Of a stretch of DNA of 64,000 bases, positions 1 to 64,000 are shown piece by piece (position 1 is the stretch's first letter; every line of letters starts with the position of its first letter). Below the pieces are notes generated by a model. The model was not told the DNA's origin. It ran no database searches and saw nothing but the letters and a program-made list of their open reading frames with translations. Position numbers and translations under genes: made by a program. Location of the stretch: NCBI GenBank assembly GCA_020629035.1, contig JAHDEC010000002.1, positions 1-64,000 on the forward strand, given 5' to 3'. This stretch comes from Saprospiraceae bacterium. GTDB taxonomy: Bacteria > Bacteroidota > Bacteroidia > Chitinophagales > Saprospiraceae.

Positions 1-22
1 TAGTCTACTAGCTTCAAAGTAT

Positions 23-58
23 AAAAAAAGCCGCTCTATTTGGAGCGGCTTTTTTTTT
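23..58. terminator. Rho-independent terminator, probably bidirectional
   Basis: A perfect 8-bp stem (AGCCGCTC at 29-36 pairing with GAGCGGCT at 43-50) with a 6-nt loop is followed by nine T on the plus strand and preceded by seven A. It can therefore act in both directions. It probably ends a gene lying left of the window. Confidence 0.85.
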
Positions 59-177
59 AGCCTAATCTATTTATTTCAGGCAACCAAATTATCTTTTGTC
101 TTCCATATAAAGACAAACACATACACTAAGAGGATTTGCAAATTTGGTGCAGTCATTTATCGAATTAATCAAACAAG

Positions 178-447
178 ATGGAAAAACTCAAATCATTTTT
201 ATTTATCGCATGTATTTTTTTCTTTACAATGGCCAATGCATAGAAAAATGCTGAAATTTATACAGATAGCATCCATTTTCAGCAAAATAAACACACTAGT
301 TTAGTCCTCACTTATTCATTCCTAGATTCACCATTTGCTTTCCGTGCAGAGAAAACAGTCAATTCGACAATCGCGGACCCAAATGCAGATATTAGTTTGT
401 TCAAAGGCATGACTTACTTTAGAATGACTCAGTCACTCCAACTCTAA
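178..447 (+). pseudogene. Remnant of a secreted-protein gene with an in-frame TAG
   Basis: The ATG at 178 opens a convincing signal peptide of 21 residues (basic start, Phe/Ile-rich core, ending in Ala-Asn-Ala). A TAG at 241-243 interrupts it exactly at the expected cleavage site. The same frame then stays open for 67 codons up to a TAA at 445-447. The codon after the signal would be CAG or similar in an intact gene, so one base change explains the break. I do not recognise the family of the downstream part. It is read as a decayed gene or a sequencing error; a chance ORF after a chance signal peptide is the alternative. Confidence 0.45.
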
Positions 448-642
448 GATGATGTCACAAATAGGCTATGGCTTAACTGAAATCCGAATTTTAAGGAAGC
501 GACTAAGAGCTAAAAAAGTGTCTGAAAACACCTTGGCCTTACCTATTTTCTTTTTTGCTAGCATAGCATCGAACAGTTTTATTGGCAAAAAACCTTGAGA
601 TGCGGGAGTAAAATGAAATCTAATGACAGGAATTATACCTTT
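448..642. other. Intergenic, no convincing gene
   Basis: The stretch holds a 49-codon ORF (449-598, plus) that lacks recognisable features and is probably fortuitous, although it could be a frameshifted tail of the remnant at 178-447. No terminator, promoter or repeat was seen. Confidence 0.4.
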
Positions 643-1572
643 TTATTCATATCTGTAAGTTACAATGTAATCCAATTTTCCATTTTGGTATTCCATTATT
701 TTTTCGATAAGACCAAGTTTATTATAACTGATTTTAACTCTTGAAATATCTCCAGGTTCGGGCAATACCGTTGTTCGGATTCTATTCCAATGATTGTTAT
801 TATAACTCTCCACCCAGTTAACAAAGACTTCTGTCAGCTTATTATTGGTGTCGTATTTATAGAAGACGTGATCTATAGTTTCGAATTGGCTACTGTTGCG
901 ATCTACTTGTTTAGTTACCTCAACTTTTTTGATGTTATTATGTAGATTATACCTGTAAACATGGAATACTTTGAATGTCTTATTATGATTTTCAAATAAT
1001 TTAGCATGCAGCTTATCTTCTTGATATTGATATTTTGTAGTCGAAAGCAATATATCTGACATCATTTTACGTTCTGCGCTGAGCTTCCCCTTGGGATTGT
1101 AAAAATATCTTTTAATGAAGACGTTTTCATAGCCAGTAGTTCTTTTTACTATTTTACCTTTTTTGTTGTAGTGCAATGTGGTGGGCGCTCGTTCATTTAT
1201 ATAGTATATCTCTTTTTTTATTCTGCCTTTTTTTGTTTTTATCCTTTTGATGGTTGACCTCCGTGAGCTGTCATTATCAAAGATTTGACGGATTATTGTG
1301 GTGTCTCCATTTTGCTCTTCCGTTAAATGCCAATTGGTTACTTGTTGGGAAATCTTAGATGGATGTCTTAAAGTCTGAAACTGAATTTTTATTCCTCGAT
1401 CATTAAAGTGAGATATTTCATATTGGATAGTGTCATTTAGGTTGGGATCAGTTCCAATTTTATGATAACTGAATAGTTTATTGGCTTTCATCAATTCTGT
1501 ATCTGGGCTTATTTGCCCCCAAAGACAAAAAGTGTTAATACATAAGAAAAAAGTTAAGCCAGTTAATTTCAT
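643..1572 (-). CDS. Secreted protein with YD/RHS-like repeats
   Basis: The 309-residue product starts with a signal peptide (about residues 1-20, ending Leu-Trp-Gly-Gln). The body holds several strands of the form Tyr-Asn/Asp-x-x-Gly/Asn-Lys-Leu/Ile, for example YNKKGKIVKRT, YNPKGKLSAER, YDTNNKLTEVF and YNKLGLIEKIM. This spacing resembles YD (RHS-type) repeats in small Bacteroidota envelope proteins. It lacks the core and toxin domains of true RHS proteins, so a toxin role is not supported. It is monocistronic, with about 60 bases to the aquaporin stop. Function is unknown; export to periplasm or surface is inferred from the signal peptide. Confidence 0.75.
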   Translation of the reverse strand: MKLTGLTFFLCINTFCLWGQISPDTELMKANKLFSYHKIGTDPNLNDTIQYEISHFNDRGIKIQFQTLRHPSKISQQVTNWHLTEEQNGDTTIIRQIFDNDSSRRSTIKRIKTKKGRIKKEIYYINERAPTTLHYNKKGKIVKRTTGYENVFIKRYFYNPKGKLSAERKMMSDILLSTTKYQYQEDKLHAKLFENHNKTFKVFHVYRYNLHNNIKKVEVTKQVDRNSSQFETIDHVFYKYDTNNKLTEVFVNWVESYNNNHWNRIRTTVLPEPGDISRVKISYNKLGLIEKIMEYQNGKLDYIVTYRYE

Positions 1573-1629
1573 TGATCTTTAATCGCATGCTAAATCTAAA
1601 CAAACAAATTGAAATTAGAAAGAATAATC

Positions 1630-2271
1630 TTACTCCCCATCCTGAAAATACAACCAAGTAAAACTAGCTAAGACTGCACCAATAATAGGAGCAGCAATAT
1701 ACAACCACAAATTCTCTAAATGACCTGAAACAACGGCTGGAGCAATAGACCTTGCTGGATTCATGGAAGCGCCTGTAATCGGACCGGCAAACATCGCTTC
1801 GAGTAACACTACAGCTCCTACAGCTAATCCCGTAAAAGAGGCGGTAGCCTTGTTCTGACTCACAAATATAATAACCAGCATAAGGAAGTAAGTGAGGATA
1901 ATTTCTAATACAAAACTCTGATGCCAAGCACCTAATGGAAGGGTAGAACCAAGGTGATCATGATCCATAAAAAGAAAGCGAAGGAGCGCTGAAGCCAGAA
2001 AAGCACCAATCAACTGTGCAACTAAATAACCAATCAAATACTGCTTATTAAATCGATCGGTAAGTGAGAAAGCAATCGTAACTGCAGGATTAATGTGAGC
2101 ACCAGAAATGGCTCCAAAAGCATAAATCATGGCCATCACTATCAGACCAAAAGTAATAGCAATACCTACATGACTCACACCGCCATTCGTAACATCATTA
2201 ATGACAACCGCTCCAGTTCCGCAAAAAACCAAGGCAAACGTTCCTATTAATTCAGCTACATATTTTTTCAT
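1630..2271 (-). CDS. Aquaporin family protein, NIP-like (MIP channel)
   Basis: This is a six-helix MIP channel of 213 residues, a normal length. Both pore-lining boxes are intact: SGAHINPAVT in the first half and TGASMNPARS in the second. The second half (AVGAVVLLEAMFAGP before NPARS) looks more like plant NIP and bacterial AqpN channels than AqpZ. The position corresponding to the AqpZ selectivity-filter His appears to be Ala, which suggests a wider pore for glycerol-like solutes or uncharged metalloids. That reading is inference from an eye alignment. The gene lies 38 bases upstream in map order of chrA, on the same strand, so the two may be co-transcribed with chrA first. Confidence 0.9.
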   Translation of the reverse strand: MKKYVAELIGTFALVFCGTGAVVINDVTNGGVSHVGIAITFGLIVMAMIYAFGAISGAHINPAVTIAFSLTDRFNKQYLIGYLVAQLIGAFLASALLRFLFMDHDHLGSTLPLGAWHQSFVLEIILTYFLMLVIIFVSQNKATASFTGLAVGAVVLLEAMFAGPITGASMNPARSIAPAVVSGHLENLWLYIAAPIIGAVLASFTWLYFQDGE

Positions 2272-2309
2272 CCTTCGAGTTATTAGTTAATACAACATTG
2301 AACCTAAAA

Positions 2310-3416
2310 CTAAACAGACGATAAGACAAAACCTAACAAAGCACCACCTGCAATAATCCAAATAGTGTTAAGTCCCTTAATCCCAAAATAAGCAGCAAAA
2401 CTCAACCCGCAAATCAGCCAGGTCTTCCAATCTATTAAAATACTCTGACCCATCTTTAAACATACAACTAGCATGACTGCCACGGCTGCCACATTTACTG
2501 CCTGCAAGAAATAGGAGAGTGTCTTATTTCCTCGCATTTTATGGATAAATCTATTCAATCCCCAAACATAGAAAAACGAGGGAATAAAAATACCTAAGGT
2601 TGCCAATGCTGCACCACCAAAACCACCTACTTTATAACCTATAAAAGTAGCCGTAGATAAGACAGGACCTGGCGTCATTTGACCGATGGCAATCGCTTCA
2701 ACTAAATCATCATGATCGATCCAACTTAAACTATCAATTAGCTCTCCATCTAAATACGCAAAAAGTACATAACCACTACCAAACAGGACAAGACCCACTT
2801 TTAAAAAAACTAAAAACAACTTCAGATGTGAATAAGAAATCGTAAGGAACATCAGTGGTAAAGCACCAAAGCTGAACATATAGTTGTTCTTAAATCCCAA
2901 TTTAAACGCCATAAAAATCAAGCCAGCAGTAAGTATGCATATAATCTCATTTACACCTAAAAAAGAAGCTGCAATCACTGCAATTGCAATAATAATATGA
3001 CTAGCATTTTTAACTGCTTTTTTGCCCAATTTATAAACTGCACCAATAATAAATGAGATTACCGCAGCCTTAATACCATTGATAATTGGAGTTGCCCAAG
3101 CATAAGACGAAAACTGTTCGAAGAATACCGCTACCAGCAGAGTAATAAGCACAGCTGGCAAGATAAACGAGAAACCAGCTACAAAGAGTCCTTTAATGCC
3201 CGCTCGATGGTAACCGCAATGCATGGTCATTTCAGTCGAATTTGGACCGGGAATTAAGTTCGTTATTCCCATGTAATCCAAGAATTCCTCAGATGACAAC
3301 CATGACTTCTTTTCCACTAAATCGTCTTGCATCATCGCAACATGTGCCGCAGGTCCACCGAAGGCTACAAATCCTAATTTTGAAAAATACTTAAAGACTT
3401 CTTTTACTCTACTCAT
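2310..3416 (-). CDS. chrA: Chromate transporter family protein (ChrA-like)
   Basis: The 368-residue membrane protein has the duplicated CHR architecture. The N-terminal half carries FGGPAAHVAMM and a GPNSTEMTMHCGYHRAG segment. The C-terminal half repeats the signature as GQMTPGPVLSTATFIGYKVGG. The two-domain members export chromate driven by the membrane potential, but many homologues in environmental bacteria have no proven substrate, so the chromate label is family knowledge only. It is followed by the aquaporin gene. Length is slightly below the usual 390-400 of long-chain members. Confidence 0.88.
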   Translation of the reverse strand: MSRVKEVFKYFSKLGFVAFGGPAAHVAMMQDDLVEKKSWLSSEEFLDYMGITNLIPGPNSTEMTMHCGYHRAGIKGLFVAGFSFILPAVLITLLVAVFFEQFSSYAWATPIINGIKAAVISFIIGAVYKLGKKAVKNASHIIIAIAVIAASFLGVNEIICILTAGLIFMAFKLGFKNNYMFSFGALPLMFLTISYSHLKLFLVFLKVGLVLFGSGYVLFAYLDGELIDSLSWIDHDDLVEAIAIGQMTPGPVLSTATFIGYKVGGFGGAALATLGIFIPSFFYVWGLNRFIHKMRGNKTLSYFLQAVNVAAVAVMLVVCLKMGQSILIDWKTWLICGLSFAAYFGIKGLNTIWIIAGGALLGFVLSSV

Positions 3417-3491
3417 GGATAGGAATTATTTAAATAAAACTGCCTTCATAACGCTACATTAAGAAGGCAGTTTGAGGTCTATTTAAAACGT

Positions 3492-5279
3492 TTAAATTTC
3501 TCCAGCAACGGACTCATTAATGTTTACTAAGTGGTCACCAATACGCTCCAATGAAGAGAATAGATTAGTGAAAATCATGGCTGCATTTACATCGTAGTCA
3601 TCCTTTCCTAGATGCTCTTGATTATATTTTCTCATCGCGTTTCGCTGTACATTAGTTTCTTCTTCTAAATCGTAGCATTTTGTGAGAGATGCATCATCAT
3701 AAGTGGTCAAATTTAAGTTGTGATTCATTTCTTCAAATGACCTTTCTACGATGGCAAACAATTCGTTTAGTTGATCTCTTTGCTCAGGAATGAAGTAGAT
3801 TTTTCTATTCATTTTGTTTTCCATGGTTTTAGCAAATTGATAGAAAATATCACCTACTCGTTCCATATCATTACAAATATTAAAGAAACTCCTCAACCTA
3901 ATACTGGTTTTGTTAGTCATTTCCTTATCCGATAAGTTGGTGATATACTCAGTTATTTCTGTTTCGAACTTATCAGTAATATCCTCATATTTCTTAAGCT
4001 TGGAGATCAAGGTCATTTTCTCTTTCTCATCGGTATTGTTTAGTAAGTCTCGAGCAAAGCCAAGCATCCGTGTGGTAATTTCTCCATAACGAGCTACTTC
4101 TTTTTGTAATTCTACGGTTGCTAACTCTGGTGTACGATTCGCTGCATTGATAAACTTTAACTGATCTAAGCTTTCTTCTCCAGCTTTTTCTGGTACCGTT
4201 TTAACTGACATCCTGATTAACCAAGGAACAAAACCAATTAATAAGGCAACATTCAGAATGTTGAAAGTTGTATGGAAAGCCGCTAATATGTAAGTATTCA
4301 TCACTTGAGTTTGATTCAAGTCAGCTGTTTTAATTTTAGCATTGCTTTCAAAAATACTAGTAAAGTTTTCTACAAATACACTTAAAAAGTCTATCACATA
4401 TGGAAGAAGAAGTACCATCCAGAAAACACCTATAATATTAAATAAGGAGTGTATTCTTGCAGAACGCTTTGCCGCTGTATTTCCGATAATAGACGCTAAT
4501 TCAGCGGTTATGGTTGTCCCAATGTTTTCTCCAAGCACCATGGCAGCGGCTACCTCAAGTGGAAGCCACCCAGCATAAACTAAGGTCAATGTAATGGCCA
4601 TTGCTGCACTTGAAGATTGCACAATAACGGTAACCAAAGCACCTACCATTACGAAGAGTATTCTTGAAAAAACACCATACTGTGACCAACCTTCTATAAA
4701 GGATAACGCCTCCCCACCTAAATCTGGCACAGATCCTTTTAAGTACGATAGACCTAAAAATAGAATAGCAAAACCAATTAAAAACTCACCCCAATATTTA
4801 CGTTTCCCTTTCTTTGAAAACATCATAGGCACACCTAGGGCAAATAATGGGATAGAATAAGCACTAAGCTTTACTTTAAAGCCTAAAATTGCTATGATCC
4901 ATCCAGTTACAGTTGTACCAATATTGGCGCCCATCATAACACCTGCCGATTCTACTAAGGATAAAATTCCGGCATTTACAAAAGAAACCGTCATTACTGT
5001 TGTTGCAGAAGAAGATTGTACTAATGCCGTGATTAGAAATCCTGTAAAAACACCTAAAAAACGATTCTTAGTCATGCTTCTAAGAATATTTCTCATTTGC
5101 GAACCAGCGGCTCTCTGAATTCCTTCACTCATCATTTTCATACCGAATATGAAAAAGGCAAGGGATCCCATAATTTCAACAAACGTCCAAAGACTCATAG
5201 AAGAATCACCACTACCAGCATATGCCATATTTGGTGATAATAAAAGACCTGTTAGGATAAGTAGGATAATTTTGTGCAT
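3492..5279 (-). CDS. Na/Pi cotransporter family protein with PhoU-like C-terminal domain
   Basis: The 595-residue protein has a signal-like first helix and then two inverted Na/Pi-cotransporter repeats, each with the QSSSA signature (residues about 88-94 and 220-224) and GANIGTT/GENIGTT motifs. Residues about 385-590 form a helical PhoU-like domain with the ERVGD/ERIGD motifs typical of PhoU. Such proteins import phosphate with sodium across the inner membrane. The phosphate-porin-like gene lies 28 bases upstream on the same strand, so outer- and inner-membrane phosphate steps appear to be coupled in one operon. Confidence 0.92.
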   Translation of the reverse strand: MHKIILLILTGLLLSPNMAYAGSGDSSMSLWTFVEIMGSLAFFIFGMKMMSEGIQRAAGSQMRNILRSMTKNRFLGVFTGFLITALVQSSSATTVMTVSFVNAGILSLVESAGVMMGANIGTTVTGWIIAILGFKVKLSAYSIPLFALGVPMMFSKKGKRKYWGEFLIGFAILFLGLSYLKGSVPDLGGEALSFIEGWSQYGVFSRILFVMVGALVTVIVQSSSAAMAITLTLVYAGWLPLEVAAAMVLGENIGTTITAELASIIGNTAAKRSARIHSLFNIIGVFWMVLLLPYVIDFLSVFVENFTSIFESNAKIKTADLNQTQVMNTYILAAFHTTFNILNVALLIGFVPWLIRMSVKTVPEKAGEESLDQLKFINAANRTPELATVELQKEVARYGEITTRMLGFARDLLNNTDEKEKMTLISKLKKYEDITDKFETEITEYITNLSDKEMTNKTSIRLRSFFNICNDMERVGDIFYQFAKTMENKMNRKIYFIPEQRDQLNELFAIVERSFEEMNHNLNLTTYDDASLTKCYDLEEETNVQRNAMRKYNQEHLGKDDYDVNAAMIFTNLFSSLERIGDHLVNINESVAGEI

Positions 5280-5307
5280 TGCTTTGTTTCTTTAGTTCTG
5301 ATTTTTG

Positions 5308-6522
5308 TTAAAAGTGAATATCCATTTGAGCTCTAAATAAAGTAGAGTTCTGACTTACAGCTCGATCGATATAAGAAAAGTCGGTTTGTATTTTTAATTT
5401 ATGTCCTACAATAAATTTATTAAGACCTATAGTATAATGTTGCTCATCTGTCGATGTGTCTGCTTTAACATCAGTATATCTAACCGCCACCTCCCAGTTG
5501 CTTGGGAGCATATAACCGGTGGCAATATTATATGCACTTCCTGTATAATATTTTCCAATTTCACTCTCATCTATATCCAACACTAATGGTCCACCGACTG
5601 CTTCTTTGTCAGCGTATTCAAACATTACAGATAGTCCTTGATATTTAAACATAAGATCGACAAATATAGTATTTAGGTCTTTACCTACAATATCACCAGC
5701 CGAGTTAATGATAAAACTTCCTTTTTGACCTCTTTCTCTGCCTGCATTTTGGTTATTATCATAAGTAAAACCTACGGCTAGTTTCGGTTTAGATTCTCGC
5801 TTAATTGAAGAACCGATATAATCACCTTTAGATTGGAATTTACCGAAAGGAAGGAATTCCACACGGTAAGTGTAACCAAATCCTCCATTGTAACCCGTTA
5901 GATGGTTTTTGCCTTCTCCCGTAGCAATCGAAGCGCTGGCGTTTATCAAGAATTCATCGCCAATTTTCTGCTTGGTTGACAACTGTAGGAATACATCACG
6001 GTCAATCGTAAATCTTGAGTTCAACCTTGATCGATCTACAAATTGAAGATTACCCGATGAAATAACTCGTTCTCTATTTCCGGCTAATTTTCCCTGCCCA
6101 AAACGTACATAGAAATTTTGGAAAAAGTTATAAGTCACATGAGCATCGAGAATGATATTTGCTGCATTTCCAAATTCGCTCGCATTGCCACCACCTCCAT
6201 TATCTCTATTGGATAAAGCTAACTCAAGCTTGTACTTCAATTTAGGACTATATGCCCAACCATCAAACTTTAAACGTGACCTTCTGATCAATGCCGTTAC
6301 ATCATTATCAGCTTGGTAAATTCCTTCATCATCAGCTAGAGACCAGTCTGCAGCCATTAAACTTTGAAACCTAAAGCCTATTTTTAATTGAAAAGTAGAG
6401 TCTACGCCATTTATTTTAAGACCTTTCCCAAATTTTGCTGGGATAAATTGAGCATTTAAATTTTGACTTAAACCTAAAAATAGAAGTATGGACAGGACGC
6501 CTAATACTGTAAATTTATTCAT
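5308..6522 (-). CDS. Phosphate-selective porin O/P-like outer-membrane protein
   Basis: The product of about 404 residues has a signal peptide (MNKFTVLGVLSILLFLGL, cleaved near Asn-Ala-Gln) and a beta-barrel rich in alternating aromatic strands ending DIHF. It starts like OprO/OprP-type porins (FGKGLKINGVDSTFQLKIGFRFQ). An upstream in-frame ATG at 6558 exists, but a -7 element reading TACATTTG lies at 6556-6563 on this strand, so transcription should begin inside that longer frame and the start at 6522 is preferred. It precedes the Na/Pi cotransporter gene, which supports phosphate or another anion as substrate. Confidence 0.85.
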   Translation of the reverse strand: MNKFTVLGVLSILLFLGLSQNLNAQFIPAKFGKGLKINGVDSTFQLKIGFRFQSLMAADWSLADDEGIYQADNDVTALIRRSRLKFDGWAYSPKLKYKLELALSNRDNGGGGNASEFGNAANIILDAHVTYNFFQNFYVRFGQGKLAGNRERVISSGNLQFVDRSRLNSRFTIDRDVFLQLSTKQKIGDEFLINASASIATGEGKNHLTGYNGGFGYTYRVEFLPFGKFQSKGDYIGSSIKRESKPKLAVGFTYDNNQNAGRERGQKGSFIINSAGDIVGKDLNTIFVDLMFKYQGLSVMFEYADKEAVGGPLVLDIDESEIGKYYTGSAYNIATGYMLPSNWEVAVRYTDVKADTSTDEQHYTIGLNKFIVGHKLKIQTDFSYIDRAVSQNSTLFRAQMDIHF

Positions 6523-6555
6523 TTTGGACAATTGAAAATTTTTATTAATTGGCAG

Positions 6556-6563
6556 CAAATGTA
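6556..6563 (-). promoter_or_regulatory. -7 element (TACATTTG) of the porin operon
   Basis: It matches the Bacteroidota sigma consensus TAnnTTTG. The inferred transcription start falls near 6550, upstream of the preferred porin start at 6522. An identical copy lies at 6673-6680, so a second start site is possible. Confidence 0.5.
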
Positions 6564-6820
6564 ATAGTCTAATGTTAACTATATGTTATCATTTATTTTT
6601 TTTGAAGAGTGTCAGATAAAGGCTACCTTTCAATTGTCCAGAAAAAAATGCAACACGTTACCTGACACCCCACAAATGTAAAGTTGGCTTGTTACCTGAA
6701 TGTTATTAAATGGTTAAGTAAATTTTATCAATAACTAATGGTTTAATTTAAGAAACACAAAAGGAAGTTCTTTTACATTAATATGACAAAGAAGATTAAA
6801 ATGATCTTAGTTCATCGATG
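6564..6820. other. Divergent control region between porin operon and TonB receptor
   Basis: This AT-rich stretch has no ORF worth calling. It holds the inverted repeat at 6609-6668 and a second minus-strand TACATTTG at 6673-6680, both consistent with a control region serving the two divergent units. Confidence 0.5.
6609..6668. repeat. 11-bp inverted repeat, candidate operator
   Basis: GTGTCAGATAA at 6609-6619 is mirrored by TTACCTGACAC at 6658-6668 (one mismatch in eleven). A third partial copy, GTTACCTGA, lies at 6691-6699 as a direct repeat of 6657-6665. The copies sit upstream of the porin promoter on one side and of the TonB receptor on the other. A regulator-binding role is inference. 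Confidence 0.45.
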
Positions 6821-6828
6821 TAATTTTG
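6821..6828 (+). promoter_or_regulatory. -7 element (TAATTTTG) just before the TonB receptor start
   Basis: It is an exact match to TAnnTTTG, but it ends only four bases before the ATG at 6833. The transcript would be leaderless or nearly so, or the match is fortuitous. No clear -33 TTTG was found at the usual distance. Confidence 0.3.
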
Positions 6829-6832
6829 TTCC

Positions 6833-9217
6833 ATGATGTTAACAGAAGCAAAAAAACTACGATTTGTAGTATCATTAATCAGTCTTTTGGCTTCTTGCCT
6901 TGGAACCTTAGTTGCGCAAGAATACACACAAACCCTAAGAGGAAAGGTTCTCGATAAAGAAACACTAGCTTCCATTCCAGGTGTAATTATAGAACTAAAC
7001 AGTATAGATAATGACCAAGTAATTGCTGTGGGTTTGAGTGATGAAAATGGTGAGTATATTCTTCCAAATCTACCAGTAGGCCAATTAAGATTAACGGCAA
7101 GAATAGCGTTTTATACTCCATTGATCATCGAGGATATTCAATTATCTTCTGCTAAAGAGGTGGTTTTAGATATCGCATTAGAAGCTTCTAACATAACCCT
7201 AGAATCGGTAGAAATCTCTGCTAACCCCATGAGAGGACAGGCGATTAATCCCATGGCAGCCTTAAGTACATTTACAATCACAGCTGAGCAAACTAAACAA
7301 TTCGCAGGTAGTTGGGATGACCCTATGCGAGTAATTACTGCATTTCCAGGTGTAGTCCAGCAAGGTGGCGGATTTAATGATTTCACCGTAAGAGGTAATT
7401 CTGGGGCCAACATGCTCTATCGACTAGAAGGTGTACCTATTCATAATCCTAACCACTTTTCTATTCTAGGTAATTCAGGAGGTTTTGTCACACAATTTAG
7501 CACAGAACTTCTGAGCAACAGTGACTTCTTTTCGAGCGCTTTCCCAGCAGAATTTGGAAATGTGGTTAATGGAGTGTTTGATTTTAGGTTTAGACATGGA
7601 AATGATGAACATAGAGAGCACACATTTAAGGCGAGCATTTTTGGTTTAGACTTCGCAACTGAAGGTCCTTTTTCTTCTAAGATTAAAGCTTCCTATATCG
7701 TTAATTATAGATATTCTACTTTAGGTTTATTGGCCAATGTTATTGACGTTGGAGGAGTAAGGCCTGGTTATCAAGATCTTTCATTTAATCTAAATTTCCC
7801 ACTGAAGAATAACGGGGTCGTAAAAATCTTTGGTGTGGGTGGTAGTGGAAATCTTTTGTTAGAAGCAGAGCGAGATTCTACAATGTGGGATGAGGACTCA
7901 AGAAGGGTAGAGCGTAATTGGGGATCTAACTCAGGGAGCGTAGGAGCAGCCTATTATCAGCCATTGAAGAAGGAAGCTTATTTTCATGCTGCTGCATCGG
8001 TCTCTGATGGTGAATATTTTGACGATTCGAAATACATTGATAATGATTTAAGCGAATATGATACGCAAATATCAAATTTGAAGGAATTTAGAATAAATGT
8101 TGCTGCAGATTATAATCGTAAGTTTACTAGTCGACATTATAATAAGACTGGTTTAATTGTAAATCATGTAGATCATATCTACAATGGAGCATTGTTTAAT
8201 CGACAGATAGATGGCCTAGATACCTTAGCTTTTACTGAAGGAGCTAGCCAATATTTACAATTATTTAGTCAGTCGAAGTATTCACTAGGTAAAACCTTAG
8301 ATTTAACGGCGGGACTTCATTATTTGTACTTTGCTTTAAATGGTAAATCAAGCATCGATCCTAGGTTAGCCCTTATTTACAAACATGATTATAATTCTAG
8401 TATGTCAGTTTCCTATGGACACCATTCTAGAGTTGAAAGTATGCCCTTTTATTTTGTGGAAACTGAAGGTAATAGTAGTCAGTCGATATTGGCAAATCAA
8501 AACCTCAGTTTTTTCAAAGCACATCATTTAGTAGCTAATTATACAAGGATGCTCACAAAATCACTTAAATTTTCCATGGAGCTGTATTATCAATATATGT
8601 ATGACGTTCCTGCAGAAATTAATGGAAGCTATTCCGTACAAAATGCTTACCAGACGATTCCTGTTGTTGCACTCGCGAATACAGGAGAAGGTAGAAACTA
8701 TGGTTTTGAAACGATGCTTCAACAATTTACTAAAAATGATTTCTATTACATGATCTCTGCCTCTATCTTCGATGCGAGCTACAAAGCAGGAGATGATGTC
8801 TGGAGATCTGCACAATTTGACCAAAATTATTCTTACAATGTCTTAATTGGTAAGGAATTTAAACGTAAACCCAAAAAGAATAAACAACGAAGTCTGGGAT
8901 TAAATCTGCATTGGAGACATTCAGGAGGCACCTATTATAACGCGATCGATCTAGAAGCTTCAGAGTTGTATGGTTCTACTAGATATAATTTGACAAGCCC
9001 ATACTCGTTAAGAAATCCTTCATTATATAATTTGGATTTTAAAATTACAAGAAGAATTAGTAGACCCAAATATGCTTCAGAATTGAGTCTTAGCATCAAA
9101 AACCTATACAGTAGTCGCTCGGTAATTGATCGATCTTATGATCCAGAAACGAATGGCATTAAAGAGACAACAGATTATGGAGTTATTCCGAATATAGCCT
9201 ATAAAATTTCGTTTTAA
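6833..9217 (+). CDS. TonB-dependent receptor with carboxypeptidase-regulatory-like domain
   Basis: The 794-residue protein has a signal peptide ending near Leu-Val-Ala-Gln (about residue 29), a carboxypeptidase-regulatory-like beta-sandwich (about 34-118, from LRGKVLDKETLASIPGVII) and a plug (about 140-250) with FTVRGNSGANMLYRLEGVPI. A C-terminal 22-strand-type barrel follows and ends KISF. Such receptors import ligands across the outer membrane using TonB energy. No SusD partner is adjacent, so the substrate is unknown. It is divergent from the phosphate-porin operon and shares its control region, which makes a phosphorus-related substrate possible but unproven. Two adjacent ATG codons compete as start. 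Confidence 0.9.
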   Translation: MMLTEAKKLRFVVSLISLLASCLGTLVAQEYTQTLRGKVLDKETLASIPGVIIELNSIDNDQVIAVGLSDENGEYILPNLPVGQLRLTARIAFYTPLIIEDIQLSSAKEVVLDIALEASNITLESVEISANPMRGQAINPMAALSTFTITAEQTKQFAGSWDDPMRVITAFPGVVQQGGGFNDFTVRGNSGANMLYRLEGVPIHNPNHFSILGNSGGFVTQFSTELLSNSDFFSSAFPAEFGNVVNGVFDFRFRHGNDEHREHTFKASIFGLDFATEGPFSSKIKASYIVNYRYSTLGLLANVIDVGGVRPGYQDLSFNLNFPLKNNGVVKIFGVGGSGNLLLEAERDSTMWDEDSRRVERNWGSNSGSVGAAYYQPLKKEAYFHAAASVSDGEYFDDSKYIDNDLSEYDTQISNLKEFRINVAADYNRKFTSRHYNKTGLIVNHVDHIYNGALFNRQIDGLDTLAFTEGASQYLQLFSQSKYSLGKTLDLTAGLHYLYFALNGKSSIDPRLALIYKHDYNSSMSVSYGHHSRVESMPFYFVETEGNSSQSILANQNLSFFKAHHLVANYTRMLTKSLKFSMELYYQYMYDVPAEINGSYSVQNAYQTIPVVALANTGEGRNYGFETMLQQFTKNDFYYMISASIFDASYKAGDDVWRSAQFDQNYSYNVLIGKEFKRKPKKNKQRSLGLNLHWRHSGGTYYNAIDLEASELYGSTRYNLTSPYSLRNPSLYNLDFKITRRISRPKYASELSLSIKNLYSSRSVIDRSYDPETNGIKETTDYGVIPNIAYKISF

Positions 9218-9429
9218 TCTTGCATGGTGGACATGAATTATCTATTATGTAAAAACCTAGAAATTAGAAAGTAACCATCTAGTTTATAGCTATTTATAAA
9301 TTATTATATATCCAATATTAATTTAAAATGTTCCCAGTGTTAAGTCAAGGTTAACTATTCAGATCAAGTCTATAGATTACTTAACAAATAGATAAAACCA
9401 ATTAGTGGACTATGCCTATTAGTTGAACC

Positions 9430-9437
9430 TACATTTG
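9430..9437 (+). promoter_or_regulatory. -7 element (TACATTTG) of the beta-helix lipoprotein gene
   Basis: It matches TAnnTTTG exactly. The inferred transcription start is near 9443, leaving a leader of about 25 bases before the ATG at 9469. The rest of the 9218-9468 gap shows nothing else. Confidence 0.55.
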
Positions 9438-9468
9438 TATCATCAAATAAAAACAAAATAAATTGTAA

Positions 9469-10797
9469 ATGATGTTACAGAAGAGCCACTTATTATTTTC
9501 CATCTTAATTATTCTAGTAGTATTAGTCAGTTGCGGAGAACCGTGTGACGATATAGTTTGTGATCCCGGGTTTTCTTGTATAGAAGGTGATTGTGTCGAG
9601 GACGAAACAAACACAAATTTACCAGCGACTATCTCTTTGGACATGACCTTAAGCAATGATCAAATTCATACTATTTCAGGGAAAGTAGTTGTGGAGGAAG
9701 GAGCAACGTTAACCATTGAGGCTGGGACTATCATAAAAGGAGAACAAGGATCGGGTTCTTCGGCTTCTGCTTTAATTATAGCTAGAGGAGGAAAAATCAT
9801 GGCTAATGGTACAGAAGATCAACCCATCATATTTACATCAGCTTTAGATAATATAGCGCTAGGAGAATCTTCAGGAACTAACTTAGACGAAACAGATAAT
9901 CAAAAATGGGGTGGATTAATAATTTTAGGTAAAGCACCCATATCATCAATGGATGGAGATACTGAAGCACTTATAGAAGGTTTACCCGGAGATGAAGTAT
10001 TTGGTTTATATGGTGGTGATGACCCTTCAGATTGTTCGGGTTCTTTAAGCTATGTTTCAGTTAGACATGGTGGAGCTGAAATTGGGGAAGGCAACGAAAT
10101 CAATGGAATCACGTTTGGAGGTGTTGGTTCTGGAACGGTAGTCGACAACATAGAAGTTACCGCTAATCTTGATGATGGGATTGAGTTTTTTGGAGGAACA
10201 GTTAACGCAAGTAATTTACTCGTTACTTGGCAGGGAGATGATGCAATAGATATAGATCAAAACTATGCAGGAACCATAGATAACTTTTACATAGGACACG
10301 GCGGTGACGATACAGATGAAGCATTAGAAATCGATGGACCTGAGGGTAATACGTATACAGATGGTGCTTTTACCTTATTAAATGGAACTTGTGTTGCTTA
10401 TGACCAACTTAAAACAAGTGCTGGAGATTATAAATCAAGATCTATTGGATTGACAAGAGGTATTTGTTTTAAAGGTTACGCAAATGGACCAAGAGTTAGA
10501 GCTTCCTTTGATCCAGAAAATAGTTGTGAAGAGAAAGCTGATGCTTACACTAATATGGTAGATGGAATACTGAGCTTTGAAAACAACATGTTTGAGGATG
10601 TAACTAATATAATTGCCATCTACGCAGACAATGATCCTGGAGAAACAGAATGTTTTAATGCAGTTGCTGATGCTTACAGCACAACAGCAAATAATGCAAT
10701 GTCTGCGGGTGGAAATACGATCGGAGCTTGCTCAGGTGGTGCTAATACTTCAGGTTTCGGATGGACTTTATCATCTCAAAAAGGATGGATACAATAA
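9469..10797 (+). CDS. Beta-helix lipoprotein paired with a TonB receptor
   Basis: The 442-residue product has a lipoprotein signal (Leu-Val-Ser-Cys, Cys22) followed by a Cys-rich segment with six cysteines in about 25 residues (CDDIVCDPGFSCIEGDC), like EGF-type modules. The rest is a Gly-rich, Asp-rich repeat of beta strands (for example GTIIKGEQGSGSSASALIIA and GKIMANGTEDQPIIFTSA) that looks like a right-handed beta helix. No sorting domain is seen at the C-terminus. It lies 89 bases upstream of a TonB receptor, a pairing I recall from other Bacteroidota, so it probably binds or presents the same ligand at the cell surface. The ligand is unknown. Confidence 0.8.
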   Translation: MMLQKSHLLFSILIILVVLVSCGEPCDDIVCDPGFSCIEGDCVEDETNTNLPATISLDMTLSNDQIHTISGKVVVEEGATLTIEAGTIIKGEQGSGSSASALIIARGGKIMANGTEDQPIIFTSALDNIALGESSGTNLDETDNQKWGGLIILGKAPISSMDGDTEALIEGLPGDEVFGLYGGDDPSDCSGSLSYVSVRHGGAEIGEGNEINGITFGGVGSGTVVDNIEVTANLDDGIEFFGGTVNASNLLVTWQGDDAIDIDQNYAGTIDNFYIGHGGDDTDEALEIDGPEGNTYTDGAFTLLNGTCVAYDQLKTSAGDYKSRSIGLTRGICFKGYANGPRVRASFDPENSCEEKADAYTNMVDGILSFENNMFEDVTNIIAIYADNDPGETECFNAVADAYSTTANNAMSAGGNTIGACSGGANTSGFGWTLSSQKGWIQ

Positions 10798-10886
10798 AAC
10801 AAACAAATGGGTTTGAAAGGTCCTAATCTACCTTGTAAACCTATAAATAAAACTTACTTTTTACTTACAAATCTACAATCTACAAA

Positions 10887-13685
10887 ATGCAAAACTTAAC
10901 AAAAGTATTTTCAGTTCTGCTCATACTCTTAACAGGAGTCCAATTGATGGCGCAAACAGGTACTATAAGAGGTACAGTATACGATGAAGCAACTGGAGAG
11001 ACTATTTTATTCGCCAATGTGTTAATCACGGGAACTACTGATGGTAGCTCGACAGATCTTGATGGAACATATGCTCTAGAACTGGCTGCAGGAACTTACT
11101 CATTAACAGTTTCCTATCTTGGATATTCAAATTTAATTCAAGATAATATCCAAGTTAAACCAGGAGAAGTGACCTTATTAGATTTTAAATTACTTGAAGA
11201 ATCAGAGATGATTGACGAAGTAGTAATTAAAGCCAAGCAAGTCAGAAATACTGAGACATCGCTGATGACTATTCAGCGTAAATCAGCTAACCTGTTGGAT
11301 GGTGTATCCGCACAATCTTTTAGAAAAATAGGAGATAGCAATGCAGGAGAAGCACTAAAAAGAGTAACAGGTGTTTCTATAGAAGGAGGAAAACATGTTT
11401 ATGTTCGAGGTTTAGGTGACCGATACTCTAAAACCATTTTAAATGGAATGGATATGCCTGGATTAGATCCAGATAGAAACTCTGTAGAAATGGATATTTT
11501 TCCGACCAACATTATCGATAATATTTTAGTGTACAAATCATTCTCTCCTGATTTACCAGGTGATTTTTCAGGTGGTGTGGTTGATGTGGTAACTAAGGAT
11601 TTTCCAGAAGAAAAATTCACTAACGTGGGTTTTTCTTTAAACTACAACATGAGTCAACACTTCAAAGCCAATGCTTTATCTTATGAAGGTGGAAACATGG
11701 ATTGGTTAGGCATAGATGATGGAACAAGAGCGCTACCTATTAGCAGACAAGAAGCGATTCCAGACGAATCACTTGATTCACCTCAATTAACGGATATGAC
11801 TCAGTCATTTAATCCTACTATGAGTGCTCAAGAAACTGGCAATAACCTAAACAAAAGTTTATCTTTTAGTACAGGAAATCAAATAGAAACAGAAAAAGCA
11901 ACACTAGGATATATTTTTGCAGCTAATTGGAAAGAGAATTTTAATCATTTTGATAACATTGAAAATAATATATTTCTCATTCCAATTGAACCAGGAGAAA
12001 CAGATTTACTGTCTGAACAAATGACCTCTGGTACCGTATCGAGCAGAAATAATTTTTCTAGTGCAATGGCTGGTTTATCTGCTAAAAGGAAAAACCATAG
12101 ACTTAGCATGAAGTATTTAGTACTACAAAATGGTTTGAGCACTGCAGCTCTATTAACTCAGCGAAATTTGGAATCAAATCCTTCAACGATTATTAAAAAT
12201 AATCTAGAATACAACCAACGAACAGTTAATAGCATATTAGTCGATGGGAAGCACGTTTTTGGGAATACAGGAAATTTCGAAGTGGCTTGGAAATATGCAC
12301 CTACTTTTATTAATGTAAAAGATCCAGATATTAGAAGTACTGGATTTGAGCAGACCGAAATAGGTTTAGAATGGAGGCCTTCAGTTGGTGCATCTATTAA
12401 TAGAGTTTGGAGAGATTTAACTGAACAATCTCACAATGCAAAAGCAGATGTTACTTACAAGTTTAACCAGTGGTCAGGCTTAGAAAGTAAACTAAAAGCA
12501 GGAGGAGGAATGATTATGAAGCACAGAGATTTCTCAATCACGAATTTCTTCTTTTCGATTAAAAACCAATTCAATTTCGACATAAACGGTAATCCTGATC
12601 AATTATTCAGCGAAGAAAATATTTGGACGCCTGAATCAGGCAAAGGTGTCTATGTGACGCAAATTTCACCAAGTGGAAGTTTCGAACCGGCTAATGTTTA
12701 CGAATCTAATTTTAATATAATGTCAGCTTATGTATTAAATGAGTTGCCTATCACAAAGAACTTTAAAGCTATCTATGGACTAAGAGTCGAAAAAAGTGAC
12801 ATTAGATACACAGGACAAAACAACCAAGGAACAAGAAAGTATACGCGAGAAAAAGTATTAGACGATATTGATTTTTTACCCTCAGTAAACCTTGTGTATT
12901 CAGTAAATGACAAAATGAATGTAAGAGCTTCTGCTAATCGAACAGTAGCAAGACCTACATTTAAAGAAAAGTCAATTGCACAAATTCAAGATAGAATTTC
13001 AGGAAGAGCTTATTATGGTAATATTGATTTAGAATCCACCGACATTACAAACATGGATTTAAGGTGGGAGTATTTCTTTGCTCCAGGTCAACTGTTTTCA
13101 GTGAGTTCATTCTACAAGCATTTTGATAAGCCTATCGAATTGGTTCCATATGCTAGCTTTGAGCCAGCATCTATTACACCAAGAAACCAAGATCAAGGGC
13201 GTATGATTGGTACAGAGGTTGAGTTTAGAACAAAGCTTGGATTTGTATCACCTGTCTTGAAAAACCTAGGTGCAAATGCAAATTTCACCTACGTAAAATC
13301 ATCTGTTGATGTATTGGATGAAAATGGAAATGCGGCTGGGACTCGAGATGCTTTCTTAGGTTTATCTCCTTTTTCTGTTAATGCTGGTTTATCTTACAAT
13401 ATTCCTGAAACAGGTTTACAGACATCTATTGCCTACAATCTACAAGGGAAAAGATTGACTATTGCCGGCGCAGGTTCTATACCTGATGTATATGATAATC
13501 CGTTCCATTCATTAAAAGTTAAATTGATAAAGACGTTTGGACAAAATACACTGAGTATTATGGCTGATAACCTGCTAAACCAAGACAACATAAGATGGTA
13601 TGAGTGGGAAGGAGCAAGCCCAGAAGTTTTCCAACAATTTCACCCAGGTATGAATATAGGGTTCAGCTTCGGTAGAACCTTCTAG
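10887..13685 (+). CDS. TonB-dependent receptor (RGLGDRY type)
   Basis: The 932-residue protein has a signal peptide (about 1-22, ending Met-Ala-Gln), a carboxypeptidase-regulatory-like domain (about 25-110), and a plug (about 125-235) with the motif YVRGLGDRYSKTILNGMDMP. A long barrel follows and ends NIGFSFGRTF, with the terminal Phe expected by the BAM complex. The RGLGDRY plug marks a subclass usually found with beta-helix lipoproteins rather than SusD, which fits the gene just upstream. The pair is probably one operon, ended by the terminator at 13716-13747. Substrate unknown. Confidence 0.9.
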   Translation: MQNLTKVFSVLLILLTGVQLMAQTGTIRGTVYDEATGETILFANVLITGTTDGSSTDLDGTYALELAAGTYSLTVSYLGYSNLIQDNIQVKPGEVTLLDFKLLEESEMIDEVVIKAKQVRNTETSLMTIQRKSANLLDGVSAQSFRKIGDSNAGEALKRVTGVSIEGGKHVYVRGLGDRYSKTILNGMDMPGLDPDRNSVEMDIFPTNIIDNILVYKSFSPDLPGDFSGGVVDVVTKDFPEEKFTNVGFSLNYNMSQHFKANALSYEGGNMDWLGIDDGTRALPISRQEAIPDESLDSPQLTDMTQSFNPTMSAQETGNNLNKSLSFSTGNQIETEKATLGYIFAANWKENFNHFDNIENNIFLIPIEPGETDLLSEQMTSGTVSSRNNFSSAMAGLSAKRKNHRLSMKYLVLQNGLSTAALLTQRNLESNPSTIIKNNLEYNQRTVNSILVDGKHVFGNTGNFEVAWKYAPTFINVKDPDIRSTGFEQTEIGLEWRPSVGASINRVWRDLTEQSHNAKADVTYKFNQWSGLESKLKAGGGMIMKHRDFSITNFFFSIKNQFNFDINGNPDQLFSEENIWTPESGKGVYVTQISPSGSFEPANVYESNFNIMSAYVLNELPITKNFKAIYGLRVEKSDIRYTGQNNQGTRKYTREKVLDDIDFLPSVNLVYSVNDKMNVRASANRTVARPTFKEKSIAQIQDRISGRAYYGNIDLESTDITNMDLRWEYFFAPGQLFSVSSFYKHFDKPIELVPYASFEPASITPRNQDQGRMIGTEVEFRTKLGFVSPVLKNLGANANFTYVKSSVDVLDENGNAAGTRDAFLGLSPFSVNAGLSYNIPETGLQTSIAYNLQGKRLTIAGAGSIPDVYDNPFHSLKVKLIKTFGQNTLSIMADNLLNQDNIRWYEWEGASPEVFQQFHPGMNIGFSFGRTF

Positions 13686-13715
13686 AAAGATAAAGATTAG
13701 ATTTTGTAAGTAAAT

Positions 13716-13747
13716 CCCCATGGTAGTAGATTGCCATGGGGGTTTTT
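13716..13747 (+). terminator. Rho-independent terminator of the lipoprotein/TonB receptor operon
   Basis: The 8-bp perfect stem CCCCATGG (13716-13723) pairs with CCATGGGG (13734-13741) around a 10-nt loop and is followed by a T run. Confidence 0.85.
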
Positions 13748-13831
13748 ATTTGTGGTAACCGTGATTAAGTGCTTAATTTCTGATTAGAGGGTAGTTTATT
13801 AATGAGTTTAATTTAGTAGCCCAATGTTGTG

Positions 13832-14410
13832 TTAAGTTCTAAGGAAGATTAATTCACCATCTTCATCGTAGCTTATAATCACGCTAGGTTGGCCCATTTT
13901 TTTTGATTGATCTTCGAAGTTTAGCTCAGGAATTACATCGACTTCTTCTTTGATGCCTAGTGATATATCATCGAATGAACCAGGAAATGGCTCTCCTGTG
14001 AAATTTGCGCTTGTGGAGACGATCGGTCTACCAAATTTTTCGATAATATCAAGAATTACACCTTCTCGTACCCATCTAATACCTACGGTGCCTTCTGGCG
14101 CCACAAGGTGCTTAGGTAATGTATCTGCCGCTGGATAAATACAGCTTGTAGGCTTAGCGTAAAAGTTAAGTAAGGTTTGGACTCTTGGATGGATATCACC
14201 AATGCACGACTTAAGCATCTCTAGTGATGAAACTAGCAGAATAAATTTCTTATCAGGAGCTGATCGCTTTAATCTAATGACCTCTTTTACAGATTCACTA
14301 TTAAAGGCATCACAAGAGATTCCCCAGATGGTATCTGAAGGTAATAAAACAGTTTTTCCACGGCTCAACGAATTGACTAGGCGGTCAATTTCTGGTTCGG
14401 GTAAATACAT
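13832..14410 (-). CDS. tsaC: L-threonylcarbamoyladenylate synthase (Sua5/YciO/YrdC family)
   Basis: This 192-residue single-domain protein makes threonylcarbamoyl-AMP from threonine, bicarbonate and ATP, the first step of the t6A37 modification of ANN-decoding tRNAs. The family signatures are all visible: PSDTIWGISCDA (24-35), the KRSAPDKKF basic loop (48-56), GTVGIRW near 107-113 and STSANFTGEP near 132-141. Length fits the short YrdC/YciO form without the Sua5 C-terminal domain. The YciO paralogue cannot be excluded by eye. It is divergent from the PKD protein gene. Confidence 0.88.
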   Translation of the reverse strand: MYLPEPEIDRLVNSLSRGKTVLLPSDTIWGISCDAFNSESVKEVIRLKRSAPDKKFILLVSSLEMLKSCIGDIHPRVQTLLNFYAKPTSCIYPAADTLPKHLVAPEGTVGIRWVREGVILDIIEKFGRPIVSTSANFTGEPFPGSFDDISLGIKEEVDVIPELNFEDQSKKMGQPSVIISYDEDGELIFLRT

Positions 14411-14486
14411 ATAGTCTTTAATTTGGTCAGGTCATTCTTCACAAAATCAACACCAAAACGTACAAACTATATTCAAATAGTATATG

Positions 14487-14518
14487 AACTATCATTTATT
14501 TTTAAAAAAATGATGGTT
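14487..14518. repeat. AT-rich hairpin in a divergent intergenic region
   Basis: AACTATCATTT (14487-14497) pairs with AAATGATGGTT (14508-14518) with one wobble. It lies between two divergent starts, so it is not a terminator for either flanking gene. Its role is unknown. Confidence 0.3.
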
Positions 14519-14597
14519 TCTACAACGTTTGGCTTAATAAATGACTATAAATTAATAGAGATACTTTTAGGATAACATTTGCGTTTACTCATAAGAA

Positions 14598-16850
14598 TTG
14601 TTTGCATTGAAATATTTATTATCAATACCTTTTTTACTTAGCCTGATTTTGTTCAATGTCGGAGAACTTTCGGCAAGTCATGTGGTAGGTGGGATTCTGC
14701 GTTATGAGTGTCTAGGTCAAACAAATAATACAACTAGTTATCAAGTCTACTGTTCCATTTATCGCGATTTAACGACCGGTGGAGCTGATTGTGAAGAAAT
14801 AGCATCATTTGGTTTGTATAGACAACTGGCAAATGGAAATTGGGAGTTTGTAGATGTTTTTGAAAGTGCACTGCTTGGTGAACCTAGCGAGATTGAAGGT
14901 ATAGATTATCCTTGCTTAGAAGAGCCGGTGGACGAGGTTAGGGTTGAGTCTTGTGATTATTCGTTTATCATAAATGATCTGGAAATCATCAATCAGCCTT
15001 ACATGATGGCTTATCAAAAGTGTTGTAGAAATGATGATATTATAAATATTTTTGATCCTACCACAACAGGTATTGCCTTGACTAATGTGATTAGTCCATT
15101 AGCCCAAGAGCTCTGCAACACTAATCCTGATTTTAATGAACTCCCACCGATATTTATTTGTGGAGGAAATGAATTGTCACTTTTGCAGGATGCAACCGAT
15201 GCAGATGGTGATGAATTAAGGTATTCGTTTTGTAATATTTATCAGGCAGGTGGAGAGTCGACTGGAACACCTAGTAGCTGTAGCGGAATCACTCCAAATC
15301 CAGCTAACTGTTTACCTCCCTTTCAGGAGGTAGGTTTTACTAATCAGTATAGTGCAACAACTCCTTTAGCTGGAAATCCAGTAGTGAAGATAGACCCTAT
15401 CTCTGGTCAACTCACGGGAATTGCCAATAGATTGGGCAGGTTTTCAGTGGGAATATGTGTAGAAGAGTTTAGAAATGGAATGAAAATAGGAGAAATAGTG
15501 AGGGACTTTCAATTTAATTCTCAAGATTGTGAACCCACTGTTTTTGCTGACATTAATTTGCCCAAAATTGGTAATAGCCAATATTACATGAAGTCATGCG
15601 GCAATACTACCATAGAGTTAATTAATACCAGTGCTCCCACATCGAATATCGAAAGTTATTTATGGAGTTTTAATGTCGGTGGTGAGATGGTGAGTAAAGA
15701 CACTAAAGATTGGACGATCACGTTCCCAGACTTTGGCAGTTATCAAGGCTTGATGATTATTAATGAAGGCCTTTTGTGTGTAGATACTGCATTTATTAGC
15801 ATCGATGTTTTTCCACCTATAGAAGCAAACTTTAATATTGATTTTGATACTTGCACACTTGGACCATTAAATCTAATTGATCAAACGGAAGCATTTTTAA
15901 GTACGATTACTGACTGGTCTTGGGACGTAAATGGAGCAGTTTATGAATCACAATTCCCAACTATTCAAATTACAGAAGCTGGAGATTACCTGGTTCAATT
16001 GAGCGTATTAGATGATAATCTTTGTTCGGATACATCTTCCATTAATATGGCTTATTATCCACTTCCTGAAAGTTTATCCATTAATCCTTCTGCTTATAAA
16101 TCTTGTGCACCTAGCTTAATTTCGTTTGATCAGTTAAACAATATTGTCGACAATAATTATTCTATAATTTGGCATTTTGGAGATGGGGAATCTTCGACTG
16201 AGGTGAACCCTCAGCACAGCTATAAGGAGCCTGGGTTATACAACATAGAGCTGATTATTGAATCACCTACTGGTTGTGAATTGAGTGAGCAATTTATAGA
16301 TTTAATACTCATTGAACAAAGTCCTGATGCTGCATTTAGCTATACACCAGGAGAAATTAACAGTGTGAATAATTTAGTCAGCTTCACAAATGAATCTAGT
16401 GCAACGATTAGTTGGCAATGGACATTTGGAGATGATGGATTCTCAAGTTTAGAAAACCCTAGCCATGAGTTTAGTGACACTGGCTTTTTTGATGTCCAAC
16501 TGGTGAGTTTTCACGAAAATGCTTGCACCGATACTATGATACAGCGTCTAAATGTAAAACCACTTGATGTATTTTACTTCCCTAATGCGTTTAGCCCAAA
16601 TTACGATGGGAAAAATGAAACCTTTAAAGGGAAAGGAATAGTAGAAGGAATGAACAATTATCAGATTAATGTCTGGAATAGATGGGGAGAATTAGTATTT
16701 CATACTGACGACCCAACAGAGGGATGGGATGGCAGAAAAAACAACATTGGACACAGACTAAGTGATGGAATGTACGTCTACAGTTATACTTATTTTAATG
16801 CTAGAAATGAACAAAAAAAAGGGAAAGGAAAGGTTCTGCTACTAAATTAA
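14598..16850 (+). CDS. PKD-domain protein with type B type IX sorting domain (gliding-associated C-terminus)
   Basis: The 750-residue exported protein has an N-terminal Cys-rich domain that begins SHVVGGILRYECLG, then PKD-like beta-sandwiches (for example WHFGDGESSTEVNPQHSY and WTFGDDGFSSLENPSHEF), then a gliding-motility-associated C-terminal domain (YFPNAFSPNYDGKNETFKGK through VWNRWGELVFHT). That last domain is the type B signal for the type IX secretion system. An in-frame TAA at 14592 means the start must be TTG, at 14598 or better at 14607, where the product would begin Met-Lys-Tyr-Leu-Leu like its paralogue. The next gene is a tandem paralogue. It is probably surface-attached or secreted; ligand unknown. 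Confidence 0.85.
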   Translation: MFALKYLLSIPFLLSLILFNVGELSASHVVGGILRYECLGQTNNTTSYQVYCSIYRDLTTGGADCEEIASFGLYRQLANGNWEFVDVFESALLGEPSEIEGIDYPCLEEPVDEVRVESCDYSFIINDLEIINQPYMMAYQKCCRNDDIINIFDPTTTGIALTNVISPLAQELCNTNPDFNELPPIFICGGNELSLLQDATDADGDELRYSFCNIYQAGGESTGTPSSCSGITPNPANCLPPFQEVGFTNQYSATTPLAGNPVVKIDPISGQLTGIANRLGRFSVGICVEEFRNGMKIGEIVRDFQFNSQDCEPTVFADINLPKIGNSQYYMKSCGNTTIELINTSAPTSNIESYLWSFNVGGEMVSKDTKDWTITFPDFGSYQGLMIINEGLLCVDTAFISIDVFPPIEANFNIDFDTCTLGPLNLIDQTEAFLSTITDWSWDVNGAVYESQFPTIQITEAGDYLVQLSVLDDNLCSDTSSINMAYYPLPESLSINPSAYKSCAPSLISFDQLNNIVDNNYSIIWHFGDGESSTEVNPQHSYKEPGLYNIELIIESPTGCELSEQFIDLILIEQSPDAAFSYTPGEINSVNNLVSFTNESSATISWQWTFGDDGFSSLENPSHEFSDTGFFDVQLVSFHENACTDTMIQRLNVKPLDVFYFPNAFSPNYDGKNETFKGKGIVEGMNNYQINVWNRWGELVFHTDDPTEGWDGRKNNIGHRLSDGMYVYSYTYFNARNEQKKGKGKVLLLN

Positions 16851-16954
16851 GCAGCAGATTTTGTCTTCCATGCATTATTTTAATAAGCAAATGACGCCAA
16901 GGAACCTGCAATTGGTTTTTAAAGCGTAAATTTATAATTCATTCAGACACAACT

Positions 16955-19210
16955 ATGAAAAAGTTACTGATCGCCTTAATGGCATTCATACTTGCTCCAA
17001 CAATTACTAATGCAACACACATTGTAGGTGGTCTTTTGTACTATGAATGTACAGGTATGAATCCTGATGGGACCATAGATTTAGAAATTACCTGCAAGCT
17101 GTACAGAGATACAAAAACAAATGGAGCGGACTGTGATCCTAACCCATTGTTTGGTTTATATAGACAGTTAGACAATGGTGATTGGGAGTTTGTAAATCAA
17201 ATTCCTACGAACTTAATAGGACAACCTACCGAAGTGATCCCTAATGATAATCCTTGTTTAGATGAACCGGTAGATCAAGTGGGAGTGGAACAATGTAATT
17301 ACCGTTTTCCAATAAACAACCTTCCTGTAATAGACAACGCATATATGATATCTTACCAAAGGTGTTGTAGAAATAATACGATTTTCAATATTGATGTACC
17401 AGGTGAGACAGGCATTGCTTTAACAGTCGAAATAAGTCCTGAGGCTCAACTACTATGTAACAGCAATCCGACATTTAATGAATTTCCGCCCATATTTATT
17501 TGTTCAGGCTTTGATCTGAATATAGATCAATCAGCCACTGATCCTGATGGAGATTCACTAGTGTATAGATTTTGCTCACCATTAACTTCGGGTGGAACTG
17601 ATGGTTCCACAACTCCAGGAAATGCAAATTCTTGTACAGGAGTACAACCTGCTCCTGCTGGTTGTCCACCGCCTTATGATCCAGTTGTATTTTTAGCTCC
17701 AGATTATGCTGCGCAATTCCCGCTGGGGGGAGATCCATTGGTAAAGATTGGCCTAACAACAGGAATAATAAGTGGAATCCCGAACATGCTTGGACAGTTT
17801 ACGGTGGGAGTCTGTGTCGAGGAATATCGAGATGGTGTCAAGATAGGAGAGGTAAGTCAGGATTTTCAATTCAATGTACTAATTTGCGAACCTACCGTTT
17901 TTGCGGATATTGAAAGTGCTGCTGAAGTCTCTAATCAAGAATTTTTTATTCAGTCGTGTGGAGAAAACACGGTTGATATTGTTAATAATAGCACCCAACA
18001 ATCTTTTATAACAAGTTATGAATGGATTTTCGATATAAATGGGACAATGGACACATTTACCACAAGAGATGTAAGTGTCACTTTTCCAGGAATCGGAGAT
18101 TATACGGGTACTATGATTTTAAATAAAGGAACCGATTGTGCAGATACTGCTGATATAACAGTCGGCATATTTCCAGCTATAGAAGGTGATTTCGCTTTTG
18201 TTTATGATACCTGTGTTGCTGGACCTGTAGATTTTACGGATTTATCTACTACTGGTGCAGATGCCTTAGTAGCATGGGAGTGGGATTTTGGAGAGGACGT
18301 TTCAAACGTGCAAAATCCAAGTCATATATATTCTAATCCTGGAAATCAACTGGCAAAATTAATAGTGACAGATAATAATGAGTGTAAGGATACCGTAACT
18401 GAAATTGTTGAGTATTACCCTGCGCCTTCGACGGTAATAGTTGAACCGAATGCATTTATTGGTTGTGCGCCAGCAGATATTGTCTTTACTAATCTAACCA
18501 TGCCGATTGATGAAAGCTATGATATAACATGGAGTTTTGGAGATGGTCAAACATCGAATGTAATTAGTCCGACGCATGTTTTTGATACGCCCGGACAGTA
18601 CACAATAAATATCGAAATAATATCTCCTCTGAATTGTGAGGTTATGGCGAGTTTTACGGATTGGATTACGATAAAACCTGGACCTATCGCTGATTTTGAA
18701 TTTGCTCCCGAAGAATTAAATTCACTTAATAAAACGGTCGATTTTACAGACATGTCTATTGATGGAATTGCTTGGCAATGGAGCTTTGGTAGTGAAGGCT
18801 TTTCTCAGCTACAAAACCCGACGTATGAGTTTCTAGACACTGGAACTCATAGAGTCCAATTAGTAACATTCCATGAATCAGGTTGCACAGATACCTTAGT
18901 CCAATATATAGATGTAAAACCACTGACTAGATACTTCTTTCCAAATGCATTTACACCAAACTTTGACGGTACTAATGAGACCTTCAAAGGAAAAGGGATT
19001 GTCGATGGAATGAATGATTACACCTTAAATGTTTGGAACAGATGGGGCGAACTAGTATTCCAAACGGAAGATCCAAGTGAGGGTTGGGATGGAAGGAAAA
19101 ATAATAGTGGACAATTATCACCTACAGGTGTCTATGTCTATACATATAGCTTCAAAGGAGCTAGAAATCAGACGATAGAAGGAAAAGGGAAAGTAACTTT
19201 ATTAAGATAA
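16955..19210 (+). CDS. PKD-domain protein with type B type IX sorting domain, tandem paralogue
   Basis: The 751-residue product matches its neighbour along its whole length: signal peptide ending Thr-Asn-Ala, the same start of the mature chain (THIVGGLLYYECTG), a shared Cys pattern around YQRCCRNN, PKD segments (WSFGDGQTSNVISPTHVF) and the same type B sorting end (FFPNAFTPNFDGTNETFKGK). The 104-base gap and near-identical lengths show tandem duplication. Retention of both with clear divergence suggests paired or alternative surface roles. Unlike the first copy it has a normal ATG start. Confidence 0.88.
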   Translation: MKKLLIALMAFILAPTITNATHIVGGLLYYECTGMNPDGTIDLEITCKLYRDTKTNGADCDPNPLFGLYRQLDNGDWEFVNQIPTNLIGQPTEVIPNDNPCLDEPVDQVGVEQCNYRFPINNLPVIDNAYMISYQRCCRNNTIFNIDVPGETGIALTVEISPEAQLLCNSNPTFNEFPPIFICSGFDLNIDQSATDPDGDSLVYRFCSPLTSGGTDGSTTPGNANSCTGVQPAPAGCPPPYDPVVFLAPDYAAQFPLGGDPLVKIGLTTGIISGIPNMLGQFTVGVCVEEYRDGVKIGEVSQDFQFNVLICEPTVFADIESAAEVSNQEFFIQSCGENTVDIVNNSTQQSFITSYEWIFDINGTMDTFTTRDVSVTFPGIGDYTGTMILNKGTDCADTADITVGIFPAIEGDFAFVYDTCVAGPVDFTDLSTTGADALVAWEWDFGEDVSNVQNPSHIYSNPGNQLAKLIVTDNNECKDTVTEIVEYYPAPSTVIVEPNAFIGCAPADIVFTNLTMPIDESYDITWSFGDGQTSNVISPTHVFDTPGQYTINIEIISPLNCEVMASFTDWITIKPGPIADFEFAPEELNSLNKTVDFTDMSIDGIAWQWSFGSEGFSQLQNPTYEFLDTGTHRVQLVTFHESGCTDTLVQYIDVKPLTRYFFPNAFTPNFDGTNETFKGKGIVDGMNDYTLNVWNRWGELVFQTEDPSEGWDGRKNNSGQLSPTGVYVYTYSFKGARNQTIEGKGKVTLLR

Positions 19211-19243
19211 TACATTTAATAGGTTTTTTTTCCTAAAATGTTT

Positions 19244-19251
19244 CTATCTTT
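19244..19251 (+). promoter_or_regulatory. -7 element (TATCTTTG) of rplS
   Basis: It matches TAnnTTTG exactly, with a T run about 15-20 bases upstream in the -33 region. The start codon is at 19276. Confidence 0.65.
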
Positions 19252-19275
19252 GCGGTCGTTTAAAAGCAAATTAGC

Positions 19276-19629
19276 ATGGATTATTTAAAATATATACACG
19301 ATCAGATAACTGAAAAGAAGGAATATCCTGATTTTAGACCTGGTGATAATATTACAGTGGCCTATACTATTAAAGAGGGTGCTAAGGAGAGAATACAAAA
19401 ATTCAAAGGAGACGTTATACAAATTAGCGGAACTGGTTCAACTAAAACATTTACAGTTAGAAAAATTTCTAATGGTGTAGGAGTTGAAAGAATTTTTCCA
19501 ATGAGTTCTCCGATTATCAATAGCATTGAAATTATGAAGAAAGGTAGAGTGAGAAGAGCAAAACTTTTCTACTTAAGAGATGTAGTAGGTAAGAAAGGAA
19601 AAATCAAAGAAAGAAAATTCTTTAAGTAA
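19276..19629 (+). CDS. rplS: 50S ribosomal protein L19
   Basis: The 117-residue product has the L19 signatures: FRPGDNITVAYTIKEGAKER in the N-terminal half, FKGDVIQISGTGSTKTFTVRKISNGVGVERIFPMSSP in the core, and RRAKLFYLRDVVGKKGKIKER near the end. L19 sits at the 30S-50S interface. It is monocistronic, with its own promoter at 19244-19251 and a terminator at 19636-19661. In many bacteria rplS follows rpsP-rimM-trmD; here it stands alone. Confidence 0.97.
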   Translation: MDYLKYIHDQITEKKEYPDFRPGDNITVAYTIKEGAKERIQKFKGDVIQISGTGSTKTFTVRKISNGVGVERIFPMSSPIINSIEIMKKGRVRRAKLFYLRDVVGKKGKIKERKFFK

Positions 19630-19635
19630 AATAGA

Positions 19636-19661
19636 AAAGCCTTCGAAAGAAGGCTTTTTTT
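19636..19661 (+). terminator. Rho-independent terminator of rplS
   Basis: The 9-bp perfect stem AAAGCCTTC (19636-19644) and GAAGGCTTT (19649-19657) has a GAAA tetraloop and a T tract. It lies six bases after the stop codon. Confidence 0.9.
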
Positions 19662-19680
19662 ATGCCCTTACTAAAAGTGT

Positions 19681-21342
19681 CTATTTCTCAAATAGATACA
19701 GAGTGTTATCAATATTAAATTTATTTGCAGGAATATTGACTTGGAAACGCTGCCATTCATCAGTGATTGTGATTCTATCTTCATTCACTTTAGTATAGCC
19801 AACTGGCAGGCTAAACCCTTCAATCACATTATCCCATTTAGCTTCGAAAATAACTGAGCCATTTAATTTATCAATATTTCTAAGTGCAAGTTTAGGAATG
19901 CTTGGTCTTTTAAGGTACTGTTCAAAAAAAGCAGACAACTCTAATCCAGATTTTTCCTCAAACCAGTCAAAGATTTCTTCATTACTGACATTTGAGAATG
20001 CATATTTTTCGTAAAGTCCTCTAACCATTGAAAACCATAATTCATCATTATCGATGACGTGTCTAAGTGTGTGTAACACCCAAGAACCCTTAAAATAATG
20101 GTCGGAAGCCACCCAATCTCCAAAATTCACATCATGAGGTCCAATGATTGGTTCTTTATTTTCAAAAATCCGCTCCTGAATTAGATGATCTAAGGAAGCC
20201 GACTTTCCCAATGTATATTCTACGTATAAGGCTTCTAAATAAGTAGTAAATGATTCGTGAATCCACATGTCGGCATGATCATTACAGCTCAAACTATTAC
20301 CAAAATATTCATGACCTGTTTCATGCACAATTATATAATCCCAATCTTGATTTCTAGGTATCAGACCACCCAAATATCCTCGCATATATTCATTGCCGTA
20401 TGCAATGGCACTTTGATGTTCCATTCCAAGATATGGAGCTTCTACTAATTTAAAACCATCATTCATAAAAGGATAAGGGCCTAGATAATGCTCATAAGCT
20501 TCCAAAACCCCTTTTACTTGCTTGAAGTGTTTTCTTGCCTTTGCTAGATTATAGTCAAGCACATAATAACTTAGAGCTAGCGTATCTCCCGATTTACAAT
20601 AGTACTCTTCAAAAAAAGCGGCATACTGCCCTATATAAAAAGTGACGTTATAATTATTTATCGGATAGCTTACTTTCCAATGATAAGTATCAAGATGTTC
20701 GCTAGATTCTTTAGATATAAGCTGGCCATTAGACACACAACTGTATTCGTTCTCTAAGGTGTAATGAATATCCATGCTGTCAGGCTCATCAGATAAGTGA
20801 TCTTTATTAGGCCACCATAAACTAGCACCCACACCCTCGCAAGAAACACTCATCCATAGCCTCTTCTCCCTGTCTTTATCCCAACAAAAACCACCATCCC
20901 AAGGAGGATTGATAGCCTCCCTAGGCTTTCCTTGATAATAGACATAGATCGTATGCTCACCAAGATTTTTAATGTTCTTAATGTCAATAAACACTGCATT
21001 GTATTCTCTGGAGAAACTTAACGTTTGGTCTTCATAAATGATGGAATCTATGGACATGTTCTGAAATAGATCTATTTGCATACGCTCTGAAGACTTAACT
21101 AAGTCAAATCGGATAGCATTGAAACCCTCGATAGTCTGAGACTCCATATCGAACTGGATATTCAGATCATAGTGTTTAACATCAAAACATGATCTCTCTG
21201 CACTTAATTGGCCTCTTAATGTATCAGCTTTAGTAAAGTGCTTGTGGTTCCAAAAATGATGATCCTGAGCAATTAAATAATGAGTATGGCTCAAGGTAAT
21301 CCAAATGGTGCAAATTAATGTAACTAGGGTTTTGAGTTTCAT
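19681..21342 (-). CDS. M1 family metallopeptidase (aminopeptidase)
   Basis: The 553-residue exported zinc peptidase has a signal peptide to about Ala25, a beta-rich N-terminal domain, and a thermolysin-like domain. The zinc site HExxH is at 340-344 (HETGH) with the third ligand Glu363 exactly 18 residues on. LGMEHQSA (305-312) takes the place of the GAMEN exopeptidase loop. At this length it has the N-terminal and catalytic domains but not the large ERAP-type C-terminal domain. It probably trims peptides in the periplasm or outside. Its ATG overlaps the stop of the upstream SDR gene by one base (TAATG), which implies translational coupling. Confidence 0.92.
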   Translation of the reverse strand: MKLKTLVTLICTIWITLSHTHYLIAQDHHFWNHKHFTKADTLRGQLSAERSCFDVKHYDLNIQFDMESQTIEGFNAIRFDLVKSSERMQIDLFQNMSIDSIIYEDQTLSFSREYNAVFIDIKNIKNLGEHTIYVYYQGKPREAINPPWDGGFCWDKDREKRLWMSVSCEGVGASLWWPNKDHLSDEPDSMDIHYTLENEYSCVSNGQLISKESSEHLDTYHWKVSYPINNYNVTFYIGQYAAFFEEYYCKSGDTLALSYYVLDYNLAKARKHFKQVKGVLEAYEHYLGPYPFMNDGFKLVEAPYLGMEHQSAIAYGNEYMRGYLGGLIPRNQDWDYIIVHETGHEYFGNSLSCNDHADMWIHESFTTYLEALYVEYTLGKSASLDHLIQERIFENKEPIIGPHDVNFGDWVASDHYFKGSWVLHTLRHVIDNDELWFSMVRGLYEKYAFSNVSNEEIFDWFEEKSGLELSAFFEQYLKRPSIPKLALRNIDKLNGSVIFEAKWDNVIEGFSLPVGYTKVNEDRITITDEWQRFQVNIPANKFNIDNTLYLFEK

Positions 21343-22175
21343 TAGGCTTGTTTATGTTTCAACATTTGACGATAAATAATGGAATCCATCCAACGGTCTG
21401 GCATCCATTTTTGTATCAATGATATAACCAATGCTTGTTTATGAATTAAATATCGAGCCTTTTTGGCTTTACCTGAAATGATTCGATCTATTAAGCTTGT
21501 TATCTTAGTCACCTCAAATGCTTTTTTCTCCGTTTCTTGTACAAGTTTTTTTGCTGCTGGAACGAAGGATTGATAATTTCCGGAGTTGTATCGATCTAAT
21601 TGATCTAATGACTTATTCCAAATTAGTGATTTAATAGGCCCTGGTTGCAAACATACAACATCTATTCCCCAATGCTTTAATTCTATTCGATAGGCATCAG
21701 ATGCACTTTCGACAGCATACTTGCTCATACAATAAGCGCCTAGAAATGGATTGGTCATGATACCTGAAACCGATCCAATATTAATAATCTTAGCCTTTTT
21801 TGCTTTTTTAAGCAGCGGAATAAATGCATTAGTTACCGCAATTAAGCCTATAACATTCACATCTAATTGTTTTCTTAGTTCATTTATATCCATTTCTTCA
21901 AGTGGACCTACGACAGCGATTCCGGCGTTATTTATTAAGATGTCGATGCTATCAATACCCTGGGTTACTAATGCATCGCGGACACTTACTATTTCATCTT
22001 CTCTGGTAACATCAAAGTTCACAGGGATAAATTGTGCGCCAAACAAATCCCTGAGCTTAGTATTACTGCTTTCATTTCGAATGCTGCCTATGACTTGATG
22101 ACCTTCCTTGCATAAGTGTTTGGCCATTGCAAATCCTAATCCTGAAGAGACGCCGGTTATTAATATAGTCTTCAT
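21342..22175 (-). CDS. Short-chain dehydrogenase/reductase
   Basis: This classical SDR of about 277 residues has the Rossmann glycine motif (GVSSGLG near the N-terminus), the structural NNAG, a catalytic Ser in IGSVSG, and YCMSK as the YxxxK pair. It would reduce or oxidise a carbonyl or alcohol with NAD(P)(H); the substrate cannot be read from the sequence. The longest frame starts at 22226, but a -7 element TAGATTTG at 22193-22200 lies within that extension, and MKTILITG at 22175 is the normal family start. ATG at 22184 is an alternative. It overlaps the M1 peptidase gene by one base. Confidence 0.88.
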   Translation of the reverse strand: MKTILITGVSSGLGFAMAKHLCKEGHQVIGSIRNESSNTKLRDLFGAQFIPVNFDVTREDEIVSVRDALVTQGIDSIDILINNAGIAVVGPLEEMDINELRKQLDVNVIGLIAVTNAFIPLLKKAKKAKIINIGSVSGIMTNPFLGAYCMSKYAVESASDAYRIELKHWGIDVVCLQPGPIKSLIWNKSLDQLDRYNSGNYQSFVPAAKKLVQETEKKAFEVTKITSLIDRIISGKAKKARYLIHKQALVISLIQKWMPDRWMDSIIYRQMLKHKQA

Positions 22176-22192
22176 AGTAAACATTGAATAGT

Positions 22193-22200
22193 CAAATCTA
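22193..22200 (-). promoter_or_regulatory. -7 element (TAGATTTG) of the SDR/M1 operon
   Basis: It is an exact TAnnTTTG match on the minus strand. It predicts transcription from about 22187 and so decides against the upstream start at 22226. Confidence 0.5.
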
Positions 22201-22302
22201 AATACATATTGCCTAATTAGCGACAATCAGAGGGCATTTGTAAGTTAATTCCAAAATGCTTCATTTATCTTAGTCAAATAATCTAATTAGAAATAAATCT
22301 TT

Positions 22303-23751
22303 ATGCGCGTTTTATCTGTCTTAATTTTTCTACTTATTTCAAGTATTGGGACTGCTCAAATGGTAGCCTCCGTTCACACTGCTACTTTTCGAGAAGATGA
22401 TAAGAGCTACGTAGAATTATACACAGGAATTCCAGCTCAAGCAGTTACATTTAAAGAAGATGAAGCGGGTCAGCTTCAAGCAAAAGTAGAGATGGTATGT
22501 TTAATTAAGAAAGATGCTAAAATAATTTCTGCTGAAAAATACCTTTTAAATAGTCCTAGAGCTCTGAAGAAAAAGGACTTTTGGGATGTACAGCGATATT
22601 CTTTAGATAAGGGAAGATATACCATAGATATTGAGTTGACTGATGTACATGATACGCTCCAAACCTTTTCTTTTGCAAAAGAATTAGTGATAGATGAGCC
22701 TAAAGAGAAAATAGAAATATCCGATATCATTTTATGCAGTGAGATCGGTAAGGAAAATGATTTGGCCTTGTCCAAATATGGTTTTGGGTATGAGAAACTC
22801 CCTTATGATTTGTGCGCAAAGGACCAAGATCATGTTTCGTTTTTTTGCGAAATCTACGGCTTGAATTATCTAGACGTAGAAGAAATGGTTATTCATTATC
22901 AATTATTTAAAGGCTTTGACGATAACATAGAAACCGAAATGATTTTGCAAGGTTTCGAAAAAAAGAAACGATCTAACGAAAAGCTAGTCTTTGTGGAATC
23001 TATCGATCTTGAAAATGTTCTCTCTGGAGAATACCACTTAAGAGTCGATATTATTGACCGAGAAAAGAACATTTTAGGGTCTAAAAATCAAAATTTTCAA
23101 ATTCATCACCCTGAGACTGATTTAATTAACCAAGCTTATCAGAATGAATATTTTGAATCTTCTTTTGTCCATGATCTCGACATTGAAAAACTTGATTATT
23201 CTTTAAGAGCAATAGGCCCACAAATACCAATAAATGCTCAAAACATCCTGATGGATTTAATAAGAAATGGTTCAATTGTGGCTAAACGCTACTTTCTATT
23301 TTCTTACTTCAGCGGCCAATCTGCAGAGCATCCGGAAAAAGTGTACGAACAATATATGGAAGTGGCCAGAGCTGTTGATAAAACTTATCGAGATAATGTA
23401 GGCTTTGGTTTCGAATCTGATAGAGGTTTTATCTTTTTGAAATATGGAAGACCAAACGATAAGGTAGTCATTACGGACGAGCCTTCAGCACCACCATATG
23501 AAATTTGGATTTATGAAAACATTGAACTAACCAAACAAACCAATGTGAAGTTTTTATTTTATAATCCAACGCTTGCTGGCAATAATTTCCAACTTTTACA
23601 TTCAACTTGTAGAGGTGAAAAAAACAATCCAAGCTGGGAATTAGATCTTTATGGTGACGCTCAGGGAGAAATGCCACATAACCGAATTGACGATAAAAAT
23701 GTCGGGGATAATTACTTTCGAAATGCTAGACAATATTTTACAGAATTTTAA
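22303..23751 (+). CDS. GWxTD-domain-like exported protein
   Basis: The 482-residue protein has a signal peptide (about 1-19) and a C-terminal region matching the GWxTD family: FGFESDRGFIFLKYGRPNDK stands where family members have GWKTDRG-x-IYI-x-YGPPD. The Trp and Thr of the name-giving motif are replaced by Phe and Ser here. Family function is unknown; members are common in Bacteroidota and Acidobacteria, often near envelope proteins. The TonB receptor gene begins 71 bases downstream behind its own promoter. Confidence 0.75.
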   Translation: MRVLSVLIFLLISSIGTAQMVASVHTATFREDDKSYVELYTGIPAQAVTFKEDEAGQLQAKVEMVCLIKKDAKIISAEKYLLNSPRALKKKDFWDVQRYSLDKGRYTIDIELTDVHDTLQTFSFAKELVIDEPKEKIEISDIILCSEIGKENDLALSKYGFGYEKLPYDLCAKDQDHVSFFCEIYGLNYLDVEEMVIHYQLFKGFDDNIETEMILQGFEKKKRSNEKLVFVESIDLENVLSGEYHLRVDIIDREKNILGSKNQNFQIHHPETDLINQAYQNEYFESSFVHDLDIEKLDYSLRAIGPQIPINAQNILMDLIRNGSIVAKRYFLFSYFSGQSAEHPEKVYEQYMEVARAVDKTYRDNVGFGFESDRGFIFLKYGRPNDKVVITDEPSAPPYEIWIYENIELTKQTNVKFLFYNPTLAGNNFQLLHSTCRGEKNNPSWELDLYGDAQGEMPHNRIDDKNVGDNYFRNARQYFTEF

Positions 23752-23784
23752 GTATCCTAAAGCTGCTTATGCTGCTTAATTTCT

Positions 23785-23792
23785 TAGATTTG
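23785..23792 (+). promoter_or_regulatory. -7 element (TAGATTTG) of a TonB receptor gene
   Basis: It is an exact TAnnTTTG match 30 bases before the ATG at 23823, giving a leader of about 25 bases. Confidence 0.5.
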
Positions 23793-23822
23793 TGTCTTAA
23801 TTACTTCAATTTAAACTAAGTT

Positions 23823-26108
23823 ATGAAAACCTCTATTCGACTGATTTTCAGTTTGTTTTTCTTTTTTATTGGATTTCAATACATTGTTGCTCAAGGAACC
23901 TTACGAGGTCATGTCTATGATGAAGGTACAGGTGAGGCCATTATTTTTGGAAATGTGGTTTTAGATGGAACAACTATCGGAGGAACAACAGACGAAAATG
24001 GATTTTTTAGTATAACTGGAATTGAAGCAGGTAATTACACCTTGACGGCAAGCTACATTGGCTATGAAAATACTTCTAAGGAAATTGTTATCAAGGACGA
24101 GCGAATTACTTATGAGAAGATGTACATCAATGCAGGAGGGGTCAGTCTCGGTGTTGTGAATATTTCTGCTGCTAAGGAACAGGCTCGAACAGAAGTACAA
24201 GTATCAAAACTGCAGGTCACTCAAAAGCAAATAAAGGCACTTCCATCTACTGGTGGAGATGCAGATATTCTCCAATATCTACAAGTAGTACCCGGGGTTG
24301 TAACAACCGGCGATCAGGGTGGTCAATTGTTTATTAGAGGAGGATCTCCGATTCAAAATAAAATTCTACTCGATGGTATGACGATATATAATCCATTTCA
24401 TTCCATTGGTTTTTATTCAATATTTGAAACTGAAGTAATCAAAAATGTGGATGTATTAACAGGTGGATTCAATGCCTATCACGGCGGAAGAATTTCTGCA
24501 GTAGTTGATATTAAAACTAGACCAGGAAACAAGAAGCGTTTAGGTGGTCAAGTTTCCGCAAGTCCATTTATGGCTAAGGCTTTAATCGAAGGACCTATCA
24601 TCAAACTAAACGAAGATGCTGGAAACATGTCGTTTATTTTGACGGCTAAAAAATCGCTGATAGAACAAACTTCGCAGGTAATCTATCCACATGCTGTTAG
24701 AAATGACTCAGTAGGATTGCCTTTTGATTTTCAAGATATATACGGTAAGTTTTCTTTTGGAACGAAGAATGGTAGTGAGTTTAATTTGTTTGGATTTAAT
24801 TTTTCTGACGTTTTTTCTGACCCATCAATAGCGACTGTTGGCTGGAATAACTTTGGTGGTGGAATGAATTTTAATGTTCTTCCTCAAAATAGTAGTTTAA
24901 TCCTTAACGGAAAAGTAGGATTCTCTAATTACGAAATAGAGTTAGATGAAGGCGATAATAAACCTCGAACCAGTGGTATTAATGAGTATTTTCTAGGACT
25001 AGATTTTAATTTCTTCGGAAACACTTATGAATTTGACTATGGTTTAGAAATCAAAAGTATCCGTACTGATTTCGAGTTTACTAATCCATTTGGAATTAAT
25101 TTATCTCAGTTTCAGAATACCACGGAAATGGCGGCGTATTTCTTATACAGAAAGGCTTGGAATCGCTTAGTAATTGAGCCGTCTGTAAGATTACAGTATT
25201 ATGCATCATTAAATGAGCCAAGAGTAGAGCCTAGATTAGGAATGAAGTTTAATGTGACTAATAATCTGAGACTAAAAGCAGCAGGTGGTTATTATTCTCA
25301 AAACTTAATAAGTACTTCTAATGAGCGGGACGTCGTCAATCTATTTACCGGTTTCTTATCTGGACCAGATGCTTCGATTGGATCGCATGAAGGTGGATTT
25401 GCTGATTCTAGGTTACAATTTGCTCAGCATTTAGTGACGGGTGTTGAAGTCGATTTAACACCAGCATTAACCCTGAACTTAGAAGGATATATTAAAAACT
25501 TCCCTCAAATTATTGTTATTAATAGAAATAAACTTGATTCTTCAGAACCAGATTATGTTACTGAGAGCGGTGCAGCTAGAGGGGTAGATTTATCTCTAAA
25601 GTATGATACTCCTAAATGGTACGTTTGGACTACTTATTCTCTAGGTAAGGTTTCCCGATTTGATGGCGAGCAAACTTATGCGACCTTATTTGATAGAAGG
25701 CATAATGCAAATGTTTTAGTATCCTATAATTTGGATGAGACGGGTGACTTTCAGCTTAGTGGTAGATGGAATTTTGGATCGGGTTTCCCTTTTACTTTGA
25801 CGCAAGGATTCTACCACAATATCCTATTTGAAAATGGTGTAGATTCCGATATTTTAACTGAAAACAATGACGATGTTAGCATCATTTTTTCAGAAGAAAG
25901 AAATGGAGGGAGATTACCGTACTATCATAGATTTGATTTATCGGCAACCAAAATTTTCAGATTTAGTGAAAATCTTAACATAGAAGTAGTAGCGAGTGTT
26001 ACTAATGTTTATAACCGAAGAAATATTTTCTATTTTGATAGAGTGGAATATGAGCGAGTAAATCAACTGCCAATTATTCCAAGTATTGGATTGAAGCTAA
26101 ATTTTTAA
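23823..26108 (+). CDS. TonB-dependent receptor with carboxypeptidase-regulatory-like domain
   Basis: The 761-residue protein has a signal peptide ending Val-Ala-Gln (about 24), a regulatory-like beta-sandwich (about 26-110), a plug with LQVVPGVVTTGDQGGQLFIR, GGSPIQNKILLDGMTIYNPF and GFNAYHGGRISAVVDIKTR, and a barrel ending GLKLNF. It resembles the 38443 receptor in plug wording. No SusD or lipoprotein partner is adjacent. A short TerB-like gene follows with its own promoter. Substrate unknown. Confidence 0.9.
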   Translation: MKTSIRLIFSLFFFFIGFQYIVAQGTLRGHVYDEGTGEAIIFGNVVLDGTTIGGTTDENGFFSITGIEAGNYTLTASYIGYENTSKEIVIKDERITYEKMYINAGGVSLGVVNISAAKEQARTEVQVSKLQVTQKQIKALPSTGGDADILQYLQVVPGVVTTGDQGGQLFIRGGSPIQNKILLDGMTIYNPFHSIGFYSIFETEVIKNVDVLTGGFNAYHGGRISAVVDIKTRPGNKKRLGGQVSASPFMAKALIEGPIIKLNEDAGNMSFILTAKKSLIEQTSQVIYPHAVRNDSVGLPFDFQDIYGKFSFGTKNGSEFNLFGFNFSDVFSDPSIATVGWNNFGGGMNFNVLPQNSSLILNGKVGFSNYEIELDEGDNKPRTSGINEYFLGLDFNFFGNTYEFDYGLEIKSIRTDFEFTNPFGINLSQFQNTTEMAAYFLYRKAWNRLVIEPSVRLQYYASLNEPRVEPRLGMKFNVTNNLRLKAAGGYYSQNLISTSNERDVVNLFTGFLSGPDASIGSHEGGFADSRLQFAQHLVTGVEVDLTPALTLNLEGYIKNFPQIIVINRNKLDSSEPDYVTESGAARGVDLSLKYDTPKWYVWTTYSLGKVSRFDGEQTYATLFDRRHNANVLVSYNLDETGDFQLSGRWNFGSGFPFTLTQGFYHNILFENGVDSDILTENNDDVSIIFSEERNGGRLPYYHRFDLSATKIFRFSENLNIEVVASVTNVYNRRNIFYFDRVEYERVNQLPIIPSIGLKLNF

Positions 26109-26128
26109 GGATATATTAATTGATTATA

Positions 26129-26136
26129 TATATTTG
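26129..26136 (+). promoter_or_regulatory. -7 element (TATATTTG) of the TerB-like gene
   Basis: It is an exact TAnnTTTG match 19 bases before the ATG at 26156, so the leader is short. Confidence 0.5.
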
Positions 26137-26155
26137 CGTCCAAATTTAAGACTAT

Positions 26156-26617
26156 ATGTTAGACAACTTTAGAAACTTACCTGCTGAACATTTAGAGACA
26201 TTAAAACACTCAGTGTCTTGGATAACTGTTCTGATTGCAGGAGCGGATGGAGAACTAGAGACCAAGGAGTTAGCGTGGGCGGAAAAAATTGCGAAAATAA
26301 GAACCTACGCTGCTGAAGATCAAATATTAGATTTCTTTAGAGCTGTAGGTGTAGATTATTCTGAAGTGCTTGCAGCCACAGTAGAATCATCAAGTAAGGA
26401 TAAAACAGAAAGGACACAACAGCTCAGTGAAAAGTTGAGTCAATTAAATGAAGTTTTTCCTCTGTTAGAAAGAAACTATGCAATTGTTTTATATAATAGT
26501 TTGTTGTCTTTCGCCAAGCATGTAGCTAAGTCATCAGGAGGATTCTTAGGGTTTATGACCATCGATTCGGAAGAGTCAAAACTGATTGAATTACCAATGA
26601 TAAACAGGATAGGCTAG
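26156..26617 (+). CDS. Small TerB-like cytoplasmic protein
   Basis: The 153-residue all-helical product has no signal peptide or membrane segment. The segment IAGADGELETKELAWAEKIA (about 22-41) resembles the metal-binding AADGxxxxxE helix of TerB (tellurite resistance) and DjlA-type domains. No other ter gene is present. The relation is a weak resemblance seen by eye. A conserved Bacteroidota protein of unknown function is the safe reading. Confidence 0.7.
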   Translation: MLDNFRNLPAEHLETLKHSVSWITVLIAGADGELETKELAWAEKIAKIRTYAAEDQILDFFRAVGVDYSEVLAATVESSSKDKTERTQQLSEKLSQLNEVFPLLERNYAIVLYNSLLSFAKHVAKSSGGFLGFMTIDSEESKLIELPMINRIG

Positions 26618-26675
26618 TACTTATCCCATTTCCATTTTATTATTTTGTTGTATTTTGTATAGTGAAAATAACTAT

Positions 26676-28931
26676 ATGAAATTCGCTATTTGCTTATTGT
26701 TAAGTTTAATGATTGGTAGTGCCTACGGACAAACTAGCTCTTTAAACTGCAAGGTTATTGACCAATCAACGGGTGATCCTTTAATAGGAGCTAACGTAAA
26801 ATTAGGTGAAGGATTTTATACTACTGATCTGGATGGGCAATTTGAAATCAGTGAACCAGCTTCAAGTTTTACCATTGAAATCACCTACGTTGGCTTTGAA
26901 AACTATCTAGAAAGTATTCAGCTAACCCAGGGACAAACTTATCTGGAAATTGCCCTTAAACCATCATCGCAAATTTTAAATACGGCCACAATTACTGGTT
27001 CGAAGTATGAACGGAACACGCTGAATGCCGTAAGTTCTATTTCAGTTTTAAAACCAGCCTTGATAAAAGAGACCAACGCACCGTCTATAGATCAGGTTTT
27101 AGATAAAATACCAGGAGTCCAGATTATCGATGGGCAGGCAAATATACGCGGCGGTTCGGGATATTCCTATGGGGCTGGCAGTCGCGTGCTCTTGTTAGTT
27201 GATGATATTCCAGCATTACAGGCAGACGCTGGGAGACCCAATTGGACAGATATACCGGTAGAGAATATTTCGCAGGTTGAAATTTTGAAAGGTGCATCGT
27301 CAGTGCTTTATGGTTCTTCCGCACTTAATGGAATTATTCATGTTAGAACGGCCTATGCGACCTCTACACCTGTTACCAGTGTCTCTACTTCATACACTCA
27401 CTTTATGTCTCCAGATGATGCGAGAAAGCAATGGTGGGACAAGTCTCCATTTTCTTATAATGTTGGTTTGCTACACAAACGAAAAATTGGAAAATTGGAT
27501 GTAGTTGCAGCAGGGTTTTATCATACAGAAGATGGATTTTATAGAGGGACTTTTACCAACAGGCAAAGAGCTAATCTGAATCTGAGGTACAGATTTAATG
27601 ATCGATTAACAGCAAGTGTGCAAACTGTACTAAACAACTCTGAAGCTGCTAATGAATTTGTCTGGGCAAATCCCACAACTGGAGCTTATATACCTTTTGG
27701 AGACCAAACGACTACGACAAATGCACTCAGGTATTACATAGACCCAAGTGTAAACTATACAGATAAATTTAACCATCAACATAAGTTGAAAGGAAGGTAT
27801 TATTCAATAGATAATCAAAACACAAATAATCAATCCAATAGCTCGACCTATAGATTTTTAGAATATCAATTTTTAAAAAATATTCCTTCGCTAGACATGG
27901 ATATCATTGCAGGAGCAACCGTATCTGCCATTTTCTCGGATTCAGAATTGTTTAGTGATACTATTTTTACCGGGAATAATCAGGCGGCATATATACAATT
28001 GCAAAAAGTGTTTTTTGATAAGTTGACAGTCAATGCTGGGACTCGTGCAGAATTTAACCAACTCCAAAGTCCGGCTATCTTGTATGGTATTACCTTACCC
28101 AATGGTGGATTAAATAAAGAATCAAAGCTGATTTCGAGAGCAGGAGTTAATTATGCTTATAACGATCATTCAGCAAGCCGTCTATCATGGGGACAAGGAT
28201 ATAGATATCCAACGATTACTGAAAAATATATATCTACATCTGTTGCTGGTTTTAATATATTCCCAAATCTTGACTTGGAATCAGAAACAGGATGGTCTGC
28301 CGAGATTGGACACAAACAAGGATTTAGCATTGCCAAAGTGCTTGCCTATGCAGATCTTTCTTTCTTCTGGTCTCAGTATAATAATATGGCAGAATTTGGT
28401 TTTCACGAGGAAGATGGAGTGCTTGGATTTAGGTCGCAAAATATTGGAGATACAGATATAAAAGGGCTGGAATTAGAGTTAGGTTCTAGTTCCAACATTG
28501 GACCAGTACAATTAAATGTGCTAGGTGGTTATACCTACATCGATCCTAAGTATAGGAATTTTGATGAAGACATCATGGAGAGTAGTTCCTCTACAGAAAA
28601 TATTTTAAAATACCGCAGCAAACATCTTTACAATTTTGACATTCAAGCATCCTATAAGTTTATAAGTATTGGTATTGCCCAGCGGTATGCCAGTCAAGTA
28701 GAAGCTATCGATAAGCTATTCTTTACGCCAGTTGATTTTGTATTTGTAAAAGCTTATTTAGACAATAACACCACCGATTATACAATTACCGATGTGAGAT
28801 TTTCCCTTAAATACAAGGAATATAAAATTGGATTCTTAGTAAATAATCTCTTTAATATTGAATATACAAAACGTCCTGCCTTATTTGAAGCTCCTAGGAA
28901 TGTTGGTATAAGACTTTCCGCCCAATTTTAA
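26676..28931 (+). CDS. TonB-dependent receptor, siderophore/cobalamin-like plug
   Basis: The product of about 751 residues starts at ATG 26676, giving a clean signal peptide (MKFAICLLLSLMIGSAYG). The longer frame from 26655 needs a TTG start. A regulatory-like domain (about 20-105) is followed by a plug with VLDKIPGVQIIDGQANIRGG and ILKGASSVLYGSSALNGIIH, the wording of classical BtuB/FhuA-type plugs, more than of SusC. The barrel ends GIRLSAQF. Iron-siderophore, haem or cobalamin transport is likely by family, but no uptake genes are nearby. A DUF547 lipoprotein follows. Confidence 0.9.
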   Translation: MKFAICLLLSLMIGSAYGQTSSLNCKVIDQSTGDPLIGANVKLGEGFYTTDLDGQFEISEPASSFTIEITYVGFENYLESIQLTQGQTYLEIALKPSSQILNTATITGSKYERNTLNAVSSISVLKPALIKETNAPSIDQVLDKIPGVQIIDGQANIRGGSGYSYGAGSRVLLLVDDIPALQADAGRPNWTDIPVENISQVEILKGASSVLYGSSALNGIIHVRTAYATSTPVTSVSTSYTHFMSPDDARKQWWDKSPFSYNVGLLHKRKIGKLDVVAAGFYHTEDGFYRGTFTNRQRANLNLRYRFNDRLTASVQTVLNNSEAANEFVWANPTTGAYIPFGDQTTTTNALRYYIDPSVNYTDKFNHQHKLKGRYYSIDNQNTNNQSNSSTYRFLEYQFLKNIPSLDMDIIAGATVSAIFSDSELFSDTIFTGNNQAAYIQLQKVFFDKLTVNAGTRAEFNQLQSPAILYGITLPNGGLNKESKLISRAGVNYAYNDHSASRLSWGQGYRYPTITEKYISTSVAGFNIFPNLDLESETGWSAEIGHKQGFSIAKVLAYADLSFFWSQYNNMAEFGFHEEDGVLGFRSQNIGDTDIKGLELELGSSSNIGPVQLNVLGGYTYIDPKYRNFDEDIMESSSSTENILKYRSKHLYNFDIQASYKFISIGIAQRYASQVEAIDKLFFTPVDFVFVKAYLDNNTTDYTITDVRFSLKYKEYKIGFLVNNLFNIEYTKRPALFEAPRNVGIRLSAQF

Positions 28932-28988
28932 TCGGTTGATTTAAACAAAAGCTATTAAATACATATTACATTTATACGTAACATTAAT

Positions 28989-30194
28989 ATGATGAAAAGA
29001 CAAATTTTATTTTTACTCCTTATACTTACAAGTCTAATTAGTTGCAAGACTGACGCAAAAACTACAGCCAATAGAGTAGGCGCACCAGAAAACGATAATC
29101 AAACCGCTTTGATTGAAGAAGCTGACCGTCAAGCAGAAGCGGCTAAAAAAGCAGTGGAAACACAATTAAAAAAAGCAGCACAGAGTGAACCTCAGCTTAT
29201 TATGGAGTCAAATACAACTTCAGAAACTACTGTGTTAACGCCTACTGATGCTAAGGCTAGCAAGTCTAATGAGATAAAAAAAGAAGTTGTAAAAGAGACT
29301 GAAAAAGTAATCCAAACACAAGTATCCAATACAAAAGATGCCATTGTCTTGGAAAATAACAACGAACTCTCAAAATCTAAGATGAAGGAGTTTATAGAGA
29401 AGAATAAAGATTTGTTGCAAAAGGAAGTGGAAAAAGAATCCACCGAGACAAACACAAAAATTAAAGAAAAAGCAACGCCTTCAAAAGAAACTCCGGTGGT
29501 GGATACACCTCCAATTCAGGAACAAAAACCAGAAAAAGAGATTCCAGTTAGTAAACCAGATCACGGTTTATTTAATAGTATATTAAACGCAAATGTTACA
29601 AACGGAAGGGTAGACTATGCCTCTATTAAGCAATCAATTGGGCAACTTGATGCATACCTAAAACAATTAGAAGAAAGCACATTTGACAGTAGTTGGTCTA
29701 GAGCTGATAAGCTAGTGTATTGGATTAATGCCTATAATGCATACACCATAAAACTGATTATCAACAACTATGGGGTTTCAAGCATTACTGATATCAATGG
29801 CGGAAAACCTTGGGACAAACAATGGATTAATTTACAAGGAAAGACCTACTCATTAAACAATATCGAAAACGATATCATTAGGCCTAAGTACCAAGAGCCA
29901 CGAATCCATTTTGCTGTGAATTGCGCCGCTAAATCTTGTCCACCCATTGCTAACCAGGCATTTACTGTGAGCAATCTGGAAAGCTTATTGGAAAGGCAAA
30001 CAAAGTCTTTTATAAACAATAGCACCCATAATCAAATATCGGCATCAAAAGCGATTGTTTCTAAGATATTTGAATGGTATGCAGAGGATTTTGGAGACCT
30101 AAAAACCTTCCTTAACAAGTATTCGAAGGTGCAAATAAACGCTAAGTCCAATGTCGAATTCAATGAATACGATTGGGCTTTAAATGGTAAATAA
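28989..30194 (+). CDS. DUF547 domain lipoprotein
   Basis: The 401-residue lipoprotein has its lipobox at Leu-Ile-Ser-Cys19. Residues about 35-190 are low-complexity, rich in Lys, Glu and Thr, and probably form an extended or coiled spacer. The C-terminal DUF547 domain (about 195-400) shows LVYWINAYNAYTIKLIINNY, PRIHFAVNCAAKSCPPI and the end AVVS-like KIFEWYAEDFG. The conserved Asn, Cys and His positions of DUF547 are kept, but no activity is established for the family. The long charged linker would lift the domain away from the membrane. Confidence 0.88.
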   Translation: MMKRQILFLLLILTSLISCKTDAKTTANRVGAPENDNQTALIEEADRQAEAAKKAVETQLKKAAQSEPQLIMESNTTSETTVLTPTDAKASKSNEIKKEVVKETEKVIQTQVSNTKDAIVLENNNELSKSKMKEFIEKNKDLLQKEVEKESTETNTKIKEKATPSKETPVVDTPPIQEQKPEKEIPVSKPDHGLFNSILNANVTNGRVDYASIKQSIGQLDAYLKQLEESTFDSSWSRADKLVYWINAYNAYTIKLIINNYGVSSITDINGGKPWDKQWINLQGKTYSLNNIENDIIRPKYQEPRIHFAVNCAAKSCPPIANQAFTVSNLESLLERQTKSFINNSTHNQISASKAIVSKIFEWYAEDFGDLKTFLNKYSKVQINAKSNVEFNEYDWALNGK

Positions 30195-30208
30195 AGGTGA
30201 ATGGAATA

Positions 30209-30586
30209 TTACTCCTTAATCAGTTTTTGTACAGATACCTGATTAAGCCCATATTCTACAAATACATAATAAAAACCTTTTTCTAAACCACTCACATCGA
30301 TAGCTCCCTCTTTGTGAGAAACAATTAATGGAAATCCATTGGTGTTTCTTACAGTAGCTTTAGTGAAGCCTTCTGACTGGCTCTCATTTAAAACTAAAGT
30401 GATCTTTGTTTTCGATGTATTTTGAAAAATTTCGAAAGAATAAGGATTTAGTACTTGTTCTTTGATAGGATCGTGGTCGTCATTTGCCACGATGTAGTCA
30501 AAGCTGTCATCGCTAATGCTAGCCATTTGGCTTGACATTGGGGTAGTAGCGATACTTGCTAATAAGATGATTGTAAATAATTTCAT
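30209..30586 (-). CDS. Very short exported protein resembling a type IX sorting domain
   Basis: The product of 125 residues starts at ATG 30586 with a signal peptide (MKLFTIILLASIATTPMSSQ). The longer frame from 30715 has no signal character at its start. The last 70 or so residues read like a type A sorting domain: short beta strands ending GLEKGFYYVFVEYGLNQVSV and then Gln-Lys-Leu-Ile-Lys-Glu, matching the usual LxxGxYxVxVxxxGxxxxxKLIK pattern. There is no room for a separate cargo domain beyond about 30 residues. It could be a secretion-machinery modulator or a small surface protein; both ideas are inference. Confidence 0.65.
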   Translation of the reverse strand: MKLFTIILLASIATTPMSSQMASISDDSFDYIVANDDHDPIKEQVLNPYSFEIFQNTSKTKITLVLNESQSEGFTKATVRNTNGFPLIVSHKEGAIDVSGLEKGFYYVFVEYGLNQVSVQKLIKE

Positions 30587-30693
30587 GTGTGTTTCGGATA
30601 TATAATTTAGACTACTAATTAATTTCAACGTCACCAATTGATATGTTAAAAATTTAATTTGGTATTCTGGCGCAAATATGCGAAAATTAAACA

Positions 30694-30726
30694 TAAAAAA
30701 AGCCCAACTGTTCAATAGTTGAGCTT
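30694..30726 (-). terminator. Rho-independent terminator of the DoxX gene
   Basis: Read on the minus strand, AAGCTCAACT pairs with AGTTGGGCTT (one mismatch) around a 7-nt loop and is followed by seven T. It lies 23-55 bases beyond the DoxX stop. Confidence 0.8.
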
Positions 30727-30748
30727 ATATTTTGTTAGTTGCGTTTAA

Positions 30749-31123
30749 CTAAGCAGAAAACAGGCCTTTAAATTGACCTTTATGTCCGAATACTGTCAAT
30801 AAACTTAAGATTACTCCAAGTACAGCTCCGGGAGAGTTTCCAGGATCGTGTAATAAATGGAATACCAAAGCATTAAACATAATGGCGGCTGCAATCACAG
30901 TTGCCAAAGGAACAAATTTTCCTAAGATGAGTAAAAGTCCGGCTACTACTTCTAACACTCCAATGATTTTCATAAAACCTGATGTGATATAAATGCCCAT
31001 TAAAGTGCCACCATCACCTGGAATTGCTGGAAACTCCATAAAACCTATAAACTTGTTTAGTCCGAAAACTAAGAGGAAGACCCCGAATAAAATACGGATG
31101 CCCATTGATACATTTGCATTCAT
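30749..31123 (-). CDS. DoxX family membrane protein
   Basis: The 124-residue protein has four predicted membrane helices, with the DoxX features GIRILFGVFLLVFGLNKF, a long GVLEVVAGLLLILG helix and a final hydrophobic hairpin. Many Bacteroidota carry such small DoxX proteins; a role in quinone-linked redox or thiol balance is proposed for some members but not known here. It is monocistronic with a terminator behind it. Confidence 0.85.
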   Translation of the reverse strand: MNANVSMGIRILFGVFLLVFGLNKFIGFMEFPAIPGDGGTLMGIYITSGFMKIIGVLEVVAGLLLILGKFVPLATVIAAAIMFNALVFHLLHDPGNSPGAVLGVILSLLTVFGHKGQFKGLFSA

Positions 31124-31218
31124 TGTTTTGATTTTTTTGGTTATTAATAACTTAAGTTAAGCAATAAATTAACGCAAAGTCATTTTTGAAATTATTATTT
31201 CCAAAAATATGCTCAGTT

Positions 31219-31368
31219 CTATTTAGAGTTTCCAAAATTGATATTTAGACCTGATTGTATATAGAATTCATTAAAGGAGAGATTATTTATTAAACTATTG
31301 TAAAGGTTTCTTTGAGCTGATAAATTAGCGCTAATATTTTCGCTAAAACCATAATTTAGATTACTCGA
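31219..31368 (-). pseudogene. C-terminal remnant of an outer-membrane beta-barrel gene
   Basis: On the minus strand, an open frame of 49 codons ends at the TAG at 31219-31221 and reads as alternating strands: NYGFSENISANLSAQRN, then a turn, then FNEFYIQSGLNINFG and three more residues. That is how TonB receptors and other barrels end. The frame has no start codon and is preceded by an in-frame TAG (31369-31371) and a TAA (31396-31398). It fills the otherwise empty gap between dapB and DoxX. A chance ORF is the alternative; codon usage and strand pattern favour a decayed gene. Confidence 0.4.
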
Positions 31369-31417
31369 CTAAATACAATTGAGGGAATCGAGCTTTTAGA
31401 ACTTTATTAAATTGTGC

Positions 31418-32137
31418 TTAATCCAAATTTAAAACATCCCTCATCGTAAAAATACCTTGTTTTCCTATAATCCAGTTAGCTGCAAGTAAGGCACCTTGAG
31501 CAAATCCCTTCCTATTATAAGCATGATGTTTTATGCTTATTTGGTCAATGTCGGAGGAATAATTTACTTCATGAATTCCTGAAACCTCAGACTCTCTCTG
31601 AGCATCAATGTGTAAATTATTGTTCATTTCATTTTTCTCTAAACTCCAAGTGTCATACACCGAATGATGATTAAATACACCCTTAGCTAAACTGATGGCT
31701 GTTCCACTTGGTGCGTCCAGTTTGTGGATGTGATGTACTTCAGTAATAGCTGCTTTATAGTCTAAATGTTCGCCCATTACTTGTGCAAGTTTCTCATTAA
31801 TCATAAACATAATATTCATCCCTATGCTGAAATTAGAAGCATACAAGAAAGCTCCTTTATTTTCGATAAAGGCAGCTTCCACGGTAGGTTTTTGATCGAT
31901 CCAGGCTGTAGTTCCTGCAATGCTTGGAATGTTAGCTTGCGCACACAATAGTAAATGTTCTACGGCTTTGCTAGGAACTGAGCATTCGATAGCCACATCA
32001 CATTTGGATAATGCCTCGATGGTTAAATCTTGACTATTCTTACTTGTAATAGCTAGAGCTATATGATGACCAGCTTTTGTGGCAGCCTCAGCAATCGAAC
32101 TACCAAGTCTTCCCATTCCTATAATTGCGATGTTCAT
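31418..32137 (-). CDS. dapB: 4-hydroxy-tetrahydrodipicolinate reductase
   Basis: The 239-residue enzyme reduces the DapA product with NAD(P)H in the diaminopimelate/lysine pathway. It has the N-terminal Rossmann motif IIGMGRLGSSIAEAA, the catalytic HHIHKLDAPSGTAISLAKG segment (E-x-HH-x-x-K-x-DAPSGT) and the hinge motif ASNFSIGMNI. Bacteroidota DapB proteins are this short. It is divergent from accD with 231 bases between the starts. No other dap gene is in the window. Confidence 0.95.
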   Translation of the reverse strand: MNIAIIGMGRLGSSIAEAATKAGHHIALAITSKNSQDLTIEALSKCDVAIECSVPSKAVEHLLLCAQANIPSIAGTTAWIDQKPTVEAAFIENKGAFLYASNFSIGMNIMFMINEKLAQVMGEHLDYKAAITEVHHIHKLDAPSGTAISLAKGVFNHHSVYDTWSLEKNEMNNNLHIDAQRESEVSGIHEVNYSSDIDQISIKHHAYNRKGFAQGALLAANWIIGKQGIFTMRDVLNLD

Positions 32138-32268
32138 AATTTGAATTTTGTGGTTTTTATACGAAAACTAATAAGTTTAAGATTATCAAAGACTTAGAAA
32201 AACACATTAAAAGCATATGAAATTATTATTGTAAATCATTCCTACTTTTATGTCGTGAAGATGTATAT

Positions 32269-32276
32269 TAGATTTG
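32269..32276 (+). promoter_or_regulatory. -7 element (TAGATTTG) of accD
   Basis: It is an exact TAnnTTTG match with a TTTT block about 19 bases upstream. It predicts a leader of about 85 bases before accD, the longest inferred in the window. Confidence 0.5.
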
Positions 32277-32368
32277 CTATTCACAAACATACTTTCTTCC
32301 AGCATCCGAGCATAAAGATTGATTTCTTTATTTAATTTCAAAATCAAAACGCAGATTTAATTTTTTAT

Positions 32369-33250
32369 ATGGGTTGGTTCAAGCGATTTACTGATGGGAT
32401 ACAGACGGCGACAAAGAATAAAAAAGAAGCACCAGATGGCTTATGGCACAAGTGCAAAAGCTGTAATGAGACCTTTACTTTTAAGGAGTTAAAGGATAAT
32501 TATTTTATTTGTCCAAAGTGCGATTATCATAACCGAATCGGGTCGCATGACTACTTTGATTTGATCTTTGATGGAAAGTATAACCTACATTTTGAAAACC
32601 TTCTTTCTAAGGACTTTTTAGCTTTTACCGATCTTAAACCTTATGAAGAACGATTAAGTGCTGCCAAGGAGAAAACAGGTTTGGGAGATGCCATAACTGT
32701 TGCAGAAGGGAAAGTAGCTAAAAAGACGCTTGTGGTTGCAGCCATGGATTTTACATTTATTGGAGGATCTATGGGTTCTGTTGTTGGAGAGAAGATATCA
32801 CGGGGAATAGATCTTGCTATTTCATTAAATTCTCCGTTTATGATCATCTCTAAATCAGGTGGTGCTAGGATGATGGAATCAGCCTTTTCACTAATGCAGA
32901 TGGCAAAAACATCAGCGAAACTAACCTTATTGGCCAAAGCTGGATTGCCTTATTTTTCTTTTATGACGGATCCTACAACAGGAGGAGTTACTGCTTCTTT
33001 TGCCATGTTAGGTGACGTAAATTTCTCTGAACCCAAAGCTTTAATTGGATTTGCGGGGCCAAGGGTTATTAAAGAAACGATTAAAAAGGATTTACCAGAA
33101 GGATTCCAGCGATCTGAGTTCCTGCTAGAACATGGTTTTCTAGACTTCATTGTACATAGAAGCGAATTGCAAAAACGCATGAAGGAGCTGATGCAAATCT
33201 TTAAGAAGGATAATCAGACGACTCCAGCTGAATCACAACAAACTGCCTAG
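32369..33250 (+). CDS. accD: Acetyl-CoA carboxylase carboxyltransferase subunit beta
   Basis: The 293-residue subunit transfers carboxyl from carboxybiotin to acetyl-CoA in fatty-acid synthesis, together with AccA. It has the N-terminal zinc ribbon with Cys29, Cys32, Cys48 and Cys51 ([11 protein letters not shown] and [12 protein letters not shown]), followed by the crotonase-fold carboxyltransferase domain with [20 protein letters not shown] and [16 protein letters not shown]. Its last 50 bases overlap convergently with bshC. Confidence 0.97.
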
Positions 33251-34817
33251 ATAAGGGAGGTAATACATTTTTTAATTCATCGATAAAGGATTCACCATAT
33301 AGGGAGATGTATTGGAAGATATTGTCAGTTCTTTCCTGTAATCCATTATTTGGAAACAAACGATCTTTTATCTTCTTAATCTTTTTGACTTTATTTTCTT
33401 CCTTAGCTTTTACGGCTCGTTTTAATCTGGATTCGAACTGATCAATTATTTTATGTTGTTTTGATGAAGCCGCAAGTATGGATTGTGCAACGCTAGGATC
33501 TATAGTTTTTGCCAATGCTGCCATCCGTTCAAAGATGGCCTCCGACTCAGACTTATGCGCATCTAGATTTAAAGGTGCATCAGCAGATTGTGTGATGAGT
33601 TCATTCACTACGACATCGAAATCACTAAACAATGATTGGATACCTAGGTTCATTTTATCCCAAGTGCTAGCATCTTTTTCCTCGAGAATTAATGCAGAGT
33701 TTCTTCGTATCAAGAGCGGATAAACAAGCTTAAAATGTTCGAACTGAGTCTTACGTTCTAACCAGTATGCAATTTCACCGCCACCACCTATATAAGCAAC
33801 GTTTGGCAGACAAAATTCCTGAAATAAAGGTCTCATGATTACATTAGGACTAAAAGATGCAGGGGATTTTGCCAAGTGATCTAGTATGGCCTGCTGAGAA
33901 AAGCGCTTATCCACATTGACTAAAAGATAATCATCCTTCTCTTTAGTAATTCTGTACCGTTTGCCCTCATAATGCAGAAATAGATTGATATCTCTTGCAT
34001 GCGCCTGTGGACTATGTTGTAAATCAGTAAGTCTACTTTGTGTTTCTTCGACAAGGGCTTGACTGACACCATTTACAAGTTCTTCTTTGATAACTGAACT
34101 GAAGGAGGATTTTAGGCGAGAATCATCCATATTCAGGCATACTAAGCCATATTTTCCGAATAATCTATTGACTACTTTGTTTTGGAAAGAGGCATAATTT
34201 GAAGCTTCAGCCAGACAGTCTTTTATTTCGCTTAATAAGTCTTTCACCTTAGACCTTTCCCCTAAAATAGCTGATAACTCATCTAGAACTTCAGCTAATC
34301 CTTCAGTACTCATTCTACCGACAGCTCCTTCCTGTTCACGATTCCATTCAATTATTTTGCCAAAAATTTTACAATACTTAATTTCATCAAAATCATGATC
34401 TTCTCCACCTGAAATAAAGAGCGGGACAAATGTATATTTTGCTTGTTCTTTATTTAGCAGTTCAGCTATGTTAATGGCGGAGAGGATTTTATAAATGTAA
34501 TATAAAGGACCTGTCATGAGGGAAGGCTGATGAGCCGTAATAAGTGTAAAAGTGGAATCTTTAGCTAGCAGTTCAATATTTTCTAAGACACTTGAATAGG
34601 CTTTCCTATCTAAATATTGGTCCCGTAACACGTCCACTAACAAGGCTCGTTGATCTGAACTAAATTGATCTTGTTTTTCTTTGGCATGTTTGATCAATGT
34701 TGCCACCGAAGGAAAGTCATTTATAAATGGTTTGAGATATTCCTTTTCCAAGGCATAGGCTTTGTCTTTTGTAGAAAACTGAGGGATATCATCAAATGAA
34801 AATGAATGAATCAGCAT
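33201..34817 (-). CDS. bshC: Bacillithiol biosynthesis cysteine-adding enzyme BshC
   Basis: The 538-residue protein matches BshC, which ligates cysteine to glucosaminyl-malate to finish bacillithiol. Signature segments are [37 protein letters not shown], the middle [19 protein letters not shown] and a C-terminal coiled coil (about 445-500). BshA and BshB are not in the window, so the pathway is inferred. Its 3' end runs 50 bases into the 3' end of accD on the other strand; both stops are clear, so the overlap is real and the two mRNAs would be complementary there. Confidence 0.93.
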
Positions 34818-34951
34818 GGCCGGTTTTTCTTTTTATGCTAAGGTATCTTATCAAGGCGTATCAATAGAAATTAATTGAAAATTGTTTTACAATTTGTCTT
34901 ATTTTAATTAAATATTATAGAACATTGTAATATTATTTTCCAGAAGATTTT

Positions 34952-36007
34952 ATGCTTAGTCTAATTTTTAAAAGGTTGGCGTTTGGTGTAGCCTCACTTT
35001 TGATGGTGGTAGTACTGATAAGTAGCATCATTTACTTGTCGCCTGTAGATCCGGCTCGCTTAACCTTTGGGCAGCGCCTAGATCAGAGCAGTCTTGACTT
35101 GAAAAAGGAGGCACTTGGCTTAGACAAACCACTTCGGACACAAATGGCTTATTACTTCAGGGATATTTCACCCATAAATTTTATCGAAAAAAGCAAACTT
35201 GAATCCTTAGCGTATTCAAATTATACACAGTTATTTGCGACCAGCAATAAACAATTCATTATAAAAAGACCCTATCTACGAGAAAGCTTTCAAACGGGTG
35301 ATCGAGTCTGGAATATGATTAAAGTTGCCTTGCCCAACACCTTGATTTTGGCCTTCAGTGCTATTTTTTTAGCTACTTTATTAGGTATCCTCTTTGGCTT
35401 GATTGCGGCATTGAACAAAAACCATTTTATAGATCGTTTTTTGCTGACTATCTCTACCTTAGGCTATTCAGTACCTAGTTATGTGAGTGCCATCTTTTTT
35501 GCCATTCTTTTTGGATTTATACTAAAACATATCACTGGCTTAAATATGCAAGGAGGTTTATGGGAACTCAACGATTTTGGTGATGAAGTTTTGGTTTTAA
35601 AAAACCTCATTTTACCTGCGATTGCACTTGGCATTCGACCAGTTTCTGTCATCTTACAAATTAGTAGGAGTGCTTTTTTAGATACCTTAGAAAAGCCTTT
35701 TGTCCTTACCGCAAAAGCTAAAGGTTTAACACTAATTTCCATCATTAAAAAGCATGTCTTAAAAAACTCCCTTAATCCGATTGTAACCTCAGTTTCTGGG
35801 TGGTTTGCATCCTTACTTTCAGGAGCCTTCTTTGTAGAAAGTGTATTTAGGTTTAAAGGGATTGGTTTACTTACCGTCAATGCATTATTAAATTATGATA
35901 TACCCTTGCTGTTAGGATGTATTTTAGTCGTGTGTAGTTTTTTTATTTTGATCAATGTTGTCCTAGATTTCATATACGCTTATCTAGATCCAAAGGTTAG
36001 CCTCTAA
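34952..36007 (+). CDS. ABC transporter permease, DppB/OppB type
   Basis: The 351-residue inner-membrane permease has a first helix followed by an extended periplasmic stretch (about 35-115), then five helices. The EAA loop for ATPase docking reads LTAKAKGLTLISIIKKHVLK with the downstream NSLNPIVT. The family imports peptides or nickel. The usual partners (second permease, ATPases, binding protein) are absent on either side, so the rest must lie elsewhere, as is common in Bacteroidota. Confidence 0.9.
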   Translation: MLSLIFKRLAFGVASLLMVVVLISSIIYLSPVDPARLTFGQRLDQSSLDLKKEALGLDKPLRTQMAYYFRDISPINFIEKSKLESLAYSNYTQLFATSNKQFIIKRPYLRESFQTGDRVWNMIKVALPNTLILAFSAIFLATLLGILFGLIAALNKNHFIDRFLLTISTLGYSVPSYVSAIFFAILFGFILKHITGLNMQGGLWELNDFGDEVLVLKNLILPAIALGIRPVSVILQISRSAFLDTLEKPFVLTAKAKGLTLISIIKKHVLKNSLNPIVTSVSGWFASLLSGAFFVESVFRFKGIGLLTVNALLNYDIPLLLGCILVVCSFFILINVVLDFIYAYLDPKVSL

Positions 36008-36065
36008 TAAAAAAAGAGACCCAAGCGTTGCTCAGATCTCTCTTCATTTCAATACCTAAATATAT

Positions 36066-36893
36066 TTACTTCTGTGGCAAAATAAAGCTTGCTTTAACTC
36101 CGTACGAACTCAGTCTTGTCATTCTTGTAGGTCCGTCAAATAAAGCGCGATAACCAACACCATATCTGTAGTCAAATCCTAGCTCTACACGTTTTAAAAG
36201 CACAAAACCTACACCTACTTCAGCAAAGGCTCTTTGATGAATCCCATTCTTTACTTTATAACTTGAATACGTATAATCCTGGAAAGAACTGCCAACGGCT
36301 ATATCGGTAATGGCACGATTAAAATTTTGATCTACTGAAACCTGATCTGCATTACCATTTACTGATAAATGTCCATTAAACGAATATCCTAAGTTTGTAC
36401 CCAAGCCAGCATATAACTTAATAAATCTTCCAAGATTAGCACGCTTATTAATGGAAGTTTCGATGGCAATTTCGTTTGTGTAACTATTAAAGCTTGCAAA
36501 GTCAAAATCACGATTGAAGAATTCATCCGTCATTCTATCAGTGTGTAAATACACTCCATCTACCCGGTTAAAAATTCCAACAGCATTCACATTAAGCTCC
36601 ATGTTTTTCTGTCGAGCCATGTCAAATACTAAGCCTAATCTAATATGAGGATTTTCACAAACACCTCCGTAAACAGAAGATTGGTCAAACTCTAAATCTC
36701 CAACAAGGGAAGCATCAGCACCAATACCAGTACTTCGTAAATATTCATAGTCAAGATTGTTGACCATATCTAAATCCACACCTGTAGATAAACTAATCTT
36801 TTTTAACTTCAAAGCTTTGGTAGCTAGTTCAGCTTGCGCAAACATTTGAAAGCTAAACAACATTGAAAAACACAATAATGAAAATTTCTTCAT
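36066..36893 (-). CDS. Outer-membrane beta-barrel protein, unknown function
   Basis: The 275-residue product has a signal peptide (MKKFSLLCFSMLFSFQMFAQ) and a body of alternating strands typical of 8-12-strand barrels (for example VELGFDYRYGVGYRALF and SSYGVKASFILPQ). I do not recognise the family. It is convergent with the permease gene, with 58 bases between stops. No operon partner. Confidence 0.75.
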   Translation of the reverse strand: MKKFSLLCFSMLFSFQMFAQAELATKALKLKKISLSTGVDLDMVNNLDYEYLRSTGIGADASLVGDLEFDQSSVYGGVCENPHIRLGLVFDMARQKNMELNVNAVGIFNRVDGVYLHTDRMTDEFFNRDFDFASFNSYTNEIAIETSINKRANLGRFIKLYAGLGTNLGYSFNGHLSVNGNADQVSVDQNFNRAITDIAVGSSFQDYTYSSYKVKNGIHQRAFAEVGVGFVLLKRVELGFDYRYGVGYRALFDGPTRMTRLSSYGVKASFILPQK

Positions 36894-37182
36894 GACTTAT
36901 TTTTAATTAATTAATAGTTACTTGTTATTAGGGTTATCGCTTGCATCTTGTCAAGGGTTGGTAGATTTGCTTAAAATTTTAAAGAAATAATATTACTGAC
37001 TTCATTTTAGCCACTAATAAGTAAAACTTTAGTAAGCTTGGTTCTCCTTAAGCCGAATTGTTCTTAGAGCTAATGCTCCTTGGTCTATGTTGATAAACAA
37101 GCTTACATCTTTAATATTATTAATTCTATCCTTAAATCGGCTTGATATGTCTTCTTAGTCACTCTAGAATAATATATATATG
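36894..37182. other. Intergenic region with crossing inverted repeats
   Basis: No ORF fits here. GTAAGCTTG (37032-37040) pairs perfectly with CAAGCTTAC (37098-37106). AAGCCGA (37050-37056) pairs with TCGGCTT (37137-37143), so the two stems cross like a pseudoknot. A small hairpin (GAGC TAAT GCTC, 37067-37078) lies inside. The block is upstream of the purM promoter, so it is not its leader. It could be a small RNA or chance. Confidence 0.3.
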
Positions 37183-37190
37183 TATTTTTG
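37183..37190 (+). promoter_or_regulatory. -7 element (TATTTTTG) of purM
   Basis: It is an exact TAnnTTTG match. It overlaps the upstream in-frame ATG at 37180, which decides the purM start in favour of ATG 37207. Confidence 0.55.
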
Positions 37191-37206
37191 TGATATAAAA
37201 TATGCT

Positions 37207-38379
37207 ATGCAGACAGATAGGTACGCACAAAGAGGAGTTTCGGCATCTAAAGATGAAGTTCACGAAGCAGTCAAGAATTTAGATAAGGGCCTTTTCCCCT
37301 TAGCATTTTGCAAAATACTTCCTGATTTTACGGGACAAGATGATGATTATTGCAATATCATCCATGCGGATACTGCGGGTACCAAGCCTAGTCTAGCCTA
37401 CATTTATTGGAAAGAAACTGGTGATTTATCTGTTTGGCGCGGAATTGCTCAGGATGCATTAGTGATGAATTTTGACGATATGGCCTGTGTGGGGATGTTA
37501 GATGATTTTGTCTTATCCTCAACCATCGGCAGAAATAAAAATCTTATTCCTTCGTCTGTTGTCAAAGAATTAATCGATGGGACGCAAGCTTTTATTGAGC
37601 AGATGAGAACTTATGGCATTAATATCCACCACGGAGGTGGGGAAACTGCTGATGTAGGAGATATCGTTAGAACTATAGATGTAGGCTTTACCATTTATGG
37701 TCGGATGAAGAAAGAAGATTTGATTGTAAATAACATACAGGCAAGAGATGTTATTGTTGGTTTTGGCTCTGCCGGCAAAACAAGTTATGAGACCGATTAC
37801 AATGGGGGAATGGGAAGTAATGGATTAACTTCTGCAAGACATGATGTTTTCCATCATGTTTATCGGCATAAGTATCCAGAAAGCTACGATCCAGCAGTGC
37901 CGCAAGATCTAATTTATAGTGGCACAAAGAGCTTGACAGATAAGATTAGTATTGCTGGCGAACAAGTAAATCTTGGAAAATTGGTGCTAAGTCCCACAAG
38001 AACTTATCTTCCACTTCTGCAACAAATCGTGAAAAACCATAAAAAGGCTATTACTGGAATTATTCATAATACGGGAGGAGCACACAGTAAAGTATTACGT
38101 TTTTTAAACAATAAGAAAGTGGTGAAAAACAACTTATTGGAAATCCCTCCATTATTTAAACTTATTCAAGAAGAATCAAATACCTCCATGAGGGAAATGC
38201 ATAAGGTATTTAACATGGGCACCCGCTTAGAAATTTATACAAAACCTGAAGTTGCCCAAACCCTAATTGACATTGCCTCGTCTTTAAACATAGAAGCCCA
38301 AATTATTGGTTACGTTGAAGAATCGGACACTAATGAGGTTATGGTCACTCGAAATGGCGAAAGCTTCTCATACACATAA
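37207..38379 (+). CDS. purM: Phosphoribosylformylglycinamidine cyclo-ligase (AIR synthase)
   Basis: The enzyme of about 390 residues closes FGAM to AIR with ATP in purine synthesis. It belongs to the longer Bacteroidota PurM variant: MQTDRYAQRGVSASKDEVHEA at the start, an HADTAGTKPSLAY segment, DDMACVG, HHGGGETADVGD and the C-terminal GIIHNTGGAHSKV. The longer frame from 37180 is unlikely because the promoter -7 element overlaps that ATG. It stands alone, separate from other pur genes. Confidence 0.93.
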   Translation: MQTDRYAQRGVSASKDEVHEAVKNLDKGLFPLAFCKILPDFTGQDDDYCNIIHADTAGTKPSLAYIYWKETGDLSVWRGIAQDALVMNFDDMACVGMLDDFVLSSTIGRNKNLIPSSVVKELIDGTQAFIEQMRTYGINIHHGGGETADVGDIVRTIDVGFTIYGRMKKEDLIVNNIQARDVIVGFGSAGKTSYETDYNGGMGSNGLTSARHDVFHHVYRHKYPESYDPAVPQDLIYSGTKSLTDKISIAGEQVNLGKLVLSPTRTYLPLLQQIVKNHKKAITGIIHNTGGAHSKVLRFLNNKKVVKNNLLEIPPLFKLIQEESNTSMREMHKVFNMGTRLEIYTKPEVAQTLIDIASSLNIEAQIIGYVEESDTNEVMVTRNGESFSYT

Positions 38380-38442
38380 ACATAGAAATAAATATTAGCT
38401 AGTTGCGTTTTAACGTAGGCTAAAACAATCAATTCAAACTCA

Positions 38443-40797
38443 ATGAATAACTTTTTACTTTCCTTATTTTTCCTGGTATGCTATGCTATTGCTGGTGTTT
38501 CACAAACAACCATCAGTGGTTATGTGGAAGACGCAGCCACAGGAGAAAAATTAATTGGCGCAACGGTATTAGACGAATTATCTGGAGAAGGGACGATAAG
38601 TAATACTTATGGATTTTTTAGCCTTACCCTAAAAGGGGATAGGGCTCAGATGGTGGCTTCCTACTTGGGTTACATCTCAGAGACAGCTGAAGTAAGATTA
38701 GAGAAGGATACTAAAATTGACTTTAAGCTTAATCAAGGAAGTTTGATGGAAGAGGTCGAGATTGTTGCCGAGAAGTATGAAAGAATCGAGGAGGAAACCC
38801 AGATGAGTAAGATAGAAGTGCCTGTAGAACAGATAAAACGAATACCCGCTTTATTAGGAGAAGTAGATGTTATGAAAGCTTTGCAGCTTTTACCTGGTGT
38901 GCAATCTGGGGGAGAAGGACAAACTGGACTTTATGTCCGAGGAGGAAGTCCTGATCAAAACTTGGTACTATTAGATGGTGTACCGATCTACAATGCTTCT
39001 CACGTATTGGGTATATTTTCTGTGTTCAATGCCGATGCAATCAAAAATGTTACCTTAACCAAAGGAGGTTTTCCGGCAAGATTTGGAGGGCGATTATCCT
39101 CTGTGTTAGAGATAAACATGAAAGATGGAAACATGCAAGAATTTCATGGAGAAGGATCGATTGGGGCTATCTCATCTAAATTGACTTTAGAAGGTCCAAT
39201 CATCAAGGGTAAAACATCGTATCTAATATCGGGAAGAAGAACATATGCAGATCTACTTGCAAGACCTTTCATAGCATTGGCCAATAGAAATAACGAACAA
39301 GATTTTAAATTAGGATTACATTTTTATGATCTAAATGCTAAAATTAACCATAAGATTAATGACAAGCACAGATTGTACTTAAGCTTGTATAATGGCTCAG
39401 ATGTTTTTAGCAATGAGGTAAGTGAAGATGAGTTTAAAGTGGGAGGTGGTATAAGATGGGGAAATCTTATTTCATCATTAAGATGGAATTATCAAATTAA
39501 TCCACGCTTATTTGCAAACACAACATTGACCTACTCAAAATACGATATAACCTTTGATGTTTTTCAAGAAGATTCTTTTAATGGACTCACCCAATCTTTT
39601 TCGGCTATTTACCAATCAGGAATTGAGGACTATGGAGCAAAAGTAGATTTCGATTTTATCCCGAGTCCAAGACATTATATACGTTTTGGGGCGGGTACCA
39701 CAAGACATAGGTATGATCCAGGTGCCATCGCTTTTGATATAAGTGTCGTCGATACCACATTTACTTTTGGGAACGATCCATTCTTCTCGTTTGAACATGA
39801 TGTATATATTGAAGACGACATCCAATTGGGAGCATTTAAAGCGAATGTAGGCTTGCATGGGTCAATTTTTGATACTGATGAAAAAACCTATGTGTCCGTA
39901 CAACCAAGACTAGGCTTAAGATATCTCATCAGTAATAAGACCTCCCTAAAAGCTTCCTTTAGTACAATGACACAAAACATTAATTTGTTGACAAGTGAAG
40001 CTTTATCATTACCTACAGATCTTTGGGTGCCAAGTACAGCTCGTATTAAGCCACAACGTGCTTGGCAAGTAGCAGCTGGTTTTGCAAAATCTTTTGGCAA
40101 AGGGTTTGAATTCAGTACGGAGGTTTATTATAAATCCATGAAAGATGTAATATCTTTTAAACCAGGAGCTTCCTTTTTATTTGATTTTAATAGTGATTGG
40201 CAAGATAAAGTGACTCAGGGAACAGGAGAAGCTTATGGTTTAGAATTGTTCCTCCAGAAAAAACAAGGGAATACAACTGGATGGATTGGCTATACGCTAG
40301 CTTGGAATAATAGAACATTTGATGAAATAAATGGAGGGGAAACCTTTCCATTTAGATATGATAGAAGGCACGATGTTTCGGTAGTATTATCTCACCAATT
40401 AACCAAGAAATGGAATTTGTCAACTGCTTGGATATACGGAACAGGAAATGCCATATCATTACCCATTTATAAATATTCCATTGCTGACATAAATGGAGAC
40501 TTTTTCAACACTCCGCAAATAGAATCACTCGGAGATAAAAATGGATTCAGAATGTCAGATTACCATCGATTAGACCTTGGTGCAGAATGGAAAGGTAATC
40601 CAAGACCAAATGGTATGCAGTTTTCTTGGGTCTTTGGAGTTTATAATGCCTACTGGCATAGAAATCCATATTATACTTTTGCTGACTCTGAAGCTGTATA
40701 TGATGAGGACGGCAATTTTATAGGGACAGAACCTGTATTTCGAGAAATAAGTATTTTACCTATTATCCCATCAATCTCATTTGGAGTAAAGTTTTAA
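38443..40797 (+). CDS. TonB-dependent receptor paired with a DUF4249 lipoprotein
   Basis: The 784-residue receptor has a signal peptide ending Gly-Val-Ser-Gln (about 20), a regulatory-like domain (about 22-105), a plug with LQLLPGVQSGGEGQTGLYVR, GGSPDQNLVLLDGVPIYNAS and KGGFPARFGGRLSSVLEINM, and a barrel ending ISFGVKF. Receptors of this subclass are regularly followed by a DUF4249 lipoprotein, as here (10-base gap). The pair is thought to be a SusCD-like uptake unit; substrate unknown. Confidence 0.92.
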   Translation: MNNFLLSLFFLVCYAIAGVSQTTISGYVEDAATGEKLIGATVLDELSGEGTISNTYGFFSLTLKGDRAQMVASYLGYISETAEVRLEKDTKIDFKLNQGSLMEEVEIVAEKYERIEEETQMSKIEVPVEQIKRIPALLGEVDVMKALQLLPGVQSGGEGQTGLYVRGGSPDQNLVLLDGVPIYNASHVLGIFSVFNADAIKNVTLTKGGFPARFGGRLSSVLEINMKDGNMQEFHGEGSIGAISSKLTLEGPIIKGKTSYLISGRRTYADLLARPFIALANRNNEQDFKLGLHFYDLNAKINHKINDKHRLYLSLYNGSDVFSNEVSEDEFKVGGGIRWGNLISSLRWNYQINPRLFANTTLTYSKYDITFDVFQEDSFNGLTQSFSAIYQSGIEDYGAKVDFDFIPSPRHYIRFGAGTTRHRYDPGAIAFDISVVDTTFTFGNDPFFSFEHDVYIEDDIQLGAFKANVGLHGSIFDTDEKTYVSVQPRLGLRYLISNKTSLKASFSTMTQNINLLTSEALSLPTDLWVPSTARIKPQRAWQVAAGFAKSFGKGFEFSTEVYYKSMKDVISFKPGASFLFDFNSDWQDKVTQGTGEAYGLELFLQKKQGNTTGWIGYTLAWNNRTFDEINGGETFPFRYDRRHDVSVVLSHQLTKKWNLSTAWIYGTGNAISLPIYKYSIADINGDFFNTPQIESLGDKNGFRMSDYHRLDLGAEWKGNPRPNGMQFSWVFGVYNAYWHRNPYYTFADSEAVYDEDGNFIGTEPVFREISILPIIPSISFGVKF

Positions 40798-40807
40798 ATT
40801 AATAGCT

Positions 40808-41692
40808 ATGAAAACGAGTATAAAAATCCTTGTAATTGCATGTTTCTGTTTCTTTGCAGCCTCATGTAATAGTGACCGATTTAGTCAGGTGGTGGATGTC
40901 GAACTTCCTGAGCATGAACCAAGATTAGCTATTTCTGCAGACTATCGACCTAATAATGATGCAATCTTGATAACTGTTTTTGAGAGCCAAAGTATACTTT
41001 CACAAAACCAATCAGCTGCCGTTGAAGAGGCTGTCATAGAATTAAATGCCGGCGGAACAAGTCTAATCGGTACTTTGATAGAAGATACTGGCTTTTATTT
41101 TGGTGAGATTGAGAGCCATGCTGAGCCAGGTGATGAGGTCGAATTAAGGGTGAGTGCTGATGGCTTTGAGACCGTTGTCGCAAAACAATTAATCCCTGAC
41201 AGACCCCTCATTAATGAGATAGCGTATACTGAAGATGGAACGGTTGATTTATACGGTGAGCAGGTGGATTTATTGGAAGTGACTATCCCCGATAATCCGA
41301 ATGAGGAAAACTATTACATTTTAAGGGTATTCAAAACAGAATATACTTCTTTTGGAACTTATTCTTATTCTACCTACTTAGAAACACCAGATTTTACCGT
41401 GGATCAAATAGATGGTGGCTTAGGATTTACCGACCAATCTTTTATTGATAATGAATTAACCATTTCTTCTAGCATTTATAATTATATGGACGAATCCTTG
41501 GATAGTGTGAACCTAGTGGTAGAACTTGAAAATGTTACTCGAGACAAATACTTATTCAAGAAGAGTCTTCAGGCATACTATAATTCACAGGGACCTTTTG
41601 CTGAACCTGCTGATGTTCACGAAAACATTCAAAATGGTTACGGAATTTTTACAGCTTCCAATGCTGCCAGAGATTCAATAAGAATCTTTTAA
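40808..41692 (+). CDS. DUF4249 family lipoprotein
   Basis: The 294-residue lipoprotein has its lipobox at Ala-Ala-Ser-Cys20. The body begins with the DUF4249 pattern (VVDVELPEHEPRLAISADY) and has two beta-sandwich-like halves. It is probably the surface cap of the TonB receptor encoded 10 bases upstream. Its TAA and the stop of the convergent esterase gene share the palindrome TTAA at 41689-41692, so the two genes overlap by four bases tail to tail. Confidence 0.88.
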   Translation: MKTSIKILVIACFCFFAASCNSDRFSQVVDVELPEHEPRLAISADYRPNNDAILITVFESQSILSQNQSAAVEEAVIELNAGGTSLIGTLIEDTGFYFGEIESHAEPGDEVELRVSADGFETVVAKQLIPDRPLINEIAYTEDGTVDLYGEQVDLLEVTIPDNPNEENYYILRVFKTEYTSFGTYSYSTYLETPDFTVDQIDGGLGFTDQSFIDNELTISSSIYNYMDESLDSVNLVVELENVTRDKYLFKKSLQAYYNSQGPFAEPADVHENIQNGYGIFTASNAARDSIRIF

Positions 41693-42660
41693 TTCGTAAT
41701 AATAATTTGCTTCGTAACGATTTGATTATCTACTAAGATGCTTAATGAATAGCTTCCAGCTGCTAGATTAGCAGGTAGTTGTATTACTTTGTCTGATAAA
41801 TCTGAATTGGTCATTATTTCCTTACCGGTCTGATCATATAATGAGGTCCAACTACCTTTCTCTATGCTAAGGGTCTGTCCTGTCTGGACGGGATTAGGAA
41901 ACACATTCGTGTTTACATCTTCAGAAGGGTTACTGGTCTGTGAAACACAATTGGTAGATTTTAGCCAAAGAAGTGCTTCGGATAGTATGTCATTTCGATT
42001 GGGGAAGTCAATGGTGTGATTTACCCCATCTAAGAGCATAGAATTAACACAGGCATTATTTTCTTCTAGTAAGTCTAATAATGGAAAATATCTGGAATTA
42101 GGTGAGTCAGCCGAACCATGTACTAAGTAAAAGAGTTTGTTTTCGGCCGCAGCTTGTACATCCAAAATTTCAGATGTCCCATTAATAGCTGCTCCTATGG
42201 GCATAATACCTGCAAAAGTATTTATATGATTCAGCCCATAAGTGTAACACGTTTTTCCTCCCCACGAGAAGCCCATAGCATAAATAGCATTTTCATCCAC
42301 ATTATACCAGTGCTGCATTGAATCTAGTAGAACCGTTGTAAATGCTGTATCAATAGCATCATCAACTTTCCCATCCACACCACCATCTGGACATAACAAT
42401 AATAAGTTATTCTCTTCCGCAAAGTAGATAAGTGTATCTCTCCAAGATTGTGCATCCCATCTGTTCACATTAAATGGATGGAGGCCTAGCATTAATGTGT
42501 TAGGAGTAGCTTCATCGTACGAAGTCGGAACATAAATAGAATACTTTTTTGCTGGATCTGATTGAAACTCAAAACTTCCATCGATGCTAGTTTGAGCAGA
42601 TAGAAAAGTGAAAGGAATCAAAATAAAGGCCAAAAGAGAAATGTCGCGAAAGAGTATCAT
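41689..42660 (-). CDS. Exported alpha/beta-hydrolase (esterase) with type A type IX sorting domain
   Basis: The 323-residue protein has a signal peptide (about 1-22, ending Ser-Ala-Gln), an esterase/PHB-depolymerase-like alpha/beta-hydrolase domain, and a sorting domain from about 250 (NVFPNPVQTGQTLSIEKG to the end). The nucleophile is probably Ser132 in GFSWGG, with Asp185 (HGSADS) and His215 (GVNHT) as likely partners. Its substrate is probably a feruloyl or acetyl ester or polyester outside the cell; this is inference. It is exported by the type IX system. Confidence 0.85.
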   Translation of the reverse strand: MILFRDISLLAFILIPFTFLSAQTSIDGSFEFQSDPAKKYSIYVPTSYDEATPNTLMLGLHPFNVNRWDAQSWRDTLIYFAEENNLLLLCPDGGVDGKVDDAIDTAFTTVLLDSMQHWYNVDENAIYAMGFSWGGKTCYTYGLNHINTFAGIMPIGAAINGTSEILDVQAAAENKLFYLVHGSADSPNSRYFPLLDLLEENNACVNSMLLDGVNHTIDFPNRNDILSEALLWLKSTNCVSQTSNPSEDVNTNVFPNPVQTGQTLSIEKGSWTSLYDQTGKEIMTNSDLSDKVIQLPANLAAGSYSLSILVDNQIVTKQIIITN

Positions 42661-42727
42661 CGTTTTTATTTTTTGATAAAATTAAATGATCGGGATGGGT
42701 TGAAACGTTTGTGAAATGACTTATAGA

Positions 42728-42768
42728 CAAAAAAAAGGCAGACTCCTAAAGAGTCTACCTAAAAAAAA
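42728..42768. terminator. Rho-independent terminator, bidirectional
   Basis: AGGCAGACTC (42736-42745) pairs with GAGTCTACCT (42751-42760), one mismatch, flanked by A runs on both sides. On the minus strand it ends the VWA-gene transcript. Confidence 0.75.
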
Positions 42769-42885
42769 GGGTATTGAAAAATCTTGTATATCGTATAGGC
42801 TTTAACGCCTTGTTCTTACTTTATATGACAAAAATATCAATTTTAACTTTTAATTCATACTATATGTCGAAAAAGTTTAAATAAG

Positions 42886-43977
42886 TTATGACTTTCCCTG
42901 TTTGTAATCTTTAAAAATAAATTCTCCTAATCCACTTAATGAACTATAAAATGCTTTCCCGCCATTAGATTTTGTGAAATCATCTACGAATTTAACCAAG
43001 TAAGGATCTTTAGCAATCATAAATGTTGTGATGGGAATTTTTAGCTTTTTACATTTAACTGCTAAAGCTAGTGTTCTTGATAAAATCTTTCGGTCTAAAC
43101 CAAAACTATTCTTGTAATATTTTTTACCTCGTTTAATACAAGTGGGTTTGCCATCAGTAATCATCATAATTTGTTTATTAGGATTACGTTTCTTTCTCAG
43201 AATATCCATGGCTAATTCTAAGCCTGCCACTGTATTTGTGTGATAAGGTCCGACGGTTAAATAAGGAAGATCTTTAATATCTATCCGCCATGCATCATTT
43301 CCAAAAACAATAATGTCTAAGGTGTCTTTTTTGTATTGAGTTGTGATCATTTCCGAGAGCGCCATCGCAACTTTCTTGGCAGGAGTAATTCTATCTTCTC
43401 CATAGAGGATCATGGAGTGTGAAATATCAATCATCAGCACTGTACTGGTTTGACTTTGATATTTTGTTTCTCTAACCACTAAATCCTCTTGAGTTAGATT
43501 AAATTTATTTAGGCCGTGATTAATCTGGGCATTTTTAAGGGATTCCGACATGGAAATCTTACTAAGTGGATCCCCAAATTCGTAAGGCTTTAAATCCGAG
43601 GTGTGCTCGTCGCCTTTGCCAGAATATTTCGTGGAATGACCACCTCTTTTAGACTTTTTGAGTTGATCAAAAATATCTTCAAGTGCATGTTTTCTTAAAG
43701 AAATTTCTAGTTTGGAACTTGGCACAAAACTAGCTGAACCTTGAGCATCTTGGGTTTTAATATAACCTTTGTCGATCAGTTCATTAATAAAATCTGCAAT
43801 CCCATAGCTGTCGCCACTTAGATTGTACTGCTTGTCTAGCTGAGTGAGCCAGGACAATGCTTCAGACACATTTCCTGAACTGTGAAGTAATAATTCCTTA
43901 AATGTTTTTAATAAACGATCAAAGAGTTCATCAGCTTCAGTAGGTTTTTCGAACTTAGTAAATTGCCAAGTTATCAT
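42886..43977 (-). CDS. VWA-domain protein
   Basis: The 363-residue soluble protein has a helical N-terminal half and a von Willebrand A domain from about 175. The MIDAS motif is DISHS in TVLMIDISHSMILYGEDR, with a TDG further on (MMITDGKPTC), so metal binding looks intact. Such proteins often pair with MoxR or chelatase-type AAA ATPases; none is encoded nearby. The next gene upstream is a coiled-coil membrane protein, 47 bases away on the same strand, which may be a partner. Confidence 0.85.
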   Translation of the reverse strand: MITWQFTKFEKPTEADELFDRLLKTFKELLLHSSGNVSEALSWLTQLDKQYNLSGDSYGIADFINELIDKGYIKTQDAQGSASFVPSSKLEISLRKHALEDIFDQLKKSKRGGHSTKYSGKGDEHTSDLKPYEFGDPLSKISMSESLKNAQINHGLNKFNLTQEDLVVRETKYQSQTSTVLMIDISHSMILYGEDRITPAKKVAMALSEMITTQYKKDTLDIIVFGNDAWRIDIKDLPYLTVGPYHTNTVAGLELAMDILRKKRNPNKQIMMITDGKPTCIKRGKKYYKNSFGLDRKILSRTLALAVKCKKLKIPITTFMIAKDPYLVKFVDDFTKSNGGKAFYSSLSGLGEFIFKDYKQGKS

Positions 43978-44024
43978 ATATAATTTTACTATTAACTAAA
44001 TAGCAAAATGAGGCTTTTTGTTTA

Positions 44025-44999
44025 TTATTTAATTTGATATTCGCCTTTTCCTACTAAGTATCCTTTATTGTACATTTCGACATTGTACAAACCTTTACTT
44101 AATTCGAAGTTTGGAATAAATTCTATGCAAGCCTCAGTATCTCCCTGATCATAGGGTATAGCTTTTTCCACCGTATATCTGACGGTAGAGCCATCCATCT
44201 TTTTAGTTAATTCTCCAGAACCAGCACTTTCTAGATACAAGGTCTCACCTGCAGGATCGATAATTCTTACCTGAAATGTCTCATTGCTATTCTCGGTGAT
44301 AAGGTTTGCTTCGGCAGTAAAACAAGTTTTCAATTTATCAATTCGTTTTGCACGAGACTTGCTTCTTTCTTTTCCGTCTTTTGTTAATTTAAATCCTTGT
44401 AATTTAATAGAGCTAACTTTTATAGCTTCAGCTATATCTACCTTCTTAGCTAGTAAGGTGTTTTCCTCGGTGATTTGCTCCTTAATTTTTGTCAATTGCT
44501 CGTTATTCTTGTCCAGTACTTGGATCGTTTGTCTAGCTGAATCATTGGCTGTTTCAAGCGATTTGTTCGACTTGAGCAGTGTAGAGTTTGCCAGAACCAA
44601 TTGGTTGTTTTCTTCGCGAAGTTTCTTTACCTCGCTAATGTAAATGGAAGCTTGAGTTTTTAAGTTTTCAAGCTCCAATTGAGCTTCTCCCAAGTTCTTC
44701 TTAGCATACAATAATGAACTGATCTTCTTTTTTTGATCTCCTAGTTCTGTTTTTTGTTTATCGATCAGGTTATTTAACTCATCATTATCTCCCCTTAATT
44801 CTTCTAAACTGTTCAGCGCAGTTTGGTAATCTTGTTCTAATTCAGCATTTATTTTTTCAATGTCGTGAATTTCTTTTTTCTGTGCTTCTAAATTTTGGGA
44901 CATTTTACTACTCTGAAACCAGAGATATCCACTTAAACCTAAAAGTCCAATAATAGCAATCAATAGGAATGCTACGAGGTTATTATTTGATCGAGCCAT
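44025..44999 (-). CDS. Membrane-anchored coiled-coil protein
   Basis: The 324-residue protein has one N-terminal membrane helix (about 8-28, LVAFLLIAIIGLLGLSGYLW), a long coiled coil (about 35-190) and a C-terminal beta domain (about 215-324). The topology is N-in with the coil in the periplasm. I do not recognise the family. Bacteroidota genomes hold many such proteins with unknown function. It lies 47 bases before the VWA gene on the same strand and probably shares its transcript. Confidence 0.75.
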   Translation of the reverse strand: MARSNNNLVAFLLIAIIGLLGLSGYLWFQSSKMSQNLEAQKKEIHDIEKINAELEQDYQTALNSLEELRGDNDELNNLIDKQKTELGDQKKKISSLLYAKKNLGEAQLELENLKTQASIYISEVKKLREENNQLVLANSTLLKSNKSLETANDSARQTIQVLDKNNEQLTKIKEQITEENTLLAKKVDIAEAIKVSSIKLQGFKLTKDGKERSKSRAKRIDKLKTCFTAEANLITENSNETFQVRIIDPAGETLYLESAGSGELTKKMDGSTVRYTVEKAIPYDQGDTEACIEFIPNFELSKGLYNVEMYNKGYLVGKGEYQIK

Positions 45000-45061
45000 C
45001 GTTTTACTTGTTAATTAGATTGGAAAAATAGTAGAAATATTAATTAAACCCTTATTTATTT

Positions 45062-45069
45062 TACATTTG
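45062..45069 (+). promoter_or_regulatory. -7 element (TACATTTG) of the exonuclease-like gene
   Basis: It is an exact TAnnTTTG match with an inferred start near 45075, upstream of the ATG at 45147. It does not decide between that ATG and the TTG at 45111. Confidence 0.45.
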
Positions 45070-45146
45070 ATTAGCTATTTAAGTAAAACCCTTGATAAAT
45101 CCACCAGCTCTTGTTAGGGTATTCACGGATTAAATCAATATTGGAA

Positions 45147-45875
45147 ATGACACGCTCATTAAATAATTTACTTTTCATCAAGGTAAAAACGGTAGCAATA
45201 AAACCTTCATTTGGAGCACTTGATGAATCTTACAAGCTACATTGGAAAACGAAATACCAGGAAAAACTTCAGTCTAAGCCTCACCAGACTATAGAAGATC
45301 TTTACCTTAATAAGGCTGCATTATATGCCGAATTTAGTAGGATAGTTTGCGTGAGTATATCTAAATATTGCTCCAAGGATGCTAAAATTATCACATCCTC
45401 CTTTTATCATTCTAGTGAGCGGAACCTTTTAAAAGCACTCTTTAATAAAATATCAGCTGGCGAAGCAAAAGCTAAAACGATTATTTGCGGACATAATCTA
45501 AAAGGATTTGATCTTCCATTTTTAGCAAAACGGGCGATCATTAATAAACTTGTCTTACCTAAAATCTTAAATATCCAGCAGGTAAAACCCTGGGAAATGC
45601 ACCATGTTATGGACACTATGGAATTATGGAGTTTTGGAAATAGATACAATTTCTCATCCTTAGGTCTCTTGCAATCTACTTTGCTCGGAGTACACACGAT
45701 AAGTAATATTGATCCTCAAAAAATCCATAATCTATATCATTTAGAAAAAGATATTAAATCGATTGTGCAGATTACTGAAGAATGTGCAAATTGTATAGCT
45801 CAGTTATTTCCCATCATAGTCGGGTATAAAACAAAAGATGAATTAAAACATGCTCTCTTTCATAGTTCTTTTTGA
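45147..45875 (+). CDS. PolB-like 3'-5' exonuclease homologue lacking catalytic acids
   Basis: The 242-residue product aligns by eye along its length with the predicted PolB-like 3'-5' exonucleases common in Bacteroidota: LYAEFSRIVCVSI, ICGHNLKGFDLPFLAKR, KPWEMHHVMDTMELWSFG. In that DEDDy family the first motif reads LFLDIETV; here it is LFIKVKTV, with Lys12 and Lys14 in place of Asp and Glu. The third motif, normally YCQKDV, is ITEECA, so Tyr and Asp are lost too. Only the motif-II Asp (Asp122) remains. The fold is probably kept without nuclease activity. ATG 45147 is chosen over the upstream TTG at 45111 because the family begins there. Confidence 0.8.
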   Translation: MTRSLNNLLFIKVKTVAIKPSFGALDESYKLHWKTKYQEKLQSKPHQTIEDLYLNKAALYAEFSRIVCVSISKYCSKDAKIITSSFYHSSERNLLKALFNKISAGEAKAKTIICGHNLKGFDLPFLAKRAIINKLVLPKILNIQQVKPWEMHHVMDTMELWSFGNRYNFSSLGLLQSTLLGVHTISNIDPQKIHNLYHLEKDIKSIVQITEECANCIAQLFPIIVGYKTKDELKHALFHSSF

Positions 45876-45885
45876 TGGCATTCTG

Positions 45886-45893
45886 TATTTTTG
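45886..45893 (+). promoter_or_regulatory. -7 element (TATTTTTG) immediately before rpe
   Basis: It is an exact match to TAnnTTTG that ends four bases before the rpe ATG. If used, the rpe mRNA would be leaderless. The TTTG at 45871-45874 is too close to be a proper -33 element, so it may be fortuitous. Confidence 0.3.
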
Positions 45894-45897
45894 ATTC

Positions 45898-46569
45898 ATG
45901 AGTCATTTAATTGCCCCTTCTTTACTTGCTGCAGATTTTACCCAATTACATAAAGAAGCTGAAATGCTTAACCAAAGTCTAGCAGATTGGTATCATTTAG
46001 ATGTGATGGATGGAAGATTTGTACCCAACATCTCTTTTGGGCAAATGTTTATTAAGTTTTTCAGATCGCTAACAGATAAAATACTGGACGTTCATCTGAT
46101 GATAGAAGAGCCTGAACGCTATGTGGATTCATTTAGGGAAGCAGGTGCTGATTTAATCTCCGTGCACGTAGAAGCCACAAAACATGCTCATCGAGTTATC
46201 CAACAGATTAAAGAGAGTGGAGCAAAAGCTGGTATAGCGCTTAATCCCCATACACCGATAAGCTCGATAGAGAACATTCTAGAAGATGTGGATATGATCG
46301 TTTTAATGTCCGTTAATCCTGGGTTTGGTGGACAAAAATTTATCTACAATACTATTAAGAAGGTGGCTGAGTTAAAATCAATGCTCATCGAACGAAATTT
46401 AAATCCACACATAGAAATTGATGGAGGTGTAGGCTTGCAAAATGCAGAAAAATTACTTCAGGCAGGTGCAAATGTCCTAGTAGCAGGGAGCAGTGTTTTC
46501 AAATCAGAAAAACCAACAGAGACCATAGAGCGGTTAAAGAACGTTGGATTAAAGAACCTTCACTTTTAA
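45898..46569 (+). CDS. rpe: Ribulose-phosphate 3-epimerase
   Basis: The 223-residue TIM-barrel enzyme interconverts ribulose-5-phosphate and xylulose-5-phosphate. Metal ligands and catalytic residues are in the usual places: IAPSLLAADF, YHLDVMDGRFVPNISFG, LDVHLMIEEPE, VLMSVNPGFGGQ and HIEIDGGV. It begins 22 bases after the exonuclease-like gene and ends one base before the next receptor ATG, so the three may be co-transcribed, an unusual mixture of functions. Confidence 0.97.
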   Translation: MSHLIAPSLLAADFTQLHKEAEMLNQSLADWYHLDVMDGRFVPNISFGQMFIKFFRSLTDKILDVHLMIEEPERYVDSFREAGADLISVHVEATKHAHRVIQQIKESGAKAGIALNPHTPISSIENILEDVDMIVLMSVNPGFGGQKFIYNTIKKVAELKSMLIERNLNPHIEIDGGVGLQNAEKLLQAGANVLVAGSSVFKSEKPTETIERLKNVGLKNLHF

Positions 46570-46570
46570 T

Positions 46571-49090
46571 ATGCTAAGATTATCCTTTGTTTTCTTTTTT
46601 CTGTGTCTTTTTATGTTCAATGTTGGGGCACAGCAAGTGACCGTGCGTGGAAAAGTGTTGGACCAGTTAACTAATGAGTTTGTTGATTTTGTAACCATTC
46701 ATCAGAAAAACACAAGCAATGCTACTGAGACCAACGAAAACGGTAAGTTTGAAATTATCGTAGATCTAGCGATCTCCAAAGAATTAGTTTTTAACAGGAT
46801 TGGATATGAAACTAAAACAGTTCCACTTGTAGGTTTAAATGTTAATCGAGTTAAGTATCTAAATGTACGTCTTGATCCCGCTACTATGGATGTCGATGTC
46901 ACCATAAAGGATTCTAAAATCGAAGATGCTAATATGGTCGTAGAGTCGGTAGAAGAACTTATTAAGTTGCCAAGTACGACAGGAAATCTTGAATCAGTAT
47001 TGCCGCACATTGCATTAGGAGCTACTGGAGGTACGGGCGGAGAATTATCATCTCAGTACAATGTTCGGGGTGGTAACTACGATGAGAACTTGATATACGT
47101 AAATGATTTTGAAATATTTAGACCACAGCTCATACGAAGTGGGCAACAGGAAGGACTTACTTTCCCTAATATTGATTTAGTGCGCGACCTCTCATTTTCT
47201 TCAGGTGGATTTGAGGCAAAGTATGGAGACAAAATGTCTTCTGTTTTAGATGTTAGGTATAAAAGACCCGAGAAGTTTGGGGGTTCTGCTTCAGCAAGTT
47301 TTCTAGGATCGAGCACCCACTTAGAAGGAGCAACAGCATTGGGCAAAAAGAAAAGAAAGCTGCGATATTTAGCAGGACTTAGGTACAAAACTACTCAGTA
47401 CTTACTGGGAAGTTTAGATGTAAAAGGGGAGTACACACCACAGTTTGTGGATGCCCAATCTTATATAACCTACGATATCACCGATGAATGGCAGGCATCA
47501 TGGATTGGAAACTATAATTACAGTCAGTATAATTTTGTTCCCCAAGAACGTTCCACAGCTTTGGGGCTTATTGATTTTGCATTAAGGTTAACCTCTGTAT
47601 TTGAAGGTGCAGAGGAAGATAAATTTATCCACGGAATGACAGGTGGTGGCATTACTTATTTGCCGAAGAGAGATAAAAATCCAATGTTTCTAAAGCTTAT
47701 GGCTTCAACCTATAGAGGACAAGAAACCGAGACGTTCGATATTTTAGGCTTCTATCGTCTGAGCCAAATAGAAACAAGTTTAGGGAGTGAAGATGCCGGA
47801 GAAGAAATATTCCTGCTGGGAACCGGAACTCAGCATAATTACGCAAGGAATTTTCTTGAATCACAAATAACGAATATAGAACACCGCGGTGGATACGAAT
47901 GGCAAACCAATGAAAATAAAAATGAAAGCCATTTTTTCCAATGGAGTCTAAAGTATCAGCAAGAAAATATTGATGATGAACTTAATGAATGGGAACGAAT
48001 AGACTCAGCAGGATATTCCTTGCCATTTAATGAGGAAGAAGTGGTGTTGAATGAAGTCTTAAAAAGTGCAAACTCGCTATCTTCTAATCGCATTAGTAGT
48101 TATTTCCAAGACACTTACACTTGGCATCCCACCGAAAATGGAGAACTGCGGATTAACGCTGGAGTTCGCGCTTCTTACTGGGATCTAATAGATGAATTAT
48201 TAATTTCTCCTAGAGGGCAGATACTTTGGAAGCCTGGTTATGAAAAAGATATCTCGTTTAAACTTGCGGGTGGCCTGTATTATCAGTCACCATTTTACAG
48301 AGAGTTTAGATCCAGAGATGGGACTTTAAATACAGAAAATATAAGGTCTCAGAAAAGTATTCATGTTGTTTCTGGTTTTAGTTATGATTTTGATTGGCCT
48401 AGAGTTAGTGAAACGAAATTTAGGCTGATTACGGAGCTTTACTATAAGAAGTTAGATAACTTGATTTCTTATGATATAGATAATGTGAGGATAAGGTACT
48501 CTGGGGAAAATGATGCACAAGGATATGCTGTAGGAATGGATGTCCGAGTTAATGGGCAATTTATACAAGGGGCAGAGTCTTGGATTAATTTATCCCTGCT
48601 AAATACAAGAGAGAGCTTATTTGGTGTTGAACATTTAAAGAGAGAATTGGGCGATTCTATAGCTCAGGTGGTTAATACAGTGCCTAGACCTTCAGACAGG
48701 TTGTTTAATTTATCGATCTTCTTCCAAGATCATTTACCACAAAATGATCGTTTAAAAATTAATATGAACTTAAGCGCTGGTTCAGGTTTACCATTTGGTT
48801 TAAAAGGTAATAATACAATCTATCGAAATACCTACAGATATAAATTGTATCATAGGGTAGATATGGGTTTTTCTTATGCACTCTGGGATGAACAAGTACG
48901 CGCAAAAAAATCCACAGGAATGTTTAGTTGGTCAAAAAATTCATGGATTAGTCTTGAGGTTTTTAATCTTATGGGTGTGGCCAATGTTGCTTCCAATACT
49001 TGGATAAAAACCATTTATGGAACTCAGTATGCCATATCAAACTTCCTTACTTCACGCCGAATTAACCTTAAATGGTACGTAGAATTCTGA
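46571..49090 (+). CDS. TonB-dependent receptor plug-domain protein
   Basis: The 839-residue protein has a signal peptide ending Val-Gly-Ala-Gln (about 21), a regulatory-like domain (about 23-105) and a plug with LSSQYNVRGGNYDENLIYVN, SGQQEGLTFPNID and SSGGFEAKYGDKMSSVLDVR. A barrel follows and ends INLKWYVEF. The SGQQEG and YGDKMSSVLD wording marks a conserved Bacteroidota subclass that usually lacks a SusD partner, as here. It starts two bases after the rpe stop. Substrate unknown. Confidence 0.9.
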   Translation: MLRLSFVFFFLCLFMFNVGAQQVTVRGKVLDQLTNEFVDFVTIHQKNTSNATETNENGKFEIIVDLAISKELVFNRIGYETKTVPLVGLNVNRVKYLNVRLDPATMDVDVTIKDSKIEDANMVVESVEELIKLPSTTGNLESVLPHIALGATGGTGGELSSQYNVRGGNYDENLIYVNDFEIFRPQLIRSGQQEGLTFPNIDLVRDLSFSSGGFEAKYGDKMSSVLDVRYKRPEKFGGSASASFLGSSTHLEGATALGKKKRKLRYLAGLRYKTTQYLLGSLDVKGEYTPQFVDAQSYITYDITDEWQASWIGNYNYSQYNFVPQERSTALGLIDFALRLTSVFEGAEEDKFIHGMTGGGITYLPKRDKNPMFLKLMASTYRGQETETFDILGFYRLSQIETSLGSEDAGEEIFLLGTGTQHNYARNFLESQITNIEHRGGYEWQTNENKNESHFFQWSLKYQQENIDDELNEWERIDSAGYSLPFNEEEVVLNEVLKSANSLSSNRISSYFQDTYTWHPTENGELRINAGVRASYWDLIDELLISPRGQILWKPGYEKDISFKLAGGLYYQSPFYREFRSRDGTLNTENIRSQKSIHVVSGFSYDFDWPRVSETKFRLITELYYKKLDNLISYDIDNVRIRYSGENDAQGYAVGMDVRVNGQFIQGAESWINLSLLNTRESLFGVEHLKRELGDSIAQVVNTVPRPSDRLFNLSIFFQDHLPQNDRLKINMNLSAGSGLPFGLKGNNTIYRNTYRYKLYHRVDMGFSYALWDEQVRAKKSTGMFSWSKNSWISLEVFNLMGVANVASNTWIKTIYGTQYAISNFLTSRRINLKWYVEF

Positions 49091-49315
49091 TTATACTAAG
49101 TTTTTAGTTAAATATTGTGGAAAAAATGTTAAAAACCACTTTACTCCAAGTATAATTATCGAAAAATGTTTTAATTTTATAGTATCCGAAATGAGTCACA
49201 TTAAATTTTAACCTTATATGTAAGGTCCTCCGGGAGATTATATTAAGTGTTAAACATTTGTTAAGAAGATTACAAAATAATTTTCTCAACGTTATACTTG
49301 AAATTAATTTGTCCT
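49091..49315. other. Intergenic, AT-rich, upstream of a small ORF
   Basis: No larger ORF is convincing. TATACTTG at 49293-49300 resembles the -7 consensus with one mismatch and could serve the small ORF at 49316. No terminator was found behind the receptor gene. Confidence 0.35.
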
Positions 49316-49432
49316 ATGAACACATTTATTAAAAAAATCTCTCTCTTCTTCCGAAAAAGCTTCGGCAAATCGGTAGTGGATGTAGAGCGTAGAAAATCTA
49401 CTGAAGAATACGAAGGTTGGTTAGGCATCTAA
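49316..49432 (+). CDS. 38-residue small protein, unknown
   Basis: An ATG-to-TAA frame encodes a 38-residue basic, amphipathic peptide. Its N-terminal 18 residues (MNTFIKKISLFFRKSFGK) have a helix with Phe/Ile on one face and Lys/Arg on the other, and the C-terminal half is charged and ends EEYEGWLGI. The frame fills the gap between a TonB receptor and a ferredoxin gene, and codon choice looks like real coding. A weak -7 lies at 49293-49300. It could be a membrane-associated small protein; not recognised. Confidence 0.45.
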   Translation: MNTFIKKISLFFRKSFGKSVVDVERRKSTEEYEGWLGI

Positions 49433-49479
49433 TCACTTTCGTTTTATTTTATTGGCCCTAACTGAATGGTAACTAAGGA

Positions 49480-49827
49480 TTACAAATGTAATCTGATTTT
49501 CCTTTCTAATAATACCTCATCACTCTCGACTCTATCTGGATCAGGTACACAACAATCTACTGGACAAACGGCTGCGCATTGAGGTTCTTCATGAAAACCT
49601 TTACACTCCGTACATTTATCTGGCACTATATAGTAGTAATCATCTTCTATTGGAATCTGTTTAGCTTCGACAGGAACTGTTTTGCCATCTTCTAGTTTAT
49701 ACTCACCCGTTAGACTTGTACCATCTACCACTGCCCATTCAAAGCCACCTTCATAGATAGCATTATTTGGACATTCTGGTTCACATGCCCCACAGTTAAT
49801 GCATTCATCAGTAATATATATCGCCAT
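49480..49827 (-). CDS. Ferredoxin with two 4Fe-4S clusters
   Basis: The 115-residue protein has Cys9, Cys12, Cys15 and Cys19 ([12 protein letters not shown]) for one cluster and Cys72, Cys75, Cys84 and Cys88, plus Cys92 and Cys93, for the second. An insertion of about 45 residues separates the motifs ([20 protein letters not shown]) and another lies between the second and third Cys of cluster two, as in the long Bacteroidota/Allochromatium-type ferredoxins. It carries electrons between unknown partners. Own promoter at 49845-49852. Confidence 0.93.
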
Positions 49828-49844
49828 CTAAACAAATATTTTTA

Positions 49845-49852
49845 CAAAGTTA
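49845..49852 (-). promoter_or_regulatory. -7 element (TAACTTTG) of the ferredoxin gene
   Basis: It is an exact TAnnTTTG match on the minus strand, overlapping the stop codon of pssA. It predicts a leader of about 12 bases. Confidence 0.55.
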
Positions 49853-50521
49853 CACCCTATTTTTTACATTCAAACTGATTAGCTGATAAACTACAGATAG
49901 AATGACATAAGATATCAAACCAACAAATAATGCCCATGAAGGTTTAATGATAAAACATACTACACTAATTATAGCCACAGCTAGTAGCAAAAATCTTCGG
50001 TAATCTTTATATCCCAGGGCCTTTAAAGAAAACATCTTTAATGGTATAATCATGAGACTGCCAGCAATTACATAGGCAAGAAACTGATAGATATGATTGA
50101 AGACAAGAGCATCATTAATGGAAAGTATGATAAGGCTCATAAGCAACATAGCAGCGCCTGGAATTGCTAAACCTATAAAGTCGGCAGAAGATTCCATATT
50201 ATTAAATTTAGCTAACCTTACAGCACCACAAGCAATATAGAAACAAAGTCCTCCATATAACCATGGATCGGGTGATGTAGCTAATTGGCTAAATAAAATG
50301 GCTGGGGCAACACCAAAACTCACTAGGTCAGAAAGTGAATCTAAATCTTTCCCAATGGGAGATGCAGCATTTAAAGCTCTTGCCGCTAAACCATCGAATA
50401 CGTCTAGTACAAGACTCGCTGCAATAAAGTATAATCCTAGTCTTAAATTAGAACTCATTATTGCCATCACTCCACAGCACAGGTTCGCCAGTGTTATAAG
50501 ATTTGGAATTTGCTTAATCAT
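49850..50521 (-). CDS. pssA: CDP-diacylglycerol-serine O-phosphatidyltransferase
   Basis: The 223-residue inner-membrane protein has the full CDP-alcohol phosphatidyltransferase motif, DG-x2-AR-x8-G-x3-D-x3-D, at Asp43, Gly44, Ala47, Arg48, Gly57, Asp61 and Asp65. It has about six helices. The size and the N-terminal IPNLITLANLCCGVMAI fit the PssA branch, which makes phosphatidylserine for phosphatidylethanolamine. PgsA-type use of glycerol-phosphate is less likely. Own promoter at 50538-50545. Confidence 0.92.
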   Translation of the reverse strand: MIKQIPNLITLANLCCGVMAIMSSNLRLGLYFIAASLVLDVFDGLAARALNAASPIGKDLDSLSDLVSFGVAPAILFSQLATSPDPWLYGGLCFYIACGAVRLAKFNNMESSADFIGLAIPGAAMLLMSLIILSINDALVFNHIYQFLAYVIAGSLMIIPLKMFSLKALGYKDYRRFLLLAVAIISVVCFIIKPSWALFVGLISYVILSVVYQLISLNVKNRV

Positions 50522-50537
50522 GCTACTCTAATTTCGA

Positions 50538-50545
50538 CAAAGGTA
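50538..50545 (-). promoter_or_regulatory. -7 element (TACCTTTG) of pssA
   Basis: It is an exact TAnnTTTG match on the minus strand, about 17 bases before the ATG. Confidence 0.55.
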
Positions 50546-50559
50546 TAGCTAACTATTGG

Positions 50560-51387
50560 CTATAGATCGGTTTTTACAAACAACCTGTAAGCTAGAAATA
50601 TAAATAGTAAGGTATATATTATAGTTCCACCAGTTGCTGTGCCATAACTAAGCAGCATTTCATCGATATTGCCAGGTCCCATATTAGCTGCAGGTATCTT
50701 GAACATTGGGAACGGATGCATATCTTCAACTACATTCATCGGAAATAATCTAGTATACTCAACAGGTACTTTAGCATATTGTAACAGATATCTTAAAACG
50801 ACCTCTATTAGGAGAACATAACTAAGATATAGAAATACAGCCAAAGCCGGTTTCCTAACTAACACTGCTATTAATAGGGCAAATGATAGATAGCCCATAG
50901 CCATTAGAAAATATCTTGGTATGGCCCATTCGTTGTCCATAGCTAAAGAGAATGAGGCTCCATCCGTGTGTATATAACCGATAACTAGAGTGCACAAGGC
51001 GTAATAGAGACTAGCAACCAAAGAAATAACCACTATACTGGCTAACTTGGACATAAAATATTCATGTCTAGTGAGTCCATTGATAATAGATTGTCTTAGT
51101 GTTTTATTGGTAACTTCGATAGCAACTAAGTAGACAGCTACCACACCGAGGAAAAAGTAGACCATCCAATTACCTATATAACCCATGAAGTCCCATATAT
51201 TAATTCCATCCTCCATGAAAGTAAAAATGTTGTCTTGACTTATTAGAAACTCTGGAAGATTATCAAATTCTTTAGCCATGAAAATGGCAATCGGCAAAAA
51301 GATAAAGTAGAGTAAAACAAGTAATCTTATGATGGAGTTTTTGCTAAATTTCTGATATTCTATCTTTAATAACTTTATAACATTCAT
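50560..51387 (-). CDS. ABC-2 type transporter permease
   Basis: The 275-residue permease has six membrane segments and the ABC-2 form with a large first extracytoplasmic loop (about 40-60) and the conserved NKTLRQSIINGLTRHEYFMSK coupling segment. It is the partner of the ATPase encoded three bases upstream in the same operon. The substrate is unknown; an exporter is likely by family. Confidence 0.88.
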   Translation of the reverse strand: MNVIKLLKIEYQKFSKNSIIRLLVLLYFIFLPIAIFMAKEFDNLPEFLISQDNIFTFMEDGINIWDFMGYIGNWMVYFFLGVVAVYLVAIEVTNKTLRQSIINGLTRHEYFMSKLASIVVISLVASLYYALCTLVIGYIHTDGASFSLAMDNEWAIPRYFLMAMGYLSFALLIAVLVRKPALAVFLYLSYVLLIEVVLRYLLQYAKVPVEYTRLFPMNVVEDMHPFPMFKIPAANMGPGNIDEMLLSYGTATGGTIIYTLLFIFLAYRLFVKTDL

Positions 51388-51390
51388 GGC

Positions 51391-52278
51391 TTAGGCGTTT
51401 TTGGTTATGGCTAAAAATTCCTCCTCTAAATTCTGTTTTCTAATCACCAAGTGGGATAAATATATTCCCTGATCTGCACACAGTTTACTTAAGCTTGTAG
51501 CATCAAATTCTTTCGGGACATGCATTTCAATAAACCCAGGTTTATCTAGGTATTTTAAGTTGAAATTTTGAGTGCTAATAAACGACCTTAATCGATCAGG
51601 TTCTAAGCCTTGAATTTCTATAATTTGCTCTTCAGAAAGTATAGATCCTACATTACCTTTGGTAAGTAGATTGCCATTCTTAATAATACCTACATGGGTA
51701 CATATTTTTTCTACTTCAGCCAGAATGTGACTAGCCATGATGACTGTTTTGTTCATCGAGGCAATATCAGCAAGGATATTTCGCACTTCAGCAATACCTT
51801 CTGGATCAAGCCCATTTGTGGGTTCGTCAAAAATGAGAACATCAGGTTCACCTATCATAGTAGCTGCAATGGCTAGTCTTTGCTTCATACCCAAGGAGTA
51901 AGTAGCGAACTTAGAATCTTTTCGGTGAGCTAGATTTACAATATCAAGATATTTGTCAAAGTTAGTCTCCTCAGCTCCTTTTATGCTTGCCACAATTTTT
52001 AAATTATCACTTGCATTTAGATAGGGAAGAAAGTTCGGTGTCTCTAAAATGGCACCTATTCTAATCCTTGGATTCTTGTACTTATTTTCAAACCAGGTAA
52101 ATGTACCATTCGTGGGTTTAAGAATATTTAGTATTAGACCTAAGGTTGTGGTTTTTCCGCTACCATTAGGGCCTAGAATGCCAAATATTTCACCTTCTTC
52201 GATAACCAAATTTAGCTTATTCAGCGCCTTAATATGGCCATAATGCTTCGAGAGATTGTTGGTCTCTAATACTTTCAT
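51391..52278 (-). CDS. ABC transporter ATP-binding protein
   Basis: The 295-residue ATPase has Walker A GPNGSGKTTT (about 36-45), the signature YSLGMKQRLAIA, Walker B VLIFDEPTNGLDP and the H-loop ASHILAEVEKI. A C-terminal extension of about 80 residues (from about 215) is typical of the CcmA/DrrA-like exporters. Its gene precedes the ABC-2 permease by three bases, forming one transporter. Confidence 0.95.
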   Translation of the reverse strand: MKVLETNNLSKHYGHIKALNKLNLVIEEGEIFGILGPNGSGKTTTLGLILNILKPTNGTFTWFENKYKNPRIRIGAILETPNFLPYLNASDNLKIVASIKGAEETNFDKYLDIVNLAHRKDSKFATYSLGMKQRLAIAATMIGEPDVLIFDEPTNGLDPEGIAEVRNILADIASMNKTVIMASHILAEVEKICTHVGIIKNGNLLTKGNVGSILSEEQIIEIQGLEPDRLRSFISTQNFNLKYLDKPGFIEMHVPKEFDATSLSKLCADQGIYLSHLVIRKQNLEEEFLAITKNA

Positions 52279-52321
52279 AATAGTCTCATTTGTATAAAAT
52301 TGAAGAAAAGATCATGCACCA

Positions 52322-52329
52322 CAAATTTA
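52322..52329 (-). promoter_or_regulatory. -7 element (TAAATTTG) of the ABC exporter operon
   Basis: It is an exact TAnnTTTG match on the minus strand, 43 bases before the ATPase ATG at 52278. Confidence 0.45.
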
Positions 52330-52458
52330 ATAGGATAAACATCAGCTTTTCTCGGATTAAAAGTAGAATTATTTTTAAGACATTTAATATTTATATTATG
52401 CATTAGCGATTAAGCGTTAACATTGTAATAAAAATCAACAGCAGTTTAAAAGGCTACT

Positions 52459-52466
52459 TATCTTTG
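52459..52466 (+). promoter_or_regulatory. -7 element (TATCTTTG) of the LptF/G gene
   Basis: It is an exact TAnnTTTG match, with the inferred start about 10 bases before the ATG at 52482. Confidence 0.55.
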
Positions 52467-52481
52467 CCGTGAATTTGATCC

Positions 52482-54020
52482 ATGAAGAAACTTGATAAAC
52501 TTGTTATTAAAGCGATGTTGCCTCCATATGTGATGGCATTTTTCGTAGCCGAGTTTGTCTTGGTAATGCAGTTTTTGTGGAAGTATATTGATGAAATCAT
52601 AGGCAAAGGGATTTCTATTTGGGTGCTCTTCGAATTGATATTTTATTTTGCTGTTACCATTATTCCTATGGCTATTCCACTAACCGTGCTAATTTCAGCC
52701 GTGATGGTTTATGGAAATATGGGCGAAAGATATGAGCTGTCCAGTATAAAATCAGCAGGTATTTCTTTGTTTAGAATCATGCGGCCAGCTTTATTTATTG
52801 CGAGCATGACTGCACTTTTTTCATTGGTTTCGGCTAATTATTTAAAACCAAAAGCCAATCTAAAATTTTACCAACGATTACACGCTGTCCAAAAACAGAA
52901 AGCATCATTGGCCATAGAGGAAAGAATCTTTAACGATGATTTTAAAAATATTATCATGCGTGTCGAAGATAAAGCGAAAGATGGACCAGCCGTGGAAGAC
53001 GTACTAATTTATGACCATACATCCATAAATAAAGAAGATATTAATTTTATCAAGGCAGCTAAAGGTGAAATGTATGCTTCGGATAATGGCAAATACTTTG
53101 TGATGCAACTCGAGGACGGCGTGCAATACATGGACCTAAAAGAAAATAAAAGTAAAAAGTCAAAAGGATCCTATAGACCTTTTATGCGGACCAACTTTAA
53201 GGAGTATACTAAAATCTTCGACATGAGCCAATTCGAGATGGAAGCTAGTCGACTTAACATGGCTAGAAAGTCCTATGATTTAATGAACTGTTTTCAGTTA
53301 GCAGAAGCCGTTGATTCTTTCAAACATCAGGTTGACACTAACTTGACCTTGATAAATAATCACTGGATCGGCTTGACAGAAAATAAAAGTAGAAGCCAAA
53401 ACCAATCTCAAACCAAGGGAAAGAAAGATTTAAAGAAAGAACCGGTTATTCCAGATATTAAGCGGAACACTAAACCAAAAGCATTAAGCGTAAAAGCTTT
53501 CAAACAAGAATTTACACTTACAGATAGCACAGGTAGTTTGTTAGAATTATTTTCAAGTAGAAATCAGCGAAATTTGCTCTCATCTTCTATTGGTATTTTG
53601 TCAAAGCATTCAGATTATGTTTTTAATATTAAAGGGAAAAATGAATCCTTAAGAGCCAAAGAAAAGAAGCACATCATTCGCCTTCATCAAATGTTTAGTT
53701 GGGCTTTTGTATGCATTATCTTTTTATTTATTGGTGCACCCTTAGGAAGCATCATTAGAAAAGGTGGTTACGGGTACCCACTGCTCTTTGCCATCATATT
53801 CTTTATGCTGTTTGTAGTGCTCAACATTATGGGAGAAAAATTGAGTAAAAGTAATACCATCGATCCCATGTTGGCTGCCTGGTTGCCTTGTATTTTCCTT
53901 TTGCCATTTGCGATTTACCTAACCATAAAAGCAGTAAGAGATGAGCCACTCAGTTTTAAGATTAATGTGGGACAAAGGTTTATCAAAAAATGGTTTGCAA
54001 AAAAAGCAGAAGCTGTTTAA
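52482..54020 (+). CDS. LptF/LptG family permease
   Basis: The 512-residue inner-membrane protein belongs to the YjgP/YjgQ family that, with LptB, extracts lipopolysaccharide for transport. It has three N-terminal and three C-terminal membrane helices. A periplasmic beta-jellyroll is inserted (about 120-240), and it is enlarged by a Lys/Ser-rich insertion (about 255-395) common in Bacteroidota. LptF and LptG cannot be told apart by eye. It has its own promoter and is convergent with the PyrR-like gene. Confidence 0.9.
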   Translation: MKKLDKLVIKAMLPPYVMAFFVAEFVLVMQFLWKYIDEIIGKGISIWVLFELIFYFAVTIIPMAIPLTVLISAVMVYGNMGERYELSSIKSAGISLFRIMRPALFIASMTALFSLVSANYLKPKANLKFYQRLHAVQKQKASLAIEERIFNDDFKNIIMRVEDKAKDGPAVEDVLIYDHTSINKEDINFIKAAKGEMYASDNGKYFVMQLEDGVQYMDLKENKSKKSKGSYRPFMRTNFKEYTKIFDMSQFEMEASRLNMARKSYDLMNCFQLAEAVDSFKHQVDTNLTLINNHWIGLTENKSRSQNQSQTKGKKDLKKEPVIPDIKRNTKPKALSVKAFKQEFTLTDSTGSLLELFSSRNQRNLLSSSIGILSKHSDYVFNIKGKNESLRAKEKKHIIRLHQMFSWAFVCIIFLFIGAPLGSIIRKGGYGYPLLFAIIFFMLFVVLNIMGEKLSKSNTIDPMLAAWLPCIFLLPFAIYLTIKAVRDEPLSFKINVGQRFIKKWFAKKAEAV

Positions 54021-54023
54021 AGG

Positions 54024-54521
54024 CTAGTTTAGTACCACCGTTTTTTGTCTAGATTTCAGTATGACATCAATGTTTTCTTGATGAGTGGTCGCTAGAGATA
54101 AACCCACATAATCTACTTTTACAGGGAAGTTTTTATGTTGCCTATCCACCAAAACGGCTATTTCAATTTTTTTAGTCAAGATATTAAGCAGTGGTCGGAA
54201 GCTGTAGTAGATAGTTCGCCCAGTGTTAGCCACGTCATCTATAATGATGATCGATTTATTTTTTAATTGTTCAATGTCGATTTCAAGGCTAATGTCGTTT
54301 TCAACGGGTGAAGATGGGTCAATTTTTAACCGACTAAGATTTGGCTGAATATCACAAATCTTGGTTAGTTCTTTGACAATTAGTTTTGCTAGATTATAGC
54401 CATTTGTGTTTATACCGAGTACATAAAGCTCTTTTTCGTAAGCATTATTCTCGTATATTTCATAGGCTAGACGTTTGATTTTATAATCTACCTGCTTATT
54501 ATCTAAAACTTTGACTGTCAT
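54024..54521 (-). CDS. Phosphoribosyltransferase family protein, PyrR-like
   Basis: The 165-residue type I phosphoribosyltransferase fold has the PRPP loop IIIIDDVANTGRTIYYS (about 90-106). The N-terminal part (VDYKIKRLAYEIYENN...ELYVLGINTNGYNLAKLI) resembles PyrR, the pyrimidine attenuation regulator and weak uracil PRTase. No pyr gene or attenuator-like RNA is nearby, and no RNA-binding patch can be judged, so the call stays at family level. Confidence 0.82.
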   Translation of the reverse strand: MTVKVLDNKQVDYKIKRLAYEIYENNAYEKELYVLGINTNGYNLAKLIVKELTKICDIQPNLSRLKIDPSSPVENDISLEIDIEQLKNKSIIIIDDVANTGRTIYYSFRPLLNILTKKIEIAVLVDRQHKNFPVKVDYVGLSLATTHQENIDVILKSRQKTVVLN

Positions 54522-54641
54522 CTAACTAAATTCTCAATAAAGATACGACTAATTGATTATTATAAAGATAAACAGCTTTTGTCGCATTTAAAGAGATATA
54601 TACTGAAGAGATAAATATATTCTACTATTTTTATACATATA

Positions 54642-54647
54642 AAGGAG
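54642..54647 (+). promoter_or_regulatory. Shine-Dalgarno-like AAGGAG
   Basis: AAGGAG lies 10 bases before the ATG at 54658. It is one of very few such sites in a window where starts usually lack them. Confidence 0.5.
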
Positions 54648-54657
54648 CAATTAATTT

Positions 54658-56004
54658 ATGATTCAAATCATCTTATTTAGCCTCATAACCATTACCGTAT
54701 TTTTCATTGCAGGCAAAAAATTCTGGAGAATACGCAGGAATATTCTCTTAGGTAAAGAAAAAGACTTGTCAGGAGATTTTGGACAAAGGTTTAAAAATAT
54801 GACCTTAGTTGCCTTTGGTCAGAAGAAAATGTTTAAGCGCTTTATTCCAGCTATTTTGCACCTTTTCATCTATGTAGCATTTCTATTTACCACTATTGAA
54901 TTAATTGAAATATTAATTGATGGATTTACGGGTCAGCACCGATTTTTTGCTAATATGCTGGGAAGTTTCTATACTTTTTTAATAAGCTTTATTGAAGGAT
55001 TGTCGGTCTTGGCATTTATAGCAACCATTATCTTTTTGTCCAGGAGAAATCTACTCAAACTTCCTAGATTTACTAAAGCAGAAATGCTTGGTTGGCCAAC
55101 AAAAGATGGTAATCTTATTTTATTATTCGAAATAATCCTCTTAGTTGCCATATTTACAATGAATGGTGCGGACACTGTCCTTCAAAGTCGAGACACACCT
55201 CATTATCCAGATACAGGTTTTCTATTAGTAAGTTCTTGGTTAGGGCCAATGTTGTTTGACAATGTAAACACAGGCTCGTTAATTATTATAGAACGAATAG
55301 GTTGGTGGGCGCATTTATTGATGGTTTTTGGATTTATGCTGTACTTGCCTTTTTCTAAACACCTACATATCTTTTTGGCATTCCCTAACGTATTTTATGC
55401 TTCGCTTACATCAAGAGGTGAGATGGAGAATATGGAATCCATCATGAATGAAGTTAAGTCCATGATGGGACTAACTGAAGATACTGGAAGTGAAGCGCCT
55501 ATGGATGATTTACCTTCCTTTGGCGCCAAAGATATCTTTGATTTGTCGTGGAAGAATTTAATGGATGCATATACATGTACCGAATGTGGTCGATGTACAT
55601 CCGTTTGTCCTGCAAATCAGACAGGAAAAAAACTCTCTCCCCGCAAAATAATGATGGATGTAAGAGATAGAGTAGAAGAAGTAGCTACTGCTTTAGATGT
55701 TCAGAATGATGAATGCAAAATTGATAAAGAAAAGGCACTGACAAAAGATAACTTTGACGATGGTAAAAGTTTGTTTGATCTAATTAGCAGAGAAGAAATA
55801 CATGCTTGTACGACATGTAATGCCTGCGTAGAAGCTTGCCCTGTGATGATAGATCCATTAGAGATAATTTTAGATTTAAGGAGGTACGAAATTCTCACAG
55901 AATCCGCAGGTCCAGCAGATTGGATGCCGATGTTTAATAGTGTTGAAAATAATGGCGCTGTTTGGCAGTTGCCAAATTCTAGGGCTGAATGGAAAGATAG
56001 TTAA
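54658..56004 (+). CDS. Membrane-bound Fe-S reductase subunit (HdrC/GlpC-like)
   Basis: The 448-residue protein has about six N-terminal membrane helices, resembling heterodisulfide-reductase-type cytochrome subunits, and a cytoplasmic part with two 4Fe-4S motifs (Cys307, 310, 313, 317 and Cys384, 387, 390, 394). It would carry electrons between membrane quinones and the CCG-domain partner encoded two bases downstream. This Bacteroidota pair is generally called (Fe-S)-binding protein; the donor is unknown. Confidence 0.9.
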   Translation: MIQIILFSLITITVFFIAGKKFWRIRRNILLGKEKDLSGDFGQRFKNMTLVAFGQKKMFKRFIPAILHLFIYVAFLFTTIELIEILIDGFTGQHRFFANMLGSFYTFLISFIEGLSVLAFIATIIFLSRRNLLKLPRFTKAEMLGWPTKDGNLILLFEIILLVAIFTMNGADTVLQSRDTPHYPDTGFLLVSSWLGPMLFDNVNTGSLIIIERIGWWAHLLMVFGFMLYLPFSKHLHIFLAFPNVFYASLTSRGEMENMESIMNEVKSMMGLTEDTGSEAPMDDLPSFGAKDIFDLSWKNLMDAYTCTECGRCTSVCPANQTGKKLSPRKIMMDVRDRVEEVATALDVQNDECKIDKEKALTKDNFDDGKSLFDLISREEIHACTTCNACVEACPVMIDPLEIILDLRRYEILTESAGPADWMPMFNSVENNGAVWQLPNSRAEWKDS

Positions 56005-56006
56005 TT

Positions 56007-56798
56007 ATGGAAGACGTAACAATGAATGTTCCCTTATATGCTGACGTAATAGCAGCTGGAAAAAGACCAGAAATTTTATTCTGGGTAGGTTGTGCTGGTA
56101 GCTTTGATGCAAGAGCTCAGAAAGTATCTAAAGCATTTGCCACACTATTGAATCATGCTGGAGTTGATTTTGCCATTTTAGGAGATGAGGAAGCTTGCAC
56201 AGGAGATCCAGCAAGAAGAGCCGGAAATGAATTCTTATTCCAAATGTCAGCTTTACAAAACATCGAAGTCTTAAATGGTTATGAAATTCAAAAGATTGTA
56301 ACTGCATGTCCTCACTGCTTTAACACGCTTAAAAACGAATATCCAGCCCTTGGAGGTAACTATGAAGTGATACATCACACGACGCTGTTACACCAGTTAT
56401 TTGAAGCGGGTAAATTACGAGTAGAAGGAGGTAATTTTAAAGGACAGAAGATTACCTATCATGATTCCTGCTATCTTGGTAGAGTTAATGGTATCTACGA
56501 AATACCTAGAAAACTATTGGAACAACTAGATGTTGAACTAGTAGAAATGAAAAGATGTAAGTCCAATGGTTTGTGCTGTGGAGCAGGAGGTGCACAAATG
56601 TTTAAAGAGGATGAACCAGGTGACAAACGAATAAATATTGAAAGGGTAGAGGAAGCACTAGAAACAGGTGCTACAGCCGTCGCTGCTAATTGCCCATTTT
56701 GTTTAACTATGCTGGGTGATGGAATCAAAGAAAAAGAGCAACAAGAGAAGGTAAACGTATTTGATATTTCAGAACTAATTTTACAATCTATCAAATGA
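56007..56798 (+). CDS. CCG-domain Fe-S protein (HdrB/GlpC-like)
   Basis: The 263-residue cytoplasmic protein has two CCG-type motifs that bind an unusual Fe-S cluster in HdrB relatives: CPHCFNTLKNEYP with YHDSCYLGR, and later LCCGAGGAQMF with CPFCLTM. It is co-transcribed with the membrane Fe-S subunit (two bases apart), and its stop overlaps the next start (ATGA). The two should form one oxidoreductase linked to the respiratory chain. Confidence 0.92.
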   Translation: MEDVTMNVPLYADVIAAGKRPEILFWVGCAGSFDARAQKVSKAFATLLNHAGVDFAILGDEEACTGDPARRAGNEFLFQMSALQNIEVLNGYEIQKIVTACPHCFNTLKNEYPALGGNYEVIHHTTLLHQLFEAGKLRVEGGNFKGQKITYHDSCYLGRVNGIYEIPRKLLEQLDVELVEMKRCKSNGLCCGAGGAQMFKEDEPGDKRINIERVEEALETGATAVAANCPFCLTMLGDGIKEKEQQEKVNVFDISELILQSIK

Positions 56799-57283
56799 TA
56801 AGGGACTTAATAGCACTGCCAGAAACAAGCAAAGTTTGGATATATCAAGGTGATAAAGAACTTAGTTATGATCAGATAGATTTTATCCGTCCAAAAATAT
56901 ATGAATATGTCGACCAATGGGCTTCCCATGGTCAAGCTGTTGAGGCTTATGGTAATATTTTTCACAAACGGTTTTTAGTGCTTGTGGCTGATGAATCAGC
57001 CTTGGAAGTAAGCGGTTGCTCAATTGATGGAAGCGTACATTTTGTAAAATGGGCATCCAAAGAACTTAATATCGATTTCTTTGACAGAATGAACTATGCG
57101 ATAATGAGTGAAGATGAAGAAATATCTACGATACATCACATAGATTTTAAAGAAGCTTATGTCCAAGGCAAGATTACAGATGAGTCTCTGATATTTAACA
57201 ACTTAGTAGATACTAAGCATCGTTTTTTGACTGATTGGATCAAGCCATTAAAAGATTCTTGGCACTATAAATTTGTAAGCTAA
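56795..57283 (+). CDS. Bacteroidota family often mislabelled ABC transporter ATPase
   Basis: The 162-residue soluble protein begins MIRDLIALPETSKVWIYQGD and has FIRPKIYEYVDQWASHGQAV, matching a short Bacteroidota family that databases often label ABC transporter ATPase. No Walker A, Walker B or ABC signature is present, so that label is unfounded. It overlaps the CCG-domain gene by four bases (ATGA), so it is made with the Fe-S pair. Its function may relate to that complex, for example in maturation; this is inference. Confidence 0.85.
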   Translation: MIRDLIALPETSKVWIYQGDKELSYDQIDFIRPKIYEYVDQWASHGQAVEAYGNIFHKRFLVLVADESALEVSGCSIDGSVHFVKWASKELNIDFFDRMNYAIMSEDEEISTIHHIDFKEAYVQGKITDESLIFNNLVDTKHRFLTDWIKPLKDSWHYKFVS

Positions 57284-57415
57284 GAAGTTAATACCATTTG
57301 TTGTACTGTCCATAACACAAAGAGACTTTGGATCGTTTTAAAATGGACAACTAATTCGAGCATAATTTTTTTTAGAAAGTAATATCTTGAATCAATTACT
57401 ATTTGAAACCTAGGT

Positions 57416-58798
57416 ATGGACATTAATCAACTAATTATTTCAAACTTCCACAATGCAAAAAGTGGACTCTGTCTCTTTAAACCTAGTGGTGAAATTTTCT
57501 TGTTTAATAAATCGGCTGATCGTTTCTTCGTCAATACCAAGGGAAAACAGCTAGTAAATGGAATGAATTTAATCGAATGCTTGCCTCCTAAATTGTTAGA
57601 GAAATATAAACTTATAATTAAAGGCGAATTATCAAACCAAAGACCATTTTTGGAAACGACTGATAAAGAAAATGATCAGTATTTCGATTTAATATTTTCT
57701 AGACTTGAGCATGAAGTATTTGGTATTTATTTTCAATTAGTAATCGCAAATGTAACAGAATCCAAAAAGCTTCAAAGAACATTTGATAAAGTGCTCTATA
57801 TGGGAAGGTTCACGAAAAATCTGATAACTGTTTGTGATAAAGAAATGAAAATTATTTATGTTAATCCTTCATTTGAAAAAGTGACTGGTTACCTTTTAGA
57901 AGAAATTAAAGGAAAAGACATTTCTAAAATGTTAATAGGACCAAACACAGATACTAAAGTAGTCCAATATAAACACAGGCAGATAAGAGATGATAAACCA
58001 TATAATATTCAAATTCTTAACTACAATAAGAATAATGAAAAATTTTGGCAAGATCTGGAAGTAGTACCGTTAAAAGATGACAATGATGAAATTACCGGCT
58101 ATATGAGTATTGGCTCAGATATCACTGAAAAAATCAAACAAGAGAAAAAACACCTTAGAGAAATTCTAAGATCAAACGAAAAAGAACGAAATACAATTGC
58201 TGCAAATCTACATGATAATTTAGGTCAACTCTTAGGAGCGATTCATATTTTACAAATAAAAAATAATAAGAGTTTTGCTGCAGATGCTAGAACAAATCAA
58301 CAAAAAGAAGCTGGTGAAAAATTAGTCGAATTAATAGATCAATCTATTTCAGAACTGCGTGCTATAACTCATGACTTAAATTCTAAAAATCCAGGAAATT
58401 TTAGTTTTACTAATAAATTAGAAGACCTTATATATGACATTGAGCTATTAAGTGATATAAAAGTAAAAGTGGACATAGATCAAAGTATTGATTTTGTCAA
58501 TCTCAAAAACGCAAAAGCTTTGAAAGCAGTTTTAAGGGAACTTTTTAATAATTCAATAAAACACAGCAAAACCCAAGAAATAACATTGAAAACCTTGGTT
58601 AAGAATGAGCATTACGTAATTAGCTACTCAGATGAGGGCTGTGGATTTGATTGGGACGGAAATTTCTATCAAGGAAGTTCAGGATTAAGAAATGTATTCG
58701 ATCGAATAGAATCTTTTTCTGGTAGTATTCAACTAGAAAGTAGTCCAGGTAATGGTGTCAAAATTAGTATTAAAGTACCACTAAAGGCTTTTATATGA
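57416..58798 (+). CDS. PAS-domain sensor histidine kinase, HisKA_3/NarX type
   Basis: The 460-residue cytoplasmic kinase has no membrane segments. It has two PAS domains (about 10-115 and 135-245), a dimerisation helix with the phospho-acceptor His266 in the box ERNTIAANLHDNLGQLLGA, and a catalytic ATPase domain (about 350-460) with NSIKHSK, YSDEGCGF and SSGLRNV. It should sense an internal signal, perhaps redox or oxygen through a PAS-bound cofactor. It overlaps the regulator gene by four bases and is certainly its partner. Confidence 0.92.
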   Translation: MDINQLIISNFHNAKSGLCLFKPSGEIFLFNKSADRFFVNTKGKQLVNGMNLIECLPPKLLEKYKLIIKGELSNQRPFLETTDKENDQYFDLIFSRLEHEVFGIYFQLVIANVTESKKLQRTFDKVLYMGRFTKNLITVCDKEMKIIYVNPSFEKVTGYLLEEIKGKDISKMLIGPNTDTKVVQYKHRQIRDDKPYNIQILNYNKNNEKFWQDLEVVPLKDDNDEITGYMSIGSDITEKIKQEKKHLREILRSNEKERNTIAANLHDNLGQLLGAIHILQIKNNKSFAADARTNQQKEAGEKLVELIDQSISELRAITHDLNSKNPGNFSFTNKLEDLIYDIELLSDIKVKVDIDQSIDFVNLKNAKALKAVLRELFNNSIKHSKTQEITLKTLVKNEHYVISYSDEGCGFDWDGNFYQGSSGLRNVFDRIESFSGSIQLESSPGNGVKISIKVPLKAFI

Positions 58799-59415
58799 TC
58801 AAAGCAATAATAGTAGATAATCACAAATTAGTTAGAGAGGAGCTTAGCTCAATGCTTCATAATAAAGAAGGTATTCGAATATTAAATCAATTTGAATCCG
58901 CCCAAAAAGCTATCGATTATTTAGATAAAGTAAAAGTAGATCTAGTTTTGATGGATGTTAAAATGCCTGATATGAATGGTATAGAAGCTACTCGCATTAT
59001 AAACAAATTGCATCCACGACTTCCAGTTCTTGCCTTATCTATGTTTCATGATAAAAGTAATATTATTGATATGTTTAAGTCTGGAGCTAAAGGGTACGCA
59101 CTTAAAACAAGTGAAGAAAGTGAGTTGATTAAAGCGATTAAGGATGTAACTAATGGAGAATTATACTACGCTAAAGAAGTAAGTGATACAATGCTGATTA
59201 GTTTGTTGAATCAAACTAGTAAACGAAAGATTAACAATCCTGATTTATCAAAACGGGAAAATGAAGTGCTAACATTTGTGTTGGATGGTTTAACAGATAA
59301 GGACATCGGAGAAAAACTCCAAATAAGCAAACGAACGGTAGAAAAGCATAGGCAGAATATTATGAAAAAATATAATGTTAATAAAACAGTACAATTAATT
59401 GCTCTTCTAAACTAG
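58795..59415 (+). CDS. LuxR/NarL-type response regulator
   Basis: The 206-residue regulator has a receiver domain with phospho-acceptor Asp54 (LVLMDVKMPD) and Asp8, but the second acidic-pocket residue is Asn9 (VDNHKL). A LuxR helix-turn-helix follows (about 148-206: LSKRENEVLTFVLDGLTDKD, ISKRTVEKHRQNIMKK). It is read from a start that overlaps the kinase stop (ATGA). I infer that it binds the TACGTA sites at 59438-59460 and 60721-60737. Confidence 0.92.
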   Translation: MIKAIIVDNHKLVREELSSMLHNKEGIRILNQFESAQKAIDYLDKVKVDLVLMDVKMPDMNGIEATRIINKLHPRLPVLALSMFHDKSNIIDMFKSGAKGYALKTSEESELIKAIKDVTNGELYYAKEVSDTMLISLLNQTSKRKINNPDLSKRENEVLTFVLDGLTDKDIGEKLQISKRTVEKHRQNIMKKYNVNKTVQLIALLN

Positions 59416-59437
59416 CTTGATAATTGTTAAAGTTTGC

Positions 59438-59453
59438 ATTTGTACGTACAAAT
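59438..59453. promoter_or_regulatory. Perfect 16-bp palindrome, candidate response-regulator operator
   Basis: ATTTGTACGTACAAAT is a perfect 16-bp palindrome. A second palindrome, AATACGTATT, follows at 59451-59460, so the two TACGTA cores (59443-59448 and 59453-59458) are 10 bases apart on one face of the helix. The block covers a TTTG at 59439-59442 (-33-like) and touches the -7-like TATCTTTC at 59460-59467, as an operator would. Confidence 0.55.
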
Positions 59454-59459
59454 ACGTAT

Positions 59460-59467
59460 TATCTTTC
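59460..59467 (+). promoter_or_regulatory. -7-like element (TATCTTTC) of the DUF4382 gene
   Basis: It has one mismatch to TAnnTTTG, 17 bases after a TTTG at 59439-59442. A weak match with an adjoining operator is what an activator-dependent promoter looks like. Confidence 0.4.
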
Positions 59468-59493
59468 GTTTTTAAGAAAATGATAAACTTATT

Positions 59494-60531
59494 ATGAGAA
59501 AATTATTACAGCTTTCAGCTTTATGTCTCCTTTTGATTTCATGCAATGATAAAATGGATTTAGTAGATGATTCCGCTAATCAAAACCCAGACCAAACCAA
59601 TGAAGTCATAGAGACAGCAAACGAAACTAGGGTAAACATCCAATTAACAGATGGACCAATAGAAGCAGAAGAAGTGAATGTTGAAATATTAGAAGTTCAA
59701 CTTACTATCGATGACAATAAAATTTCACCTGAGATAACTACAGGAATTTATGACTTACTAGAATATCAGGATGGAATAGATACCTTGCTCGGATCAGAAG
59801 TTATTGAAGGAGTTCACTTAACAGAAATAAGACTTATACTAGGAGAAAACAACACGATAGTTGTTGATGGGATAACGCATGACTTAAGCATACCATCTGG
59901 AAGTCAGTCAGGATTGAAGATCAAAACAGATATACTGTTGGACCAATTAGATTCTATTTCACTAACGATAGATTTTGATGCAGGACTCTCTATACATGAA
60001 ACAGGAAATGGAGAATTTAAGTTAAAGCCAGTCTTATTCTTATTAGGTCATGGTGACGATGAAGACGATGAAGACGATGAGGACGATGAAGATGATGATG
60101 AAGATGATGAAGACGAAGATGACGATGAAGAAGAAGATGAAGATGATGAAGACGAAGTATCAATGGATATTCTGAATCAAATAGATTCGTTATATGCTAA
60201 CTATGAGGTAGAAGAAGTTGAGGGTATTCAATATTGTTTTGTAGACACAAAATTATACCTAGTAGAATTGGAAGATGAAGTTAATGACAAAGAATCAACT
60301 ATTCTTTTAAATCTTGATTTAGAAGAAGTAGGGTACGTAGAAAAGATTAACAAATTAGATGATACTGTTGCAATAGATGATTTCTTACTTAACAATTATC
60401 CTGATGCAGCAATACATCCGAAATCTGTGCTAATACATTTAAATAATATGGACTATTATCATATCTGTTTCATGTCGAGCAATTTGGATTGTTTGTACTT
60501 GGATAGTGAGTTTATCGAATTGTGCAACTAA
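59494..60531 (+). CDS. DUF4382 lipoprotein with Asp/Glu tract
   Basis: The 345-residue lipoprotein has its lipobox at Leu-Ile-Ser-Cys17. A DUF4382 domain (about 45-187) has the family wording VNIQLTDGPIEAEEVNVEIL and GVHLTEIRLILG. Residues about 188-221 are 34 consecutive Asp or Glu, encoded by 60055-60156. The remaining 124 residues (222-345), with three late Cys, are not recognised. An acidic tract on an exposed lipoprotein could bind calcium or another cation or polyamines; this is inference. It lies between the two-component system and the synthase-like pair. Confidence 0.85.
   Translation: MRKLLQLSALCLLLISCNDKMDLVDDSANQNPDQTNEVIETANETRVNIQLTDGPIEAEEVNVEILEVQLTIDDNKISPEITTGIYDLLEYQDGIDTLLGSEVIEGVHLTEIRLILGENNTIVVDGITHDLSIPSGSQSGLKIKTDILLDQLDSISLTIDFDAGLSIHETGNGEFKLKPVLFLLGHGDDEDDEDDEDDEDDDEDDEDEDDDEEEDEDDEDEVSMDILNQIDSLYANYEVEEVEGIQYCFVDTKLYLVELEDEVNDKESTILLNLDLEEVGYVEKINKLDDTVAIDDFLLNNYPDAAIHPKSVLIHLNNMDYYHICFMSSNLDCLYLDSEFIELCN
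60055..60156 (+). repeat. GAY/GAR codon repeat encoding 34 acidic residues
   Basis: The 102 bases consist only of GAT, GAC, GAA and GAG codons, without a fixed period but with recurring Asp-Asp-Glu. Mixed synonymous codons argue that protein acidity, not a DNA repeat, is maintained. The length is likely to vary between strains. Confidence 0.85.
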
Positions 60532-60550
60532 CTATTAGCGTTACTTAAAA

Positions 60551-60587
60551 AAAAGCGAAGGGAACTGATTCTCTTCGCTTTTTTTTT
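60551..60587 (+). terminator. Rho-independent terminator of the DUF4382 gene
   Basis: AAAAGCGAAG (60551-60560) pairs with CTTCGCTTTT (60573-60582), extended by GAA/TTC inside a 12-nt loop, followed by a T run. It separates this gene from the synthase-like pair. Confidence 0.85.
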
Positions 60588-60860
60588 GAGATTTATTTGG
60601 ATGAAGGCAAAAATAAATATTGAGTGTCAGTTTCAAAACGGCAAATATTATTTTGATTATTTTGAATTATTGATTATTTAATCATTAATTGATACAAAAT
60701 TATCTTCTTTTGTTTCTAATTACGTAAATAATACGTATAATTACTCATCAGATTTGTAAATAATCTGGAATCTTAAAAGATGTTTAGCTGACATCGACCT
60801 AATATAATGATAATCAACCTGTAGAAACCCACCCCAGTTCTCTACAGATTAATGTGAGAA
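60588..60860. other. Upstream control region of the synthase-like pair
   Basis: No ORF was found. It holds the TACGTA pair at 60721-60737, a direct repeat GTAAATAAT at 60724-60732 and 60756-60764, and a weak -7-like CAGATTTG at 60749-60756. From there to the ATG at 60861 is a leader of about 100 bases with no riboswitch-like structure that I can recognise. Confidence 0.45.
60721..60737. promoter_or_regulatory. TACGTA pair 11 bases apart, candidate response-regulator operator
   Basis: TACGTA at 60721-60726 and again at 60732-60737 lie one helical turn apart, like the pair at 59443-59458. The half-site ATTTGTA of the perfect palindrome recurs at 60752-60758. The site lies 12 bases upstream of a -7-like CAGATTTG. 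Confidence 0.5.
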
Positions 60861-62417
60861 ATGAAAATAAGTAATATTAGTTTATATCTACTAGCCGTAA
60901 TTGAGGGGGCTATAGTCATGGTGGTAGAATTATCTGCAGCAAAACTGCTAGCTCCATACTTTGGCACATCTATACAGATTTGGGCAGCTACTTTAGGTGT
61001 GACTCTAGGTGGATTGACGGTAGGTTATTTTTTAGGTTCTTATCTAAGTACTACCCAAGAAAGAAAAAATATAGTATGCATTAGAACAGTGTTACTTATT
61101 GCAAGTCTGCTATGCGTTTTAATGCCATTTCATGCTCATCACATTCTTGAATTTACTTTACGATTTAGCATAGGTTTAGGAGCAACATTATCATTATGCT
61201 TGTTTCTATTGCCAGTGCTAATAGGCTTAGGTGCAACTTCTCCACTAATTATTCAAGGCTTATCTCAACATTCAAATACTGCAGGTAAACATGCCGGTAG
61301 GGTGTATGGCATTTCCACCATTGGCGGAATTATTGGTACTTTTTTCGCAGGCTTTTACTTTATTCCAGAACTGGGGATAAAATTTACACTGTTGTTTTTT
61401 GGATGCTTATTAGCCATTGCTACCCTAATAATATTAGGTATTAAATTGTACAAGACTAATGTTTTATTTCTTGTTGTTTTTTCAATGGCAAGCTTTGTTT
61501 CTTTCAGCTTTCATCCGGAAATAAATGATCATTTTAATGTGTTACATGAGTCAGATGGTCTGCTTGGTAATATCAAGGTGGTAGAGCACGAAGCCAGTTG
61601 GTTTGGGCAAAAAGGAAAAACTGGAAGAGGTATTATGGTAAATAATACTATGCAAAGTTTTATGGATACTAACAATCCAGAAAGTTCGAGTATATGGGCG
61701 TGGTCTGCCATCATTCCTTCAGTGCTTTCTGTTTATCCTGAAAATTCCAAGGTCTTGTTATGTGGTTTAGGAGCTGGAACGATCGCTAAACAGTTGGATA
61801 ATTTGAATATGGATTACGATGTAGTCGAAATTGATAAACGAGTTGCTGAATTGGCAAAAGAATATTTCGGCTTCTCAAAAAATAAAGAAGTTCATATCGA
61901 TGATGCAAGACACTTTATTAGAACATCAAAAAACAAATATGACATCATCATATTTGACACTTTCTTAAGCGAATCAGCTCCAGAGCATCTTCTAACTATC
62001 GAGTCTTTTAAAGAAATAAAAGAAACATTAAATAAGGACGGCTTGCTTATTACGAATTTTTATGGCTTTACTACAGGTCAATTAGGTTATGCCGCTCGAT
62101 CTGTATTAAAAACTATGAGTGTCTTGGATTGGGAGGCAAATATAATAGCAACATCAGGAAAAGAAGAAAATAGAAACTTGCTGTTTTTTGCTTCTGAAAA
62201 AGATATTGACCTATCTAAAGCTAATTATTCTGAAATAGGACAAGAACCGATCACAGATTTACAAAATCTTGTAATTCCAAAGCGCTTGTTGAATTTAGAA
62301 GATGCTGAAATTTTGACAGATGAAAATCCAAAATTAGCTCAATTATATGCTAAACCTTCCCTGAGTTGGAAGCTGAGTTATAATGAGTATTATACAAAAC
62401 AACTATACACCAAATGA
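60861..62417 (+). CDS. Membrane-fused spermidine-synthase-like protein, copy 1
   Basis: The 518-residue protein has about seven membrane helices (about 1-205) that begin MKISNISLYLLAVIEGAIVMVVELSAAKLLAP, then a spermidine-synthase-like methyltransferase fold (about 285-470). Nucleotide-binding and active-site regions read LLCGLGAGTIAKQL, DYDVVEIDKRVAELAKEYFG, IDDARHFI and DIIIFDTFLSESAPEHLLT. The last replaces the common DAFSGDSIPVHLLT of fused MFS/spermidine synthases. It overlaps copy 2 by four bases. Polyamine synthesis by this class is not shown; amine transport or modification is possible. Confidence 0.85.
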   Translation: MKISNISLYLLAVIEGAIVMVVELSAAKLLAPYFGTSIQIWAATLGVTLGGLTVGYFLGSYLSTTQERKNIVCIRTVLLIASLLCVLMPFHAHHILEFTLRFSIGLGATLSLCLFLLPVLIGLGATSPLIIQGLSQHSNTAGKHAGRVYGISTIGGIIGTFFAGFYFIPELGIKFTLLFFGCLLAIATLIILGIKLYKTNVLFLVVFSMASFVSFSFHPEINDHFNVLHESDGLLGNIKVVEHEASWFGQKGKTGRGIMVNNTMQSFMDTNNPESSSIWAWSAIIPSVLSVYPENSKVLLCGLGAGTIAKQLDNLNMDYDVVEIDKRVAELAKEYFGFSKNKEVHIDDARHFIRTSKNKYDIIIFDTFLSESAPEHLLTIESFKEIKETLNKDGLLITNFYGFTTGQLGYAARSVLKTMSVLDWEANIIATSGKEENRNLLFFASEKDIDLSKANYSEIGQEPITDLQNLVIPKRLLNLEDAEILTDENPKLAQLYAKPSLSWKLSYNEYYTKQLYTK

Positions 62418-63967
62418 GGCTATTATTATACATATTAGCTTTTGCAGAAGGAATGACAGTCCTTGGCTTTGAAGTAGTTGTTTCTCGACTTCTTGCACCA
62501 TTCTTTGGTGGTTCTTTATATGTTATTACTGCTGTATTAGGAGTGACGATGTTAGCCCTTTTATTCGGATATTTTCTTGGGGGAAGACTTTCCGATAATG
62601 GTTCTACATTAAAAAGGATACTGATCTTTCAAATAATAGCTTCGCTGCTACTTATTCTGTCTCCAATAATAGCTAAACTTTGTTTGCAATTGAGCTTACA
62701 ATTAGGCTTAATTGGGGGGGTGCTTTTTTCATGTTTTATACTATTAGGTCCAGCCTTAATTTTACTAGGAGCTATTTCACCTCAATTAATCCATTTCTTA
62801 AATAAAACTGATGTAAATGCTGGAAAAGCATCCGGGAATATTTATGCCATTTCAACCTTAGGTGGAGTATTAGCTGTATTTACTATAGGTTTAATTTGTA
62901 TTCCAGCTTTTGGTGTAAAGAAATCATGCATATTATTTGGTTTGATTACTATACTTCCTTCAATTATAAGCTTGATTAAAGATAGATTCATAAAACAGTC
63001 GGTATTATCAGTTATTCTGTTTTTAGTATCGTGTGGAACATTAATATCTTTTAAAACAGACCAAATTGCTCAAGGAAATACATTGCTTTATGAAAGTGAT
63101 GGCTTATTAGGCAAATTACTTGTCAAGGAGTCCAATAATGGGTTTACTATGTTAATCAATAATGACATTCTCCAAAGTTTCGTCATTAAAGAAAACCATA
63201 TTTCTGGAATGCCTTATTCTCATGTCATAGGAACATTAGCTAGTCTTAATTTAAAGAAGAATAGAAAAAACGCAGTCGTAATTGGCGTTGCTGCAGGTTC
63301 TTTGATTCAAGAACTTATCGAATTAGGATACTCAAAAATATTTGGAGTCGATATTGATAATAGAACCCAATATGTGGCTGAAAAGTATTTCGGTCTTAAT
63401 CCCGAAAAATACACCTTTGTAAATGATGATGGTAGACATTTCTTTAATACTACAAATGAATTGTTTGATGTAATAATCCTTGATGTTTCATCAGGAGAAG
63501 ACCAACCATATCATCTATATACTAAAGAGGCTTTTGAATTGTATGCTTCTAAATTGATACCAACTGGAATTATCATTGTCAATGTGGTGGATCTAACTGA
63601 CATGAACGATGCGGTAGTTGTTTCAAGAGTTGGAGATGGCATGTTTGAAGCAGGCTTAACTACCTTATTATTAAAAAATATTTATCCCTCTAATATAGGC
63701 CCCGATCGTATGGAGCATTATGCTCAAGAAAAGATAATTATAGGCAGTAAGGGAGATTTTACTCAAATTGAAGAAGATATTAATGACTTAAATCCTTGTT
63801 GTATCAGCACAAGATTTAATACCGCAATAAAAAAAGATCTCTTCAGCATGTCATATCAGAAGACGAGTAAAATGTTCGAAAGCTTTACTGATGATTGTCC
63901 AGAAATGGAGCAATTAAATTATGAAAGAACAAAAATATTAAGAACACAATTCTTACATCCAAAGTAA
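62414..63967 (+). CDS. Membrane-fused spermidine-synthase-like protein, copy 2
   Basis: The 517-residue tandem paralogue has the same layout and nearly the same length, starting RLLLYILAFAEGMTVLGFEVVVSRLLAPFFGG. The methyltransferase-like half has VIGVAAGSLIQELIELG, IFGVDIDNRTQYVAEKYFGL, NDDGRHFF and DVIILDVSSGEDQPYHLYT. The motif is closer to the canonical spermidine synthase (D-x-SSG-x-D-x-P) than in copy 1, but the glycine loop has lost a residue type (VAAGS). The start overlaps copy 1 (ATGA), so equal amounts are probably made and a heterodimer is likely. Confidence 0.85.
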   Translation: MRLLLYILAFAEGMTVLGFEVVVSRLLAPFFGGSLYVITAVLGVTMLALLFGYFLGGRLSDNGSTLKRILIFQIIASLLLILSPIIAKLCLQLSLQLGLIGGVLFSCFILLGPALILLGAISPQLIHFLNKTDVNAGKASGNIYAISTLGGVLAVFTIGLICIPAFGVKKSCILFGLITILPSIISLIKDRFIKQSVLSVILFLVSCGTLISFKTDQIAQGNTLLYESDGLLGKLLVKESNNGFTMLINNDILQSFVIKENHISGMPYSHVIGTLASLNLKKNRKNAVVIGVAAGSLIQELIELGYSKIFGVDIDNRTQYVAEKYFGLNPEKYTFVNDDGRHFFNTTNELFDVIILDVSSGEDQPYHLYTKEAFELYASKLIPTGIIIVNVVDLTDMNDAVVVSRVGDGMFEAGLTTLLLKNIYPSNIGPDRMEHYAQEKIIIGSKGDFTQIEEDINDLNPCCISTRFNTAIKKDLFSMSYQKTSKMFESFTDDCPEMEQLNYERTKILRTQFLHPK

Positions 63968-63970
63968 AAA

Positions 63971-64000
63971 ATGAAACGCATGAGATATCAAATCGTTGGA
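63971..64000 (+). CDS. Start of a downstream gene, truncated by the window edge
   Basis: An ATG three bases after the copy 2 stop opens ten codons (MKRMRYQIVG) to the end of the window. The spacing suggests a third gene in the same operon. Nothing can be said about the product. Confidence 0.5.
   Translation, partial: MKRMRYQIVG

Follow-up and report, generated by a model that had tools for sequence, protein, structure and literature searches.

The stretch of DNA that was analysed is 64,000 nt long and is referred to as the window; all bare coordinates are positions in it. A sensor histidine kinase is encoded on the forward strand at 57416–58798 (Pfam PAS_9 1e-18, HisKA_3 1.7e-7, HATPase_c 5e-10). 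Its gene overlaps by 4 bases with that of a response regulator at 58795–59415 on the same strand, the proposed binder of the sites described below. The receiver (REC) and GerE domains of this regulator both scored above the Pfam cut-off (Response_reg 3.3e-26, GerE 1.7e-17), which places it in the NarL/FixJ family, and residue D54 aligns with the phosphoacceptor aspartate of other receiver domains. The first-pass annotation had treated it as a NarL/LuxR-type regulator, and this was borne out by the two domains and the HisKA_3 kinase gene alongside. A search of its own genome at E ≤ 0.001 gave 17 matches, itself included.

The first of two proposed target genes, for a DUF4382 lipoprotein, is located at 59494–60531 (forward strand; Pfam DUF4382 1.7e-23, lipoprotein signal read by eye). 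It is followed on the same strand by a strong hairpin with A/T-run flanks at 60544–60590 (−22.7 kcal/mol, z −5.7), a probable terminator at which a simple terminator scan called nothing. Since this hairpin probably ends the DUF4382 transcript, the synthase genes behind it would need a promoter of their own. These are SYN1 (60861–62417), the second proposed target, and SYN2 (62414–63967), both on the forward strand and overlapping by 4 bases. Both encode spermidine-synthase-like membrane proteins, SYN1 being of the fused MFS/spermidine synthase subfamily (Pfam Spermine_synth 5.4e-14 and NF037959 7.6e-52 for SYN1, 8.2e-11 and 3.1e-37 for SYN2). The gene run continues through a 122-aa ORF (63971–64339, forward strand; its first part, 63971–64000, is in the window) into a gene at about 64398–79121, beyond the window, whose 4907-aa product has SprB repeats and a CHU_C tail for type IX secretion.

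Two pairs of TACGTA cores, named operator 1 and operator 2 for the role proposed here, lie directly downstream of the kinase and regulator genes, in consecutive intergenic regions and 1.28 kb apart. Operator 1 is TACGTA-N4-TACGTA (59443–59458). Its upstream half is a perfect 16-bp palindrome, ATTTGTACGTACAAAT at 59438–59453, with the core at 59443–59448, and its downstream half, at 59453–59458, has a core that starts 10 bp after the first and is palindromic over 10 bp. Operator 2 is TACGTA-N5-TACGTA (60721–60737), with cores at 60721–60726 in TTACGTAA and, 11 bp further, at 60732–60737 in ATACGTAT. The ATTTGTA that the first-pass annotation took for a recurring half-site is at 60752–60758 on the forward strand, a candidate only. 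All of these positions agree with those given in the first-pass annotation. The palindromes around the four paired cores measure 16, 10, 8 and 8 bp. Of the ten remaining TACGTA in the window, six are palindromic across no more than 6 bp, while the palindrome reaches 8 bp in three and 10 bp in one. These ten had all been described as coding, which holds for the nine in long ORFs and fails for the one at 28975–28980, located in the short gap between ORFs 26655–28931 and 28989–30194.

The window contains 14 single TACGTA against a shuffle mean of 7.5 (14 were reached in 2 of 100 shuffles) and two pairs, while none of 100 window shuffles gave any pair. The whole assembly (4.08 Mb, 96% complete) was also searched, as the earlier annotation had proposed a genome-wide count of pairs spaced 10–11 bp; with gaps of 3–6 bp operators 1 and 2 were the only two exact pairs. 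When gaps of 0–30 bp were allowed, four exact pairs were counted, the two extra ones being elsewhere. Up to two mismatches were found at 71 places for the N4 spacer, of which one was exact and one had a single mismatch, and at 69 places for N5, of which one was exact and none had a single mismatch. Scaling from the two-mismatch class by simple arithmetic, about 0.12 exact pairs are expected per spacer, or about 0.24 per genome for both. In each of the two intergenic regions 3000 dinucleotide shuffles yielded no exact pair. As a control the pattern was read backwards, which gives a sequence commoner in the assembly than the TACGTA pair; it matched twice with gaps of 3–6 bp, 17 times with gaps of 0–30 bp and 291 times for each of N4 and N5 with up to two mismatches. 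Because the backward control is also common, finding two pairs would not in itself be remarkable. What is striking is the placing of both pairs in consecutive intergenic regions.

The promoter search took in an upstream TTG at about −33, with a spacing of 17–23 bp between TTG and the −7 box. The Bacteroidota sigma-A −7 box was taken as TAnnTTTG at −12 to −5, following PMC9723704. Near the operators only boxes with one mismatch were found, at 59460 and 60749, both of them tentative. The candidate TATCTTTC (59460–59467, forward strand) has TTG 17 and 23 bases upstream, and the start that it implies would put operator 1 between −33 and −7. The candidate CAGATTTG (60749–60756, forward strand) has no TTG 17–23 bases upstream, and operator 2 would be located at about −40 to −24 relative to its start. 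Because of this missing TTG and this position, activation of SYN1 seems somewhat more likely than repression, a weak inference. For the DUF4382 gene repression would fit as well as activation. Upstream of the kinase gene no pair with two or fewer mismatches was present, and there is thus no sign of autoregulation.

A comparison of these promoters in related genomes had been suggested. Among the listed matches to the regulator (E ≤ 1e-38) in 398 family genomes, with seven candidates scored per genome, none exceeded 43% identity; in a scan of genome contigs full-length relatives reached only 25–39% identity and shorter segments up to 63%. As these matches included no close orthologue of the regulator, direct footprinting of orthologous promoters was impossible and the comparison went by way of the PAS sensor and the synthase loci.

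Searching the 398 family genomes with the PAS-GerE protein of genome G114 (E ≤ 1e-25, five candidates scored per genome) gave sensor homologues in three genomes, namely the window's kinase, G114 and G291, and in all three the same two-synthase gene pair was nearby. The sensor and GerE parts, divided between kinase and response regulator in the window (57416–59415), form a single PAS-GerE protein in the two other genomes (L284:5944-6933 and L305:155-1159). In G114 a divergent gene for this protein, of 329 aa, flanks the synthase pair. Its sensor shares 36% identity with kinase residues 3–272, and between its GerE domain and the response regulator's the identity is 47%. In both G114 and G291 the PAS-GerE gene has SYN1-SYN2 in its vicinity, along with a small ORF and the gene of a secreted protein rich in Gly; in G291 a patatin-like gene (by eye) is placed between the PAS-GerE gene and the synthase pair, and the secreted protein, of 554 aa, is followed by another long ORF.

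The divergent region between regulator and SYN1 in G114 contains TACGTTTTAATACGTA, a TACGTA pair with one mismatch at a spacing of 10, and 3 of 3000 shuffles were as good. In G291 a two-mismatch pair is present in each of two intergenic regions, the regulator-side one and that upstream of SYN1. Nowhere else in the 10.5 kb locus was a pair with two or fewer mismatches found, and taken singly the two matches are modest to weak, 34 and 123 of 3000 shuffles being as good. A further one-mismatch pair of G114, TACGTATTATTAGGTA (L284:10700-10715), was observed about 50 bp upstream of a response regulator gene that is LytTR-like by eye.

The 500 bp upstream of 31 synthase-type genes were scored for the TACGTA pair. 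They comprised L305 and 30 fetched loci (L033-L062) from 33 matching genomes of 199, a few being closer to SYN2 than to SYN1. The best scores, ranks 1, 2 and 3 of 31, belonged to the three loci with the regulator, at 0, 1 and 2 mismatches. The other 28 had 3–5 mismatches, and a pair with two or fewer was found upstream of none of them; L061, which runs to a contig end, had 4 at best. The absence of the regulator from these 28 was taken from the sensor search, whose 398-genome draw was assumed to be the same as that of the pair survey, and from the lack of kinase or regulator matches in the loci. Since the motif was defined on the window's genome, a fair figure uses G114 and G291 only; for these, ranks 1 and 2 of 30 correspond to a chance of 1/435 by arithmetic; the two genomes share one genus label (g112) and are not fully independent. 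SYN1-SYN2 pairs lacking the regulator, in G002 of the same genus and in G168, G174 and G096, showed no TACGTA pair with fewer than two mismatches in the stretch around them that was fetched.

The comparison gives independent support to the synthase side of the earlier proposal that the regulator controls both the DUF4382 gene and the synthase pair, regulator, site and synthase being found together. For the DUF4382 side the evidence is the motif shared through operator 1 in the window's own genome, which would make this gene a candidate target, and none of 29 other DUF4382 loci fetched (L255-L283) contained an exact TACGTA pair. In G168 and G192 (2 of 18 stretches fetched) a DUF4382 gene and a synthase gene do lie no more than about 5 kb apart, a mild sign of a functional tie.

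Exact TACGTA pairs occurred in 81 of the 398 family genomes, and the backward control pattern was common there as well. The motif is therefore not private to the window's system. Of 30 pair loci picked by the tool (L163-L192), 28 had no regulator homologue within 1.5 kb and two had one (L177, L188); among 20 stretches added by hand, homologues were present in L227, the same place as L188, and in L240. Most pairs in the loci examined have no such regulator close by, so sites of this kind must be bound by other proteins as well. Six of 31 sites in the tool-picked loci lay inside ORFs of at least 80 aa. With the added stretches, chosen partly for AT-rich spacers and hence biased, 7 of 47 distinct sites were inside ORFs compared with 82% of random positions, these sites being a part of all pairs counted. 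Overlapping pairs of arrays being counted singly, 34 intergenic pairs could be classified, 19 between tandem, 11 between divergent and 4 between convergent genes. The 16-mer of operator 1 is repeated exactly in G181 and G137 (L221, L222), between divergent ORFs whose neighbours are dissimilar to the window genes, and these repeats were set aside as uninformative.

TACGTA pairs come directly after the gene of a GerE response regulator in G149 and G080 and precede an alginate-export-like porin gene (Pfam in G149, by eye in G080); in L240 (L240:3325-8445) genes for an NMT1-like, nitrate-type binding protein and a permease come after the porin. Eight of 13 loci orthologous to this regulator's, both starting loci included, have two or three TACGTA in the 350 bp that follow the regulator gene, and five have none there, one of which (L251) ends at a contig end. 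The spacings in L240, L177:649-3017 and L241-L248 are 11, 12, 13, 23 and 31–36. Some GerE regulators of this group probably have TACGTA as a common core in the sites that they recognise.

These response regulators beside nitrate-transport-like genes (L240/G149, L177/G080 and orthologues), from the same bacterial family, are also among the nearest known parallels: TACGTA pairs or arrays come after the gene of the GerE regulator, and the recognition-helix region is similar (RTVEAHR against RTVEKHR). Their targets are others, in L240 the alginate-export-like porin, NMT1-like binding protein and permease. The sites and targets of VraR differ from those proposed for the window regulator. VraR-type proteins are similar to it over the full length of REC plus GerE, and 5hev, 7ve6 and 4gvp are the nearest solved structures by sequence (best 1.4e-29). 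NarL sites consist of inverted heptamers around 2 bp, with the letters GTA-NN-TAC. NarL and NarP belong to the regulator's family, and the palindrome at 59438–59453, read as ATTTGTA-CG-TACAAAT, has the 7-2-7 geometry described in PMC7419079. Operator 2 is without GTA-N2-TAC and has GTA-N5-TAC and GTA-N4-TAC instead, so that the NarL 7-2-7 geometry fits the palindrome of operator 1 and not operator 2. Common to both operators is TACGTA-N4/5-TACGTA.

FixJ of Sinorhizobium is likewise a REC plus GerE regulator. One class of its SELEX sites, GTAMGTAG (Ferrieres and Kahn 2002, cited in PMC4999443), has a core, TAMGTA, that includes TACGTA. The sequence GTACGTAC at 59442–59449 has 7 of the 8 letters of this FixJ consensus. 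PMC4999443 describes the fixK site as an imperfect palindrome of 16–18 bp, which differs from two TACGTA palindromes one turn apart. FixJ's targets and kinase are also unlike those of the window, and the regulator scored 91.7 of 255 bits against the FixJ model NF006900, far below the cut-off.

The reading preferred here, at a probability of about 0.72, is that both TACGTA pairs serve as operators for the neighbouring response regulator, whose gene (58795–59415) lies just before them. A signal sensed by the PAS domain would cause the kinase to phosphorylate the regulator. Regulator dimers, one on each palindromic TACGTA, would then stand next to each other on the same helical face, the centres being 10 or 11 bp apart, and, bound cooperatively, would alter how the DUF4382 gene and the run from SYN1 and SYN2 to the surface protein are transcribed. 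The sequence itself shows the order of the genes, their domains, and how the pairs are spaced and that they are unique; the link between regulator, site and synthase is supported by comparison, and we infer the control by phosphorylation, the cooperative binding and the sign of control.

The same pairs would arise if a different regulator, a TetR-type or other HTH protein encoded elsewhere or another LuxR-type protein, controlled both genes. TACGTA palindromes are plausible sites for many HTH families, the genome encodes the 17 regulator matches mentioned above, and exact pairs are scattered over 81 of the 398 family genomes, in the loci examined mostly with no homologue of this regulator close by. 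Against this stands the distribution over the synthase loci, where a pair with at most two mismatches accompanies the sensor/GerE module in three of three cases and is found in none of the 28 without it, and in G114 the pair sits between the divergently transcribed genes of regulator and target. Control by another protein is rated improbable, though the likeliest of the alternatives to control by the adjacent regulator.

Hairpins, terminators or similar, in RNA or DNA are a much slighter prospect. The two hexamers of a pair can form a 6-bp stem with a loop of 4–5 bases, and some members of the pattern in the family (L175, L229, L228) are indeed extended hairpins. The stems in the window, however, are not extended by complementary bases past the cores and have no T-run directly after them; they fold weakly as RNA (−5.6 and −6.7 kcal/mol, z −0.2 and −1.7), and a stronger terminator-like hairpin is already present at 60544–60590. 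The G114 counterpart is moreover located between divergent genes, and just 4 of the 34 classified family pairs are convergent. Slighter still is coincidence, two chance pairs in AT-rich intergenic DNA. With about 0.24 exact pairs expected per genome one stray pair would not be strange, and the backward control too has two matches in the assembly, but both pairs fall within 1.3 kb in consecutive intergenic regions, neither was reproduced in 3000 shuffles, and the pattern recurs in related loci that keep the regulator.

A two-component system of this kind is well known; the new details are the operator, the targets and the exchange of kinase and regulator for a one-component protein. No paper describing the operator was found in a literature search, nor was a mapped site for a NarL/FixJ-type regulator in the bacterial group concerned, and the pairs thus provide a concrete candidate operator for a regulator of this type there. 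The sensor would be tied to two membrane proteins that resemble spermidine synthases and to a giant surface protein with SprB repeats and, if this is true, the loci would offer a clear case of a two-component and a one-component regulator with a common operator and common targets. A broader view is tentative and rather doubtful at present, namely that a single module for sensing and DNA binding exists in two wirings, as kinase plus response regulator and as one PAS-GerE protein, while the paired TACGTA operator and the target cassette were kept, and that this cassette may be signal-controlled, with membrane enzymes modifying a surface protein.

In the leader of SYN1 a hairpin was observed at 60819–60847 with CCCCAGT on the loop side (−9.4 kcal/mol, z −2.8). 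CCCCAG is also present in the leaders of G291 and G114, but folded as a whole the leaders are unlike, and those of G174, G168, G002 and G096 lack it. A search of SYN1 leaders against Rfam, that of G114 not among them, gave nothing above the gathering score.

The SYN1-SYN2-like pair followed by a secreted protein recurs as a cassette. It was seen in the window's genome (60861–63967 and L063 1971-17121, equal to genome C51 63971-79121) and in L284, L285, L286, L288 and L305. The secreted protein, of 4907 aa in the window's genome, is shorter or cut in the other loci, and behind its signal peptide it begins with a conserved Gly-rich string whose last letters are GGDC. That the synthase-like pair modifies this protein is a guess. 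A small ORF of 113–126 aa lies between the pair and the secreted protein in the window's genome, L284, L286 and L305; for L285 and L288 ORFs were listed from 120 aa upward only. In many relatives (L036, L038-L040, L042-L044, L046-L052) a single synthase gene comes not after this regulator but after the end of a subtilisin-type peptidase gene, recognised by eye from its GTSMA motif.
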